From NCBI GenBank assembly GCA_029881035.1, contig JAOUNI010000016.1:1-48197 (forward strand): DNA of 48,197 nt, in the 5' to 3' direction. Of this stretch, positions 1 to 48,197 are shown one piece after another. The notes below the pieces were generated by a model. The model worked only from the letters and a program-made list of their open reading frames with translations, made no database searches and was not told the origin of the DNA. A program made the position numbers and the translations under genes. Position 1 is the first letter of the stretch, and every line of letters begins with the position of its first letter. Origin of the DNA: Gammaproteobacteria bacterium. Its GTDB lineage: Bacteria > Pseudomonadota > Gammaproteobacteria > SZUA-229.

Positions 1-949
1 GACCAATTGGGGGCCGATTCCACCGCCAGATAGTGCCATTGTGCAAACGCAGATGTCTAACTTCATTTATATCTGCCTGATAATGCACAGGCAGCAAAAT
101 GGGATAGTGTTCCAGATTTTCCTGGAAACACTCAAACATTGAATCACGAATATAATCTGTACCAAAGCTGACACGTCGGACCGGACCCGATGCAGCACCG
201 CCATAACCACCCGTTGGCACTGCCTGCTCAAAAACTGGAATGCGTGTTTCCTGCCATAAACGCTTACCAAATAAGCAAGGTGAATTAGCACTAATGGCGA
301 CCATAGCTGCAGACAATAAAATTGATGCATTATAATAACGTGCCGCAACGTCCTGCGGAATCTGTATATGAATTTGCAAAGATGTCGCAGCGGCTTCCAG
401 CATAACGTCTTTATGTGTCACCTGTAGGTGCTCTTCACCATTGATATTCAACTCAATTTCAACACCGTCGCGCTGCCTTAAAATTTGCTCATTAAGTGCT
501 TTATAACGAGCTAACAGTGAAATATTGTTGAGTGTAAGGTCACTATCATGCAGAGTTGGCAGGATACCAATACCGAGAATATGACTATCGAGTGATTTCG
601 CAGTGCTTGAGCACTGCTGCCATAGCTGACCTAACTTATGCTCAAATATTGATAAAACATTATTAGATAATTTCTCAGGCTCAACATTAAGTTCAATATT
701 AAACTTGGCTAGCTCAGGGCTAAGTAGGTTGTTATTTGAGCGAACAAGAAACTCTTCGTTAATTGCAACCGGACTACCCTGTTGATTAATTAACCATGCT
801 TCCAGCTCATAACCTGCCATTAATTCAGATGATGCAAACAGATGATTATCAAACCAGCTTTTTACCAACGCAGTTTCTTCTTTAAGCATAGAAACGAATT
901 GTTGATAATCTGATTTATTGAAACGGCTATATGATATTTCTTCGCCCAT
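1..949 (-). CDS. Glutamate-cysteine ligase (GCS2-like) family protein, partial (C-terminus outside window)
   Basis: An open frame of 316 codons runs from an ATG at 949 off the left edge, with no stop. The translation has GYELEAWL at residues 46-53, FNIELNVEP at 83-91 and, near the edge, HNGTIWRWNRP. These match the glutamate/Mg-ATP binding strands and the NGT-x-WRWNRP signature of carboxylate-amine ligases of the GCS2 (YbdK-related) fold. Such enzymes join glutamate to cysteine or to another amine. The substrate cannot be told from sequence, and many relatives are not true glutathione-pathway enzymes. The ribosome-binding site is weak. The gene diverges from the YkgJ-family gene. Family call is fairly sure; function is not. 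Confidence 0.72.
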   Translation of the reverse strand, partial: MGEEISYSRFNKSDYQQFVSMLKEETALVKSWFDNHLFASSELMAGYELEAWLINQQGSPVAINEEFLVRSNNNLLSPELAKFNIELNVEPEKLSNNVLSIFEHKLGQLWQQCSSTAKSLDSHILGIGILPTLHDSDLTLNNISLLARYKALNEQILRQRDGVEIELNINGEEHLQVTHKDVMLEAAATSLQIHIQIPQDVAARYYNASILLSAAMVAISANSPCLFGKRLWQETRIPVFEQAVPTGGYGGAASGPVRRVSFGTDYIRDSMFECFQENLEHYPILLPVHYQADINEVRHLRLHNGTIWRWNRPPIG

Positions 950-1373
950 AATATCTACCAGTGCAAATCAGTTTAAATACAGCGGCTAATATAAAAAAAC
1001 AACAACGAGTCTACACCATGTTTGACTATAGCAATCTAATGAAAACAATTATATAAACTCCCTGTAAGGTGAAATCTTAACACCTATGACTTTAACTGTT
1101 TCAATCACGATAACATATAAATCAATTCATTAAATCCAGCTCAGCGTCCTATACCGATTATTTCTAATATTATTCATGAATACATTTCTGATATGAATAG
1201 AAATAACGCTTTAAGCCGATTATTGTACTGACTGCTTGTTGACCCAGATCAATCCTATTAAATCATTTTTCTATTAAATAACCAATTTCCATATTTAATG
1301 CAATCTATCTATTTGCATTACCCAATTCAAATATTGTTTTCACTGCAAATGCTCAAAGGAGATCAAGATCACC
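950..1373. other. AT-rich divergent intergenic region
   Basis: This 424-base gap separates two divergent genes and must hold both promoters. It is AT-rich with no convincing open frame. A TTGACT at 1022-1027 lies upstream of TATA-like runs near 1050-1057, but the spacing is too long for a normal sigma-70 pair. A Shine-Dalgarno AAGGAG at 1356-1361 belongs to the gene starting at 1374. I see no RNA gene or repeat. Confidence 0.5.
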
Positions 1374-2054
1374 ATGCCTATACAAACTGAAACCAGTATA
1401 GCCAGTCAGGAGTATCAAATTAGTTATGCTGAACTGATGGATCTATCACCACATAGCGCATTGCTCAATTTCCATGTACGCCATGATCAGCGCATTGAAC
1501 ATATTACAGCCCGGTCGAAACAGAGCAAAGCCTGTTTTAAGGGGTGCGCCTATTGCTGCTTTTTCAAAGTAATCGCTGATGCCGTTGAAATTTTTGCCAT
1601 GGTTGATTATGTAAAAGAAAATATTGATCCACAACAGCTTGATCAAATCATAGTTTCAGCAAAATACAATATTGAGGAGGCCAGAAATCTCAGCCACGAA
1701 GAGCAATCTACAATCAACCAACAATGTCCGCTTCTGATCGACAATACCTGCGTGATCTATCCTGTCAGATCTATTAAATGTAGAAATTTTCACGCCACTG
1801 ATGTAAGCACCTGTCACGCCTCTTACAACAACCCCAAAGACCTGACCATTCTTAACAACAATATACCTGAAGTTTATATTGCCGCTATGGGTAGCGGCGA
1901 TGGCTTTATGGCCGCACTTCATAACCACGGCTATGATGATCGAACCTATGATCATAATGCAGCATTTATAGAGGCATTAGAAAACACGGACTGCAAGCAA
2001 CGATATGATGCTGGCAGACGCGCATTCAAAACAGCGAAATATGATAATGATTAA
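1374..2054 (+). CDS. YkgJ family cysteine-cluster protein
   Basis: A 226-residue soluble protein with the cysteine cluster typical of YkgJ/Fe-S-oxidoreductase-like proteins: C54, C58, C61 and C62 (CFKGCAYCC), then C118, C126, C136 and C147 (CPLL, TCVIYP, KCRNF, TC). The family is believed to bind zinc or an iron-sulfur cluster; its role is unknown. The start is supported by AAGGAG at 1356-1361, 12 bases upstream, slightly long. It stands alone between a divergent GCS2-like gene and the bidirectional terminator at 2265-2296. Its AT-rich codon use and isolation give no hint of a pathway. Family assignment is good, function unknown. Confidence 0.8.
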   Translation: MPIQTETSIASQEYQISYAELMDLSPHSALLNFHVRHDQRIEHITARSKQSKACFKGCAYCCFFKVIADAVEIFAMVDYVKENIDPQQLDQIIVSAKYNIEEARNLSHEEQSTINQQCPLLIDNTCVIYPVRSIKCRNFHATDVSTCHASYNNPKDLTILNNNIPEVYIAAMGSGDGFMAALHNHGYDDRTYDHNAAFIEALENTDCKQRYDAGRRAFKTAKYDND

Positions 2055-2318
2055 AAATATCGTAATATCTTCATCAGTAAAATTACCGAGTTGGCTGAGA
2101 AATTATTTAGCTGCTGCCGTCTAGTTTTCGCTTCTTGTTCGCTGGCGATAAGTTGCCGATTGATGATTTTCTACTACATCAGTAACAGCTATTACAATCT
2201 CACCCACTTCTTTTGTTGATATTGCGTCCATAACCCGCCCTAATAAAAAGCCGTATGTAAAATTAAAAAAGCCTCTTTTAAGGAAGAGGCTTTTTTAAAT
2301 TAAAGAATAATAAAAAAC
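2055..2318. other. Convergent intergenic region with a doubtful minus-strand small ORF
   Basis: The gap between the YkgJ-family gene and gpmI contains the terminator at 2265-2296. On the minus strand, 2231 to 2121 gives a 36-codon ATG-to-TAG frame (starting MDAISTKEVGEIV). It sits beyond the gpmI terminator, has only a weak GGGCGG upstream and no recognised relatives, so I do not call it a gene. Nothing else is visible. Confidence 0.3.
2265..2296. terminator. Bidirectional Rho-independent terminator
   Basis: A stem GCCTCTT (2271-2277) pairs with AAGAGGC (2284-2290) across a six-base loop. It is preceded by six A and followed by six T, so it can end transcription on both strands. It serves the convergent YkgJ-family gene (plus) and gpmI (minus). 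Confidence 0.85.
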
Positions 2319-3857
2319 TTAATACTCTCTCAACAATAATGATTTACCAGTCATTGATGGCGCTTGCTGTAAACCCATTAACTGCAACACTGTTGGTGCA
2401 ATTGAACTCAATGATGAGCCCGGTCTTAAATGCCAGTTTACCTGATCGATAATCAAGCATGGCACAGGATACAAAGTATGCTGCGTATGTGGTTCCTGCG
2501 TGACTGGATCAACCATCTCATCACAATTACCATGATCAGCAGTGAGCACTACAGAATATTCAGCTTTAACTGCCGCATCTAGTACACGACCCACTTCTCT
2601 ATCCAGTGCTTCAACTGCTTCAATGACGGCATCACGTACGGCGGTGTGACCGACCATATCACCGTTAGCGAAATTAACCAGAATAAAACTGTGCTCACGT
2701 TTTTCTAAAGCATCGATGATAGTATCTGCAACTTCAGCCGCACTCATTTCCGGCTTTTTATCATAAGTGGGGACGTCGGGTGAATTAATCATGATGTGAT
2801 CTTCACCTGCGAAAGGTTGTTTTTTCCCGCCATTGAAAAAATAAGTGACGTGTGCGTATTTTTCAGTCTCTGCACAATGCAACTGTTTAAAACCAGCACG
2901 ACTAACCACAGAAGCAAGAGTGGCCTGCGGCCGTTCCGGCGCATAACCTATAGGTAATAAGAATGCGGGGTCATACTCTGTCAAGCAGGTTACGGTTGCA
3001 CCAACATAACCGCCGATGTTAAATGCATTAAAATCATGCTGGCTGAGCGCTGCTGCTAGCTGACGTGGGCGATCATTGCGGAAATTGAAGAAAATAACGC
3101 TATCACCTGACTCTACCAACTCAGCATTAGCCAATACCGTTGGTTTAATGAACTCGTCTGTTTCATCGTGGGCGTAAGCAGCTTCAATCGCATATCGTGC
3201 AGTTTCTGCCTGTAAGCCTTCACCCTGCACCATGGCTTTCCAGGCCTGCTCGGTACGGTCCCAACGATTATCTCTATCCATTGCATAATAACGACCGGAA
3301 ACGGTAGCGATACTTCCACCGGCATCTTCCAATATACATTCCAGCTCATTGAGGTAAACCAGAGCAGACATCTGTGCAGTATCGCGACCATCAGTAATCA
3401 TATGCACCACCGGTTTCGCTTTACGCTCCATGCACATTTTGATCAATGCCATCAAATGGCCAATATGGCTGTGCACGCCACCATCAGAAACCAGGCCCAC
3501 TAAATGTACAGGGCGGTCACGACTATTGGCATCATCAATTGCAGCTACCAGAGCCGCATTGGAAAAAAACTCTCCGCTTTCGATTTCGTCATTGATACGT
3601 ACCAAATCCTGGCGCATGACGGCACCACACCCCAAAGTCATATGACCTACTTCAGAATTACCCATCTGACCATCAGGCAACCCCACGGCTTCGCCACAAG
3701 CATCGAGCGTGGTGTGCGGGTTTTTAGAGAAATACTCATCCAGTCTTGGTGTATTGGCTTCCTGAACCGCGTTATTGATCCGGCTTGGGTTTACCCCAAC
3801 ACCATCAAGAATGATCAGTAGTGTCGGCCTGCGGGGGACTATTCTTGTTTCGGCCAC
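2319..3857 (-). CDS. gpmI: 2,3-bisphosphoglycerate-independent phosphoglycerate mutase
   Basis: Converts 3-phosphoglycerate to 2-phosphoglycerate in glycolysis and gluconeogenesis, using two Mn2+ ions and a phosphoserine intermediate. The 512-residue length is normal. ILDGVGVN at about 16-23 carries the first metal-binding Asp. GQMGNSEVGH holds the catalytic Ser68. TDGRDT and LTADHGNCDEM give the other metal ligands of the alkaline-phosphatase fold. The start is GTG (codon at 3857-3855) preceded by AGGAAAA; no ATG fits the conserved N-terminus. It is the last gene of the minus-strand his-tat block, about 80 bases after tatC, and ends at a strong terminator. Confidence 0.97.
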   Translation of the reverse strand: MAETRIVPRRPTLLIILDGVGVNPSRINNAVQEANTPRLDEYFSKNPHTTLDACGEAVGLPDGQMGNSEVGHMTLGCGAVMRQDLVRINDEIESGEFFSNAALVAAIDDANSRDRPVHLVGLVSDGGVHSHIGHLMALIKMCMERKAKPVVHMITDGRDTAQMSALVYLNELECILEDAGGSIATVSGRYYAMDRDNRWDRTEQAWKAMVQGEGLQAETARYAIEAAYAHDETDEFIKPTVLANAELVESGDSVIFFNFRNDRPRQLAAALSQHDFNAFNIGGYVGATVTCLTEYDPAFLLPIGYAPERPQATLASVVSRAGFKQLHCAETEKYAHVTYFFNGGKKQPFAGEDHIMINSPDVPTYDKKPEMSAAEVADTIIDALEKREHSFILVNFANGDMVGHTAVRDAVIEAVEALDREVGRVLDAAVKAEYSVVLTADHGNCDEMVDPVTQEPHTQHTLYPVPCLIIDQVNWHLRPGSSLSSIAPTVLQLMGLQQAPSMTGKSLLLREY

Positions 3858-3937
3858 TATATTTTTTCCTGCTTTTTTATGTCGTTTTTCATTGCGTCGA
3901 ATTTTACACTATCGCGCTGTTCACATGAAGACACTGT

Positions 3938-4825
3938 TCAGGATTTATCATGACTACGGTCGCTTTCAGCCTCTCTACGCTCCATTTCATCGAACATCTT
4001 GTCCACTTCTTCTTCGCTTTTGAAACCCGACTCTTCAACAATTTCATAATCGTTCTCTGCCGCATCGGCTTCTGTACGTGCAATTCTCTCCTTGAGAAAA
4101 ATTCGAGCCATGATCAAACCTGCCTCAAACAGAAATAACATAGGTAAAGCCAATAGTGTTTGCGAGATTACATCTGGAGGCGTGATTAACATGCCAATAA
4201 CAAAAGCACCGACGATAATATATGGGCGCTTTTCAGCCAGACGCCTGGGTGTAGTGGCACCCGCTGCAATCAGCAGAAATGTGGCTACTGGAATTTCAAA
4301 TGCCAACCCAAAGGCAAAAAAGATAGCAATGACAAAATCCAGATACTGACCGATATCCGTCATTACTTCGACACCCTTGGGCGTAACCCCAAGAAAGAAA
4401 TTGAACAATATAGGCAGGATAATAAAATGCGCGAAAGCGATGCCACAATAAAACAGCAAGACGCTGGAAGTAAGCAAAGGCACCGCCAGGCGTTTTTCGT
4501 GTTTGTATAGCCCAGGCGCAACAAAAGCCCATAACTGATGCAGCGTATGAGGAATAGTTAACAGCACTGATAATAACAAGGCTAATTTGAGCGGCACCAG
4601 AAATGGTGAGGTCACACCAGTCGCAATCATTGAAGTACCTTCAGGCATCTGTGCCAGCAACGGTTCGGCGGCAAAACTGAAAATATCTTCTGAAAAAGTA
4701 AATAAAATCAGAAAGGCAACCAGAATAACCAGCACAATCCACATCAAGCGGTCACGCAACTCGGCCAGATGCTCCATCAAACCCTGTTCAGGTGAATTAC
4801 TATCTTCTGTCTTCTGGTCTTCCAC
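3938..4825 (-). CDS. tatC: Sec-independent protein translocase subunit TatC
   Basis: Polytopic inner-membrane receptor of the twin-arginine pathway; it binds signal peptides of folded substrates. The N-terminus has the family signature MEHLAELRDRL at about 17-27, followed by six hydrophobic segments, FxxRR-free loops and LITPPDVISQ at the penultimate periplasmic/cytoplasmic turn. At 295 residues it is somewhat longer than usual because of an acidic, hydrophilic C-terminal tail rich in Glu/Asp/Lys (about 45 residues). The start is GTG; the nearest upstream ATG is followed at once by a stop codon. It lies downstream of tatA and tatB in the same transcript order. Confidence 0.96.
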   Translation of the reverse strand: MEDQKTEDSNSPEQGLMEHLAELRDRLMWIVLVILVAFLILFTFSEDIFSFAAEPLLAQMPEGTSMIATGVTSPFLVPLKLALLLSVLLTIPHTLHQLWAFVAPGLYKHEKRLAVPLLTSSVLLFYCGIAFAHFIILPILFNFFLGVTPKGVEVMTDIGQYLDFVIAIFFAFGLAFEIPVATFLLIAAGATTPRRLAEKRPYIIVGAFVIGMLITPPDVISQTLLALPMLFLFEAGLIMARIFLKERIARTEADAAENDYEIVEESGFKSEEEVDKMFDEMERREAESDRSHDKS

Positions 4826-4928
4826 TTACATCAATACCTTAAAGTTTGGAGCGTGCGTACTCAGCTGTAACCATAATATGTTTTATCAATATTGATCGGG
4901 CATTGAAGTTCAATGAACTAGAAAGGCT

Positions 4929-5282
4929 CTATTCAGGATTCTTTTTCTCACTAATACTTTTTTCTTCAGCAACAGGTGTTTCTTCCTTAATGTTATGCGT
5001 TATCTCATGGGAACCCAGTAGGTCATCAGCACTCATTCTGGCGGACTGACTGACTTTCTGCTGCAATTCATTAAGCTGAATTTCCTGATTACGAATCACT
5101 CGTTTGAACTCGGACACATCAAATTCCTGTTCAACCTCACTTTTAACGCCTTCGATATATCGACGACCTTTACCTACCCACAAACCCAAAGTGCGTGCTG
5201 CGCCGGGCAGACGTTCCGGTCCAATTACGACCAGCGCCAAAATCAGAATTAGAAGTATTTCCCAAAAACCAACTTCAAACAT
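4929..5282 (-). CDS. tatB: Sec-independent protein translocase subunit TatB
   Basis: A 117-residue protein with the TatA/B architecture: one N-terminal membrane helix (MFEVGFWEILLILILALVV), a Gly-Pro hinge (VIGPERLPG at about 19-27), an amphipathic helix and a charged tail. The Glu at position 8 and the conserved GPxxLP turn mark it as TatB rather than TatA. TatB forms the TatBC receptor. The ATG at 5282 is preceded only by AGG inside the foot of a long palindrome (5294-5317), so its translation may depend on that hairpin or on coupling to tatA. Confidence 0.95.
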   Translation of the reverse strand: MFEVGFWEILLILILALVVIGPERLPGAARTLGLWVGKGRRYIEGVKSEVEQEFDVSEFKRVIRNQEIQLNELQQKVSQSARMSADDLLGSHEITHNIKEETPVAEEKSISEKKNPE

Positions 5283-5293
5283 AATATTTTTTG

Positions 5294-5317
5294 CCTGGGT
5301 CTGGGCCCAGACCCAGG
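5294..5317. promoter_or_regulatory. 24-bp perfect palindrome between tatA and tatB
   Basis: CCTGGGTCTGGG (5294-5305) is followed directly by its exact reverse complement (5306-5317). In the tatA-tatB mRNA it would fold into a hairpin of about ten G+C-rich pairs closed by GGCC, ending 11 bases before the tatB ATG. It has no T-run on either side, so it is not a normal terminator. A role in mRNA processing or in setting the TatA:TatB ratio is inference. Confidence 0.7.
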
Positions 5318-5336
5318 AAAATTAGACTTGGAATAA

Positions 5337-5558
5337 TTAAACTTTATCCTTGTTTTTGGTTTCTACTTCAGCATCAACAACCTTGTTATCATTTTCTTCA
5401 ATCTGATTATTCGCGCTATCGTTGCCTTCTTTGACGGCTGATTTAAAGCCTTTTACAGCCGAACCAATATCACCACCCAGATTACGCAATTTTTTTGTAC
5501 CAAATAATAAAATGACGATGCCTAGAACGATCAATAATTGCCAAATACTTATGCCCAT
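5337..5558 (-). CDS. tatA: Sec-independent protein translocase subunit TatA
   Basis: A 73-residue pore-forming subunit of the Tat system. It has an N-terminal membrane helix ([19 protein letters not shown]), the TatA hinge [10 protein letters not shown] at about 19-28, an amphipathic helix ([14 protein letters not shown]) and a short polar tail. The FGTKKL motif and short tail separate it from TatB. It lies 32 bases downstream of hisE in transcription order, so tatABC appear to be transcribed with the his genes, an arrangement known in several gammaproteobacteria. Confidence 0.96.
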
Positions 5559-5590
5559 TTCTTTATCTCTCTCGTCTTATAGTTATAAAT

Positions 5591-5908
5591 TTAACGTGAA
5601 GCTTTTTCTTCCAGCCCTGAAACACCAAAACGCCTTGCTAGCTCCTGTAAAACATCATCTGGCTTCAAACCTTCGTGCGCCAGTAGCACCATCGAATGAA
5701 ACCAGAGATCCGCAATTTCATAAATCAGTTTCTCCTTATCACCATCCTTTGCAGCCATCACTGTCTCGGTAGCTTCTTCTCCAATTTTTTTAAGTATAGC
5801 ATCCAATCCTTTATGATAGAGACTGGCCACATACGACGAATCAGCTTCTGCCGATTTGCGCTGCTCAAGAATTTCTGCCAGCTGCTGGAGGATTGCATCA
5901 CTCATCAT
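5591..5908 (-). CDS. hisE: Phosphoribosyl-ATP pyrophosphatase
   Basis: Second step of histidine synthesis: hydrolyses phosphoribosyl-ATP to phosphoribosyl-AMP and pyrophosphate. The 105 residues form the all-alpha MazG-like fold with the acidic metal-binding signature [16 protein letters not shown] (about 41-56) and [14 protein letters not shown] (about 64-77). The ATG overlaps the stop of hisI by one base (TAATG), which implies translational coupling. HisE and HisI are separate here rather than fused as in enterobacteria. Confidence 0.96.
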
Positions 5909-6297
5909 TATTTACCGTAAATCTCTTTTGGATCTTTGATCACGCCTTCAACTTCGACCCATTTTTCACCCTGTAGTTGCCGATAAAAACAGCTTTCGCG
6001 ACCAGTATGGCATGCAATTCCACCGTTTTGCTTCACTTTTAGCAAAATCACATCCTCATCACAGTCAAAATACATCTCGATAACCTGTTGCACATGGCCG
6101 GATTCTTCGCCCTTATGCCACAATTTTCTTCGAGAACGCGACCAGTACACGGCCTGTTTCTTTTCATCGGTGAGCTTGAGCGATTCACGGCTCATCCACG
6201 CAAACATCAGCACCTTACCCGATGCTGCATCCTGAGTAATGACAGGGATCAAGCCGTCATCATTAAATCGTATTTCATCTAGCCATGCTTCTGACAT
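5908..6297 (-). CDS. hisI: Phosphoribosyl-AMP cyclohydrolase
   Basis: Third step of histidine synthesis: opens the adenine ring of phosphoribosyl-AMP. The 129-residue protein has the N-terminal [12 protein letters not shown], the metal-binding [14 protein letters not shown] and the zinc-ligand [11 protein letters not shown]. All catalytic Asp and Cys residues are present. It sits 14 bases after hisF and is coupled to hisE by a one-base stop/start overlap. Confidence 0.96.
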
Positions 6298-6311
6298 TCC
6301 GATTACGCCTG

Positions 6312-7085
6312 TTACAGACGTACCTCAATACCGTGCTCGGCCATTTTTTGCTTGGCTTCACCCACCGTATGCTCAGCAAAATGAAAAATACTCGCGGCCA
6401 GTACCGCATCGGCCTTGCCTTTCAGTATGCCATCGGCCAGATGGTCCAGATTACCGACACCACCCGATGCAATAACCGGTACAGGTACAGCCTCGGCAAT
6501 TGCGCTGGTTAATTCCAGATCAAAACCGATTTTGGTGCCATCTCTATCCATACTAGTCACTAAAATTTCGCCGGCACCATAATCCGCCATTTTTTTTGCC
6601 CACTCAACGGCGTCCAGGCCGGTTTCTTTACGGCCACCATGGGTAAATATTTCCCAGCGATCAGGCTCACCTTCAGCACTGACTTTCTTGGCATCAATAG
6701 CCACCACAATACATTGTGAGCCGACACGATCCGAGGCTTCTTTTACAAATTCAGGATTAAATACAGCGGCGGTATTTATGGCAACTTTATCTGCACCGGC
6801 ATTTAGCATACGCTGCACGTCTGCAACAGAGCGGATACCTCCGCCAACCGTTAATGGGATAAAGACTTCATTGGCGACACGTTCTACCACATGAACGATG
6901 GTTTCGCGATCATCAGAGCTAGCGGTAATATCCAGAAAAGTAATTTCATCCGCCCCTTCCTGATCGTAACGTCGGGCAACCTCAACCGGGTCACCGGCAT
7001 CACGGATATCAACAAATTTAACGCCCTTAACAACACGGCCGTCTCTAACGTCGAGGCAGGGAATAATTCTTTTAGCAAGCGACAT
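6312..7085 (-). CDS. hisF: Imidazole glycerol phosphate synthase cyclase subunit
   Basis: TIM-barrel subunit that joins PRFAR with ammonia supplied by HisH to give imidazole glycerol phosphate and AICAR. The 257 residues start with the canonical [18 protein letters not shown], where Asp11 is catalytic. VGGGIRSV and the second catalytic Asp in [13 protein letters not shown] are visible, as is the phosphate-binding [10 protein letters not shown]. It lies seven bases after hisA. HisF and HisH work as a heterodimer, and both genes are in this cluster. Confidence 0.97.
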
Positions 7086-7092
7086 GATGATA

Positions 7093-7827
7093 TTACGACT
7101 GCGCGTCTAACCAGGCCTGACATTCTTCCAGATCAATCGTACCTTCATAAATGGCACGGCCTGTAATCGCACCAATAATACCTTCGTCTTCAACGGCACT
7201 CAACGCCTTGATGTCGTCCATATTAGTGATACCACCGGATGCAATCACAGGTATGCGTATCGCCTGGGCCAGTTTCACTGTAGCTTCAATATTCACACCC
7301 TGCATCATACCGTCTCGTGAAATATCCGTATAAATAATGGCAGCCACACCATCTTCTTCAAAACGCTGCGCCATATCAATGGCATCATGCCTGGATAATT
7401 TCGACCAGCCATCCACCGCGACTTTGCCATCTTTAGCATCCAGACCAACGATAATATGAGTTGGAAATTCTGCACAGACCTCACTAACAAAGTGTGGATC
7501 TTTTACTGCCTGCGTGCCGATAATGACATAACGTACACCTGCATCAAGGTAAGCTGCAATTGTGTCATCATCACGAATACCACCACCGACCTGAATATCG
7601 ATATCCGGATAAGCACTGGCAATATCATGGATCACACTGGCATTTTTTGGCTTACCTGCAAAGGCACCATCCAGGTCAACAATGTGCAGGCGTTTGGTGC
7701 CCGCCTTCACCCAACGTCCAGCCATAGCAACAGGGTCATCGGAAAAAATTGTGCTGTCTTCCATATTACCCTGACGCAAACGCACACACTTGCCATCTTT
7801 CAAATCAATCGCGGGGATCAATAACAT
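7093..7827 (-). CDS. hisA: 1-(5-phosphoribosyl)-5-[(5-phosphoribosylamino)methylideneamino]imidazole-4-carboxamide isomerase
   Basis: Amadori isomerase that converts ProFAR to PRFAR, the HisF substrate. The 244-residue TIM barrel begins [19 protein letters not shown], with the catalytic Asp8. [10 protein letters not shown] and [11 protein letters not shown] carry the other phosphate-binding and catalytic residues, and ASGGI the C-terminal phosphate site. It is clearly a paralogue of the neighbouring HisF but has the HisA-specific KDGKCVRL motif. It lies 37 bases downstream of hisH. Confidence 0.97.
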
Positions 7828-7864
7828 AATTATTCAATACCTTTTTTAATTAATCTTATTTAAG

Positions 7865-8527
7865 TTAATTTATCTTGCCATTCCAGCGGGTGAAATTTTC
7901 GAGCAGCTGCAAACCGTCAGCCGCACTTTTTTCCGGATGGAATTGTGTTGCAAAAACATTATCCCGCGCAATAGCGGAGACAAAATTAATGCCGAAATCG
8001 GTAACACCGGCGGCAATGGATTTATCTTCCGGCGCAACATAATAACTGTGTACAAAATAAAAACGTCTGTCCTGCTCAACACCATCCCACATGGGATGAG
8101 ACTGAGTCTGATGCACCTGGTTCCAGCCCATGTGCGGGATTTTCAGTAACTCGCTTTTTTGATCAATCTTATTTTCAGCAAAGGCGGTGCCAAAAAAACG
8201 CACCTCGCCCTTATACAGCCCCATACAATCGACGCCATTATTTTCTTTACTATGCGACAGCAATACCTGCATGCCCATGCAAATACCAAAAAACGGTTTC
8301 TCTCTGGCAGCTTTCAGCACGGGCTCAATCAGGCCACGCTGTTTTAATTCCAGCATGCAATCACGCGCTGCCCCCTGGCCGGGGAAGACAACATGATCGG
8401 CGGCGGCAATGTCAGCCGGATCAGACGTCACGATGACCTTCTGATCCGAACTGGCCACATGCTCCAGAGCTTTTGATACGGAACGGAGATTACCCATGCC
8501 GTAATCGACAACAGCGATCAACGACAT
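7865..8527 (-). CDS. hisH: Imidazole glycerol phosphate synthase glutamine amidotransferase subunit
   Basis: Class I glutaminase that feeds ammonia to HisF. The 220 residues start AVVDYGMGNLRSVSKALE and contain the oxyanion motif VVFPGQGAA, the nucleophile Cys in FFGICMGMQVLL and the His-Glu pair in ATQFHPEKSA. It is separated from hisB by only five bases, so the two are very likely co-transcribed and perhaps coupled. Confidence 0.97.
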   Translation of the reverse strand: MSLIAVVDYGMGNLRSVSKALEHVASSDQKVIVTSDPADIAAADHVVFPGQGAARDCMLELKQRGLIEPVLKAAREKPFFGICMGMQVLLSHSKENNGVDCMGLYKGEVRFFGTAFAENKIDQKSELLKIPHMGWNQVHQTQSHPMWDGVEQDRRFYFVHSYYVAPEDKSIAAGVTDFGINFVSAIARDNVFATQFHPEKSAADGLQLLENFTRWNGKIN

Positions 8528-8532
8528 CGGCT

Positions 8533-9126
8533 TTACAATGCTCCTTTGGTGCTCGGCATAACGCCTTTCATTCGAGGGTCTAATGTCAGCGCCATGCGCA
8601 CAGCACGCCCAAAGGCCTTGAACACTGTTTCCGCAATGTGATGTGAATTGCTGCCACTGATGTTATCAATGTGCAAAGTCACGCCAGCATGATTGACAAA
8701 GCCCTGAAAAAACTCGTGCAACAAGTCAGTTTCAAAATCACCAATGCTGGCACGTGGGTAATCCACACGATGCTCAAGGCCGGGACGACCCGAGAAATCG
8801 ATAACCACGCGCGACATAGCCTCATCCAGTGGCACATAAGCATGGCCGTAACGAACAATACCTTTTTTATCGCCGATTGCCTTGTTAATCGCCTGCCCCA
8901 GAGTGATGCCGATATCTTCAACGGTGTGATGCGCATCGATGTGCAGATCACCTTTGGCTTCAATAATCAGATCAATCAGGCCGTGGCGTGAGACCTGTTC
9001 GAGCATATGCTCAAGAAACGGGACGCCGGTCTCTAATTTGCACACGCCGGTACCATCAAGATTCACCTGCACCTTGATTTTGGTCTCCAGCGTATTACGC
9101 TCAACACTTGCCTGACGATCTGTCAT
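8533..9126 (-). CDS. hisB: Imidazoleglycerol-phosphate dehydratase
   Basis: Dehydrates imidazole glycerol phosphate to imidazole acetol phosphate. The 197 residues form a monofunctional enzyme, without the histidinol-phosphatase domain found in enterobacterial HisB. The two Mn-binding motifs [11 protein letters not shown] (about 68-78) and [15 protein letters not shown] (about 157-171) are intact. It is the first his gene of the block in transcription order, 43 bases after dtd. hisG, hisD and hisC are not in this window. Confidence 0.97.
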
Positions 9127-9169
9127 TCATCTCTCCAATCGGACTATTTGTCCTGTTCTTTATATATGG

Positions 9170-9607
9170 CTACACCTGCAACCAGAAGGTCACAGGGCCA
9201 TCATTGATTAGCTCAACCGCCATATCAGCACCGAACTGTCCAGTCTGAAGCTGCGGAATCTGCCAGCTCATTATATCAACAACTGCCGCAAATAAATCAG
9301 CCCCCTGCTCAGGTGATGCTGCTGACGAAAAACTGGGGCGTTTGCCCTTATTCGTGTCTGCCGCCAGCGTGAATTGCGGCACCAATAACACTTCTCCAGC
9401 AATATCTAGCACACTCAGGTTCATCTTACCGTCATCATCAGAAAATACACGGTATTCCAGTATTTTTTTTACTAGTCGCTCTGCCTGTTCGCGGCTATCG
9501 TTTTTCTCCACACCCAATAAAACCATCAGGCCCGGACCAATTTTTGCGATCTGCTCTCCATCAACAGCCACCGAAGCACTTGTCACACGCTGCAGTAAGC
9601 CAATCAT
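9170..9607 (-). CDS. dtd: D-aminoacyl-tRNA deacylase
   Basis: Cytosolic proofreading enzyme that removes D-amino acids (and glycine from tRNA-Ala) mischarged onto tRNA. The 145 residues match the family length. It begins MIGLLQRVTSASV and carries the two active-site motifs: PQFTLAADT (SQFTL in most homologues, here with Pro in place of Ser) and NDGPVTFWL with the Gly-cis-Pro pair. It heads the minus-strand his-tat block. The putative regulatory RNA starts on the opposite strand just upstream. Confidence 0.95.
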   Translation of the reverse strand: MIGLLQRVTSASVAVDGEQIAKIGPGLMVLLGVEKNDSREQAERLVKKILEYRVFSDDDGKMNLSVLDIAGEVLLVPQFTLAADTNKGKRPSFSSAASPEQGADLFAAVVDIMSWQIPQLQTGQFGADMAVELINDGPVTFWLQV

Positions 9608-9646
9608 ATGCCTTTTCCCATTTTAGCCTGCAGCAAAACTCTTCTG

Positions 9647-9664
9647 TGTAGGAATAATCCTACA
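9647..9664. promoter_or_regulatory. GacA/UvrY-like upstream activating palindrome
   Basis: TGTAGGAATAATCCTACA is an inverted repeat TGTAGG-N6-CCTACA, with one further G:C pair outside (9646/9665). It has the spacing and five of six bases per arm of the GacA box TGTAAG-N6-CTTACA that drives rsmX/Y/Z in pseudomonads. It lies about 60 bases before the first GGA of the plus-strand RNA candidate. A TATAAC at 9668-9673 and a CATAAT at 9709-9714 are possible -10 elements. It could instead act on dtd, whose start is 40 bases away. Confidence 0.6.
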
Positions 9665-9714
9665 CCATATAACCCAATCCACTGATAGCATAAATTTGCG
9701 CGTTTACACATAAT

Positions 9715-9913
9715 TCCACACAAGGACAAAGGGAAAGGGTCAAAAAAGGACATAGGGAAATAACGTAGCATATGTTTAGATCAAGGATATGGATAAAGGA
9801 CTAATTTAGATATAAAGGAATAACCTCAAGGAATATAACGGACCGCTACAGCGCGAGACTCAACCACCAATCAGGGAAGGTCACAGACCCCGGTTTTACC
9901 GGGGTCTTTTTTT
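9715..9913 (+). ncRNA. Candidate CsrB/RsmZ-type CsrA-sequestering small RNA
   Basis: Between two minus-strand genes, a plus-strand unit of about 200 bases carries eleven GGA triplets (first base at 9724, 9732, 9748, 9756, 9785, 9791, 9798, 9817, 9830, 9840, 9875) and no TCC. Six are AGGA and three GGGA. It ends in a strong intrinsic terminator that no plus-strand protein gene explains. CsrB/RsmY/RsmZ RNAs have this design: many GGA sites that titrate CsrA/RsmA, a terminator, and a GacA-type activating palindrome (here 9647-9664). There is no convincing open frame. The 5' end is a guess. Not all GGAs are clearly in hairpin loops, which is the weakest point. Confidence 0.7.
9886..9913 (+). terminator. 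Rho-independent terminator of the candidate small RNA
   Basis: GACCCCGG (9886-9893) pairs perfectly with CCGGGGTC (9899-9906) around TTTTA, followed by seven T. The T-run is on the plus strand only, while genes on both sides are on the minus strand. It therefore marks an independent plus-strand transcript. Confidence 0.9.
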
Positions 9914-9925
9914 GCGCTATCACCA

Positions 9926-10744
9926 TCACAATCCTGCAAAATCAAACAACTCAGTATCCGCCAAATGCGAAGGTTTAACATTAGCCAGGCTGCGCATAAT
10001 AATATCGCTTCTTCCCGGATATTCAGTCTCCCAGTCCCGGACCATCGATTTGATCACTTTGCGTTGCATATTTTCCTGCGACCCACATAGATTACAGGGG
10101 ATAATCGGAAACTCTCGTAGACCAGCATAAGTTTCAATATCGCTTTCTTTACACAAAGCCATCGGCCGAATAACCATATGTTTTCTGTCATCACTCAGTA
10201 ATTTGGGCGGCATCGACTTGAGCTGGCCATTAAAAAACATATTCAGAAAAAGCGTTTCTACCATGTCATCGCGATGATGTCCCAATGCAATTTTGCTGGC
10301 ACCAATCTCATCCGCAAAATTATACAAAATGCCGCGCCTCAATCTTGAACATAAACCACAGGTAGTTTTTCCTTCAGGTATTTTCTCTTTAACAATACTA
10401 TACGTGTCCTGCTCTACAATATGGAATTCAACACCCAGGTCACGTAAATAATCAGGAAGAATATTTTCAGGAAACCCTGGTTGTTTCTGATCGAGATTAA
10501 CAGCAACTAGCTCAAAATTAACCGGGGCTTTTTTCTGCAGCTCAAGCAATATATCAAGCATTGTATAACTGTCCTTGCCACCGGACATGCAAACCATGAT
10601 GCGGTCACCCTGCTCGATCATTCCGTATTGAATAATGGCCTCACCGACATTGTGTCGTAAACGTTTTTGCAGACGCTTGATATCACCCGCCATAACTGGC
10701 AGCTCTACATTAATAATCGTTTCATTGCTCATGATTTCAGTCAT
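9926..10744 (-). CDS. ttcA: tRNA 2-thiocytidine(32) synthetase
   Basis: Thiolates cytidine 32 of certain tRNAs, using ATP and an oxygen-sensitive [4Fe-4S] cluster. From the chosen start it has 272 residues. The PP-loop [13 protein letters not shown] binds ATP, and the two CxxC pairs, [10 protein letters not shown] and CNLCGSQ, hold the cluster. [14 protein letters not shown] is also characteristic. I place the start at the ATG at 10744, seven bases after AAGGA; an ATG 15 bases further upstream lacks such a site. The reading frame overlaps the end of the acyltransferase gene by eight bases, which suggests coupling. Confidence 0.94.
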
Positions 10745-11675
10745 ACAGTGATCCTTCACCCGGTGGTCGTGTTTGAAATAAACGAAAAGACCAGAAATAT
10801 TGCGAAGGACACGCCGCGATTGTTTTTTCTATAGCCTGATTCATAGCAAGCACATCATTGATATCATCGCCGGTAAAATTTACTATTGGTGATAACAAAG
10901 TAGTTTTATACTTTTTTTCACGCTTGTCATAACAACAGATGCAAGGTAACACTGTTGCGTCACAGGATTTAGCCAGACGCCCTAATACAGGGATGGTTGC
11001 TTTTTGCACACCAAACAAAGGTACAAAAATAGAACGCTCACTGCCTAAATCTTCATCAGCCAAATAGACTAATGGATCTCCCATCCTGGTAGCCCGTATA
11101 ATTGGGCGCAGACCATCTTCTCGAGGAAAAATCGTGCCACCATAACGTACTCGTCTATTAGCTATCAACCAGTCGAAAACTGGATTACGCATTGACTTAT
11201 AAGGACCATTAGCACCATAGCGCATAGAAATTGAAGCAATAGCAACATCCAGACCGACGCTATGAGACAATAAAACGATGATGTTACGGTTTTGTTTACG
11301 ATAATACTCGATTTGCTCAAAGCCTTCAGTCAATATCATCCGGCGTAACATAAAAGCAGGATAGAACCACAATCTTGCGTAATACAACATCGCGCGAACA
11401 TACTCAACAAAATGAGTTCGCAACATTACATCGATTTCAGCTTCATTTTTATTTGGATAACATAGCTTTAAATTCACTCTGGCAATATGGTAACGCTTTT
11501 TATTTTTGGCGGCGCCATAAATACCCAGGACATGACTTAACATCGATGTTACTGGTGCTGGCAGCCATGCAATAAAAAACATGACTATGACGCCCAACCA
11601 TGTGAACCAATTGCGCGGATGTAATAAAGATAAACGAAAAGCCGGAATATGACTAATGACAGAATGGCTAGCCAT
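10737..11675 (-). CDS. LpxL/HtrB-family lipid A lauroyl-type acyltransferase
   Basis: Inner-membrane acyltransferase of the LpxL/LpxM/HtrB family, which adds a secondary acyl chain to the lipid A precursor at the cytoplasmic face. The 312 residues begin with a hydrophobic segment ([16 protein letters not shown]) and carry the catalytic H-x4-D motif in [11 protein letters not shown], then FVPLFGV and the C-terminal [14 protein letters not shown]. The start at 11675 has GGAAG seven bases upstream and lies just after the trkH stop. Which acyl position it serves cannot be decided. It sits between trkH and ttcA on the minus strand with tight spacing. Confidence 0.88.
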
Positions 11676-11679
11676 CAAA

Positions 11680-13131
11680 CTACTTCCGCCAAAATGCAGG
11701 CATAAATAAAACCAGCAAAGTGAAAACTTCAAGGCGACCTAGCAACATAGAAAAACACAACACCCACTTATCAAAAATACCGAGACTGGCATAATTTGCG
11801 CTAACTTCACCGAGTCCCGGACCAAGATTATTAATTGTTGCAGCCACTGCGGAAAAAGCGGTGACCTGATCGTTACCGGTTAGCATCAATAACAACATCA
11901 TCACCACAAAAATAGCCACATAGGCTGCGAAGAAACCCCAAACAGCATTAATCACCCGATCAGAAACAGGATGTCGACCCAACTTAACAACGACCTGAGC
12001 ATTGGGATGAATCAAACGCATCATTTCCCGCTGCCCCTGTTTAATCAATAACAACACACGTATAACTTTCATACCGCCACCGGTTGAACCAGCGCAACCA
12101 CCAATAAAACTGGCGAACAAAAGCATCACAGGCACAAACACTGGCCATAGTGAAAATTCACTCAACGTAAAACCCGTCGTGGTCGCAATTGAAATCGCAT
12201 GAAAAACACCCTGACGTACAGCCTGGCCAAATTCAGGAATGACCGAGTTTATGTATAGATACAACACACTCAATATTGAAATAATCAATAGGCCCATTGC
12301 GTACATTTTAAATTCCGCATCATGCAAATAATGCATCAAATTAAAATGACGCATGGCCGCAAAATGTAACGCAAAATTAATTCCGCCCAGAAACATAAAA
12401 ATAATGGCTACAAACTCCACCCAGGAACTATCATAATAACCAAGGCTGGCATCATGCGTTGAAAAACCACCAATTGAAACTGTGGAAAAACTATGCCCTA
12501 TTGCATCAAAAGCTGACATCCCTGCCAGCCAGAAACCGGTAAAGCAGGCCAAAGTTAAACCCAGATAGATATACCAGAGCGCTTTGGCGGTTTCAGCAAT
12601 ACGAGGGGTTAATTTATTATCTTTTACAGGACCCGGTGTTTCCGCACGATACAATTGCATACCACCAATCCCCAGCATCGGCATGATAGCTACAGCCAAC
12701 ACGATGATACCCATACCTCCTAACCATTGCAGCTCCTGCCTGTAAAAAAGAACACTATGTGGCAAGGCATCCAGCCCCGATAAAACCGTAGCGCCCGTGG
12801 TGGTCAAACCGGACATGGATTCAAACACGGCATCAGTGAAGCTAATTGCTAGTTGCTCATAGAGTATTAATGGCAATGCACCAGCAATACCCAGCACCAA
12901 CCAGAATAAAACCACAACCATAAAACCATCACGTAACCTTAGATCTCCGCGTTGTTTTCTAACCGGCAGAAAAAGTAACAGGCCAGCAACTAATAACAAC
13001 AAAAAACTAAAGTAGAAAGCCCGTCCTGCATCTTCCTGATAAAGCACGTCGATAATAATGGGTGGCAATAATGTTGTGCTAAACAACATCAGCAACAGAC
13101 CAATAATGCGTTGAATTACAGCAGTATGCAT
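11680..13131 (-). CDS. trkH: Trk system potassium uptake protein TrkH
   Basis: K+ translocating subunit of the Trk uptake system in the inner membrane. The 483 residues hold about ten hydrophobic helices and four K+-channel-like pore loops with their selectivity glycines: SGLTTTGATV, TVSIGGFSTHD, ATTTGFTLSE and INNLGPGLGEV. GGCAGSTGGGMKVIR precedes the third/fourth membrane-pore-membrane unit. It lies nine bases downstream of trkA, so the two partners are co-transcribed. TrkA gates TrkH by NAD(H)/ATP binding. Confidence 0.97.
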   Translation of the reverse strand: MHTAVIQRIIGLLLMLFSTTLLPPIIIDVLYQEDAGRAFYFSFLLLLVAGLLLFLPVRKQRGDLRLRDGFMVVVLFWLVLGIAGALPLILYEQLAISFTDAVFESMSGLTTTGATVLSGLDALPHSVLFYRQELQWLGGMGIIVLAVAIMPMLGIGGMQLYRAETPGPVKDNKLTPRIAETAKALWYIYLGLTLACFTGFWLAGMSAFDAIGHSFSTVSIGGFSTHDASLGYYDSSWVEFVAIIFMFLGGINFALHFAAMRHFNLMHYLHDAEFKMYAMGLLIISILSVLYLYINSVIPEFGQAVRQGVFHAISIATTTGFTLSEFSLWPVFVPVMLLFASFIGGCAGSTGGGMKVIRVLLLIKQGQREMMRLIHPNAQVVVKLGRHPVSDRVINAVWGFFAAYVAIFVVMMLLLMLTGNDQVTAFSAVAATINNLGPGLGEVSANYASLGIFDKWVLCFSMLLGRLEVFTLLVLFMPAFWRK

Positions 13132-13140
13132 AATGTCCGC

Positions 13141-14517
13141 TTATATAAAGGTAATGCCAACCTGAAAGAGTTTTTCAACTTCGTGGATTTTTTTCTTATT
13201 CAACAAAAACAGAATAAGGTGGTCTTCAGATTCAATCATAATGTCATGGTGAGCCATCAATACTTCATCACCACGAACAATCGCACCAATGGTCGTCCCT
13301 TCAGGCAACTCAATTTGATCGATACGTCGACCGACCACTTTTGAAGTTTTACTGTCCCCATGTGCAACCGCCTCAATCGCCTCGGCGGCACCACGACGCA
13401 AAGCATGTACTGCGACCACGTCACCACGACGCACATGCGTCAACAAAGCACCGATAGTGACCTGCTGAGGAGAAATGGCCACATCAATTGATTCCTGATT
13501 TTCTATCAAATCAACATAGGCTGGACGATTAATCAAAGACATGACTTTTCTCGCGCCCAGCTCTTTAGCCAGCATAGCAGAAAGAATATTAGCTTCGTCA
13601 TCATTGGTTAATGAACAGAATACATCCATCTGATCTATATTTTCTTCCAGCAATAAATCCTTATCCGCCGAGTCACCCAGCAATACGATGGCTGAATTTA
13701 ATTCACGACTTAATAATTGCGCTCGATTTTTACTGTGTTCCAATAATTTAACCTGATATTTTCCTTCCAGTGCCTGCGCCAGGCGCATACCGATATTGCC
13801 ACCGCCTGCCAGCATAATTCTTCTGAATGGACTTTCCTGTTTGCGCAATTCGGACATGACTGCGCGAATATCTTTGCGCGCAGCAATAAAAAATACTTCA
13901 TCATCAGCTTCAATCACACGATCGCCTTTAGGCACAATGCCATGACCGCGCCGATAAATTGCCGCTACTCGCGTATCAGTGCCGGGCATGTGCTCACGTA
14001 ACGTGCTAATTGCATGACCCACCAGTGGTCCGCCGTAATAAGCTTTAACACCAACTAACTGTACCTTACCTTCTGCAAAATCCAGCACCTGCAAAGCACC
14101 AGGATATTCAATCAAGCGATGGACATAACTGGAAATAATCTGCTCTGGGCTAATCAAAACATCTACCGGCACAGCACCATTACCAAATAATTCGTCATGT
14201 CGTAAATAGGACGCTGATCGAACACGCGCAATTTTTGTAGGAGTGTGAAATAAAGTGTGAGCAACCTGACAGGCAACCATATTGGTCTCATCGCTATTAG
14301 TCACAGCGATCAACATATCAGCATCCTGAATACCGGCTTTCTCCAGCACTCTTGGATTCGACGCATGACCGCAAACCGTCTGAATATCCAGACGATCACG
14401 CAAATCATCCAGCAACTCAGCTTTTGAATCCACCAGAGTAATATCGTTGAATTCGGAGGCCAGATTAGCGGCGACTGACGAACCCACCTGCCCCGCTCCT
14501 AATATCAGAATCTTCAT
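13141..14517 (-). CDS. trkA: Trk system potassium transporter regulatory subunit TrkA
   Basis: Peripheral cytoplasmic protein that binds NAD(H) and controls TrkH. Its 458 residues are a tandem duplication of RCK_N and RCK_C. The first Rossmann motif is [12 protein letters not shown] at about 4-15 with an acidic residue closing strand two (VDS), and the second is [13 protein letters not shown] around 235. Each is followed by a TrkA_C domain ([12 protein letters not shown] and [17 protein letters not shown]). It precedes trkH in the same transcript. Confidence 0.97.
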
Positions 14518-14615
14518 GACTTTTTATACGCAAAAAACCGAATTAATTAATTGACCGACTTGATTTCAAGCTCTTGAAGGCGGGAAGTTTACGCCCTTCC
14601 ATACAGAAATACAGC

Positions 14616-15965
14616 CTATTCAATTTCGGACTTACTCAAACAGCAAAAGTAAAAACCATCCGTATCATAATCACCCGGTAATAACTGGCGCCCGTACTGA
14701 CATGCAAGCCCCCACTGCTCATCCACCTCATCATCAATTAATCTCAATTCAAACGCATCTTTTTGCATTGCTAATAATTTGCTGACCTGAGCTTCATTTT
14801 CCTGACACAACACCGAACAAGTGACATACAAAAGCTTGCCTCCAGGAGCCAGCATTTGCCATGCCTGTTGCAGAATTTTCTGCTGAACCTCTGCCAGCGA
14901 ATTGATATCTTCTTCACGACGGAGTGTTTTAATATCCGGGTGACGACGTATCACACCGGTGGAGGAACAGGGCGCATCGACCATAATGCGGTCGAATAAT
15001 TTGCCATCCCACCACGAGGCATCACTGGCATCGGCAACGATCAGCTCGGCTTTCAAATTCAAACGTTGCAGATTTTCTCTGACCCGTGTCATCCGGCTTT
15101 CTTCCAGCTCGACCGCCACCATGATTTCTAAATCAGGTTCAAGCTCAAGCACATGACAGGTCTTGCCACCGGGCGCGGCGCATAAATCCAGCACGCGCTG
15201 GCCTTTATGCGCATCCAGCAAATGAGCGGCTAGCTGTGCGCCAGCATCCTGAACCGAAACCTGACCCTGAGTAAAACCCGGTAAGGAGATCACATCCACG
15301 CCCTGCTCCAGCTTTAAAGCCTGTTGTGCATAAGGATGCGGCGATGATGACAGCCCCTGCTCCTGCAATAAGGCTTTATAAGCTTCGGTGGAATTTTGCA
15401 TCGCATTCACCCGCAACCACAATGGTGGACGCTGGTTATTGGCCTGCAGAATTTTTTGCCAGTGTTCCGGCCAGTCTTTTTTTAATAATGAGATCAGCCA
15501 GTAGGGGTGTGAATAATAAGCTTCCTGATTGGCTTCCATTTTTATCAGACAGGCCTGCTGGTCACGAATAAACGAACGCAACACGCCGTTGATCATGCCT
15601 TTGGCCCACTGCTTGCCCAGACTTTTGCTGGCGCTGACGGCTTCATTGACTACGGCGTAATCGGGTGTACTCAACTCGACCAGCTCATACAAAGCCATCA
15701 ATAACAGCAACTTTAAATCCTGTTCTTTATTACGTAACGGCTTTTCTAAAAACTGATTGAGTAAAAAATCCAGCTTCCAGTACCAGCGTAGCACACCGTT
15801 AACTAGCTCCATCGCCAGTGCGCGCTCACGGCCTTCCAGCTCATCGGCGGCTGATTTTGCCACCACTAGCGAACGCCCCTGCACCAGCACCTGCTGCAAT
15901 ATATTCAGCGCAACCTGTCGGGCCGAAACCGGTTTCGGCTTATTTTTAGATTTGCCGGCGATAAT
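14616..15965 (-). CDS. rsmB: 16S rRNA (cytosine(967)-C(5))-methyltransferase, probable non-AUG start
   Basis: Methylates C967 of 16S rRNA with S-adenosylmethionine. An N-terminal NusB-like domain precedes the methyltransferase core, with DLCAAPGGKT (SAM site), VDAPCSSTGVIRRHPDIK and the catalytic Cys in VTCSVLCQENEAQ. No ATG or GTG starts the frame. A TTG at 15899 would remove the conserved first helix (ARQVALNIL). The frame stays open to the fmt stop, and ATT at 15965 (or ATC at 15962) follows GGAG by five bases, giving about 449 residues with a basic N-terminus as in E. coli RsmB. The start is therefore probably AUU/AUC, or an ATG was lost by mutation or error. Product sure, start uncertain. 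Confidence 0.9.
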   Translation of the reverse strand: MIAGKSKNKPKPVSARQVALNILQQVLVQGRSLVVAKSAADELEGRERALAMELVNGVLRWYWKLDFLLNQFLEKPLRNKEQDLKLLLLMALYELVELSTPDYAVVNEAVSASKSLGKQWAKGMINGVLRSFIRDQQACLIKMEANQEAYYSHPYWLISLLKKDWPEHWQKILQANNQRPPLWLRVNAMQNSTEAYKALLQEQGLSSSPHPYAQQALKLEQGVDVISLPGFTQGQVSVQDAGAQLAAHLLDAHKGQRVLDLCAAPGGKTCHVLELEPDLEIMVAVELEESRMTRVRENLQRLNLKAELIVADASDASWWDGKLFDRIMVDAPCSSTGVIRRHPDIKTLRREEDINSLAEVQQKILQQAWQMLAPGGKLLYVTCSVLCQENEAQVSKLLAMQKDAFELRLIDDEVDEQWGLACQYGRQLLPGDYDTDGFYFCCLSKSEIE

Positions 15966-15967
15966 GC

Positions 15968-16924
15968 TTACTCCGCACCCAGCACTTGACCATCGAGATG
16001 ATGCGCGTTGGCAAAATCAGCTGCCGCCATCACTTTCTTGCCAGATGGCTGCACCTGCAGCAAGCGCATCACACCTTTACCGGTGGCAACCTCAATACCT
16101 GCACGGCCACAGCTCAATACGGTACCGGCAAGCGCTGTTGAAGTTATATTCAGCACTTCCGACTGCCAGATCCGCAACACCTCGCGCTGGTTTTTTTTCT
16201 GCCAGTGGGTAAACGCCACCGGCCATGAATTATAAGCACGCACACAGCGATCAATTTGCAGTGCCGGCAATGACCAGTCGATCATCGCTTCCTGCTTGCT
16301 CAGTTTGCTGGCATAGGTCGCGAGCGCATCATCCTGTTTCTGCGCTGTGATTTTCCCTTCGATGAAATCAGGCAACATTGCCATTAAAATTTCTGCGCCC
16401 ATGGCCATTAAACGATCATGCAAACTGGAGCCGGTTTCATCAGGGCGAATACTGCATTCCACTGATGCCAGCATATCGCCGGTATCCAGCCCCTTGTCCA
16501 TCTGCATGATGGTAATACCGGTTTTGTCATCATCCGCCAGAATTGCACGCTGGATTGGCGCCGCACCTCGCCACCGCGGCAACAATGAAGCATGCACATT
16601 GATGCAGCCCAGACGTGGAATATCCAGCACCGCCTGCGGCAGCAGTAAACCATAAGCGGTCACGATCATTAAGTCCGGCTTTAGTTCACGTAAAACAGTT
16701 TGATCACTTTCGGACTTGAGTGTTTCCGGTTGCAGCACAGGAATACCGTGCTCGAGCGCCTTCTGCTTGACCGGCGATGCGCGCAATTCACAGCCACGAC
16801 CGGCGGGGCGATCTGGCTGGGTATAGACGGTAACAACGTTGTAGCCCGCCTCGATCAATGCCGTCAATGGCGCCACCGCGAAATCCGGTGTTCCGGCATA
16901 AATAATTCGAATGGATTTAGACAC
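15968..16924 (-). CDS. fmt: Methionyl-tRNA formyltransferase
   Basis: Formylates initiator Met-tRNA with 10-formyl-tetrahydrofolate. The 318 residues begin IRIIYAGTPDFAVAPLTAL, the formyltransferase Rossmann start. CINVHASLLPRWRGAAPIQ holds the catalytic Asn and His (with Ala in place of the usual Gly in HGSLLP). GITIMQMDKGLDTGDML holds the catalytic Asp. The start is GTG after AGAGAG. It lies between def and rsmB, the usual def-fmt-rsmB order, 62 bases after def. Confidence 0.97.
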   Translation of the reverse strand: MSKSIRIIYAGTPDFAVAPLTALIEAGYNVVTVYTQPDRPAGRGCELRASPVKQKALEHGIPVLQPETLKSESDQTVLRELKPDLMIVTAYGLLLPQAVLDIPRLGCINVHASLLPRWRGAAPIQRAILADDDKTGITIMQMDKGLDTGDMLASVECSIRPDETGSSLHDRLMAMGAEILMAMLPDFIEGKITAQKQDDALATYASKLSKQEAMIDWSLPALQIDRCVRAYNSWPVAFTHWQKKNQREVLRIWQSEVLNITSTALAGTVLSCGRAGIEVATGKGVMRLLQVQPSGKKVMAAADFANAHHLDGQVLGAE

Positions 16925-16986
16925 GCTTATCTCTCTTTATAATCACAGCCGGATGCTGGCCGGACATTCATCGATCCTGCCCAACT

Positions 16987-17496
16987 TTAAACATTGACGC
17001 CTAAACGACGACTCTTCTCAATTTTTTTTCTGAGCCGCTGCTGCTTGAGCGGGGACAGATAATCAACAAACAGATTGCCCTGAAGATGATCGATCTCGTG
17101 CTGGATGCAAACCGCCAGCAAGCCGTCTGCCTTCAAAGTAAACTCTTTGCCGTCACGATTCAGCGCCCTCACCGTAACACGCTCGGCCCGCCGAACTTTG
17201 TCGTAAATATCCGGCACAGACAAACAACCCTCCTCAGACTCTTCTTCTCCGTCGCTCTCTATAATCTGTGGATTAATCAAACATAACGGCTGATCCTTTT
17301 CTACGCTTATATCAATCACAACCACCTGCTGATGTACATTCACCTGCGTCGCTGCCAGGCCTATACCCGGCGCTTTGTACATAGTTTCAAACATATCGTC
17401 GACCAATCGACGAATCTGATCATCAACCTTTTCTACAGGCTTGGCCTTAGTGCGCAAACGATTATCCGGATAATGCAATATTTCAAGTTGTGCCAT
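16987..17496 (-). CDS. def: Peptide deformylase
   Basis: Removes the formyl group from nascent proteins, completing the cycle begun by the neighbouring Fmt. The 169 residues include the three class I motifs: [10 protein letters not shown] (about 45-54), EEGCLSVPD with the metal-ligand Cys, and [17 protein letters not shown] with the HExxH metal site. The start is ATG. It is the first gene of the def-fmt-rsmB set and diverges from the LysM lipoprotein gene across about 140 bases. Confidence 0.97.
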
Positions 17497-17634
17497 ATTA
17501 ATTTCTTCAGATAAGAGCTAGTTCTGGGATTTCTGCTAAAATTGTTGAAAACTTACTTAATAAATCGAAGTTTATCAGCTAAACTGTTGAAAACAACGGA
17601 TAATTTCAGGGAAATACTGGGGTATAAAATAACA

Positions 17635-18843
17635 ATGAACACACCCATCACCTTTACCAAATATCTAATTGTAACCTTTTTGCTGGTTTCAGGCGTATCC
17701 GCCTGTTCATCCCCGGCCAAACATGCACCTGATGTTTCTCAGGCGAATATCACCGCTCCTGTTGAGGCTGCCCGCCCGCAAGCCATTGAAAACCAAACAG
17801 ATAACGACGAACAGAAAAATAGTTCTATTCGTATAAAAACAAGCCACCCACGCCAGTATACGGTGAAAAAGGGTGACACATTATGGGATATCTCAAGTCA
17901 GTTTCTAAGAGATCCCTGGTACTGGCCTGAGATCTGGCACAAAAATCGTCAAGTTGAAAACCCGCATCTGATTTACCCTGGTGATGTACTGACACTGATT
18001 TATGTTAATGGGCAACCACAAATCGAAGTCAATGGAACAACAACTCAACAAAAAGTAACGCACACAACAGCATCGGCTGACCAGCCTCCTCTACGCGTGG
18101 TCAAACTCAGCCCATCCATCCGCAAACAGGGACTGGATGCCAGTGTTATTACTATTCCGGGTGATGCGATACGACAGTTCCTGACAAAACCTCGCGTGGT
18201 CACCAAAGAAGAGCTGGAAAGTGCGCCTTATATTCTAGCTAGTGATGACAACCATTTAATTATGGGACAGGACAACACTATTTACATTCGTGGTGAACTG
18301 GACAAAGAACGCGTTCGTTTTACCGTATTCCGCCCGGGTGACGAATTAACTGATCCAGAAACAGATGAAGTTCTAGGTTATGAAGCCATCTATGCCGGTG
18401 AAGCTCATGTTAAAGAATATGGTGATCCTGCCATTGGCAACCTCACCAGCACCGAACGTGAAGTATTAATCGGTGACCGCCTGCTTCCTATAGACAAAAG
18501 CAAGATCAGCAACCTGTATTTCCCACACGCACCTGATCTTAATGTAAAAGGACAGATCATTTCTCTATTCGACGCTCTATTTGGTATTGCCAAGTATCAA
18601 GTTGCTATTATTAACAGAGGTAGCCGTGATGGCCTGGAAATCGGTCACTTACTGGAAACTCAATCATCCGGGGACATCGTCAAAGATAGCTTCAGCCTCA
18701 GAGAGCGAGGCAATATTCAGCTACCTGATAAACGCAGTGGCTTGATGATGATATTCCTTACCTTTGACAAAGTCAGTTACGGCTTAATTTTAGAATCGAC
18801 TCTGGTTATCAATAATCACGACGTTGTTGTTACACCACAATAA
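17635..18843 (+). CDS. LysM-domain lipoprotein
   Basis: A 402-residue envelope protein conserved between def and dprA in many gammaproteobacteria. The ATG at 17635 gives a lipoprotein signal (FTKYLIVTFLLVSGVSAC) with lipobox VSAC and lipidated Cys24; an in-frame start 93 bases upstream would bury this signal and is rejected. A LysM peptidoglycan-binding domain spans about 74-122 (YTVKKGDTLWDIS...NPHLIYPGDVLTLIY). The remaining 270 residues are a mainly beta region without recognised motifs. It probably anchors to or senses peptidoglycan; no enzymatic activity is evident. Confidence 0.9.
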   Translation: MNTPITFTKYLIVTFLLVSGVSACSSPAKHAPDVSQANITAPVEAARPQAIENQTDNDEQKNSSIRIKTSHPRQYTVKKGDTLWDISSQFLRDPWYWPEIWHKNRQVENPHLIYPGDVLTLIYVNGQPQIEVNGTTTQQKVTHTTASADQPPLRVVKLSPSIRKQGLDASVITIPGDAIRQFLTKPRVVTKEELESAPYILASDDNHLIMGQDNTIYIRGELDKERVRFTVFRPGDELTDPETDEVLGYEAIYAGEAHVKEYGDPAIGNLTSTEREVLIGDRLLPIDKSKISNLYFPHAPDLNVKGQIISLFDALFGIAKYQVAIINRGSRDGLEIGHLLETQSSGDIVKDSFSLRERGNIQLPDKRSGLMMIFLTFDKVSYGLILESTLVINNHDVVVTPQ

Positions 18844-18873
18844 ACCAATTTATCTCAGGACACATAGTCAGGG

Positions 18874-19974
18874 ATGAGCAGTGTCAGGGACTGGTTGGTT
18901 TTGCTGCATACCAATGGACTGGGGGTTGCTGGTTTTCATAAACTCCTGTGCGCGTTCAAACAACCTGAAAAAATTCTGGTCTCCAATGGCTCGAAAATAT
19001 CTGGGCTTGGCTTCAGCCAGGAAGTCATTACTGCCATCAAACAACCTGACCTTGATGCAGTACAAGCTGACATTAAATGGCTTGAGTCCTCAGAAAATCA
19101 TCACATCATTACCCTGTTTGATTCAAAATACCCGCTACAACTAAAAACCATCAGTCACCCGCCCCCTGTCCTGTTTGTACGTGGTGACCCTGATTACCTA
19201 AGTCAACCACAGCTAGCCATGGTAGGTAGTAGAAATCCTACGGCATCAGGCAAAAGAACTGCCAGTGATTTTGCCAAATACCTTTCCAATTCAGGTATTA
19301 CCATCACCAGCGGCCTGGCCCATGGCATTGATGGCGCCAGCCATCAAGGCGCTCTGCAAGGCATTGCCGGCACAGTTGCACTAGTGGCTCACGGCCTGGA
19401 TATTGTTTACCCCGCTGCCCACCGCGCCCTTGCTGAAGAAATTTCCAGACACGGCGCGGTGGTATCTGAAGTACCGATTGGTACCGAACCTCATCGCAGC
19501 CTGTTCCCACGCCGAAATCGAATCATCAGCGGTCTATCACTGGGCACACTGGTCGTTGAGGCCGCACTCAAAAGCGGCTCATTGATTACAGCAAAACATG
19601 CACTTGAACAAAGCCGAGAAGTCTTTGCCATTCCCGGCTCCATCCACAATCCATTATCTCGCGGCTGCCATCAATTAATACGACAGGGCGCCAAACTGGT
19701 AGAAACCGCTGAAGACATCATTGAAGAGCTATTACCTCATCTACCCACACAGATTACACCTACGGCAGAAACGCTAAATATTGAGAAAAATGAGCTTACA
19801 CTTGACCCCGATCACCAAAAACTGCTCAAATGCCTCCAATATGAGGCCATTGCCATCGATGAACTGGTCGATCACAGTGGTTTTTCAGCGGCCGAAGTGG
19901 CTTCCATGCTGTTAATTATGGAGCTCGAAGGCCAGGTTGTGAATGAGGGCGGTAGATATACACGTGTAAAGTAA
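18874..19974 (+). CDS. dprA: DNA-processing protein DprA
   Basis: Loads RecA onto incoming single-stranded DNA during natural transformation. The 366 residues have a short helical N-terminal domain, then the Rossmann-like DNA_processg_A core with VGSRNPTASG, TSGLAHGIDGASHQGAL, FPRRNRIISGLS and VEAALKSGSLITA. A winged-helix-like C-terminal domain covers roughly the last 60 residues. It follows the LysM gene by about 30 bases. With comF at 40808-41572 it suggests at least part of a competence machinery, though both genes occur in non-competent bacteria. Confidence 0.95.
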   Translation: MSSVRDWLVLLHTNGLGVAGFHKLLCAFKQPEKILVSNGSKISGLGFSQEVITAIKQPDLDAVQADIKWLESSENHHIITLFDSKYPLQLKTISHPPPVLFVRGDPDYLSQPQLAMVGSRNPTASGKRTASDFAKYLSNSGITITSGLAHGIDGASHQGALQGIAGTVALVAHGLDIVYPAAHRALAEEISRHGAVVSEVPIGTEPHRSLFPRRNRIISGLSLGTLVVEAALKSGSLITAKHALEQSREVFAIPGSIHNPLSRGCHQLIRQGAKLVETAEDIIEELLPHLPTQITPTAETLNIEKNELTLDPDHQKLLKCLQYEAIAIDELVDHSGFSAAEVASMLLIMELEGQVVNEGGRYTRVK

Positions 19975-20023
19975 CACCTCTCGCTATACCTCATCCCTAT
20001 AACAAGTGGATAAAACTAGAATT

Positions 20024-20503
20024 ATGCTGATCAAACAATCCGTCGTCGATGTACTGATGTTTCTCTTTGAAGAATATCTGGGTGACAACAATGAAGCTAT
20101 GGACGAACGCAATAATATGCAAGTTCTTCTTGAAGAAGTGGGTTTTCAACATCAGGAAATCGATCAGGCCTTTAACTGGCTTGAAGATCTTGCTCTGTTA
20201 CGCGAAGGCGGCGACTACATACCCGCGCAAACAGATAGCATCCGTATTTTTAGCGATGTTGAGAAAAATATACTTGATGATGAATCCATTGGCTTCCTGA
20301 TGTTTCTGGAACAGTCTGATGTCCTCACACCAATTACGCGTGAACTGGTGCTCGACCGTATCATCGCACTTGATCTCTCACTGGATATAGAACAACTTAA
20401 ATGGATTGTCATGATCGTACTTCACACTCATCCAGGCGAAGAAAATGCTTTTGCATGGATGGAAGGTTTAGTCTTCAATGATGTTGTTGACTATATTCAG
20501 TAA
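20024..20503 (+). CDS. smg: Smg family protein (DUF494)
   Basis: A 159-residue protein of the Smg/DUF494 family, conserved next to dprA and topA but of unknown function. The N-terminus SVVDVLMFLFEEYL and the C-terminal LKWIVMIVLHTHPGEENAFAW are characteristic. I chose the ATG at 20024, which gives the E. coli-like length. A GTG at 20006 adds six non-conserved residues. Neither has a strong ribosome-binding site. It is acidic and probably cytosolic. Confidence 0.92.
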   Translation: MLIKQSVVDVLMFLFEEYLGDNNEAMDERNNMQVLLEEVGFQHQEIDQAFNWLEDLALLREGGDYIPAQTDSIRIFSDVEKNILDDESIGFLMFLEQSDVLTPITRELVLDRIIALDLSLDIEQLKWIVMIVLHTHPGEENAFAWMEGLVFNDVVDYIQ

Positions 20504-20542
20504 TTCCCGCATTTTTAATTAACCCAACGTGTAGCACCCCGC

Positions 20543-22993
20543 ATGAGCAAAAACCTTGTTATTGTTGAATCACCAGCAAAAGCAAAGACCATAGAAAAAT
20601 ATCTGGGCAAGGACTTTAAAGTTCTGGCTTCCTATGGTCACGTGCGCGATCTCATTCCTAAAGAAGGTGCGGTCGATACTGAGCATGATTTCGATATGAA
20701 ATATCAGCTCATTGATCGCAATGAAAAACACGTCGATAAGATTATCCAGTCTTTAAAAAAAGCAGACAACCTCTATCTCGCAACCGACCTTGACCGCGAG
20801 GGGGAAGCCATTTCCTGGCACCTTTATGAGTTGCTTAAAGAAAAGGGCCTGCTTGAAAATGTTAATGTAGCTCGCGTGGCCTTTAACGAAGTCACCAAGC
20901 GCGCGATTAAAGAGGCGATCGCTTCACCCAGAGAATTATCTTTTAACCTGGTCAATGCTTATCTGGCCAGACGCGCGCTGGATTACCTGGTGGGCTTCAA
21001 CCTGTCGCCACTATTGTGGAAAAAAGTACAACGTGGTTTATCGGCAGGCCGCGTGCAAAGTCCGGCACTACGTCTGATTGTTGAACGCGAAATAGAAATA
21101 GAAGAATTTGATCCTCAGGAATACTGGACCATCGAAGCCGATCTTGCCAAAGACAAACAGCAGTTTCTGGGCAAGCTGAATTTATATAAAAACGAAAAAA
21201 TAAAACAGTTCAGCATCACCGACGAAAAATCAGCCACTGAAGCGCGCAGCACATTACTGGCTACCGCAAATGGCCAACTCTCCGTCGACAAGATTGAGAA
21301 GAAACAACGCAAACGAAATCCTTCTCCGCCATTTACTACTTCGACCCTACAACAGGAAGCGTCGCGCAAACTTAGATTCACTGCGCAACGCACTATGCGT
21401 ACGGCGCAGAATTTATATGAAGGCATCAACATCGGCGGCGAGACAGTTGGTTTAATCACCTATATGCGTACTGACTCATTGTCGCTGGCCAGCGAAGCGA
21501 TCGATGAAATTCGCAACCTGATCAATCAACGTTATGGCAAAGATAACCTGCCCGATGAAGCTCGCGTATTCAAAAACAAATCAAAAAATGCACAGGAAGC
21601 GCATGAAGCGATCCGCCCCACTTCGGTTAACCATACACCCGAAGACCTAAGGCAATATTTAAAACCCGATCAACTTGCACTCTATGAGTTGATCTGGAAA
21701 CGCACCATGGCCTGCCAGATGATCCATGCCACACTGGATACGGTGAGCGTTGATTTAGGCTGCGGCCAGGGCAATGTCTTTCGCGCCAACGGCTCGACCA
21801 TACGCCACCCCGGTTTCATGTCAGTCTACATGGAAGGCGCAGACGACAACAAATCTGATGACGACGAAGAAAAACTGTTGCCCGAACTCAAGGAAGGCGA
21901 GAAAGTCACGCTACTGGACATCAAAAGCGATCAGCACTTTACCGAACCACCACCGCGCTTCTCGGAAGCCAGCCTGGTTAAAACACTGGAAGAATATGGC
22001 ATCGGCCGCCCGTCTACTTACGCCAACATTATTACGACACTGGTTAACCGAGGCTATGTTGATCTGGAAAACCGCCGCTTTACGCCCACTGACATTGGCC
22101 GTATTGTTAATAACTTCCTGACCGAACACTTCACTCGCTACGTTGATTATGAATTCACTGCCAATCTTGAAGATGAACTCGATAGTGTTTCACGCGGCGA
22201 AGAAGACTGGATACCACTGCTGAAAAATTTCTGGCAACCGTTTAAAGAACTGGTTGATGATAAAGAAGCCAATGTCAGCCGTGCAGATGTTGCGCAGTCG
22301 CGTCATATTGGCACTGATCCGAAAACCGGCAAACCTATCAGCGTGCGCATGGGTCCTTACGGTCCCTTCGTACAAATTGGCGACAAGGACGATGAAGACA
22401 AACCCCAGTTTGCCAGCCTCAAGCCCGGCATGAAAATGAACGATGTCACCATGGATAACTACGAGAGCTTATTCGTATTACCACGTGAACTGGGCGAATC
22501 AGCGGAGGGCGAGCAAATTTCATCTAATGTTGGCCGCTTCGGACCCTATGTTAAATATGGCAGCAAATTTGTTTCCATCAACAAGGCGTATCAGGATCAG
22601 GGTATTGACCCGTACAACATTACCCTGGAACAGGCCCTGGAACTGGTCGCGGCAAAAAAAGAATTTGATGCCAATAAATACATCAAGAGTTTTGAAGGCA
22701 CCAATATCGAAGTACTGAACGGCCGTTTTGGACCTTATATTACTGATGGTGAGAAAAACGCAAAAATCCCCAAGGACAGAGAACCCAAGGATTTAACACT
22801 GGAAGAATGTGAAAAACTTCTAGCCGAAGCACCTGTGCGCAAGGGACGCGGCAAAAAGAAAGTTGCCAAGAAAAAAGCCGTTAAGAAGAAAGCAGCGCCC
22901 AAGAAAAAGGTTGCTAAGAAAAAGGCATCGACCAAAAAAGCAGCGCCCAAGAAAAAAGCGTCGACTAAAAAGAAAACCGTTAAGAAGAAATAA
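20543..22993 (+). CDS. topA: DNA topoisomerase I with lysine-rich tail
   Basis: Type IA topoisomerase that relaxes negative supercoils. The 816 residues start with a Toprim domain (LVIVESPAKAKTIEKYLG; metal triad D82, D84, E87 in TDLDREGEAISW). The active-site Tyr307 is in LITYMRTDSLSL. The C-terminus has three Gly-Pro-Tyr/Phe repeats (MGPYGPFVQIG, GRFGPYVKYG, GRFGPYITDG) instead of Cys4 zinc fingers; almost no Cys is present there. The last 50 or so residues are nearly all Lys, Ala, Pro, Thr and Ser, like a histone H1 tail, and should bind DNA non-specifically. It lies 40 bases after smg. Confidence 0.97.
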   Translation: MSKNLVIVESPAKAKTIEKYLGKDFKVLASYGHVRDLIPKEGAVDTEHDFDMKYQLIDRNEKHVDKIIQSLKKADNLYLATDLDREGEAISWHLYELLKEKGLLENVNVARVAFNEVTKRAIKEAIASPRELSFNLVNAYLARRALDYLVGFNLSPLLWKKVQRGLSAGRVQSPALRLIVEREIEIEEFDPQEYWTIEADLAKDKQQFLGKLNLYKNEKIKQFSITDEKSATEARSTLLATANGQLSVDKIEKKQRKRNPSPPFTTSTLQQEASRKLRFTAQRTMRTAQNLYEGINIGGETVGLITYMRTDSLSLASEAIDEIRNLINQRYGKDNLPDEARVFKNKSKNAQEAHEAIRPTSVNHTPEDLRQYLKPDQLALYELIWKRTMACQMIHATLDTVSVDLGCGQGNVFRANGSTIRHPGFMSVYMEGADDNKSDDDEEKLLPELKEGEKVTLLDIKSDQHFTEPPPRFSEASLVKTLEEYGIGRPSTYANIITTLVNRGYVDLENRRFTPTDIGRIVNNFLTEHFTRYVDYEFTANLEDELDSVSRGEEDWIPLLKNFWQPFKELVDDKEANVSRADVAQSRHIGTDPKTGKPISVRMGPYGPFVQIGDKDDEDKPQFASLKPGMKMNDVTMDNYESLFVLPRELGESAEGEQISSNVGRFGPYVKYGSKFVSINKAYQDQGIDPYNITLEQALELVAAKKEFDANKYIKSFEGTNIEVLNGRFGPYITDGEKNAKIPKDREPKDLTLEECEKLLAEAPVRKGRGKKKVAKKKAVKKKAAPKKKVAKKKASTKKAAPKKKASTKKKTVKKK
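22889..22956 (+). repeat. 20-bp direct repeat in the topA lysine-rich tail
   Basis: Two identical 20-base copies (22889-22908 and 22937-22956) encode the repeated Lys-Ala-Ala-Pro-Lys-Lys-Lys units, within a wider A/G-rich stretch 22840-22990. Such repeats change length by slippage, so the tail is probably variable between strains. Confidence 0.8.
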
Positions 22994-23000
22994 ATAAACT

Positions 23001-27074
<4,074 letters not shown>

Positions 27075-27175
27075 TGGCACTTCCTCACTGGAACAGCGAA
27101 CCCCGGTGTGTAGCTAAATGCCTGCACACACCTATGCAACGACAGCTTAGGGCATGGATCAGAAAAACTCCTTTG

Positions 27176-27189
27176 TGACTATATAGTCA
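27176..27189. promoter_or_regulatory. 14-bp palindrome in the divergent promoter region
   Basis: TGACTATATAGTCA is a perfect inverted repeat about 100 bases upstream of the REC-GGDEF-EAL gene and 130 upstream of hemB. It may be an operator for either gene. The centre is also TATA-like. A TACAAT at 27282-27287 is a plausible -10 for hemB. Confidence 0.4.
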
Positions 27190-27304
27190 AATTTCAAGGC
27201 TTTTTCCTGTTTTAATCAAAAATTCCTCCGTATTTACAATCCCTTCAAATCACGATGGATGCCAGATATTTATCAGGCTGATACAATAGCCCGCAATTGA
27301 TTGA

Positions 27305-28321
<1,017 letters not shown>

Positions 28322-29167
28322 ATGGCCGACACCCGCACGGACAAGATTGATCGCTACGCCGTTTTCGGCAACCCGATCAGCCACAGCAAGTCACCGCAAA
28401 TCCACACCCTGTTCGCCGAGCAGATGGGCCAGCCACTCATCTACACCGCCGAACTCGCCGAAGTCGACGACTTTGAACAACGCGTGCGTGAGTTTGTGAA
28501 AAACAACGGCAAAGGCCTGAACATCACCGTACCGTTCAAACAGCAGGCCTGGCAACTGGCTGACCATCGCAGCGCGCGCGCCGAAAGAGCCGGTGCAGTG
28601 AACACGCTCGTCGTCGAAGCCGATGGCCGTTTATTTGGTGAAAATACCGACGGCATCGGCCTGGTGCGCGACCTCATCGAAAACCATGACATCGATCTGC
28701 AAGCCAAACGCATTCTGATCATCGGCGCCGGTGGCGCCGTACGTGGTGTTATCGAACCCCTCCTCAACGAACACCCCACCGAACTGGTGATTGCCAATCG
28801 CACCGTCACCAAAGCCATACAACTGGCCATCGACTTTGCCGACCTCGGCAAAATTTCAGGCTGCGGTTTTGAAGATCTGGAAGGCGAAACCTTTGATATC
28901 GTGATCAATGGCACCTCGGCCAGCCTGCAAGGTGATTTGCCGCCGCTGCCGGATCATTTGTTCAACGCCAACGCCTGTGCTTACGACATGATGTACGCGT
29001 CCAAACCGACGGTATTTATGCAATGGGCCAGCGAGCATGGCGCGGCAAAAGTGCTTGATGGTTTGGGTATGCTGGTAGAACAGGCAGCGGAAGCGTTTAC
29101 GCTGTGGCGGGGTGGCTTACCAGAGACGAAGCCGGTGATTGAAGCAATTAGGGATTCGTTGAAATAA
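28322..29167 (+). CDS. aroE: Shikimate dehydrogenase (NADP+)
   Basis: Reduces 3-dehydroshikimate to shikimate in the aromatic amino-acid pathway. The 281 residues contain RYAVFGNPISHSKSPQIH (shikimate site), NITVPFKQQAW with the catalytic Lys, NTDGIGLVRDL with the catalytic Asp, the nucleotide-binding LIIGAGGAVRGV and NRTVTKA, and DMMYASKPTVFMQWA. The ATG abuts the hemB TAA, so the two are co-translated. Like hemB it is rich in G/C-ending codons. It ends before a 13-bp hairpin. Confidence 0.96.
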   Translation: MADTRTDKIDRYAVFGNPISHSKSPQIHTLFAEQMGQPLIYTAELAEVDDFEQRVREFVKNNGKGLNITVPFKQQAWQLADHRSARAERAGAVNTLVVEADGRLFGENTDGIGLVRDLIENHDIDLQAKRILIIGAGGAVRGVIEPLLNEHPTELVIANRTVTKAIQLAIDFADLGKISGCGFEDLEGETFDIVINGTSASLQGDLPPLPDHLFNANACAYDMMYASKPTVFMQWASEHGAAKVLDGLGMLVEQAAEAFTLWRGGLPETKPVIEAIRDSLK

Positions 29168-29182
29168 ATCGCTTTAGATTTT

Positions 29183-29215
29183 ATAGCGCGGACACACTAT
29201 CAGTGTCCGCGCTAT
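29183..29215. terminator. Hairpin between convergent aroE and truncated globin genes
   Basis: ATAGCGCGGACAC (29183-29195) pairs perfectly with GTGTCCGCGCTAT (29203-29215) around a seven-base loop. No proper T-run follows on either strand, only CTTTTAC further on. It is probably a bidirectional terminator or 3'-end stabiliser. Confidence 0.55.
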
Positions 29216-29227
29216 CAGTACTTTTAC

Positions 29228-29587
29228 TCAAACCCGCACGATTTGTGAACGCATACTGTAAAGCACATAAAGTACTTCTTCCTGTTCGCGTTGACCAATA
29301 TTGTTTTTCTCAAGTGCCGCAAGAGCATCGTCAAGCACAGCCATAAACTCAGATGCGGAAATATTCATGCCTTTATGCGCCGCCAGCATGTCTTTTCCCT
29401 TATAAACATTTTTCCCACCTGTTCCTGTTATAAAAAAGGTCGCGGCGGCATTTTTTAATCCTGCCACATCGCTTTCCGCAAATCGATTAGATACCGTCTG
29501 GTTAACTAAATGATTATCTATGACATCATTAGCAATGGCTGTAATACCCTCATTTCCACCCAGTCTTTCAAATAGTGATTGACTCAT
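29228..29587 (-). CDS. Group I truncated haemoglobin
   Basis: A 119-residue 2-over-2 globin. LFERLGGNEGITAIANDVI matches the A/B helices. NRFAESD includes the CD1 Phe, FFITGTGGKNVYKGKDM the E-F region, and AAHKGMNIS the proximal haem-ligand His71. Such proteins bind O2 or NO; NO dioxygenase and peroxidase roles are known for relatives. It diverges from an HxlR-type regulator across about 140 bases with a 24-bp palindrome, which suggests redox- or NO-linked control. Confidence 0.92.
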   Translation of the reverse strand: MSQSLFERLGGNEGITAIANDVIDNHLVNQTVSNRFAESDVAGLKNAAATFFITGTGGKNVYKGKDMLAAHKGMNISASEFMAVLDDALAALEKNNIGQREQEEVLYVLYSMRSQIVRV

Positions 29588-29665
29588 TAGATCACTCCTG
29601 TCCGTTTATTAATTAGCAAAATTATTACCTTGAAAATCAAAGTACATGTAACATAACACCGAGTT

Positions 29666-29689
29666 AAATTTTGTTTAAGTACAAAATTT
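29666..29689. promoter_or_regulatory. Candidate HxlR operator, AAATTTTGT-N6-ACAAAATTT
   Basis: Nine-base arms at 29666-29674 and 29681-29689 are exact reverse complements around six bases. The site is 40 bases before the HxlR start (29730) and about 80 from the globin start. Winged-helix HxlR dimers bind inverted repeats of this size. A second, shorter palindrome TACATGTA lies at 29643-29650. Confidence 0.6.
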
Positions 29690-29729
29690 GTAGTTATAAA
29701 TACCTTATCAATTTAAAGGAAGAATAATT

Positions 29730-30437
29730 ATGAAAACTTATGGACAGTTCTGCCCATTAGCACAAGCGACGCAATTACTTTGTGAACGTTGGACATTAAT
29801 TATTATTCGGGAATTAATTGCAGGCAGCACGCGTTTTAACGAGCTCCAAAAAGGCGTTCCACTGATGTCACCTTCTTTGCTCTCAAGCAGACTTAAACAG
29901 TTAACAAAATCTGGTGTAATTGAAGTAATCGGTAACAAAGGTAATCATACTTATCATCTCACTCAGGCCGGCAAAGAACTGAGGCCAGTCGTTGAGTTAC
30001 TCGGCGCATGGGGACACCGTTGGGCGCAATCTAATTTAAACAACGGTGATTTAGATGCAGGTTTATTGATGTGGGATATGCGCCGTACGGTAGACCCCGC
30101 CAAATTCCCCATGCATCGAATCGTTGTTCAGTTTGAATATCCAGATGCACCTATTGGCGCGAAAGACTGGTGGCTAGTTTCTGAAAATGGAGAGATCGAT
30201 TTGTGCCTGAATGATCATGGTTATGAAATCGATATTATGATCAAATGTTCGCTTAAAGTTATGACTGAAATATGGGTTTGTGCACAAAATTTTAATGATG
30301 CTGTTAAGACTGGTGACATCAATATTATAGGTGACCCCAAACTCATACATAAACTACAGGAGTGGCTACGTTCAAGCCCGTTATCACGACTAGGGACATT
30401 GGATGTTTTGCCGAAACTGGATTGGGGATTCACTTAA
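29730..30437 (+). CDS. HxlR-family transcriptional regulator with SCP2-like C-terminal domain
   Basis: The first 100 residues are an HxlR winged helix: FCPLAQATQLLCERWTLIII, STRFNELQKGVPLMSPSLLS and LTKSGVIE. Cys8 lies in the CPLA position used as a redox sensor in HxlR proteins such as HypR; this is a structural analogy, not proof. Residues 105-235 resemble the small SCP2/sterol-carrier-like domain found fused to some HxlR proteins, perhaps a ligand sensor. The start has AAGGAAG eight bases upstream. Target is probably the divergent globin gene and itself. Confidence 0.85.
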   Translation: MKTYGQFCPLAQATQLLCERWTLIIIRELIAGSTRFNELQKGVPLMSPSLLSSRLKQLTKSGVIEVIGNKGNHTYHLTQAGKELRPVVELLGAWGHRWAQSNLNNGDLDAGLLMWDMRRTVDPAKFPMHRIVVQFEYPDAPIGAKDWWLVSENGEIDLCLNDHGYEIDIMIKCSLKVMTEIWVCAQNFNDAVKTGDINIIGDPKLIHKLQEWLRSSPLSRLGTLDVLPKLDWGFT

Positions 30438-30566
30438 AAAAATATTTTATTATTTCTGCACAGGCCGGAGCAGTAGCGCGTGGATGCACTGTTAACGAAC
30501 CAAAGGATAGAATCCAGTTTGAGTTTTTGTGCAATTACTAAATCTTCGTACTAATTCATAGTTCTG

Positions 30567-30596
30567 GTGGTAGTGGGTAGTCGCACCCACTACCAC
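30567..30596. repeat. 12-bp-stem hairpin downstream of the HxlR gene
   Basis: GTGGTAGTGGGT (30567-30578) pairs with ACCCACTACCAC (30585-30596) around six bases. No T-run follows, so a terminator role is uncertain. The rest of the 262-base gap 30438-30699 contains no supportable gene. Confidence 0.55.
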
Positions 30597-30624
30597 TGAA
30601 ACATCAGATTAGGTTCGCTAGAAG

Positions 30625-30697
30625 AAAAAACCAGAATCTCTCACATGCGTTCGAGATGACAGAAAGCTCGTCGCTGTGCTCTGTCGGAATGACACAC
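30625..30697. repeat. REP-like dispersed intergenic repeat, candidate
   Basis: On the minus strand this reads as a stretch beginning TGTCATTCCGACAGAGCACA and ending with a GAGAGATTCTGG-like segment after GTCATCTCGAACGC. It closely resembles the GTCATTCCGA...GTCATCTCGAACG...GAGATTCTGG intergenic repeats scattered in many bacterial genomes. Only one copy is in this window, so the repeat call rests on recognition of the pattern. Confidence 0.5.
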
Positions 30698-30699
30698 AA

Positions 30700-31596
30700 C
30701 TAATCCAGCCAAAAATCCACTTCCTGCAGTTTCAAAAATTCCTCCGCCTGTTCACCCTGTAACATCGCCATGGTCGACATCATCCCTGCTTCAACACAGG
30801 TAGGTGCAGCAACACTCACCGTGTGCGGTGCGTTGGGTACTGACCAGCCGGTTCTGGGGTTGAGCACGTGACTGTAACGTACACCGTCTTTCAACAGAAA
30901 ACGATGCGCATCGCCGCTGGTGGCGATGGCGCCGCGGTTGAGTTGAAATAAACCAACGGCGTTGTCCTTGCCGGTGATTAATCGACCGACTGACCAGCAG
31001 GCTTTGTTTTTTCGTTCGCCGGTAGTGGCGAGGTCGCCGCCGAAATTAATCAGCACGCTTTCTTTGGTTAAGCTTCGGGCGATTTGCACGCAGCGGTCAA
31101 CGGCATATTCCTTGCCGATGCCGCCGAGGTCGATTTCCATGCCAGCGGGCATCTGTAGCGTCTGATCTTGCCATGTCACTTTCGACCAGCCGACATAATC
31201 CAGTACCGCGTTCACGGCAGAAGCTTCCGGCACTTTGTCACTGCCATCAAACTTCCAGACTTTGCGCAGCACGCCGGAGGTGATATCGAACAGGCCTTCG
31301 CTCATCTGGGTGAGCTGGTCGGCAAAATCGATCAGCCTTGCGGTTTCGTCATCGACTTTCACCGGCGCACTGTTGGCGTTGTTGATCTGATAAATGATGT
31401 TGTCGTCACGATAGCGGCTGAATTTTTTTTCGATGCGCTGCGCTTCGGCCATCACCGCTTCGAGAATGCGCGCGGCCAGTTTTTTATCCTCGACCTCCAT
31501 CAGCACTTCGCAGGGGCTGGCCATGGCCATAAAGCGGCCGTGCCAGTAACCGGCTTCGTGTTTCAAATTTAAACGCCTGGCTTTTGTTTTTTTCAT
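30700..31596 (-). CDS. apbE: FAD:protein FMN transferase
   Basis: Transfers FMN from FAD to a Thr/Ser of target proteins. The 298 residues carry the ApbE core: MAMASPCEVLME, RIEKKFSRYRDDNIIYQIN, IDLGGIGKEYAVDR, VLINFGGDLATTG, GAIATSGDAHRF, SHVLNPRTGWSVP and CVEAGMMSTMAMLQG. No signal peptide or lipobox is seen, unlike classical periplasmic ApbE, so the site of action is unclear. The likely substrate is the DUF3570 barrel encoded next door (DALTGAT). An intrinsic terminator's T-run touches this ATG and leaves no ribosome-binding site. Translation may instead begin at an internal Met (residue 23 or 25). Confidence 0.92.
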   Translation of the reverse strand: MKKTKARRLNLKHEAGYWHGRFMAMASPCEVLMEVEDKKLAARILEAVMAEAQRIEKKFSRYRDDNIIYQINNANSAPVKVDDETARLIDFADQLTQMSEGLFDITSGVLRKVWKFDGSDKVPEASAVNAVLDYVGWSKVTWQDQTLQMPAGMEIDLGGIGKEYAVDRCVQIARSLTKESVLINFGGDLATTGERKNKACWSVGRLITGKDNAVGLFQLNRGAIATSGDAHRFLLKDGVRYSHVLNPRTGWSVPNAPHTVSVAAPTCVEAGMMSTMAMLQGEQAEEFLKLQEVDFWLD

Positions 31597-31622
31597 AAAA
31601 AAAGGGCTTCCGAAGAAGCCCT
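31597..31622 (-). terminator. Intrinsic terminator with UUCG tetraloop, abutting the apbE start
   Basis: On the minus strand AGGGCTTC pairs with GAAGCCCT around TTCG, a stable C(UUCG)G tetraloop, followed by seven T (31603-31597) and then directly by the apbE ATG. It should end most transcripts coming from the DUF3570 gene. apbE then depends on read-through or on a promoter inside the hairpin region. Confidence 0.85.
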
Positions 31623-31676
31623 AAACATAATCGATTAATGAAATGCACACAATATTCGTTTCTAGCTAATCAATCA

Positions 31677-32972
31677 TCACCACACAAAGGAATAGTTTAG
31701 CTGCAGCATGATCGCACTCAGATCGGGGGTTTCCTGCCCGGCGGGCACGGCACCATCGTTGACTGATTGCGTGATCAGTTCACCGCGTACCGAGAACTCG
31801 CTGTTATCGTCCATGGGAATACCATACTTCAGGCCCAGCGTTGTTGTAGTCGATTCTGCCAATCGGTAGTCATGGCTGGCGTAATCAACCAGTACATCAC
31901 CAGCGGTATTAATATCGGTGCCGAGCACCAGATTATGCCGGTAAAAATCAGCCGCCGATTGCGAGTAATAACGCACGTGCGGTTGCAGATAACTTGCCGC
32001 CAGTTCGTAACGGTATTTCAAATCCAGGGTATGCGATTTGATACCCCAGTCATCGGAGTAATAACGGTACGAAGCATTGATCACGTCTTCATCCAGATGA
32101 TGCACTGCCTTGAGGAACAGACTGCTTTTCTGGCGTGAATCGGGACGCTTTTCAAAAACGTAAGGCAGGTCATTTGCTGTTAAAAATGCCGTTGATGGCA
32201 GACCAGCAACCGGGTCATCAACTACCGTCACAATTTTGTACGGATCATTCTGGTAACCGCTGACCGTGCCCAGTGAAAGGTTCAACTGCACCATGGTTTT
32301 TCGATCAATGACCTGCGTTATGCCCACCATAAAATCGATGATGGTTTTTGTTTCACTACTGCCATCAATATTCTGGCTAGCGCCTTGATCACGCATCGGC
32401 GCAAATTCAATAGGAACGCCGCCACCAGGCTTGACCGTGTCATTGTTATAACCCACGCCCGCACTCAAGGTGGTATTACGATTATTAAAGTCTTTAGAAT
32501 AATTCGCGCTCACACCCATGGAGAAGTAATCGTGCTCACCTGAAAGATTTGCACCCCAGATAATTTTCGACATACGATCCAGCGACTGCGTGTAATCTGC
32601 GCCTAAGGCAACTCGGACATCTCTGAAAGTTGAATCTAATGGCGTATCACCCGGTGCAATGGTGTAAGAACTCTCACCTGATGGAGTGGTAAATGTTTGT
32701 GCAACACCGTTGACAGCATAAGCGCCATTAGGGGTTGCGCCGGTCAGGGCATCGACCACGACGCGCAGGTCAATTCGGTCATCATCACCAATGTTACGTC
32801 CCATATAAATGGCGGGCTCGGCAGCCTGTACGCGGCCATCAGCTTCACCGTAATAGAGAAACGCGGTATCAACATCCCAGTCATTTTCTGCCGCATTCGC
32901 AACCGGGGTCGCCACCTGCAACAGCGCACATGTCGCTGCGGCCATCTGGCCTTTAATTTTCTTTAATTGCAT
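31677..32972 (-). CDS. DUF3570 outer-membrane beta-barrel protein with ApbE flavinylation motif
   Basis: A 431-residue protein with a signal peptide (MQLKKIKGQMAAATCALLQV, cleavage after ANA) and alternating-hydrophobic strands ending in aromatic LQLNYSFVW, typical of an outer-membrane barrel. Residues 74-80 read DALTGAT, matching the ApbE consensus Dxx[ST]GA[TS]; Thr80 would carry FMN. The pairing of DUF3570 with DUF4266, a thioredoxin and apbE is a known gene neighbourhood; function is unknown. The ATG at 32972 follows GGAGGT by five bases, while a TTG six bases upstream is less likely. The gene overlaps the DUF4266 stop by ten bases. Confidence 0.88.
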   Translation of the reverse strand: MQLKKIKGQMAAATCALLQVATPVANAAENDWDVDTAFLYYGEADGRVQAAEPAIYMGRNIGDDDRIDLRVVVDALTGATPNGAYAVNGVAQTFTTPSGESSYTIAPGDTPLDSTFRDVRVALGADYTQSLDRMSKIIWGANLSGEHDYFSMGVSANYSKDFNNRNTTLSAGVGYNNDTVKPGGGVPIEFAPMRDQGASQNIDGSSETKTIIDFMVGITQVIDRKTMVQLNLSLGTVSGYQNDPYKIVTVVDDPVAGLPSTAFLTANDLPYVFEKRPDSRQKSSLFLKAVHHLDEDVINASYRYYSDDWGIKSHTLDLKYRYELAASYLQPHVRYYSQSAADFYRHNLVLGTDINTAGDVLVDYASHDYRLAESTTTTLGLKYGIPMDDNSEFSVRGELITQSVNDGAVPAGQETPDLSAIMLQLNYSFVW

Positions 32973-33175
32973 CCGCAACCTCCACCACCAACACCCTGGC
33001 CACCACTGGAGCCTTCTTTACTGAAATAAATATGTTCATCGTAAAAATTGTCAAAATAATCCGGTACCAGCTGCATCGAATCTTTAGCCAGCAGATCGCG
33101 CTCCCACGGCTCAACGCCCATGCTGGAGCAACCGGTCAGTACCAGCGCTGCAAAAATACTCATTAACCACTTCAT
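32963..33175 (-). CDS. DUF4266 small lipoprotein with Gly-rich CGC tail
   Basis: A 70-residue lipoprotein: signal MKWLMSIFAALVLTGC with lipobox LTGC and lipidated Cys16. VEPWERDLLAKDSM and DEHIYFSKE are the family's conserved blocks. The last 15 residues run SSGGQGVGGGGCGCN, ending in a C-x-C pair (C67, C69). AAGGG lies upstream of the ATG. It is translationally coupled to the DUF3570 gene and follows the thioredoxin gene by 23 bases. The CxC could bind a metal, form a redox pair served by the TlpA-like neighbour, or be modified; none is shown. Confidence 0.88.
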   Translation of the reverse strand: MKWLMSIFAALVLTGCSSMGVEPWERDLLAKDSMQLVPDYFDNFYDEHIYFSKEGSSGGQGVGGGGCGCN

Positions 33176-33198
33176 GTATTCACCCTTACCTATATTTG

Positions 33199-33693
33199 CT
33201 ATTTCGATAACAAGTCTTTTATTGCCTGCTCCATTGCGGCCTTGTCTTTCTCACGAAAGCCAATATGCGATGCATAAAGTTTGCCGTCACGACCAATTAG
33301 ATAACTACTCGGCATACCACGTAACTGATATTCAGAAGCTGTATCACCTGCTTCATCAAAAGCAACTACGAAATTGATATCCATTCCGTCGAGAAATTCA
33401 TTGGCCAGCTTTCTTTCTTTATCCAGATTAATTGCCAGTACCTCAAGGCCCTGATCTTTATACGTTTCTTTCATCTGATGCACCCAGGGGAATGATTCCT
33501 TACAGGGCTTGCACCATGACGCCCAGAAGTCCAGATAAACAACCTTGCCCTTCAATGAACTTAGGTCTATCTGACCGCTAGCGGTTGGTAGTTTAATTGC
33601 AGGTGCATCTTCTATCGCAGAAAAAGCCGTTTTGGTAAAAATCACTATCGCCAAAAAAAAGCTATACTTAACCAGTTTCATTTTATTACCCAT
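33199..33693 (-). CDS. TlpA-like periplasmic thioredoxin
   Basis: A 164-residue exported thiol-disulfide oxidoreductase. The signal peptide spans about 5-26 (MKLVKYSFFLAIVIFTKTAFSA). The thioredoxin fold follows, with VVYLDFWASWCKPCKESFPW (active-site Cys61 and Cys64) and the cis-Pro loop RGMPSSYLI. Reductive, TlpA/ResA-like partners of cytochrome or envelope maturation are the nearest comparison. It is the first gene of the minus-strand DUF4266-DUF3570-ApbE set and diverges from the response regulator; the start could also be Met5. Confidence 0.92.
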   Translation of the reverse strand: MGNKMKLVKYSFFLAIVIFTKTAFSAIEDAPAIKLPTASGQIDLSSLKGKVVYLDFWASWCKPCKESFPWVHQMKETYKDQGLEVLAINLDKERKLANEFLDGMDINFVVAFDEAGDTASEYQLRGMPSSYLIGRDGKLYASHIGFREKDKAAMEQAIKDLLSK

Positions 33694-33730
33694 TCGCTCT
33701 ATTCATGTAAAGTAAGATTATGGCTCGAGC

Positions 33731-33780
33731 CTTAAGACAACCTTAAATACCTCTCAAAACATAGTTAAGACTGACTTAAG
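33731..33780. promoter_or_regulatory. Two PmrA/QseB-like direct-repeat boxes between thioredoxin and response regulator genes
   Basis: CTTAAG-N5-CTTAAA at 33731-33747 and GTTAAG-N5-CTTAAG at 33764-33780 are direct repeats with 11-base periodicity. Each differs by one base from the PmrA-type consensus YTTAAK-N5-YTTAAK. They lie in the 133-base divergent region, 38-94 bases from the tlpA start and 47-96 from the response regulator start. This fits binding by the adjacent QseB/PmrA-like regulator to control both itself and the redox gene set. Confidence 0.65.
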
Positions 33781-33826
33781 CTTAATTGATAATTATTCAC
33801 GCCAACCAAAAAAACAGGATAATTAC

Positions 33827-34486
33827 TTGCGTATTTTATTAGTTGAAGATGACAACCTGCTCGGCAGCGGTCTATTAACCGGATTGAAAAATGATGGTTA
33901 CTCCGTCGATTGGGTCAAAAAAGGTACGGCCGCATTTTCCGCCATCACAACGACACCTTATGATGCTGTCATTCTGGATATTGGCTTACCTGAAATGAGC
34001 GGACTTGAGGTATTAAGCAAAGCGCGCAATAAAGGTATCACCACGCCGATTCTTATCCTTACCGCACAAGATACAATTTCAGATCGCGTCACCGGTCTAG
34101 ATACAGGCGCCGATGACTATCTAACAAAACCTTTTGATCTTGATGAACTGTATGCACGGCTTCGTGCTTTAACACGACGTTCACGCGGTTTATCCAGCCA
34201 GGTCATTCAATATAAACATATCATCATTGATCCTTCGGCTCATTCAGTCATCAGTAATGATAAAACTATTGAATTATCCCGGCGTGAGTTTTCACTACTG
34301 ACTGAACTAGTCTCAAGTGCCGGGCGAGTTCTATCACGCTCCTTTCTTGAAGAAAAACTTTATAACTGGGATAGCGAAGTTGAAAGCAACACCATTGAAG
34401 TTTACATACACCACCTGAGAAAAAAATTTGGCTCAGATATCATAAAAACTATCCGTGGCGTTGGTTACACCGTCCCTAAAGAATAG
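33827..34486 (+). CDS. OmpR-family response regulator, QseB/PmrA-like
   Basis: A 219-residue two-component regulator. The receiver has the acidic pair in LLVEDDNLL, phospho-acceptor Asp51 (VILDIGLPEMSGLEVL), T79 and K101 (LTKPFDLDEL). The winged-helix effector includes SRREFSLLTELV and VEVYIHHLRKKFG-like VYIHHLRKKFG, ending TIRGVGYTV. GLDTGADDYLTKPFDLDELYARLRAL-type spacing places it in the QseB/PmrA/TctD group. The start is TTG after AGGAT; no better codon fits. Its stop overlaps the kinase GTG by one base. Confidence 0.93.
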   Translation: MRILLVEDDNLLGSGLLTGLKNDGYSVDWVKKGTAAFSAITTTPYDAVILDIGLPEMSGLEVLSKARNKGITTPILILTAQDTISDRVTGLDTGADDYLTKPFDLDELYARLRALTRRSRGLSSQVIQYKHIIIDPSAHSVISNDKTIELSRREFSLLTELVSSAGRVLSRSFLEEKLYNWDSEVESNTIEVYIHHLRKKFGSDIIKTIRGVGYTVPKE

Positions 34487-35883
34487 TGTCTATCACCTAC
34501 CATCTTATGCTCCGGTTATTTATCGCGACACTAATTATAGTGGGCGGTGGTACATGGCTGGGTTATAAAGACACGCAGGATGAAACCAGCGAGTTGTTTG
34601 ATGCGCAACTTGCGAGCTCTGCTCGCTTAATGCTCAGCATGGTACAGGCCGATAAAGGCCACAGCGATTTTTCAAGCATTCAAAAATACCTGGATGAGAA
34701 CAGACCCTTAAACGGAGAACAGACTAACAATAACAAACCAAATCTTGATCTTGACTCGGGCCATATATATGAAACAAAACTAGCCTTTCAGATTTGGGAT
34801 GGTCTCGGCAATCTAATACTTAAATCAAAAAATTCACCAATACAGCCCATGACCAATAAAGAAAGCGGTTTTGACAATCAAGTTTTTCTTGGTCAGGAGT
34901 GGCGAGTATTTAGCCTGCACAGTAACAGCCCTCATTATCAGTGCATCACAGCTGAACGTATTGATGTGCGTGAGGACTTAATCGGCAAACTAAGTTCAGA
35001 TCTATTTTTATTATTTATTGTTTTAGCACCCGTTCTTTCAGCAGTCATGTGGCTCGCAATCAAACAGGGGCTATCACCACTGCAAAACCTTGCTTCGCAA
35101 ATAGGCGAAAGGGATGCATCCAAACTTGACGCCGTTTCAGACAGCCATGTACCAAAAGAAATAAAAACCATTGCAGGCGCTTTAAATAGTTTACTGTTAC
35201 GATTAAGCCATGCAATTGATCGTGAAAAGAGAATTACTTCCGATGCTGCACATGAACTACGAACTCCGCTGGCAGCCGTTAAACTGTATGCTGAATTAGC
35301 ACAAAAAGCTAGCAATAAGGATGATCGGAAGAACGCTATTAATCATGTAATACAAGGCATTGATCGAACCACTCACCTGGTTGATCAACTGCTGGCGCTG
35401 GCCAAACTGGAGCCAGAATCCTTTTCAAAAAACATGAGCACACTTAATCTTAATCATCTGGTGATTGAAGAAACCGCACTGCTTGCACCTATAGCTGGTA
35501 CAAAAAATATCGAGATTTCAGTCAACAGCTGCGATGAAGCTTTTATAAAAGCCGACAGCACATCATTACGTTTATTGATAAGAAATATTCTGAGCAATGC
35601 TATTACATATACACAGAAAAATGGAAAAGTTGAGATTACAATTATTTTAACAAAAGAATCAACCGATCTTGTTATCGAGGATAACGGACCCGGCATTCCT
35701 GTTGAACAGTGTGAACGTGTTTTTGAACGATTTTATAGGATGGAAAATCATGATGCCCCAGGGTGTGGCATTGGCCTGTCAATTGTTATGCGTGTTGCTG
35801 AATTACATAATGCAGCACTTAAGATGAGCCAGCCTGAAAATGGTACAGGACTGATTATCACTGTCAGCTTTCCTAATAGTTAG
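34486..35883 (+). CDS. Two-component sensor histidine kinase, QseC-like
   Basis: A 465-residue inner-membrane kinase. Membrane helices lie at about 8-25 and 171-192, flanking a periplasmic sensor of about 145 residues (QVFLGQEWRVFSLHS resembles the QseC sensor). HAMP is followed by HisKA with phospho-accepting His256 (SDAAHELRTPLAAVKL). HATPase motifs are N (RNILSNAITYT), G1 (DNGPGIP), F (FERFYR) and G2 (GCGIGLSIV). Start is GTG, sharing one base with the regulator's stop. It is the partner of the upstream regulator. The signal is unknown; envelope redox state is a reasonable guess from context. Confidence 0.92.
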   Translation: MSITYHLMLRLFIATLIIVGGGTWLGYKDTQDETSELFDAQLASSARLMLSMVQADKGHSDFSSIQKYLDENRPLNGEQTNNNKPNLDLDSGHIYETKLAFQIWDGLGNLILKSKNSPIQPMTNKESGFDNQVFLGQEWRVFSLHSNSPHYQCITAERIDVREDLIGKLSSDLFLLFIVLAPVLSAVMWLAIKQGLSPLQNLASQIGERDASKLDAVSDSHVPKEIKTIAGALNSLLLRLSHAIDREKRITSDAAHELRTPLAAVKLYAELAQKASNKDDRKNAINHVIQGIDRTTHLVDQLLALAKLEPESFSKNMSTLNLNHLVIEETALLAPIAGTKNIEISVNSCDEAFIKADSTSLRLLIRNILSNAITYTQKNGKVEITIILTKESTDLVIEDNGPGIPVEQCERVFERFYRMENHDAPGCGIGLSIVMRVAELHNAALKMSQPENGTGLIITVSFPNS

Positions 35884-35892
35884 AAAAATCAG

Positions 35893-37809
35893 CTAATAAC
35901 CATTTAAAAACTTTTCAAACTCGACTGCTGGCAGCGGCACACTGATTAAATACCCCTGAGCAATATCACAACCATATTTTCTAAGCATTTCCATTGCTGC
36001 TTCATCTTCAACCCCTTCCGCCACAACTGTTAGACCAAGATTATGCGCCAACTCAATAGTAGAACGCACCACCACTTCATCATCCTTATTGGTGTGTACA
36101 TTTTTCACAAATGACTGATCTATTTTTATTTCATTTACCGGCAGCTTAATCAAGCGACTTAATGACGAATAACCAGTACCATAATCATCAATTGATAAAT
36201 GAATACCTAGTTGACACACATACTCAAGCACTTCTTTCAACGAATCATATTCGGATAAAAATAAATTCTCGGTAATCTCAAAGGTCAGGTAACTCCCATT
36301 TTTTTTATCACCAATAATTCTATCTAGATTTCTTATGAAATTTGGATCCATTAATGTTTGCGGCGCTAAATTGACCGCTACTCGTAGCTCCTGATTTCTA
36401 TTCCAGATTATGGCCTGCTGCAATGCTGCCTCAATGGCCCAATAAGTATATTCATCCAGCAATCTATTTTGCTGAAGAACTTTTATAAAATTATTGGGCG
36501 AAACACTGCCACGTTCATCACTGACCCAGCGCCCCAATGCTTCTGCAGCAACAAGCTTATTGTTTTTGATAGAAACCTTTGGCTGATAATACAATTTAAA
36601 CTGCTTCTCTTCCAAAGCACGACGAATATCAGCCAACATAACCAGATGACCTCGTGTCATCTGATCATGATCAGGATCGTATAAGTATAATCCGGCAGAG
36701 TTATTTTTTGCTGCATACATAGCTGAATCGGCGTGACTCAACAAGCTACTAGAATCATCACCCTGATTCGGGAATACAGCCACACCAATACTGGCGCTAA
36801 CCGCTATTTTCATGTTAATGATGTTAAATGTGACATCAAGCAGCGCTTTAATTTCTTTCGCTCTCTGTACCGACTTTTCTTCGTCACAATCTGGCAAAAT
36901 AATCACAAACTCATCACCGCCCAGTCGCGCCAACGTTTCTTCTGATTTCATATTGCGTTCAAAACGTCGTGCAATTTTCTTCAGCAACAAGTCTCCACGT
37001 TCATGCCCCAATGCTTCGTTAACTTCTTTGAATCGATTAAGATCAATCAATAAAAGTCCGACACTCTCTTCGGCCAAAATAGCCTGGGAAATATTACGCG
37101 AAAGACGGTCATGAAATAGTGAGCGATTAGCCAGACCTGTAACAGTATCGTATAACGATAAATATTCCAGCTCTTTATTACTCTCTAACAATTGTTTATT
37201 GAGTACCTCCAGACGCATACGATAATCATCGTTAATTCTTCTGGTTGTCTCCATATTATTAACCGCCATCGCATTTTCGATGGCTATGGATACGATACTG
37301 GCAAACATCTGCAACAAGTTTAAATCTCTTCGCGTAAACTCATCACCACTGATTTTATTTATGCCCGCAATACCACCTAAAAAGTGCCGCCGTCCCTGCA
37401 TCGGCACCAAAATCATAGTGCCTGCTTCTTCTTCCCAAAGATTTCTTTCATCATCATTCAGTTCATTAAGGACGCCTCTCCACCAGGGTCTTTTGTGTTT
37501 CCACACCCAGCCACAGACACCAAACTCAAGAGGAAGAGACTCACCGACGATTTCATTAGAATTTTTACCGGAACCGCCGCGATAGGTATAAGTTTCGCAG
37601 TTCTCGTCCAGAATGGGGACTAATAACGTTTCTGCACCCACCAATGCACGCGCACGCTCCGAAACTATCTGAAAAACTCTATCAAGATCCAGCTCACTAC
37701 CAATCTCAGTAAAGGTTTTCTGCAATAGATCAATTTCTACCTCTCTGTCTTTGAGGCTTTGATTCAGATCGACTACATTTGATTTTTTATTCTTTGTATT
37801 ATCAAACAC
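35893..37809 (-). CDS. GAF-GGDEF-EAL cyclic-di-GMP signalling protein
   Basis: A 638-residue cytosolic protein with a short coiled coil, a GAF domain (about 32-180) containing FGVCGWVWKHKRPWW, a linker helix, then GGDEF (intact at 297-301) and EAL (E423-A424-L425). The I-site RxxD upstream of GGDEF is absent. The EAL domain keeps the usual catalytic set: FEITEN, IDDYGTGYSSL, EIKIDQSFV and VAEGVED. It is probably a phosphodiesterase or bifunctional. The GAF domain may bind a small ligand. It converges with the sensor kinase gene, nine bases apart. Confidence 0.92.
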   Translation of the reverse strand: MFDNTKNKKSNVVDLNQSLKDREVEIDLLQKTFTEIGSELDLDRVFQIVSERARALVGAETLLVPILDENCETYTYRGGSGKNSNEIVGESLPLEFGVCGWVWKHKRPWWRGVLNELNDDERNLWEEEAGTMILVPMQGRRHFLGGIAGINKISGDEFTRRDLNLLQMFASIVSIAIENAMAVNNMETTRRINDDYRMRLEVLNKQLLESNKELEYLSLYDTVTGLANRSLFHDRLSRNISQAILAEESVGLLLIDLNRFKEVNEALGHERGDLLLKKIARRFERNMKSEETLARLGGDEFVIILPDCDEEKSVQRAKEIKALLDVTFNIINMKIAVSASIGVAVFPNQGDDSSSLLSHADSAMYAAKNNSAGLYLYDPDHDQMTRGHLVMLADIRRALEEKQFKLYYQPKVSIKNNKLVAAEALGRWVSDERGSVSPNNFIKVLQQNRLLDEYTYWAIEAALQQAIIWNRNQELRVAVNLAPQTLMDPNFIRNLDRIIGDKKNGSYLTFEITENLFLSEYDSLKEVLEYVCQLGIHLSIDDYGTGYSSLSRLIKLPVNEIKIDQSFVKNVHTNKDDEVVVRSTIELAHNLGLTVVAEGVEDEAAMEMLRKYGCDIAQGYLISVPLPAVEFEKFLNGY

Positions 37810-37918
37810 TTAAACGCGCTCTAAAGTTACCAATCTAAAAGCAAGTCGTCCAAGTGTAGTACATATATGTTTCAAAAAATTTATCTTTTATCAAAAAATA
37901 TTTATAACATGATAACCA

Positions 37919-38446
37919 TCAGGATTTATGTCTCTCTTTAAGCTCTACGTAATGCTGCGCCGAATACTTTAAAAAAGCCTTTTCTTTGTCACTTAACTCA
38001 CGCACTTTTTTTACCGGTGAGCCCAGCCACAGATAACCGCCCTCCAGCACCTTACCCGGAGGCACCAGGCTGCCTGCACCGACCATGGCTCCGCTCTGAA
38101 TGACAGCGCCATCCAGTACCACAGAACCCATGCCAATCAGGCATGCATCTTCAACCGTACAGGCGTGTAATACGACATTGTGGCCCACGGTGACATCATT
38201 ACCCACGACCAGTGGATTACCACCGGGTGCATATTCACTATCGTGTGTTACATGTAGAACGCAGCCGTCCTGTATATTGGTACGCTGACCAATCCTGATC
38301 GAATTGATATCACCGCGCACCGAGCACATTGGCCAGATCGAACTATCCACCCCGATTGTCACATTACCTGTCACCACCGCAGAAGCATCGACAAAAGCAC
38401 TTTCAGCAATTTCAGGTGAATAATATTCAAATTTACGTATAGTCAT
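37919..38446 (-). CDS. Gamma-carbonic anhydrase family protein
   Basis: A 175-residue left-handed beta-helix (hexapeptide-repeat) protein of the YrdA/CaiE/gamma-carbonic-anhydrase group. RGDINSIRIGQRTNIQDGC, VLHVTHD and VTVGHNVVLHAC supply the Arg/Asp/Gln and three zinc-ligand His. A helical tail (SDKEKAFLKYSAQHYVEL) closes the trimer. Most bacterial YrdA-like members lack proven anhydrase activity. It diverges from ubiA over about 70 bases. Confidence 0.92.
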   Translation of the reverse strand: MTIRKFEYYSPEIAESAFVDASAVVTGNVTIGVDSSIWPMCSVRGDINSIRIGQRTNIQDGCVLHVTHDSEYAPGGNPLVVGNDVTVGHNVVLHACTVEDACLIGMGSVVLDGAVIQSGAMVGAGSLVPPGKVLEGGYLWLGSPVKKVRELSDKEKAFLKYSAQHYVELKERHKS

Positions 38447-38515
38447 AGCGCTACAATATTACATTTTTATCTTCACGTACACGATCAGCTAATGCTCAGG
38501 TATCATTAGCCACCT

Positions 38516-39856
38516 ATGTCAGCCAATACACTATTCACCACCGCCATCGAACAACTCAAGAAGTGGCATTTGTCATTACATAATCAATTTAGCACGCTCG
38601 TCGATAAACAAACCCTCGTTCAAATTCAGCATTTTCGGGCGCAAATGATGCGACAACTGGCCAGATTGAGTGCTCAGTTACAACGTTTAACATTTTTATT
38701 GCTACATTTTGCTTCTTTCGCGAAAGATAAAGCCCTGTTCGTAGCAAATAACAGCGCCTTACATACACTCAAATTTTTTAATACCTCCAATAAGGCATTT
38801 AAATCGCTCATCAAGGCGATGGCAGTATTGGGCGATAAAGCTTTAGGCGTGATCGACGATCGCAGCCTGCAGGTGCAAAAACGATTAAGTGCAGACATCA
38901 GCAAACTCACTTCGCTAGTCAGGGCTATTAGCCTGCAGCAGAAACAACAACTGCTCGATATCTATAACAAGACCGCGCAGTCTCATCTGGCCCAGAAACT
39001 CAAACAATACGCCCTGCTTATCCGCCTGGATAAGCCCATCGGCATCCTGCTTTTACTCTGGCCTGCACTGATTGCTTTATGGATTGCCGCCAAGGGCTGG
39101 CCGGATACCGACGTGCTGCTGGTTTTCGTCGCCGGCGTCTTTCTGATGCGCTCTGCCGGTTGCGCCATTAACGACTACGCAGACCGTGAAATCGACCGCC
39201 ATGTTGCTCGAACCAAAAACCGGCCGCTGACCTCCGGCAAAATCAGCGAAAAAGAAGCCCTGATCGTGTTTGCGACACTCTCCATTGCCGCGTTCCTGCT
39301 GGTGTTACTGATGAACCCGCTCACCATCGTCATGTCCTTCATCGGTCTCATCCTTGCCGCCAGTTACCCCTTTATGAAACGCCACCACTACCTGCCACAG
39401 GTGCACCTGGGCGCGGCTTTCGGCTGGGCCGTGCCCATGGCTTACACCGCACAAACCAATGAACTCAGCCCGGTCGCCTGGCTATTATTCATCGCCACCG
39501 TTTTATGGGCCACCGCCTACGACACCATGTACGCCATGGTCGATCGCGAAGATGATCTTAAAATCGGGGTAAAATCTACGGCAATTCTGTTCGAATCTGC
39601 TGATAAGCTCATCATCGGCATCATTCAGGCAACGCTCATACTGTGCCTGATCATGATCGGCCTGAGAGCCGAACTCGGCGGCTTCTATTATGCCGGTGTT
39701 CTGGTCGCGACCTATCTGGCCGTCTGGCAGCAGTATTTAATTCGCCACCGGCAACCGGCCGAATGTTTTAAGGCATTTTTAAACAACAACTGGTTCGGAC
39801 TCGCCGTATTTGTCGGCGTGTTCCTCGAATACCAAATTGGAGGCATGACATCATGA
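38516..39856 (+). CDS. ubiA: 4-hydroxybenzoate octaprenyltransferase with N-terminal extension
   Basis: Prenylates 4-hydroxybenzoate in ubiquinone synthesis; integral membrane enzyme. Residues from about 158 on (289 residues, the usual full length) are a standard UbiA: ALLIRLDKPIGILLLLWPAL, the first Asp-rich motif NDYADREIDRHVARTKNRPL at 219-238 and the second YDTMYAMVDREDD. The first 157 residues are extra: helical, Lys/Gln/Leu-rich, with a hydrophobic patch at 58-66 and no recognised domain; it is not UbiC. No good start codon with a ribosome-binding site lies near the core. The gene overlaps the next by four bases (ATGA). Confidence 0.93.
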   Translation: MSANTLFTTAIEQLKKWHLSLHNQFSTLVDKQTLVQIQHFRAQMMRQLARLSAQLQRLTFLLLHFASFAKDKALFVANNSALHTLKFFNTSNKAFKSLIKAMAVLGDKALGVIDDRSLQVQKRLSADISKLTSLVRAISLQQKQQLLDIYNKTAQSHLAQKLKQYALLIRLDKPIGILLLLWPALIALWIAAKGWPDTDVLLVFVAGVFLMRSAGCAINDYADREIDRHVARTKNRPLTSGKISEKEALIVFATLSIAAFLLVLLMNPLTIVMSFIGLILAASYPFMKRHHYLPQVHLGAAFGWAVPMAYTAQTNELSPVAWLLFIATVLWATAYDTMYAMVDREDDLKIGVKSTAILFESADKLIIGIIQATLILCLIMIGLRAELGGFYYAGVLVATYLAVWQQYLIRHRQPAECFKAFLNNNWFGLAVFVGVFLEYQIGGMTS

Positions 39857-40626
39857 AACACCTATCAACCCTGCTAACCCTGATTGCGCTCACCTTCACA
39901 TATAGCGCCAACGCCTCGGATCTTGCCAAAGAACAACGTTGGGCAAACGACATCGAGCAAACCTTGATGGATGGCGAGATCATCATGCTCAACGACGGCA
40001 AAAGTGAGTTTCTGAGCCTGCTCACCGAAGCCGCCGAAGACCAGCAGCGCGCCGCCATCATCATGCACGGCACCGGCATCCACCCGGACTGGAAACAGGT
40101 GATCGCACCGCTACGCACCGGCCTCACCGAGCACGGCTGGCACACCCTCTCAATCCAGATGCCGATACTGGCCAACGACGCCGAATACCCCGCATACGCG
40201 CCGCTGTATGATGAAGTCGCTCCGCGCATTAACGCTGCCATCAATTATTTAAAAGAAGAAGGCTATAAGAAAATCGTGCTCATCGGCCACAGCCAGGGCA
40301 GCACCATGGGCACCTATTACCTCAGCCAGAACCAACCTGATATTCTCGGCTTTATCGGACTCAGCATGCCCGACCTGACTGACGATGCCCGCATGAAACC
40401 CACCGTAAGCCTGAGCAAAATCAAATTACCGGTACTCGACTTATACGGCAGCGACGACCTGAAGAGCGTACTCGATACCAGTGAGCTACGCACTGCCGCC
40501 GCAGAAAAAGCCGGCAATGAACACTACAGCCAGATCATCATAAAAAATGCCGACCACTTTTTTACCGGCAAAGAAAAAGACATGATCAGATGGGCTTCAG
40601 ACTGGATGGGACAACTGGATCAATAA
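39853..40626 (+). CDS. DUF3530 family alpha/beta hydrolase, exported
   Basis: A 257-residue protein with a signal peptide (MKHLSTLLTLIALTFTYSANA). The alpha/beta-hydrolase features are an oxyanion region IIMHGTGIHPDW, the nucleophile elbow GHSQGS, an acid in LYGSDDLKS and the catalytic His in IKNADHFF. The substrate is unknown; DUF3530 proteins are an uncharacterised proteobacterial family. It is translationally coupled to ubiA (ATGA) and, like the ubiA core, is rich in G/C-ending codons. Confidence 0.87.
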   Translation: MKHLSTLLTLIALTFTYSANASDLAKEQRWANDIEQTLMDGEIIMLNDGKSEFLSLLTEAAEDQQRAAIIMHGTGIHPDWKQVIAPLRTGLTEHGWHTLSIQMPILANDAEYPAYAPLYDEVAPRINAAINYLKEEGYKKIVLIGHSQGSTMGTYYLSQNQPDILGFIGLSMPDLTDDARMKPTVSLSKIKLPVLDLYGSDDLKSVLDTSELRTAAAEKAGNEHYSQIIIKNADHFFTGKEKDMIRWASDWMGQLDQ

Positions 40627-40633
40627 AGGCATA

Positions 40634-40779
40634 TTCACCGCAAAGTTGCAGAGAAAACTTAATATATAATTTTGTAGGCCGGCACCCCCATGCCGACAAA
40701 ATTTAAAACATCGAGAAGAGGGTTTCCTACCTACATGTTATATAGTTTTTTCTCTGCGCCTCAGCGTCTCTGCGGTGAA
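40634..40779. repeat. Nested palindromic intergenic element (MITE/REP-like)
   Basis: The ends are inverted copies: TTCACCGCA at 40634-40642 and TGCGGTGAA at 40771-40779, each followed inward by GCAGAGAAAAC-like sequence and its complement (CTCTGCG...GTCTCTGCGG on the right). Inside lies a second hairpin with AATTTTGT-A-GGCCGGCA opposite TGCCGACAAAATT (about 40668-40693). The right end matches the 'CTCTGCGcCTcaGCGTCTCTGCGG' motif seen scattered in many bacterial genomes. It fills most of the gap between the DUF3530 gene and comF and encodes no protein. Confidence 0.65.
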
Positions 40780-40807
40780 AAGTTTTTTCTTAACCCAACA
40801 TCAATAA

Positions 40808-41572
40808 CTATCTATTCAACGGCGCCCGCGCCAGACTCAATACGGTAATTTTTTTCACGCCGGATTTTTTCAGCACCCGTGATAATTCATTCGCGGTCGA
40901 GCCGGTGGTGACCACGTCATCAACAATTACCACATGCTTCTGCGGTAACGGCTCGACCACGGCAAACGCGCCACGGATATTTTTCCGCCGGGCTTTTGCA
41001 TCCAGCCCGGTCTGTGCGCTGGTATCACGGATGCGCACCACCCGCTGCAAATCCATCGGCCAGCCGGTTTTTTTCGACAGCGCTCGTGCTAGCTCAATCG
41101 ACTGGTTGAAACCACGCTGGCGTAGTCTTTTTTTATAAAGTGGCACGGGCAGGATACAGACCTCTTCGCCCGCACCTATGTGTTCGATACAAGCCGATGC
41201 TGCCAGCAGCTGACCCAGCAATCGTGCATGTACCAGCTTTTCATTGAACTTGAGCTGCTGAATCAGCCAGATCACCGGCTGTTCATAACTGAATAAGCTG
41301 AAAGCTTCATTATAATAAGGCGGTTTTTTCTGGCAGCGACCACAGACCGCATTATCAGAAGTACCCGGCGGCAGCGGCAAAGCACAATGTGAACATGCGG
41401 TTTGATTGAAAGGCAGTTGCTGGTGGCAATACTCACACAAATCAGCACCACCCTGTCCAGAACGACCACACATCAGGCATCGAGTCGGGAACAACAACTG
41501 TACACCTGAATGGACTACCGAATAGAAAAACCTTTGAATATCCATTTTCTCGAAGACGCCCTGTCGTGGCAT
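40808..41572 (-). CDS. comF: ComF family phosphoribosyltransferase-like protein
   Basis: A competence-associated protein of the amidophosphoribosyltransferase fold. The 254 residues have zinc-binding CxxC pairs (RCLMCGRSGQGG, LCEYCHQQLP, CSHCALP, CGRCQKKPP), then the PRPP-binding loop VVIVDDVVTTGSTANEL. RGFNQSIELARAL is also typical. I chose the ATG at 41572, preceded by AAGGTGG at a good distance; a longer frame would overlap bioB on the other strand. It diverges from bioB, with only 47 bases between the starts. Confidence 0.9.
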   Translation of the reverse strand: MPRQGVFEKMDIQRFFYSVVHSGVQLLFPTRCLMCGRSGQGGADLCEYCHQQLPFNQTACSHCALPLPPGTSDNAVCGRCQKKPPYYNEAFSLFSYEQPVIWLIQQLKFNEKLVHARLLGQLLAASACIEHIGAGEEVCILPVPLYKKRLRQRGFNQSIELARALSKKTGWPMDLQRVVRIRDTSAQTGLDAKARRKNIRGAFAVVEPLPQKHVVIVDDVVTTGSTANELSRVLKKSGVKKITVLSLARAPLNR

Positions 41573-41581
41573 AATAGCCAC
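41566..41581. promoter_or_regulatory. Palindrome in the comF-bioB divergent promoter
   Basis: GTGGCATAATAGCCAC has perfect five-base arms around ATAATA. It overlaps the comF start region and lies 38 bases before bioB. It does not resemble the BirA biotin operator. It might bind a regulator of one of the two genes, or be chance. Confidence 0.3.
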
Positions 41582-41619
41582 CTTGAAATTGCACCCCATT
41601 ATAGACAGCAGATACCGAT

Positions 41620-42600
41620 ATGAGTAGCCTACGACACGACTGGACAATGCAGGAAATTACTGCACTCTTCGATTTACCCTTCAACGACCTGCTTTTTCAG
41701 GCACATAGCCTGCATCGCAAGAACTTCGACCCGAACCATGTTCAGGTGAGCACACTGCTGAGCATCAAAACCGGCGCATGCCCTGAGGATTGCTCCTACT
41801 GCTCGCAAAGCGCACGCAACGAGGCCGAACTGGAACGTGAGCGCCTGCTGCCGCTGGAAGAGGTACTGGGAAAAGCAAAAGAAGCCAAAGACAATGGCGC
41901 TTCGCGTTTTTGCATGGGTGCGGCCTGGCGCAACCCGACCGACAAGAATCTGGAACGGGTGATCGATATGATTCAGGGCGTGAAGTCGATGGGCATGGAA
42001 ACCTGCGTCACCCTGGGTATGCTCACCGAAGCACAGACCGCACGTTTAAAGGAAGCCGGGCTGGACTATTACAATCACAACCTCGATACCTCGCCCGAGT
42101 TTTACGGCGACATTATCACCACTCGTACTTATCAGGATCGCCTCGATACGCTGGAACACGTACGCAATGCCGGCATCAACACTTGCAGTGGCGGCATTCT
42201 GGGCATGGGTGAATCACGCACTGATCGCGCCTCTTTGTTGCAGCAACTGGCCAACTTACCTAAACACCCTGATAGCGTGCCAATCAATATGCTGGTCGCG
42301 ATCAAAGGCACGCCTTTGCAGGACGCACCTAAACTCGAACCTCTGGAATTTATCCGCACCGTGGCGGTGGCCCGCATCATGATGCCGGAATCGTATGTGC
42401 GCCTGTCGGCGGGCCGTGCTGAAATGAATGATGAAACGCAGGCGATGTGCTTCTTCGCCGGTGCCAATTCAATTTTCTATGGCGAAAAACTGCTGACTAC
42501 CGACAACCCGGATGAGAACCACGACCAGCAGCTGTTCAACAAGCTCGGCATCCAGTCACTACAGGTCGAAGTTGCCAGCGATGCACCCGTCACTATTTAA
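41620..42600 (+). CDS. bioB: Biotin synthase
   Basis: Radical-SAM enzyme that inserts sulfur into dethiobiotin. The 326 residues carry the cluster-binding [11 protein letters not shown] (CxxxCxxC) at about 54-64, [43 protein letters not shown] and SAGRAEM, including the Arg of the auxiliary [2Fe-2S] site. It begins a bioB-bioF pair, with bioF 18 bases downstream. bioH, bioC and bioD do not follow. Confidence 0.97.
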
Positions 42601-42618
42601 CCTGCTCGACGAATAATT

Positions 42619-43779
42619 TTGAAAGACCTGCAAAAGGAACTCGACGAACGCAAGGCGCTGCATCTATATCGCCACCGCCGCATCAGTGAAGGACCACAAC
42701 AACCCGAGATGGTGATCGACGGCCAGACTGTGATCAACTTTTGCAGCAATGATTACCTCGGCCTCGCCAATCACAAAACAGTGAAACAGGCGTTCATCGA
42801 AGGCGTCAATAAATACGGTGTCGGCAGCGGCGCCGCGCATTTGGTCAACGGTCATTCCAGCGCGCACCACGCCCTCGAAGAAGAACTCGCCGAATTCACC
42901 GGTTATCCGCGCACGCTGTTATTTTCCACCGGCTACATGGCCAATCTCGGTCTGGCACAGGCGCTGGTCGGCAAGGGCGATACCGTGCTGGAAGACCGAC
43001 TCAACCATGCCTCACTCATTGATGGAGGCCTATTGAGTGGTGCACGTTTCCAGCGTTACGCCCACAACGATGCAGAACAGCTCGAACAGAAATTAGAACA
43101 TTCCAAAGGCGAAACCCTGGTGCTGACCGATGGCGTGTTCAGCATGGACGGCGACATCGCCAACGTGCCCGCGATTGCACGCTCGTGCAAAAAAAATTCG
43201 GCCTGGCTGATGGTAGATGATGCGCACGGTTTTGGTGTGCTCGGCGAACACGGCAAAGGTTGCCTGGAACATTTTCAATTATCAAAAGACGATGTACCGA
43301 TTTACATGGCAACACTCGGTAAAGCGCTTGGCACGTCCGGGGCCTTCATCGCCGGCAGTGAAGCGCTAATCGAAACCTTAATCCAGAAAGCGCGGCCTTA
43401 TATTTACACCACCGCAACACCACCCGCAGTTGCCGAAGCCACCCGCGCCAGCTTGAAATTAATTCAGACACAACCTGAATTACGCACACGGCTCAATGAT
43501 AACATCGCCCACTTTAAAAACTGCGCGGCACAACTCAAACTAAAACTAGCTGAAAGTCGGACAGCGATACAACCCATCATCATTGGCAATGAAGAAGACG
43601 CAGTTAATATGAGTGAGCAATTATTCAGCAAGGGCTTACTAGTGACCGCAATTCGCCCGCCCACTGTACCAAAAGGTACAGCACGATTGCGCGTGACTTT
43701 GTCAGCTGCACATACAAAATCACAGATTGAACAACTCATGGAAATACTAACAACACTTCAAAACAAACTGTTTTATTAA
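42619..43779 (+). CDS. bioF: 8-amino-7-oxononanoate synthase
   Basis: PLP enzyme that condenses pimeloyl-ACP with alanine, the first ring-building step of biotin synthesis. The 386 residues include [61 protein letters not shown] and the PLP-binding Lys in [15 protein letters not shown]. The start is TTG with no obvious Shine-Dalgarno, so translation may be coupled to bioB. The usual bioH-bioC-bioD partners must lie elsewhere. Confidence 0.96.
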
Positions 43780-43869
43780 AAACATTCATAAATACTTAAC
43801 TCTATCCAGACTGACAAAACCATTATTTAGCTCTACAATCCAAAGCAACAATTTTTTCGGAATTTTTAC

Positions 43870-44853
43870 ATGAAACGATATGATGTTTATGGTCTGGGCA
43901 ACGCACTGGTTGATATGGAGTTTGAAGTTGAGGATAGTTTCCTTGAATTAATGCGGGTTGATAAAGGACTGATGACACTGGTTGATGAAGAAGAACAACA
44001 TCGCCTGATGGGTCACCTTGATGCTTTCGAAGGCAACAAGGCCAGCGGTGGTTCTGCAGCAAATACATTAATTGCAGTTGCGGCTATGGGAGGCTCATCG
44101 TATTACACCTGCAAGGTCGCCGATGATGATCTCGGCCATTTTTACCTCAACGATTTAAAAGAAGCCGGTGTCGATACCAATATAAATGGCACACACGCTA
44201 ATGGCATCACTGGCAAGTGTCTGGTCATGGTCACTCCCGATGCTGAACGCACCATGCATACTTTCCTTGGCATTTCTTCCGAACTTTCTGTTAACGAGTT
44301 ACACAAAGAGCACATCGCTGCTTCTGAATATTGTTACATGGAAGGTTATCTGGTGACTTCACCTTGCGCCAAAGAAGCCAACATTGAGGCACGCAAAATT
44401 GCTGAAGCCAATGGTGTGAAAACAGCGCTCACTTTCTCCGACCCCGGCATTGTTGAATTTTTCGGCGACCAGTTAAAAGAAACTATCGGTGATGGTATTG
44501 ACCTGCTTTTTTGTAATGAAAAAGAAGCGCTAAAATACACTCAGAAAGATAATATCGGTGATGCTATTAATGTAATCAAAACTTTCTCGAAGAACTTTGC
44601 GATCACCCTGGGTTCGGAAGGCGCTGTCGCTTTTGACGGCACCACCTTATTTGAAATCGCTGCCCATAAAGTCCACGCCATAGATACCAATGGTGCTGGC
44701 GATAACTTTGCTGGCGCTTTCCTGTATGGCATCACCCACGGTATGAATTATCAACAGGCTGGTGATCTGGCGAGCAGAACTGCGGCACAGTTAATCACAA
44801 AATTTGGCCCAAGATTGAAACCGGAAGAATATCGTAAACTGGCGCAGGGTTAA
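43870..44853 (+). CDS. Adenosine kinase-like PfkB-family carbohydrate kinase
   Basis: A 327-residue ribokinase-fold enzyme. The N-terminal VYGLGNALVDMEFEV, GGSAANTLIAVAAMGG and the C-terminal signature DTNGAGDNFAGAFLYGI, with the catalytic Asp in GAGD, are clear. NEKEALKYT is the usual NxxE region. The protein resembles the proteobacterial adenosine-kinase group, which recycles adenosine to AMP, but other nucleoside or sugar substrates cannot be ruled out. It stands alone, 90 bases after bioF. Confidence 0.88.
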   Translation: MKRYDVYGLGNALVDMEFEVEDSFLELMRVDKGLMTLVDEEEQHRLMGHLDAFEGNKASGGSAANTLIAVAAMGGSSYYTCKVADDDLGHFYLNDLKEAGVDTNINGTHANGITGKCLVMVTPDAERTMHTFLGISSELSVNELHKEHIAASEYCYMEGYLVTSPCAKEANIEARKIAEANGVKTALTFSDPGIVEFFGDQLKETIGDGIDLLFCNEKEALKYTQKDNIGDAINVIKTFSKNFAITLGSEGAVAFDGTTLFEIAAHKVHAIDTNGAGDNFAGAFLYGITHGMNYQQAGDLASRTAAQLITKFGPRLKPEEYRKLAQG

Positions 44854-44871
44854 TTTCTTCGCTTATCACAC

Positions 44872-44906
44872 AGGTGTCGGAGCCAAATAAAAAGTCTCCG
44901 ACACCT
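44872..44906. terminator. Hairpin between convergent kinase and fetB genes
   Basis: AGGTGTCGGAG (44872-44882) pairs perfectly with CTCCGACACCT (44896-44906) around 13 bases. There is no T-run after the stem on either strand. It is a likely shared transcription end for the two convergent genes. Confidence 0.55.
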
Positions 44907-44907
44907 T

Positions 44908-45723
44908 CTAGTAGTCCGGCGTTTTCTCCGCCAATAACTGATCAAAGCGCAAGCGATCACGCGCGTCGAACAGTCGCTTTGAAATCAGGTGCAGCACCGC
45001 AATCACACCAAAACCAGTGCCCGCAGTTATTAAAAACATAATCAGTATCTGATATTTCACCGCTTCAACCGGCTCGGTGCCGGACAGAATTTGACCGGTC
45101 ATCATGCCGGGTAAACTGACGATGCCGGCCGCGGCCATCGCGTTAATGATTGGAATCATGCCGGCGCGCATGCTCTCGTGACGAATTTCTCGAATCGCTT
45201 CGATGGCCGTTTGTCCCAGCATCAGACGCTGCTCGATCACCGCGCGTTGCTGCCACGCGGTTTGAATCAGACGATCCATACCCAGCGCAATGCCGTTCAT
45301 GGTATTACCCAGCAACATACCCAGCAATGGAATCGCATACTGTGGGGTGTACCAGGGATCGGTACCAATAATAAAAAACAAAGCTATTAATGTGATCAGG
45401 AAAGATGATACGAATAACGAAATAACACTGATAGCAAAACCCCAGAAAGCTTTTATTTTTCTTTTCTGGCGGGACAGCACTTCCCATGCGGCCACGGTCA
45501 ACATCACCAGCATAATCAAAGCAATCAACGACAGTTGTGCGCTTTCAAAAACCTGTTTCAGCACCAGCCCTACCAGCAATAACTGCACCGTGGTTCGTAT
45601 CGCGGCAATCACCAGCTGCTGGGTGATACCCAGATTCATGCGCGCGACCAGACCGACCAGTGCCAGCACCAGCAGGGCAGCCAGCATCAGGTCATAAGCG
45701 GATAGGGAGATCAGCGTATTCAT
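44908..45723 (-). CDS. fetB: FetB-like iron export ABC transporter permease
   Basis: A 271-residue inner-membrane protein of the UPF0014/FetB family. It has about seven hydrophobic segments and the family signatures AIRTTVQLLLVGLVL, PLLGMLLGNTMNGIALG, IREIRHESMRAGMIPIINAM and GIVSLPGMMTGQILSG. In E. coli FetAB exports iron and lowers oxidative damage. The gene overlaps fetA by four bases (ATGA), so the permease and ATPase are coupled. Confidence 0.9.
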   Translation of the reverse strand: MNTLISLSAYDLMLAALLVLALVGLVARMNLGITQQLVIAAIRTTVQLLLVGLVLKQVFESAQLSLIALIMLVMLTVAAWEVLSRQKRKIKAFWGFAISVISLFVSSFLITLIALFFIIGTDPWYTPQYAIPLLGMLLGNTMNGIALGMDRLIQTAWQQRAVIEQRLMLGQTAIEAIREIRHESMRAGMIPIINAMAAAGIVSLPGMMTGQILSGTEPVEAVKYQILIMFLITAGTGFGVIAVLHLISKRLFDARDRLRFDQLLAEKTPDY

Positions 45724-46322
45724 GATGGCGTACTCTGTTTCACGGTAACCATAGCGGCTTTGGAGAAATCAAAATAACGCTCTGAGACCACCCGTTCAAG
45801 CTGGCTACGATTGTGGCTAACCCAGATGGCGACCGCGTTATTTTCAGCCAGATATTCGGCCACCAGCATTTCAACCTTGCGGGTATTTTCCACATCAAGG
45901 TTGGCGGTCGGTTCATCCAGCAGCAACACTTTCGGCCTGTTCGCCAGCATGCGCAAAATGGACAGCCGCTGTTTCTCGCCGCTGGAACAACGCGATATCT
46001 GCCAGTGCGCAACTTCATCGCCAAAACCCAGCGCGGCAAGATTTGCAGTCGCTGCAAAATGCGGCGCCACCGTATCAAACCACCACTGGCTTTCTGCCGG
46101 CAACAACGCCACCTGTTTGCGCCATTCAGCCCCGGAAACATCCGGCCGACATAGCTCATCAATACAAACCGAACCTTCCACTTCATCCATATCGGCAATT
46201 GCACGCAACAACCGGGTTTTGCCGCAACCGGAATCGCCACTCACACCCAGACACTCACCCGCGGCCAGTTCAAAACTGATCGGCGCCAGACCGGGGATTT
46301 TTATATCATGCACTTTCAACAT
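45720..46322 (-). CDS. fetA: FetA-like iron export ABC transporter ATP-binding protein
   Basis: A compact 200-residue ABC ATPase. Walker A is GVSGDSGCGKTRLLRAI, the Q-loop region ALLPAESQWW, the signature CSSGEKQRLSILRML (a C-S-S-G-E variant of LSGGQ), Walker B VLLLDEPTANLD and the H-loop WVSHNRSQ. Pairing with fetB defines it. It diverges from the small FimV-like gene by about 50 bases. Confidence 0.9.
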   Translation of the reverse strand: MLKVHDIKIPGLAPISFELAAGECLGVSGDSGCGKTRLLRAIADMDEVEGSVCIDELCRPDVSGAEWRKQVALLPAESQWWFDTVAPHFAATANLAALGFGDEVAHWQISRCSSGEKQRLSILRMLANRPKVLLLDEPTANLDVENTRKVEMLVAEYLAENNAVAIWVSHNRSQLERVVSERYFDFSKAAMVTVKQSTPS

Positions 46323-46371
46323 GGCGGCATTGTATCAGCACAGCCCTGATTCTTGTTGCTATACTCTGGCC

Positions 46372-46743
46372 ATGAAAATGAAAAACACCTTGATATTTAC
46401 CCTACTCGGCTGCTTGATTGCAGTGCCGCTGGCCTTTGCCGATTCAAAACGCATCGAAGTGTACTCACTAAGCCAGAATTACTGGGACACAAAAAGTGGC
46501 GAAACGCTGGGTGAGATTGCCGCTCAACTGCTACCGAACAACCCGAACATGCGCCAGAAACTGATGGCCGACATCGTTAGCCTCAACTCCAACGCCTTCC
46601 TGAATGGCGACCCTAACCTGATGCTGGCGAATAAGCGACTCTGGTTACCTAACAGCACGAACCAGACCGACAGCAAGGTCGATTCCAGATATACCGAGAT
46701 CGAGACTTATTCATGGGGCAATATCAAGCGCCCTAAGCGTTAG
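46372..46743 (+). CDS. Small exported FimV/LysM-like protein
   Basis: A 123-residue protein with a signal peptide (MKMKNTLIFTLLGCLIAVPLAFA). The mature part, YWDTKSGETLGEIAAQLLP, then DIVSLNSNAFLNGDPNLML and RLWLPN, looks like the LysM-related N-terminal domain of FimV-type proteins, which bind peptidoglycan. The frame stays open upstream across the fetA antisense strand, but only the ATG at 46372 (or 46378) gives a signal peptide. Function unknown; envelope location likely. Confidence 0.78.
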   Translation: MKMKNTLIFTLLGCLIAVPLAFADSKRIEVYSLSQNYWDTKSGETLGEIAAQLLPNNPNMRQKLMADIVSLNSNAFLNGDPNLMLANKRLWLPNSTNQTDSKVDSRYTEIETYSWGNIKRPKR

Positions 46744-46774
46744 ATCAACAAATAAACAAACCCGTCCTCATGCC

Positions 46775-46795
46775 TAATAAATAAATTATTTATTA
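46775..46795. promoter_or_regulatory. 21-bp AT palindrome upstream of the orphan gene
   Basis: TAATAAATAA (46775-46784) and TTATTTATTA (46786-46795) are exact reverse complements around one A. The site ends ten bases before the ATG at 46806. It may be an autoregulatory operator, or an AT-rich chance palindrome. Confidence 0.4.
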
Positions 46796-46805
46796 AAAGA
46801 GTCAT

Positions 46806-47930
46806 ATGGAAGTAGCGCAACTTGTAGATTTACCCATATCCCTTGATGATTTCTCTGCCTTAGAGTCACTAGTTACTAGCTCCGATCCTTTTTTAATTCA
46901 GCCATCAACAATTATTGATAAATACAAATTAAGCGATTACATACAGGCGGCCACATTTCAAGAAGTTTCGCTATACGCTCTTCTAGATAACAATATCTTT
47001 ACACGTGTTTCGGCATTCTCAAAAGGCTCAAAATTAGCAAGCGATTCCGAAACAAGAAAAGTAGAACAATTAGCTGCAGCAGTAATGGTGTTTTTTCTAC
47101 TTGGTGATTTTTGGCTAGAACCTAATATTGCGCTTTATGAAAAAGCTTGGCGAAGCTCACATGATAGCGCCAAATTAGAACTTGAAAGTTTTAGAATTGC
47201 AGACCATATTCACCCCCAACACTATACAGATCTTGCTCTTGGCAGGATAGAACACATATCTTTTCAAGCAATTGAAGAAGCAAAAAAATATGCCGCTATT
47301 ACCGCTGGAAAAAACAAAAATACAGTAGCGGAGGAAAATTTCAAAAGAAACCTTACCTATTGGAAAACAAGCTACCTTTTTCTTCTCAAGGTTACAGAAT
47401 TGTGGCGAACGCCGATTGATGACCTTTCCAAAGCAAAAAAACTAATTGATTGGATGCGAAATGATGCATTTTATAGCGCAGTATCTTCCGTGTTTGCTCT
47501 GCTTTTACTTTCACCATCCAGTCCCAAAAAAATGATTAAAGGCATAGGCTCTGATAATTTACAAAAATTACACTCTGGATTACAAAATGCTGCCTGGGAT
47601 TGTGTATATGTAAAACACTGGATAAACCAAGCACGACGAAGTCCTACTGATACAATATGGTTTTTATGTTCTAATGATCAAGCATTGAAGCAAGTCGCCA
47701 ACACTCTACTTCACAGAAAAGGAGAAGATCTCACCTCTAAGCTTACTAGCCATATGATAAATACATGGGGCAATGACAAAGGAAAAAGACTATATAGCTA
47801 TTACAATAATCATGTTCAAGAAATAAACAGTACTCCATCTAAAAGAGATGAACAAGTGAAATATCGCATGGACAACATCGATAATATGATCTTAGATTTA
47901 GAAACAAAACTTGGACTCAATAAAATCTAA
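46806..47930 (+). CDS. Hypothetical protein with PIN-like acidic residues
   Basis: A 374-residue cytosolic protein I do not recognise. LYALLDNNIFTRVSAF (Asp61) recalls the LDTN start of PIN nucleases. Glu105 or Glu112, Asp265 (AAWDCVYVKHWI) and Asp291 (WFLCSNDQALKQV, like the TxD motif) would complete an acidic quartet. This is a weak, order-only match. The gene is much more A/T-rich than its neighbours and sits between conserved genes next to radC, so it is probably a horizontally acquired insertion. A 21-bp palindrome precedes it. It could be a toxin- or defence-type RNase; no antitoxin partner is seen. Confidence 0.7.
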   Translation: MEVAQLVDLPISLDDFSALESLVTSSDPFLIQPSTIIDKYKLSDYIQAATFQEVSLYALLDNNIFTRVSAFSKGSKLASDSETRKVEQLAAAVMVFFLLGDFWLEPNIALYEKAWRSSHDSAKLELESFRIADHIHPQHYTDLALGRIEHISFQAIEEAKKYAAITAGKNKNTVAEENFKRNLTYWKTSYLFLLKVTELWRTPIDDLSKAKKLIDWMRNDAFYSAVSSVFALLLLSPSSPKKMIKGIGSDNLQKLHSGLQNAAWDCVYVKHWINQARRSPTDTIWFLCSNDQALKQVANTLLHRKGEDLTSKLTSHMINTWGNDKGKRLYSYYNNHVQEINSTPSKRDEQVKYRMDNIDNMILDLETKLGLNKI

Positions 47931-47950
47931 TAATCCACTTAATTAGAAAC

Positions 47951-48197
47951 TTACAAAATCCCCCGCTCCGCAAACGACACAACCTCATCCCCAATCACTA
48001 TGTGATCAAGCACCCTGATATCAACAACTTCCAGCGCCTGTTTTAATCGTCGGGTAATCTGTTCATCGGAACGACTCGGTTCGGCGACACCAGAAGGGTG
48101 GTTGTGCGCAAAGATCACTGCCGCCGCATTTTTCTTCAACGCCAGTTTCACCACTTCACGCGGATAGACGCTGGCACCGTCGATGGTGCCGTAAAAC
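47951..48197 (-). CDS. radC: RadC family JAB/MPN-domain protein, partial (N-terminus outside window)
   Basis: The frame enters from the right edge ([20 protein letters not shown]) and ends at 47951. It holds the JAMM zinc motif HNHPSG, then [24 protein letters not shown] and the C-terminal SFAERGIL. These are the hallmark of RadC C-terminal domains. The protein is annotated as DNA-repair related, but its biochemical role is not established. It converges with the orphan gene, 20 bases apart. Confidence 0.95.

Follow-up and report, generated by a model that had tools for sequence, protein, structure and literature searches.

A predicted Csr/Rsm-type small RNA gene with a GacA-type box, conserved beside dtd in a gammaproteobacterial order

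Among the described systems closest to the element reported here are the CsrB and CsrC RNAs of Escherichia coli, which contain many GGA sites (22 and 14, respectively), end at an intrinsic terminator, are activated through a UvrY palindrome (about 183 bp upstream in the case of csrB) and operate with a cognate BarA/UvrY/CsrA set. The published UvrY site is the 18-nt palindrome TGTAAGNNNNNNCTTACA, and BarA/UvrY-type systems have been proposed to act via such RNAs throughout Gammaproteobacteria (PMC4682653); the site obtained for CsrA by SELEX is RUACARGGAUGU (PMC7652899). The Csr sRNAs Pf1-Pf3 of Pseudoalteromonas are lineage-specific RNAs recognised via GGA motifs, promoter and terminator (PMC11882849). 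RsmX, RsmY and RsmZ of Pseudomonas combine a GacA-type palindrome and GGA repeats with antagonism of CsrA/RsmA. Csr/Rsm RNAs diverge fast, so that the RNA of each lineage must be found anew.

Here we describe an unannotated element that occupies the gap between dtd and ttcA in a gammaproteobacterial genome (Gammaproteobacteria bacterium, SZUA-229; assembly GCA_029881035.1). The window, i.e., the whole stretch of DNA analysed, comprises 48,197 nt of contig JAOUNI010000016.1, read on the forward strand. We interpret the element as a GacA-activated gene for a Csr/Rsm-type small RNA that would sequester CsrA, a reading to which we assign a probability of roughly 0.93; that the gene is transcribed, that GacA binds its box and CsrA its product, and that this has a regulatory effect is what we infer from the sequence. 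Its features are:

9647 to 9664, no strand assigned: GacA/UvrY-type palindrome TGTAGG-N6-CCTACA; the predicted start lies about 65 bp further downstream
9682 to 9689, plus strand: conserved putative promoter element CTGATAGC, invariant in six congeners and sitting where a poor -35 element would be
9709 to 9714, plus strand: -10 element CATAAT, invariant in six congeners and present in other genera
9721 to 9912, plus strand: predicted Csr/Rsm-type small RNA of about 190 nt, from GGA excess, conservation, structure and lack of an open reading frame
9724, 9732, 9748, 9756, 9785, 9791, 9798, 9817, 9830, 9840 and 9875, plus strand: GGA motifs, predicted CsrA sites
9737 to 9741, plus strand: 5' arm of helix H1, GGGUC, covarying between genera
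9857 to 9861, plus strand: 3' arm of helix H1, GACUC, covarying between genera
9765 to 9769, plus strand: 5' arm of helix H2, GUAGC, covarying between genera
9845 to 9849, plus strand: 3' arm of helix H2, GCUAC, covarying between genera
9850 to 9877, plus strand: block of highest conservation in the RNA, AGCGCGAGACUCAACCACCAAUCAGGGA, with a CACC core
9885 to 9912, plus strand: intrinsic terminator, stem 9885-9907 with 10 pairs, then a T-run

The element shares with CsrB and CsrC the multiple GGA sites, the terminator, the upstream palindrome and the cognate regulatory genes, but it has only 11 GGA motifs, its box lies at about 65 bp, its locus is another one, no sequence similarity was detected, and its GGAs are not clearly placed in hairpin loops. 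Palindrome, GGA repeats and the predicted antagonism of CsrA/RsmA are common to RsmX, RsmY and RsmZ as well, from which it differs by scoring below the Rfam thresholds, by its dtd/pip locus, by two conserved long-range helices and, compared with RsmY, by its greater length. Pf1-Pf3 belong to another lineage and were tested experimentally, whereas our element is known from sequence alone; a GacA palindrome is not described for them in the accessible part of that source.

At gathering thresholds, Rfam gave no match in the window and none for the Csr/Rsm families in 20 relatives; even at E 10, CsrB, CsrC, RsmX, RsmY and RsmZ found nothing in relatives. The best Csr/Rsm score in the window belongs to RsmY (15.6 bits versus a threshold of 57 bits); this match and the other low-threshold ones, to sroD and PrrF, are terminator-driven or due to chance. 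The sequence-only reading had proposed a divergent member overlooked by covariance models, with which these scans agree. The element was found described nowhere in a literature search, though it may have been predicted computationally before. It would represent a new order-wide family of Csr/Rsm-type RNAs, outside every Rfam Csr/Rsm family.

Recounting the plus strand of 9724-9877 confirmed the 11 GGA and zero TCC triplets reported earlier, and this is the GGA-richest 154-nt stretch when both strands of the window are scanned, the runner-up having 8. For 154 nt, the window average predicts 1.25 GGA and the A/G-rich composition of the stretch itself 3.9; 11 was reached by none of 20,000 mononucleotide shuffles. 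The flanking protein genes, dtd (9170-9607) and ttcA (9926-10759), both lie on the minus strand, as had been noted, and the terminator, detected on the plus strand only, was likewise found where it had been seen. No plus-strand open reading frame of at least 15 aa starts within 9690-9900. (dtd encodes D-aminoacyl-tRNA deacylase, and pip, mentioned below, prolyl aminopeptidase.)

Element DNA occurs in five of the six congeneric genomes at 78-86% identity; neither it nor dtd was found in the sixth, a draft of 72% completeness. The conserved alignment columns cover the box, CTGATAGC, CATAAT, the GGA motifs, the 3' block and the terminator, and the spacer on the dtd side is not conserved. A first covariance model, built from nine sequences, gave matches at E 0.01 in 42 of the 54 genomes and 12 of the 14 genera sampled; the same sample stands for both family and order, since one family represents the order. 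The few weakest of these matches (e.g., G035) are probably chance, as they have no box and few GGAs. With a refined model, full-length copies were recovered in two further genomes of genus g12 and other copies were completed. Ten genomes without a convincing match were checked for dtd; in nine of them dtd itself was undetectable, and in the tenth (G015) dtd is present, with less than 900 bases of contig beyond it, which are coding and read as a proline iminopeptidase-like protein. Across the order, the neighbour of the element is either dtd directly or pip and then dtd, and a model scan of 80 ttcA neighbourhoods of named genomes matched four congeners only. GGA motifs, box and terminator are kept in relatives sharing the dtd-ttcA gap and order-wide, the synteny and conservation for which the sequence-only reading had called. 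The 41 homologues carry 10.7 GGA per copy versus 3.9 after shuffling, and 79% of their GGAs stand in an ANGGA context (37% in shuffles).

Neither the covariance model nor a search for a box plus GGA cluster revealed a second copy in the genome of the window. In genus g11, second, diverged copies of the RNA (L141 in G066, L159 in G067, L165 in G069) are not at dtd but close to carA, a bacterial sugar transferase gene or both, and every one of them has a GacA-type box of its own; they recall the RsmY/RsmZ pairs of Pseudomonas.

The box TGTAGGAATAATCCTACA at 9647-9664 has no mismatch to TGTARG-N6-CYTACA and is the sole exact site in the 2,691,573-base genome, in which eight one-mismatch sites lie elsewhere; the palindrome claimed upstream of the GGA stretch is thus present in perfect form. 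The covariance models begin downstream of the palindrome, so that the box is outside the search model, yet it is found with zero or one mismatch upstream of all 40 of the 41 homologues having upstream sequence, and hence constitutes independent evidence. Its distance to the model start is 42-50 bp or about 70 bp (94 for the truncated match L166), a step of about 22 bp that we infer to correspond to about two helical turns. Note also that the extreme end of another contig of this genome has a pair of GacA-type palindromes with one mismatch each and a spacing of 24 bp (L220/L221, G000:C23:47559-47618), upstream of a gene for a PEP-CTERM-like secreted protein; a second Csr RNA could lie beyond the end of contig C23, lost to an assembly gap.

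Comparison between genera identified two long-range helices. H1 appears as GAGUC/GACUC, GAGCC/GGCUC, UUGGC/GCCAA or AUGGC/GCCAU, and H2 as GUAGC/GCUAC, AUAGC/GCUAU, GUAGCAA/UUGCUAC, GAGCAGU/ACUGCUC or UGCAGU/ACUGCA. With mean pairing scores of 12.5 and 13.5, respectively, both helices surpass all 300 partner permutations, and the structure outscores shuffled and slid controls in both pairing and covariation score; the terminator, too, varies in sequence across genera with its pairing kept. In the RNA of the window itself, the ensemble probability of H1 and H2 is only about 0.27-0.30, so the helices may be transient or protein-assisted. Folding leaves the G of GGA more often unpaired than other G residues (0.53 versus 0.39), with most GGAs not in clear hairpin loops. 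An RNAalifold structure derived from six congeners was set aside in favour of H1 and H2, its pairs being mostly invariant and without net covariation.

The genome encodes the proteins that such an RNA would require: csrA and gacA/uvrY, which were looked for, are both present, together with a gacS/barA-type gene. csrA adjoins an aspartate kinase gene, and residues 1-57 of its product can be aligned gap-free to the solved CsrA structure 2bti, from which they differ by few substitutions. The gacA/uvrY candidate scores 259 bits versus an NCBI equivalog cut-off of 280, matches over its full length, is by far the best of the genome, and is located one gene away from uvrC, the usual neighbour of gacA/uvrY. 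The BarA model is matched nearly end to end by a 905-aa sCache-HAMP-HisKA-HATPase-REC-Hpt kinase (659 bits versus an equivalog cut-off of 890), which is again the top match of the genome.

According to the mechanism we propose, a signal would lead the BarA/GacS-type kinase to yield phosphorylated GacA, which would bind the palindrome and activate the promoter, whose -35 element is poor. Transcription, predicted to start near 9721, would proceed to the terminator and give an RNA of about 190 nt, whose roughly 11 GGA sites would bind CsrA dimers, drawing CsrA off mRNAs. H1 and H2 would join the 5' and 3' parts of the RNA, leaving GGA-rich, weakly structured stretches.

A regulatory RNA of a different kind, namely a base-pairing (Hfq-type) sRNA that uses the 3' block as its seed and has a coincidentally A/G-rich body, would account for conservation being highest around AUCACC (mean column identity 0.86 versus 0.59 in the middle); we regard it as very unlikely, because the number of GGAs and their ANGGA context are kept while the sequence between them changes, the GacA-type box is always there, and in folding the block is no more unpaired than the rest (0.53 versus 0.52). 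It is also unlikely that this block gives the RNA another conserved function in addition to the sequestration of CsrA. The block (9862-9877) reads AACCACCAA in the window and AUCACCUCC in two distant relatives (L185 and L192), the latter being what we take to be the letters of the 16S rRNA 3' tail. If such a function exists, the block could pair with Shine-Dalgarno regions, and one RNA would free ribosome-binding sites of CsrA and itself act there by pairing.

That the element fills the dtd-ttcA gap would also be expected of a cis-acting untranslated region of either gene rather than a free-standing RNA gene, but both genes are on the opposite strand, box and terminator are kept where ttcA is not adjacent or pip intervenes before dtd, and other genomes have second copies close to carA and to sugar-transferase genes, all of which leaves this explanation hardly any probability. 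The resemblance of AAGGA to a Shine-Dalgarno sequence could hint at a short coding gene with several such motifs; with no plus-strand open reading frame of 15 codons, and single-base indels between close relatives, this is extremely improbable. Finally, the base composition (43% A, 25% G) would suit a chance purine-rich spacer beside a fortuitous palindrome, a reading that the covarying helices and the conservation across 12 of the 14 genera refute almost completely. The small RNA gene is favoured because the GGA excess is kept in homologues together with the box, the covarying helices and the plus-strand terminator, no reading frame is present, and the genome has csrA, gacA and BarA-type genes; as far as sequence evidence goes, these findings support the initial proposal of a CsrB/RsmZ-type regulatory RNA with a GacA-like box.

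The initial suggestion that the c-di-GMP proteins of the window are Csr targets is, in contrast, unsupported. Two genes are concerned:

24483 to 27080, minus strand: GGDEF-EAL protein, REC-PAS-GGDEF-EAL
35893 to 37809, minus strand: GGDEF-EAL protein, GAF-GGDEF-EAL

In neither case do the 80 nt preceding the listed start contain an ANGGA motif, where it should be kept in mind that the starts are uncertain and that CsrA sites can lie elsewhere.

Outside the order, the top score among 365 gammaproteobacterial genomes was 29.7 bits, whereas the four family members included in that search scored at least 104.7 bits. Sub-threshold matches in four other gammaproteobacterial families (L183 in G342, L190 in G211, L192 in G093 and L185 in G233) are all located at pip or dtd, have CAAUCACC / CAAUCACCUC plus a terminator in common and, in three of the four cases, are preceded at 61-105 bp by a GacA-type box without mismatch. 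Probably they represent distantly related Csr RNAs at the same locus, and since locus, terminator, CAAUCACC and mostly the box are shared, the pip/dtd locus may be old. That the locus is shared with other families points to a Csr RNA that is old and stable in position and the history of which could be traced, and a covariance model recovering the RNA is now supplied. The element supports the proposal on BarA/UvrY-type systems (PMC4682653), and the order, known here mostly from metagenomes and with no RNA of this kind catalogued before, would gain its missing CsrA antagonist and the output of its circuit.
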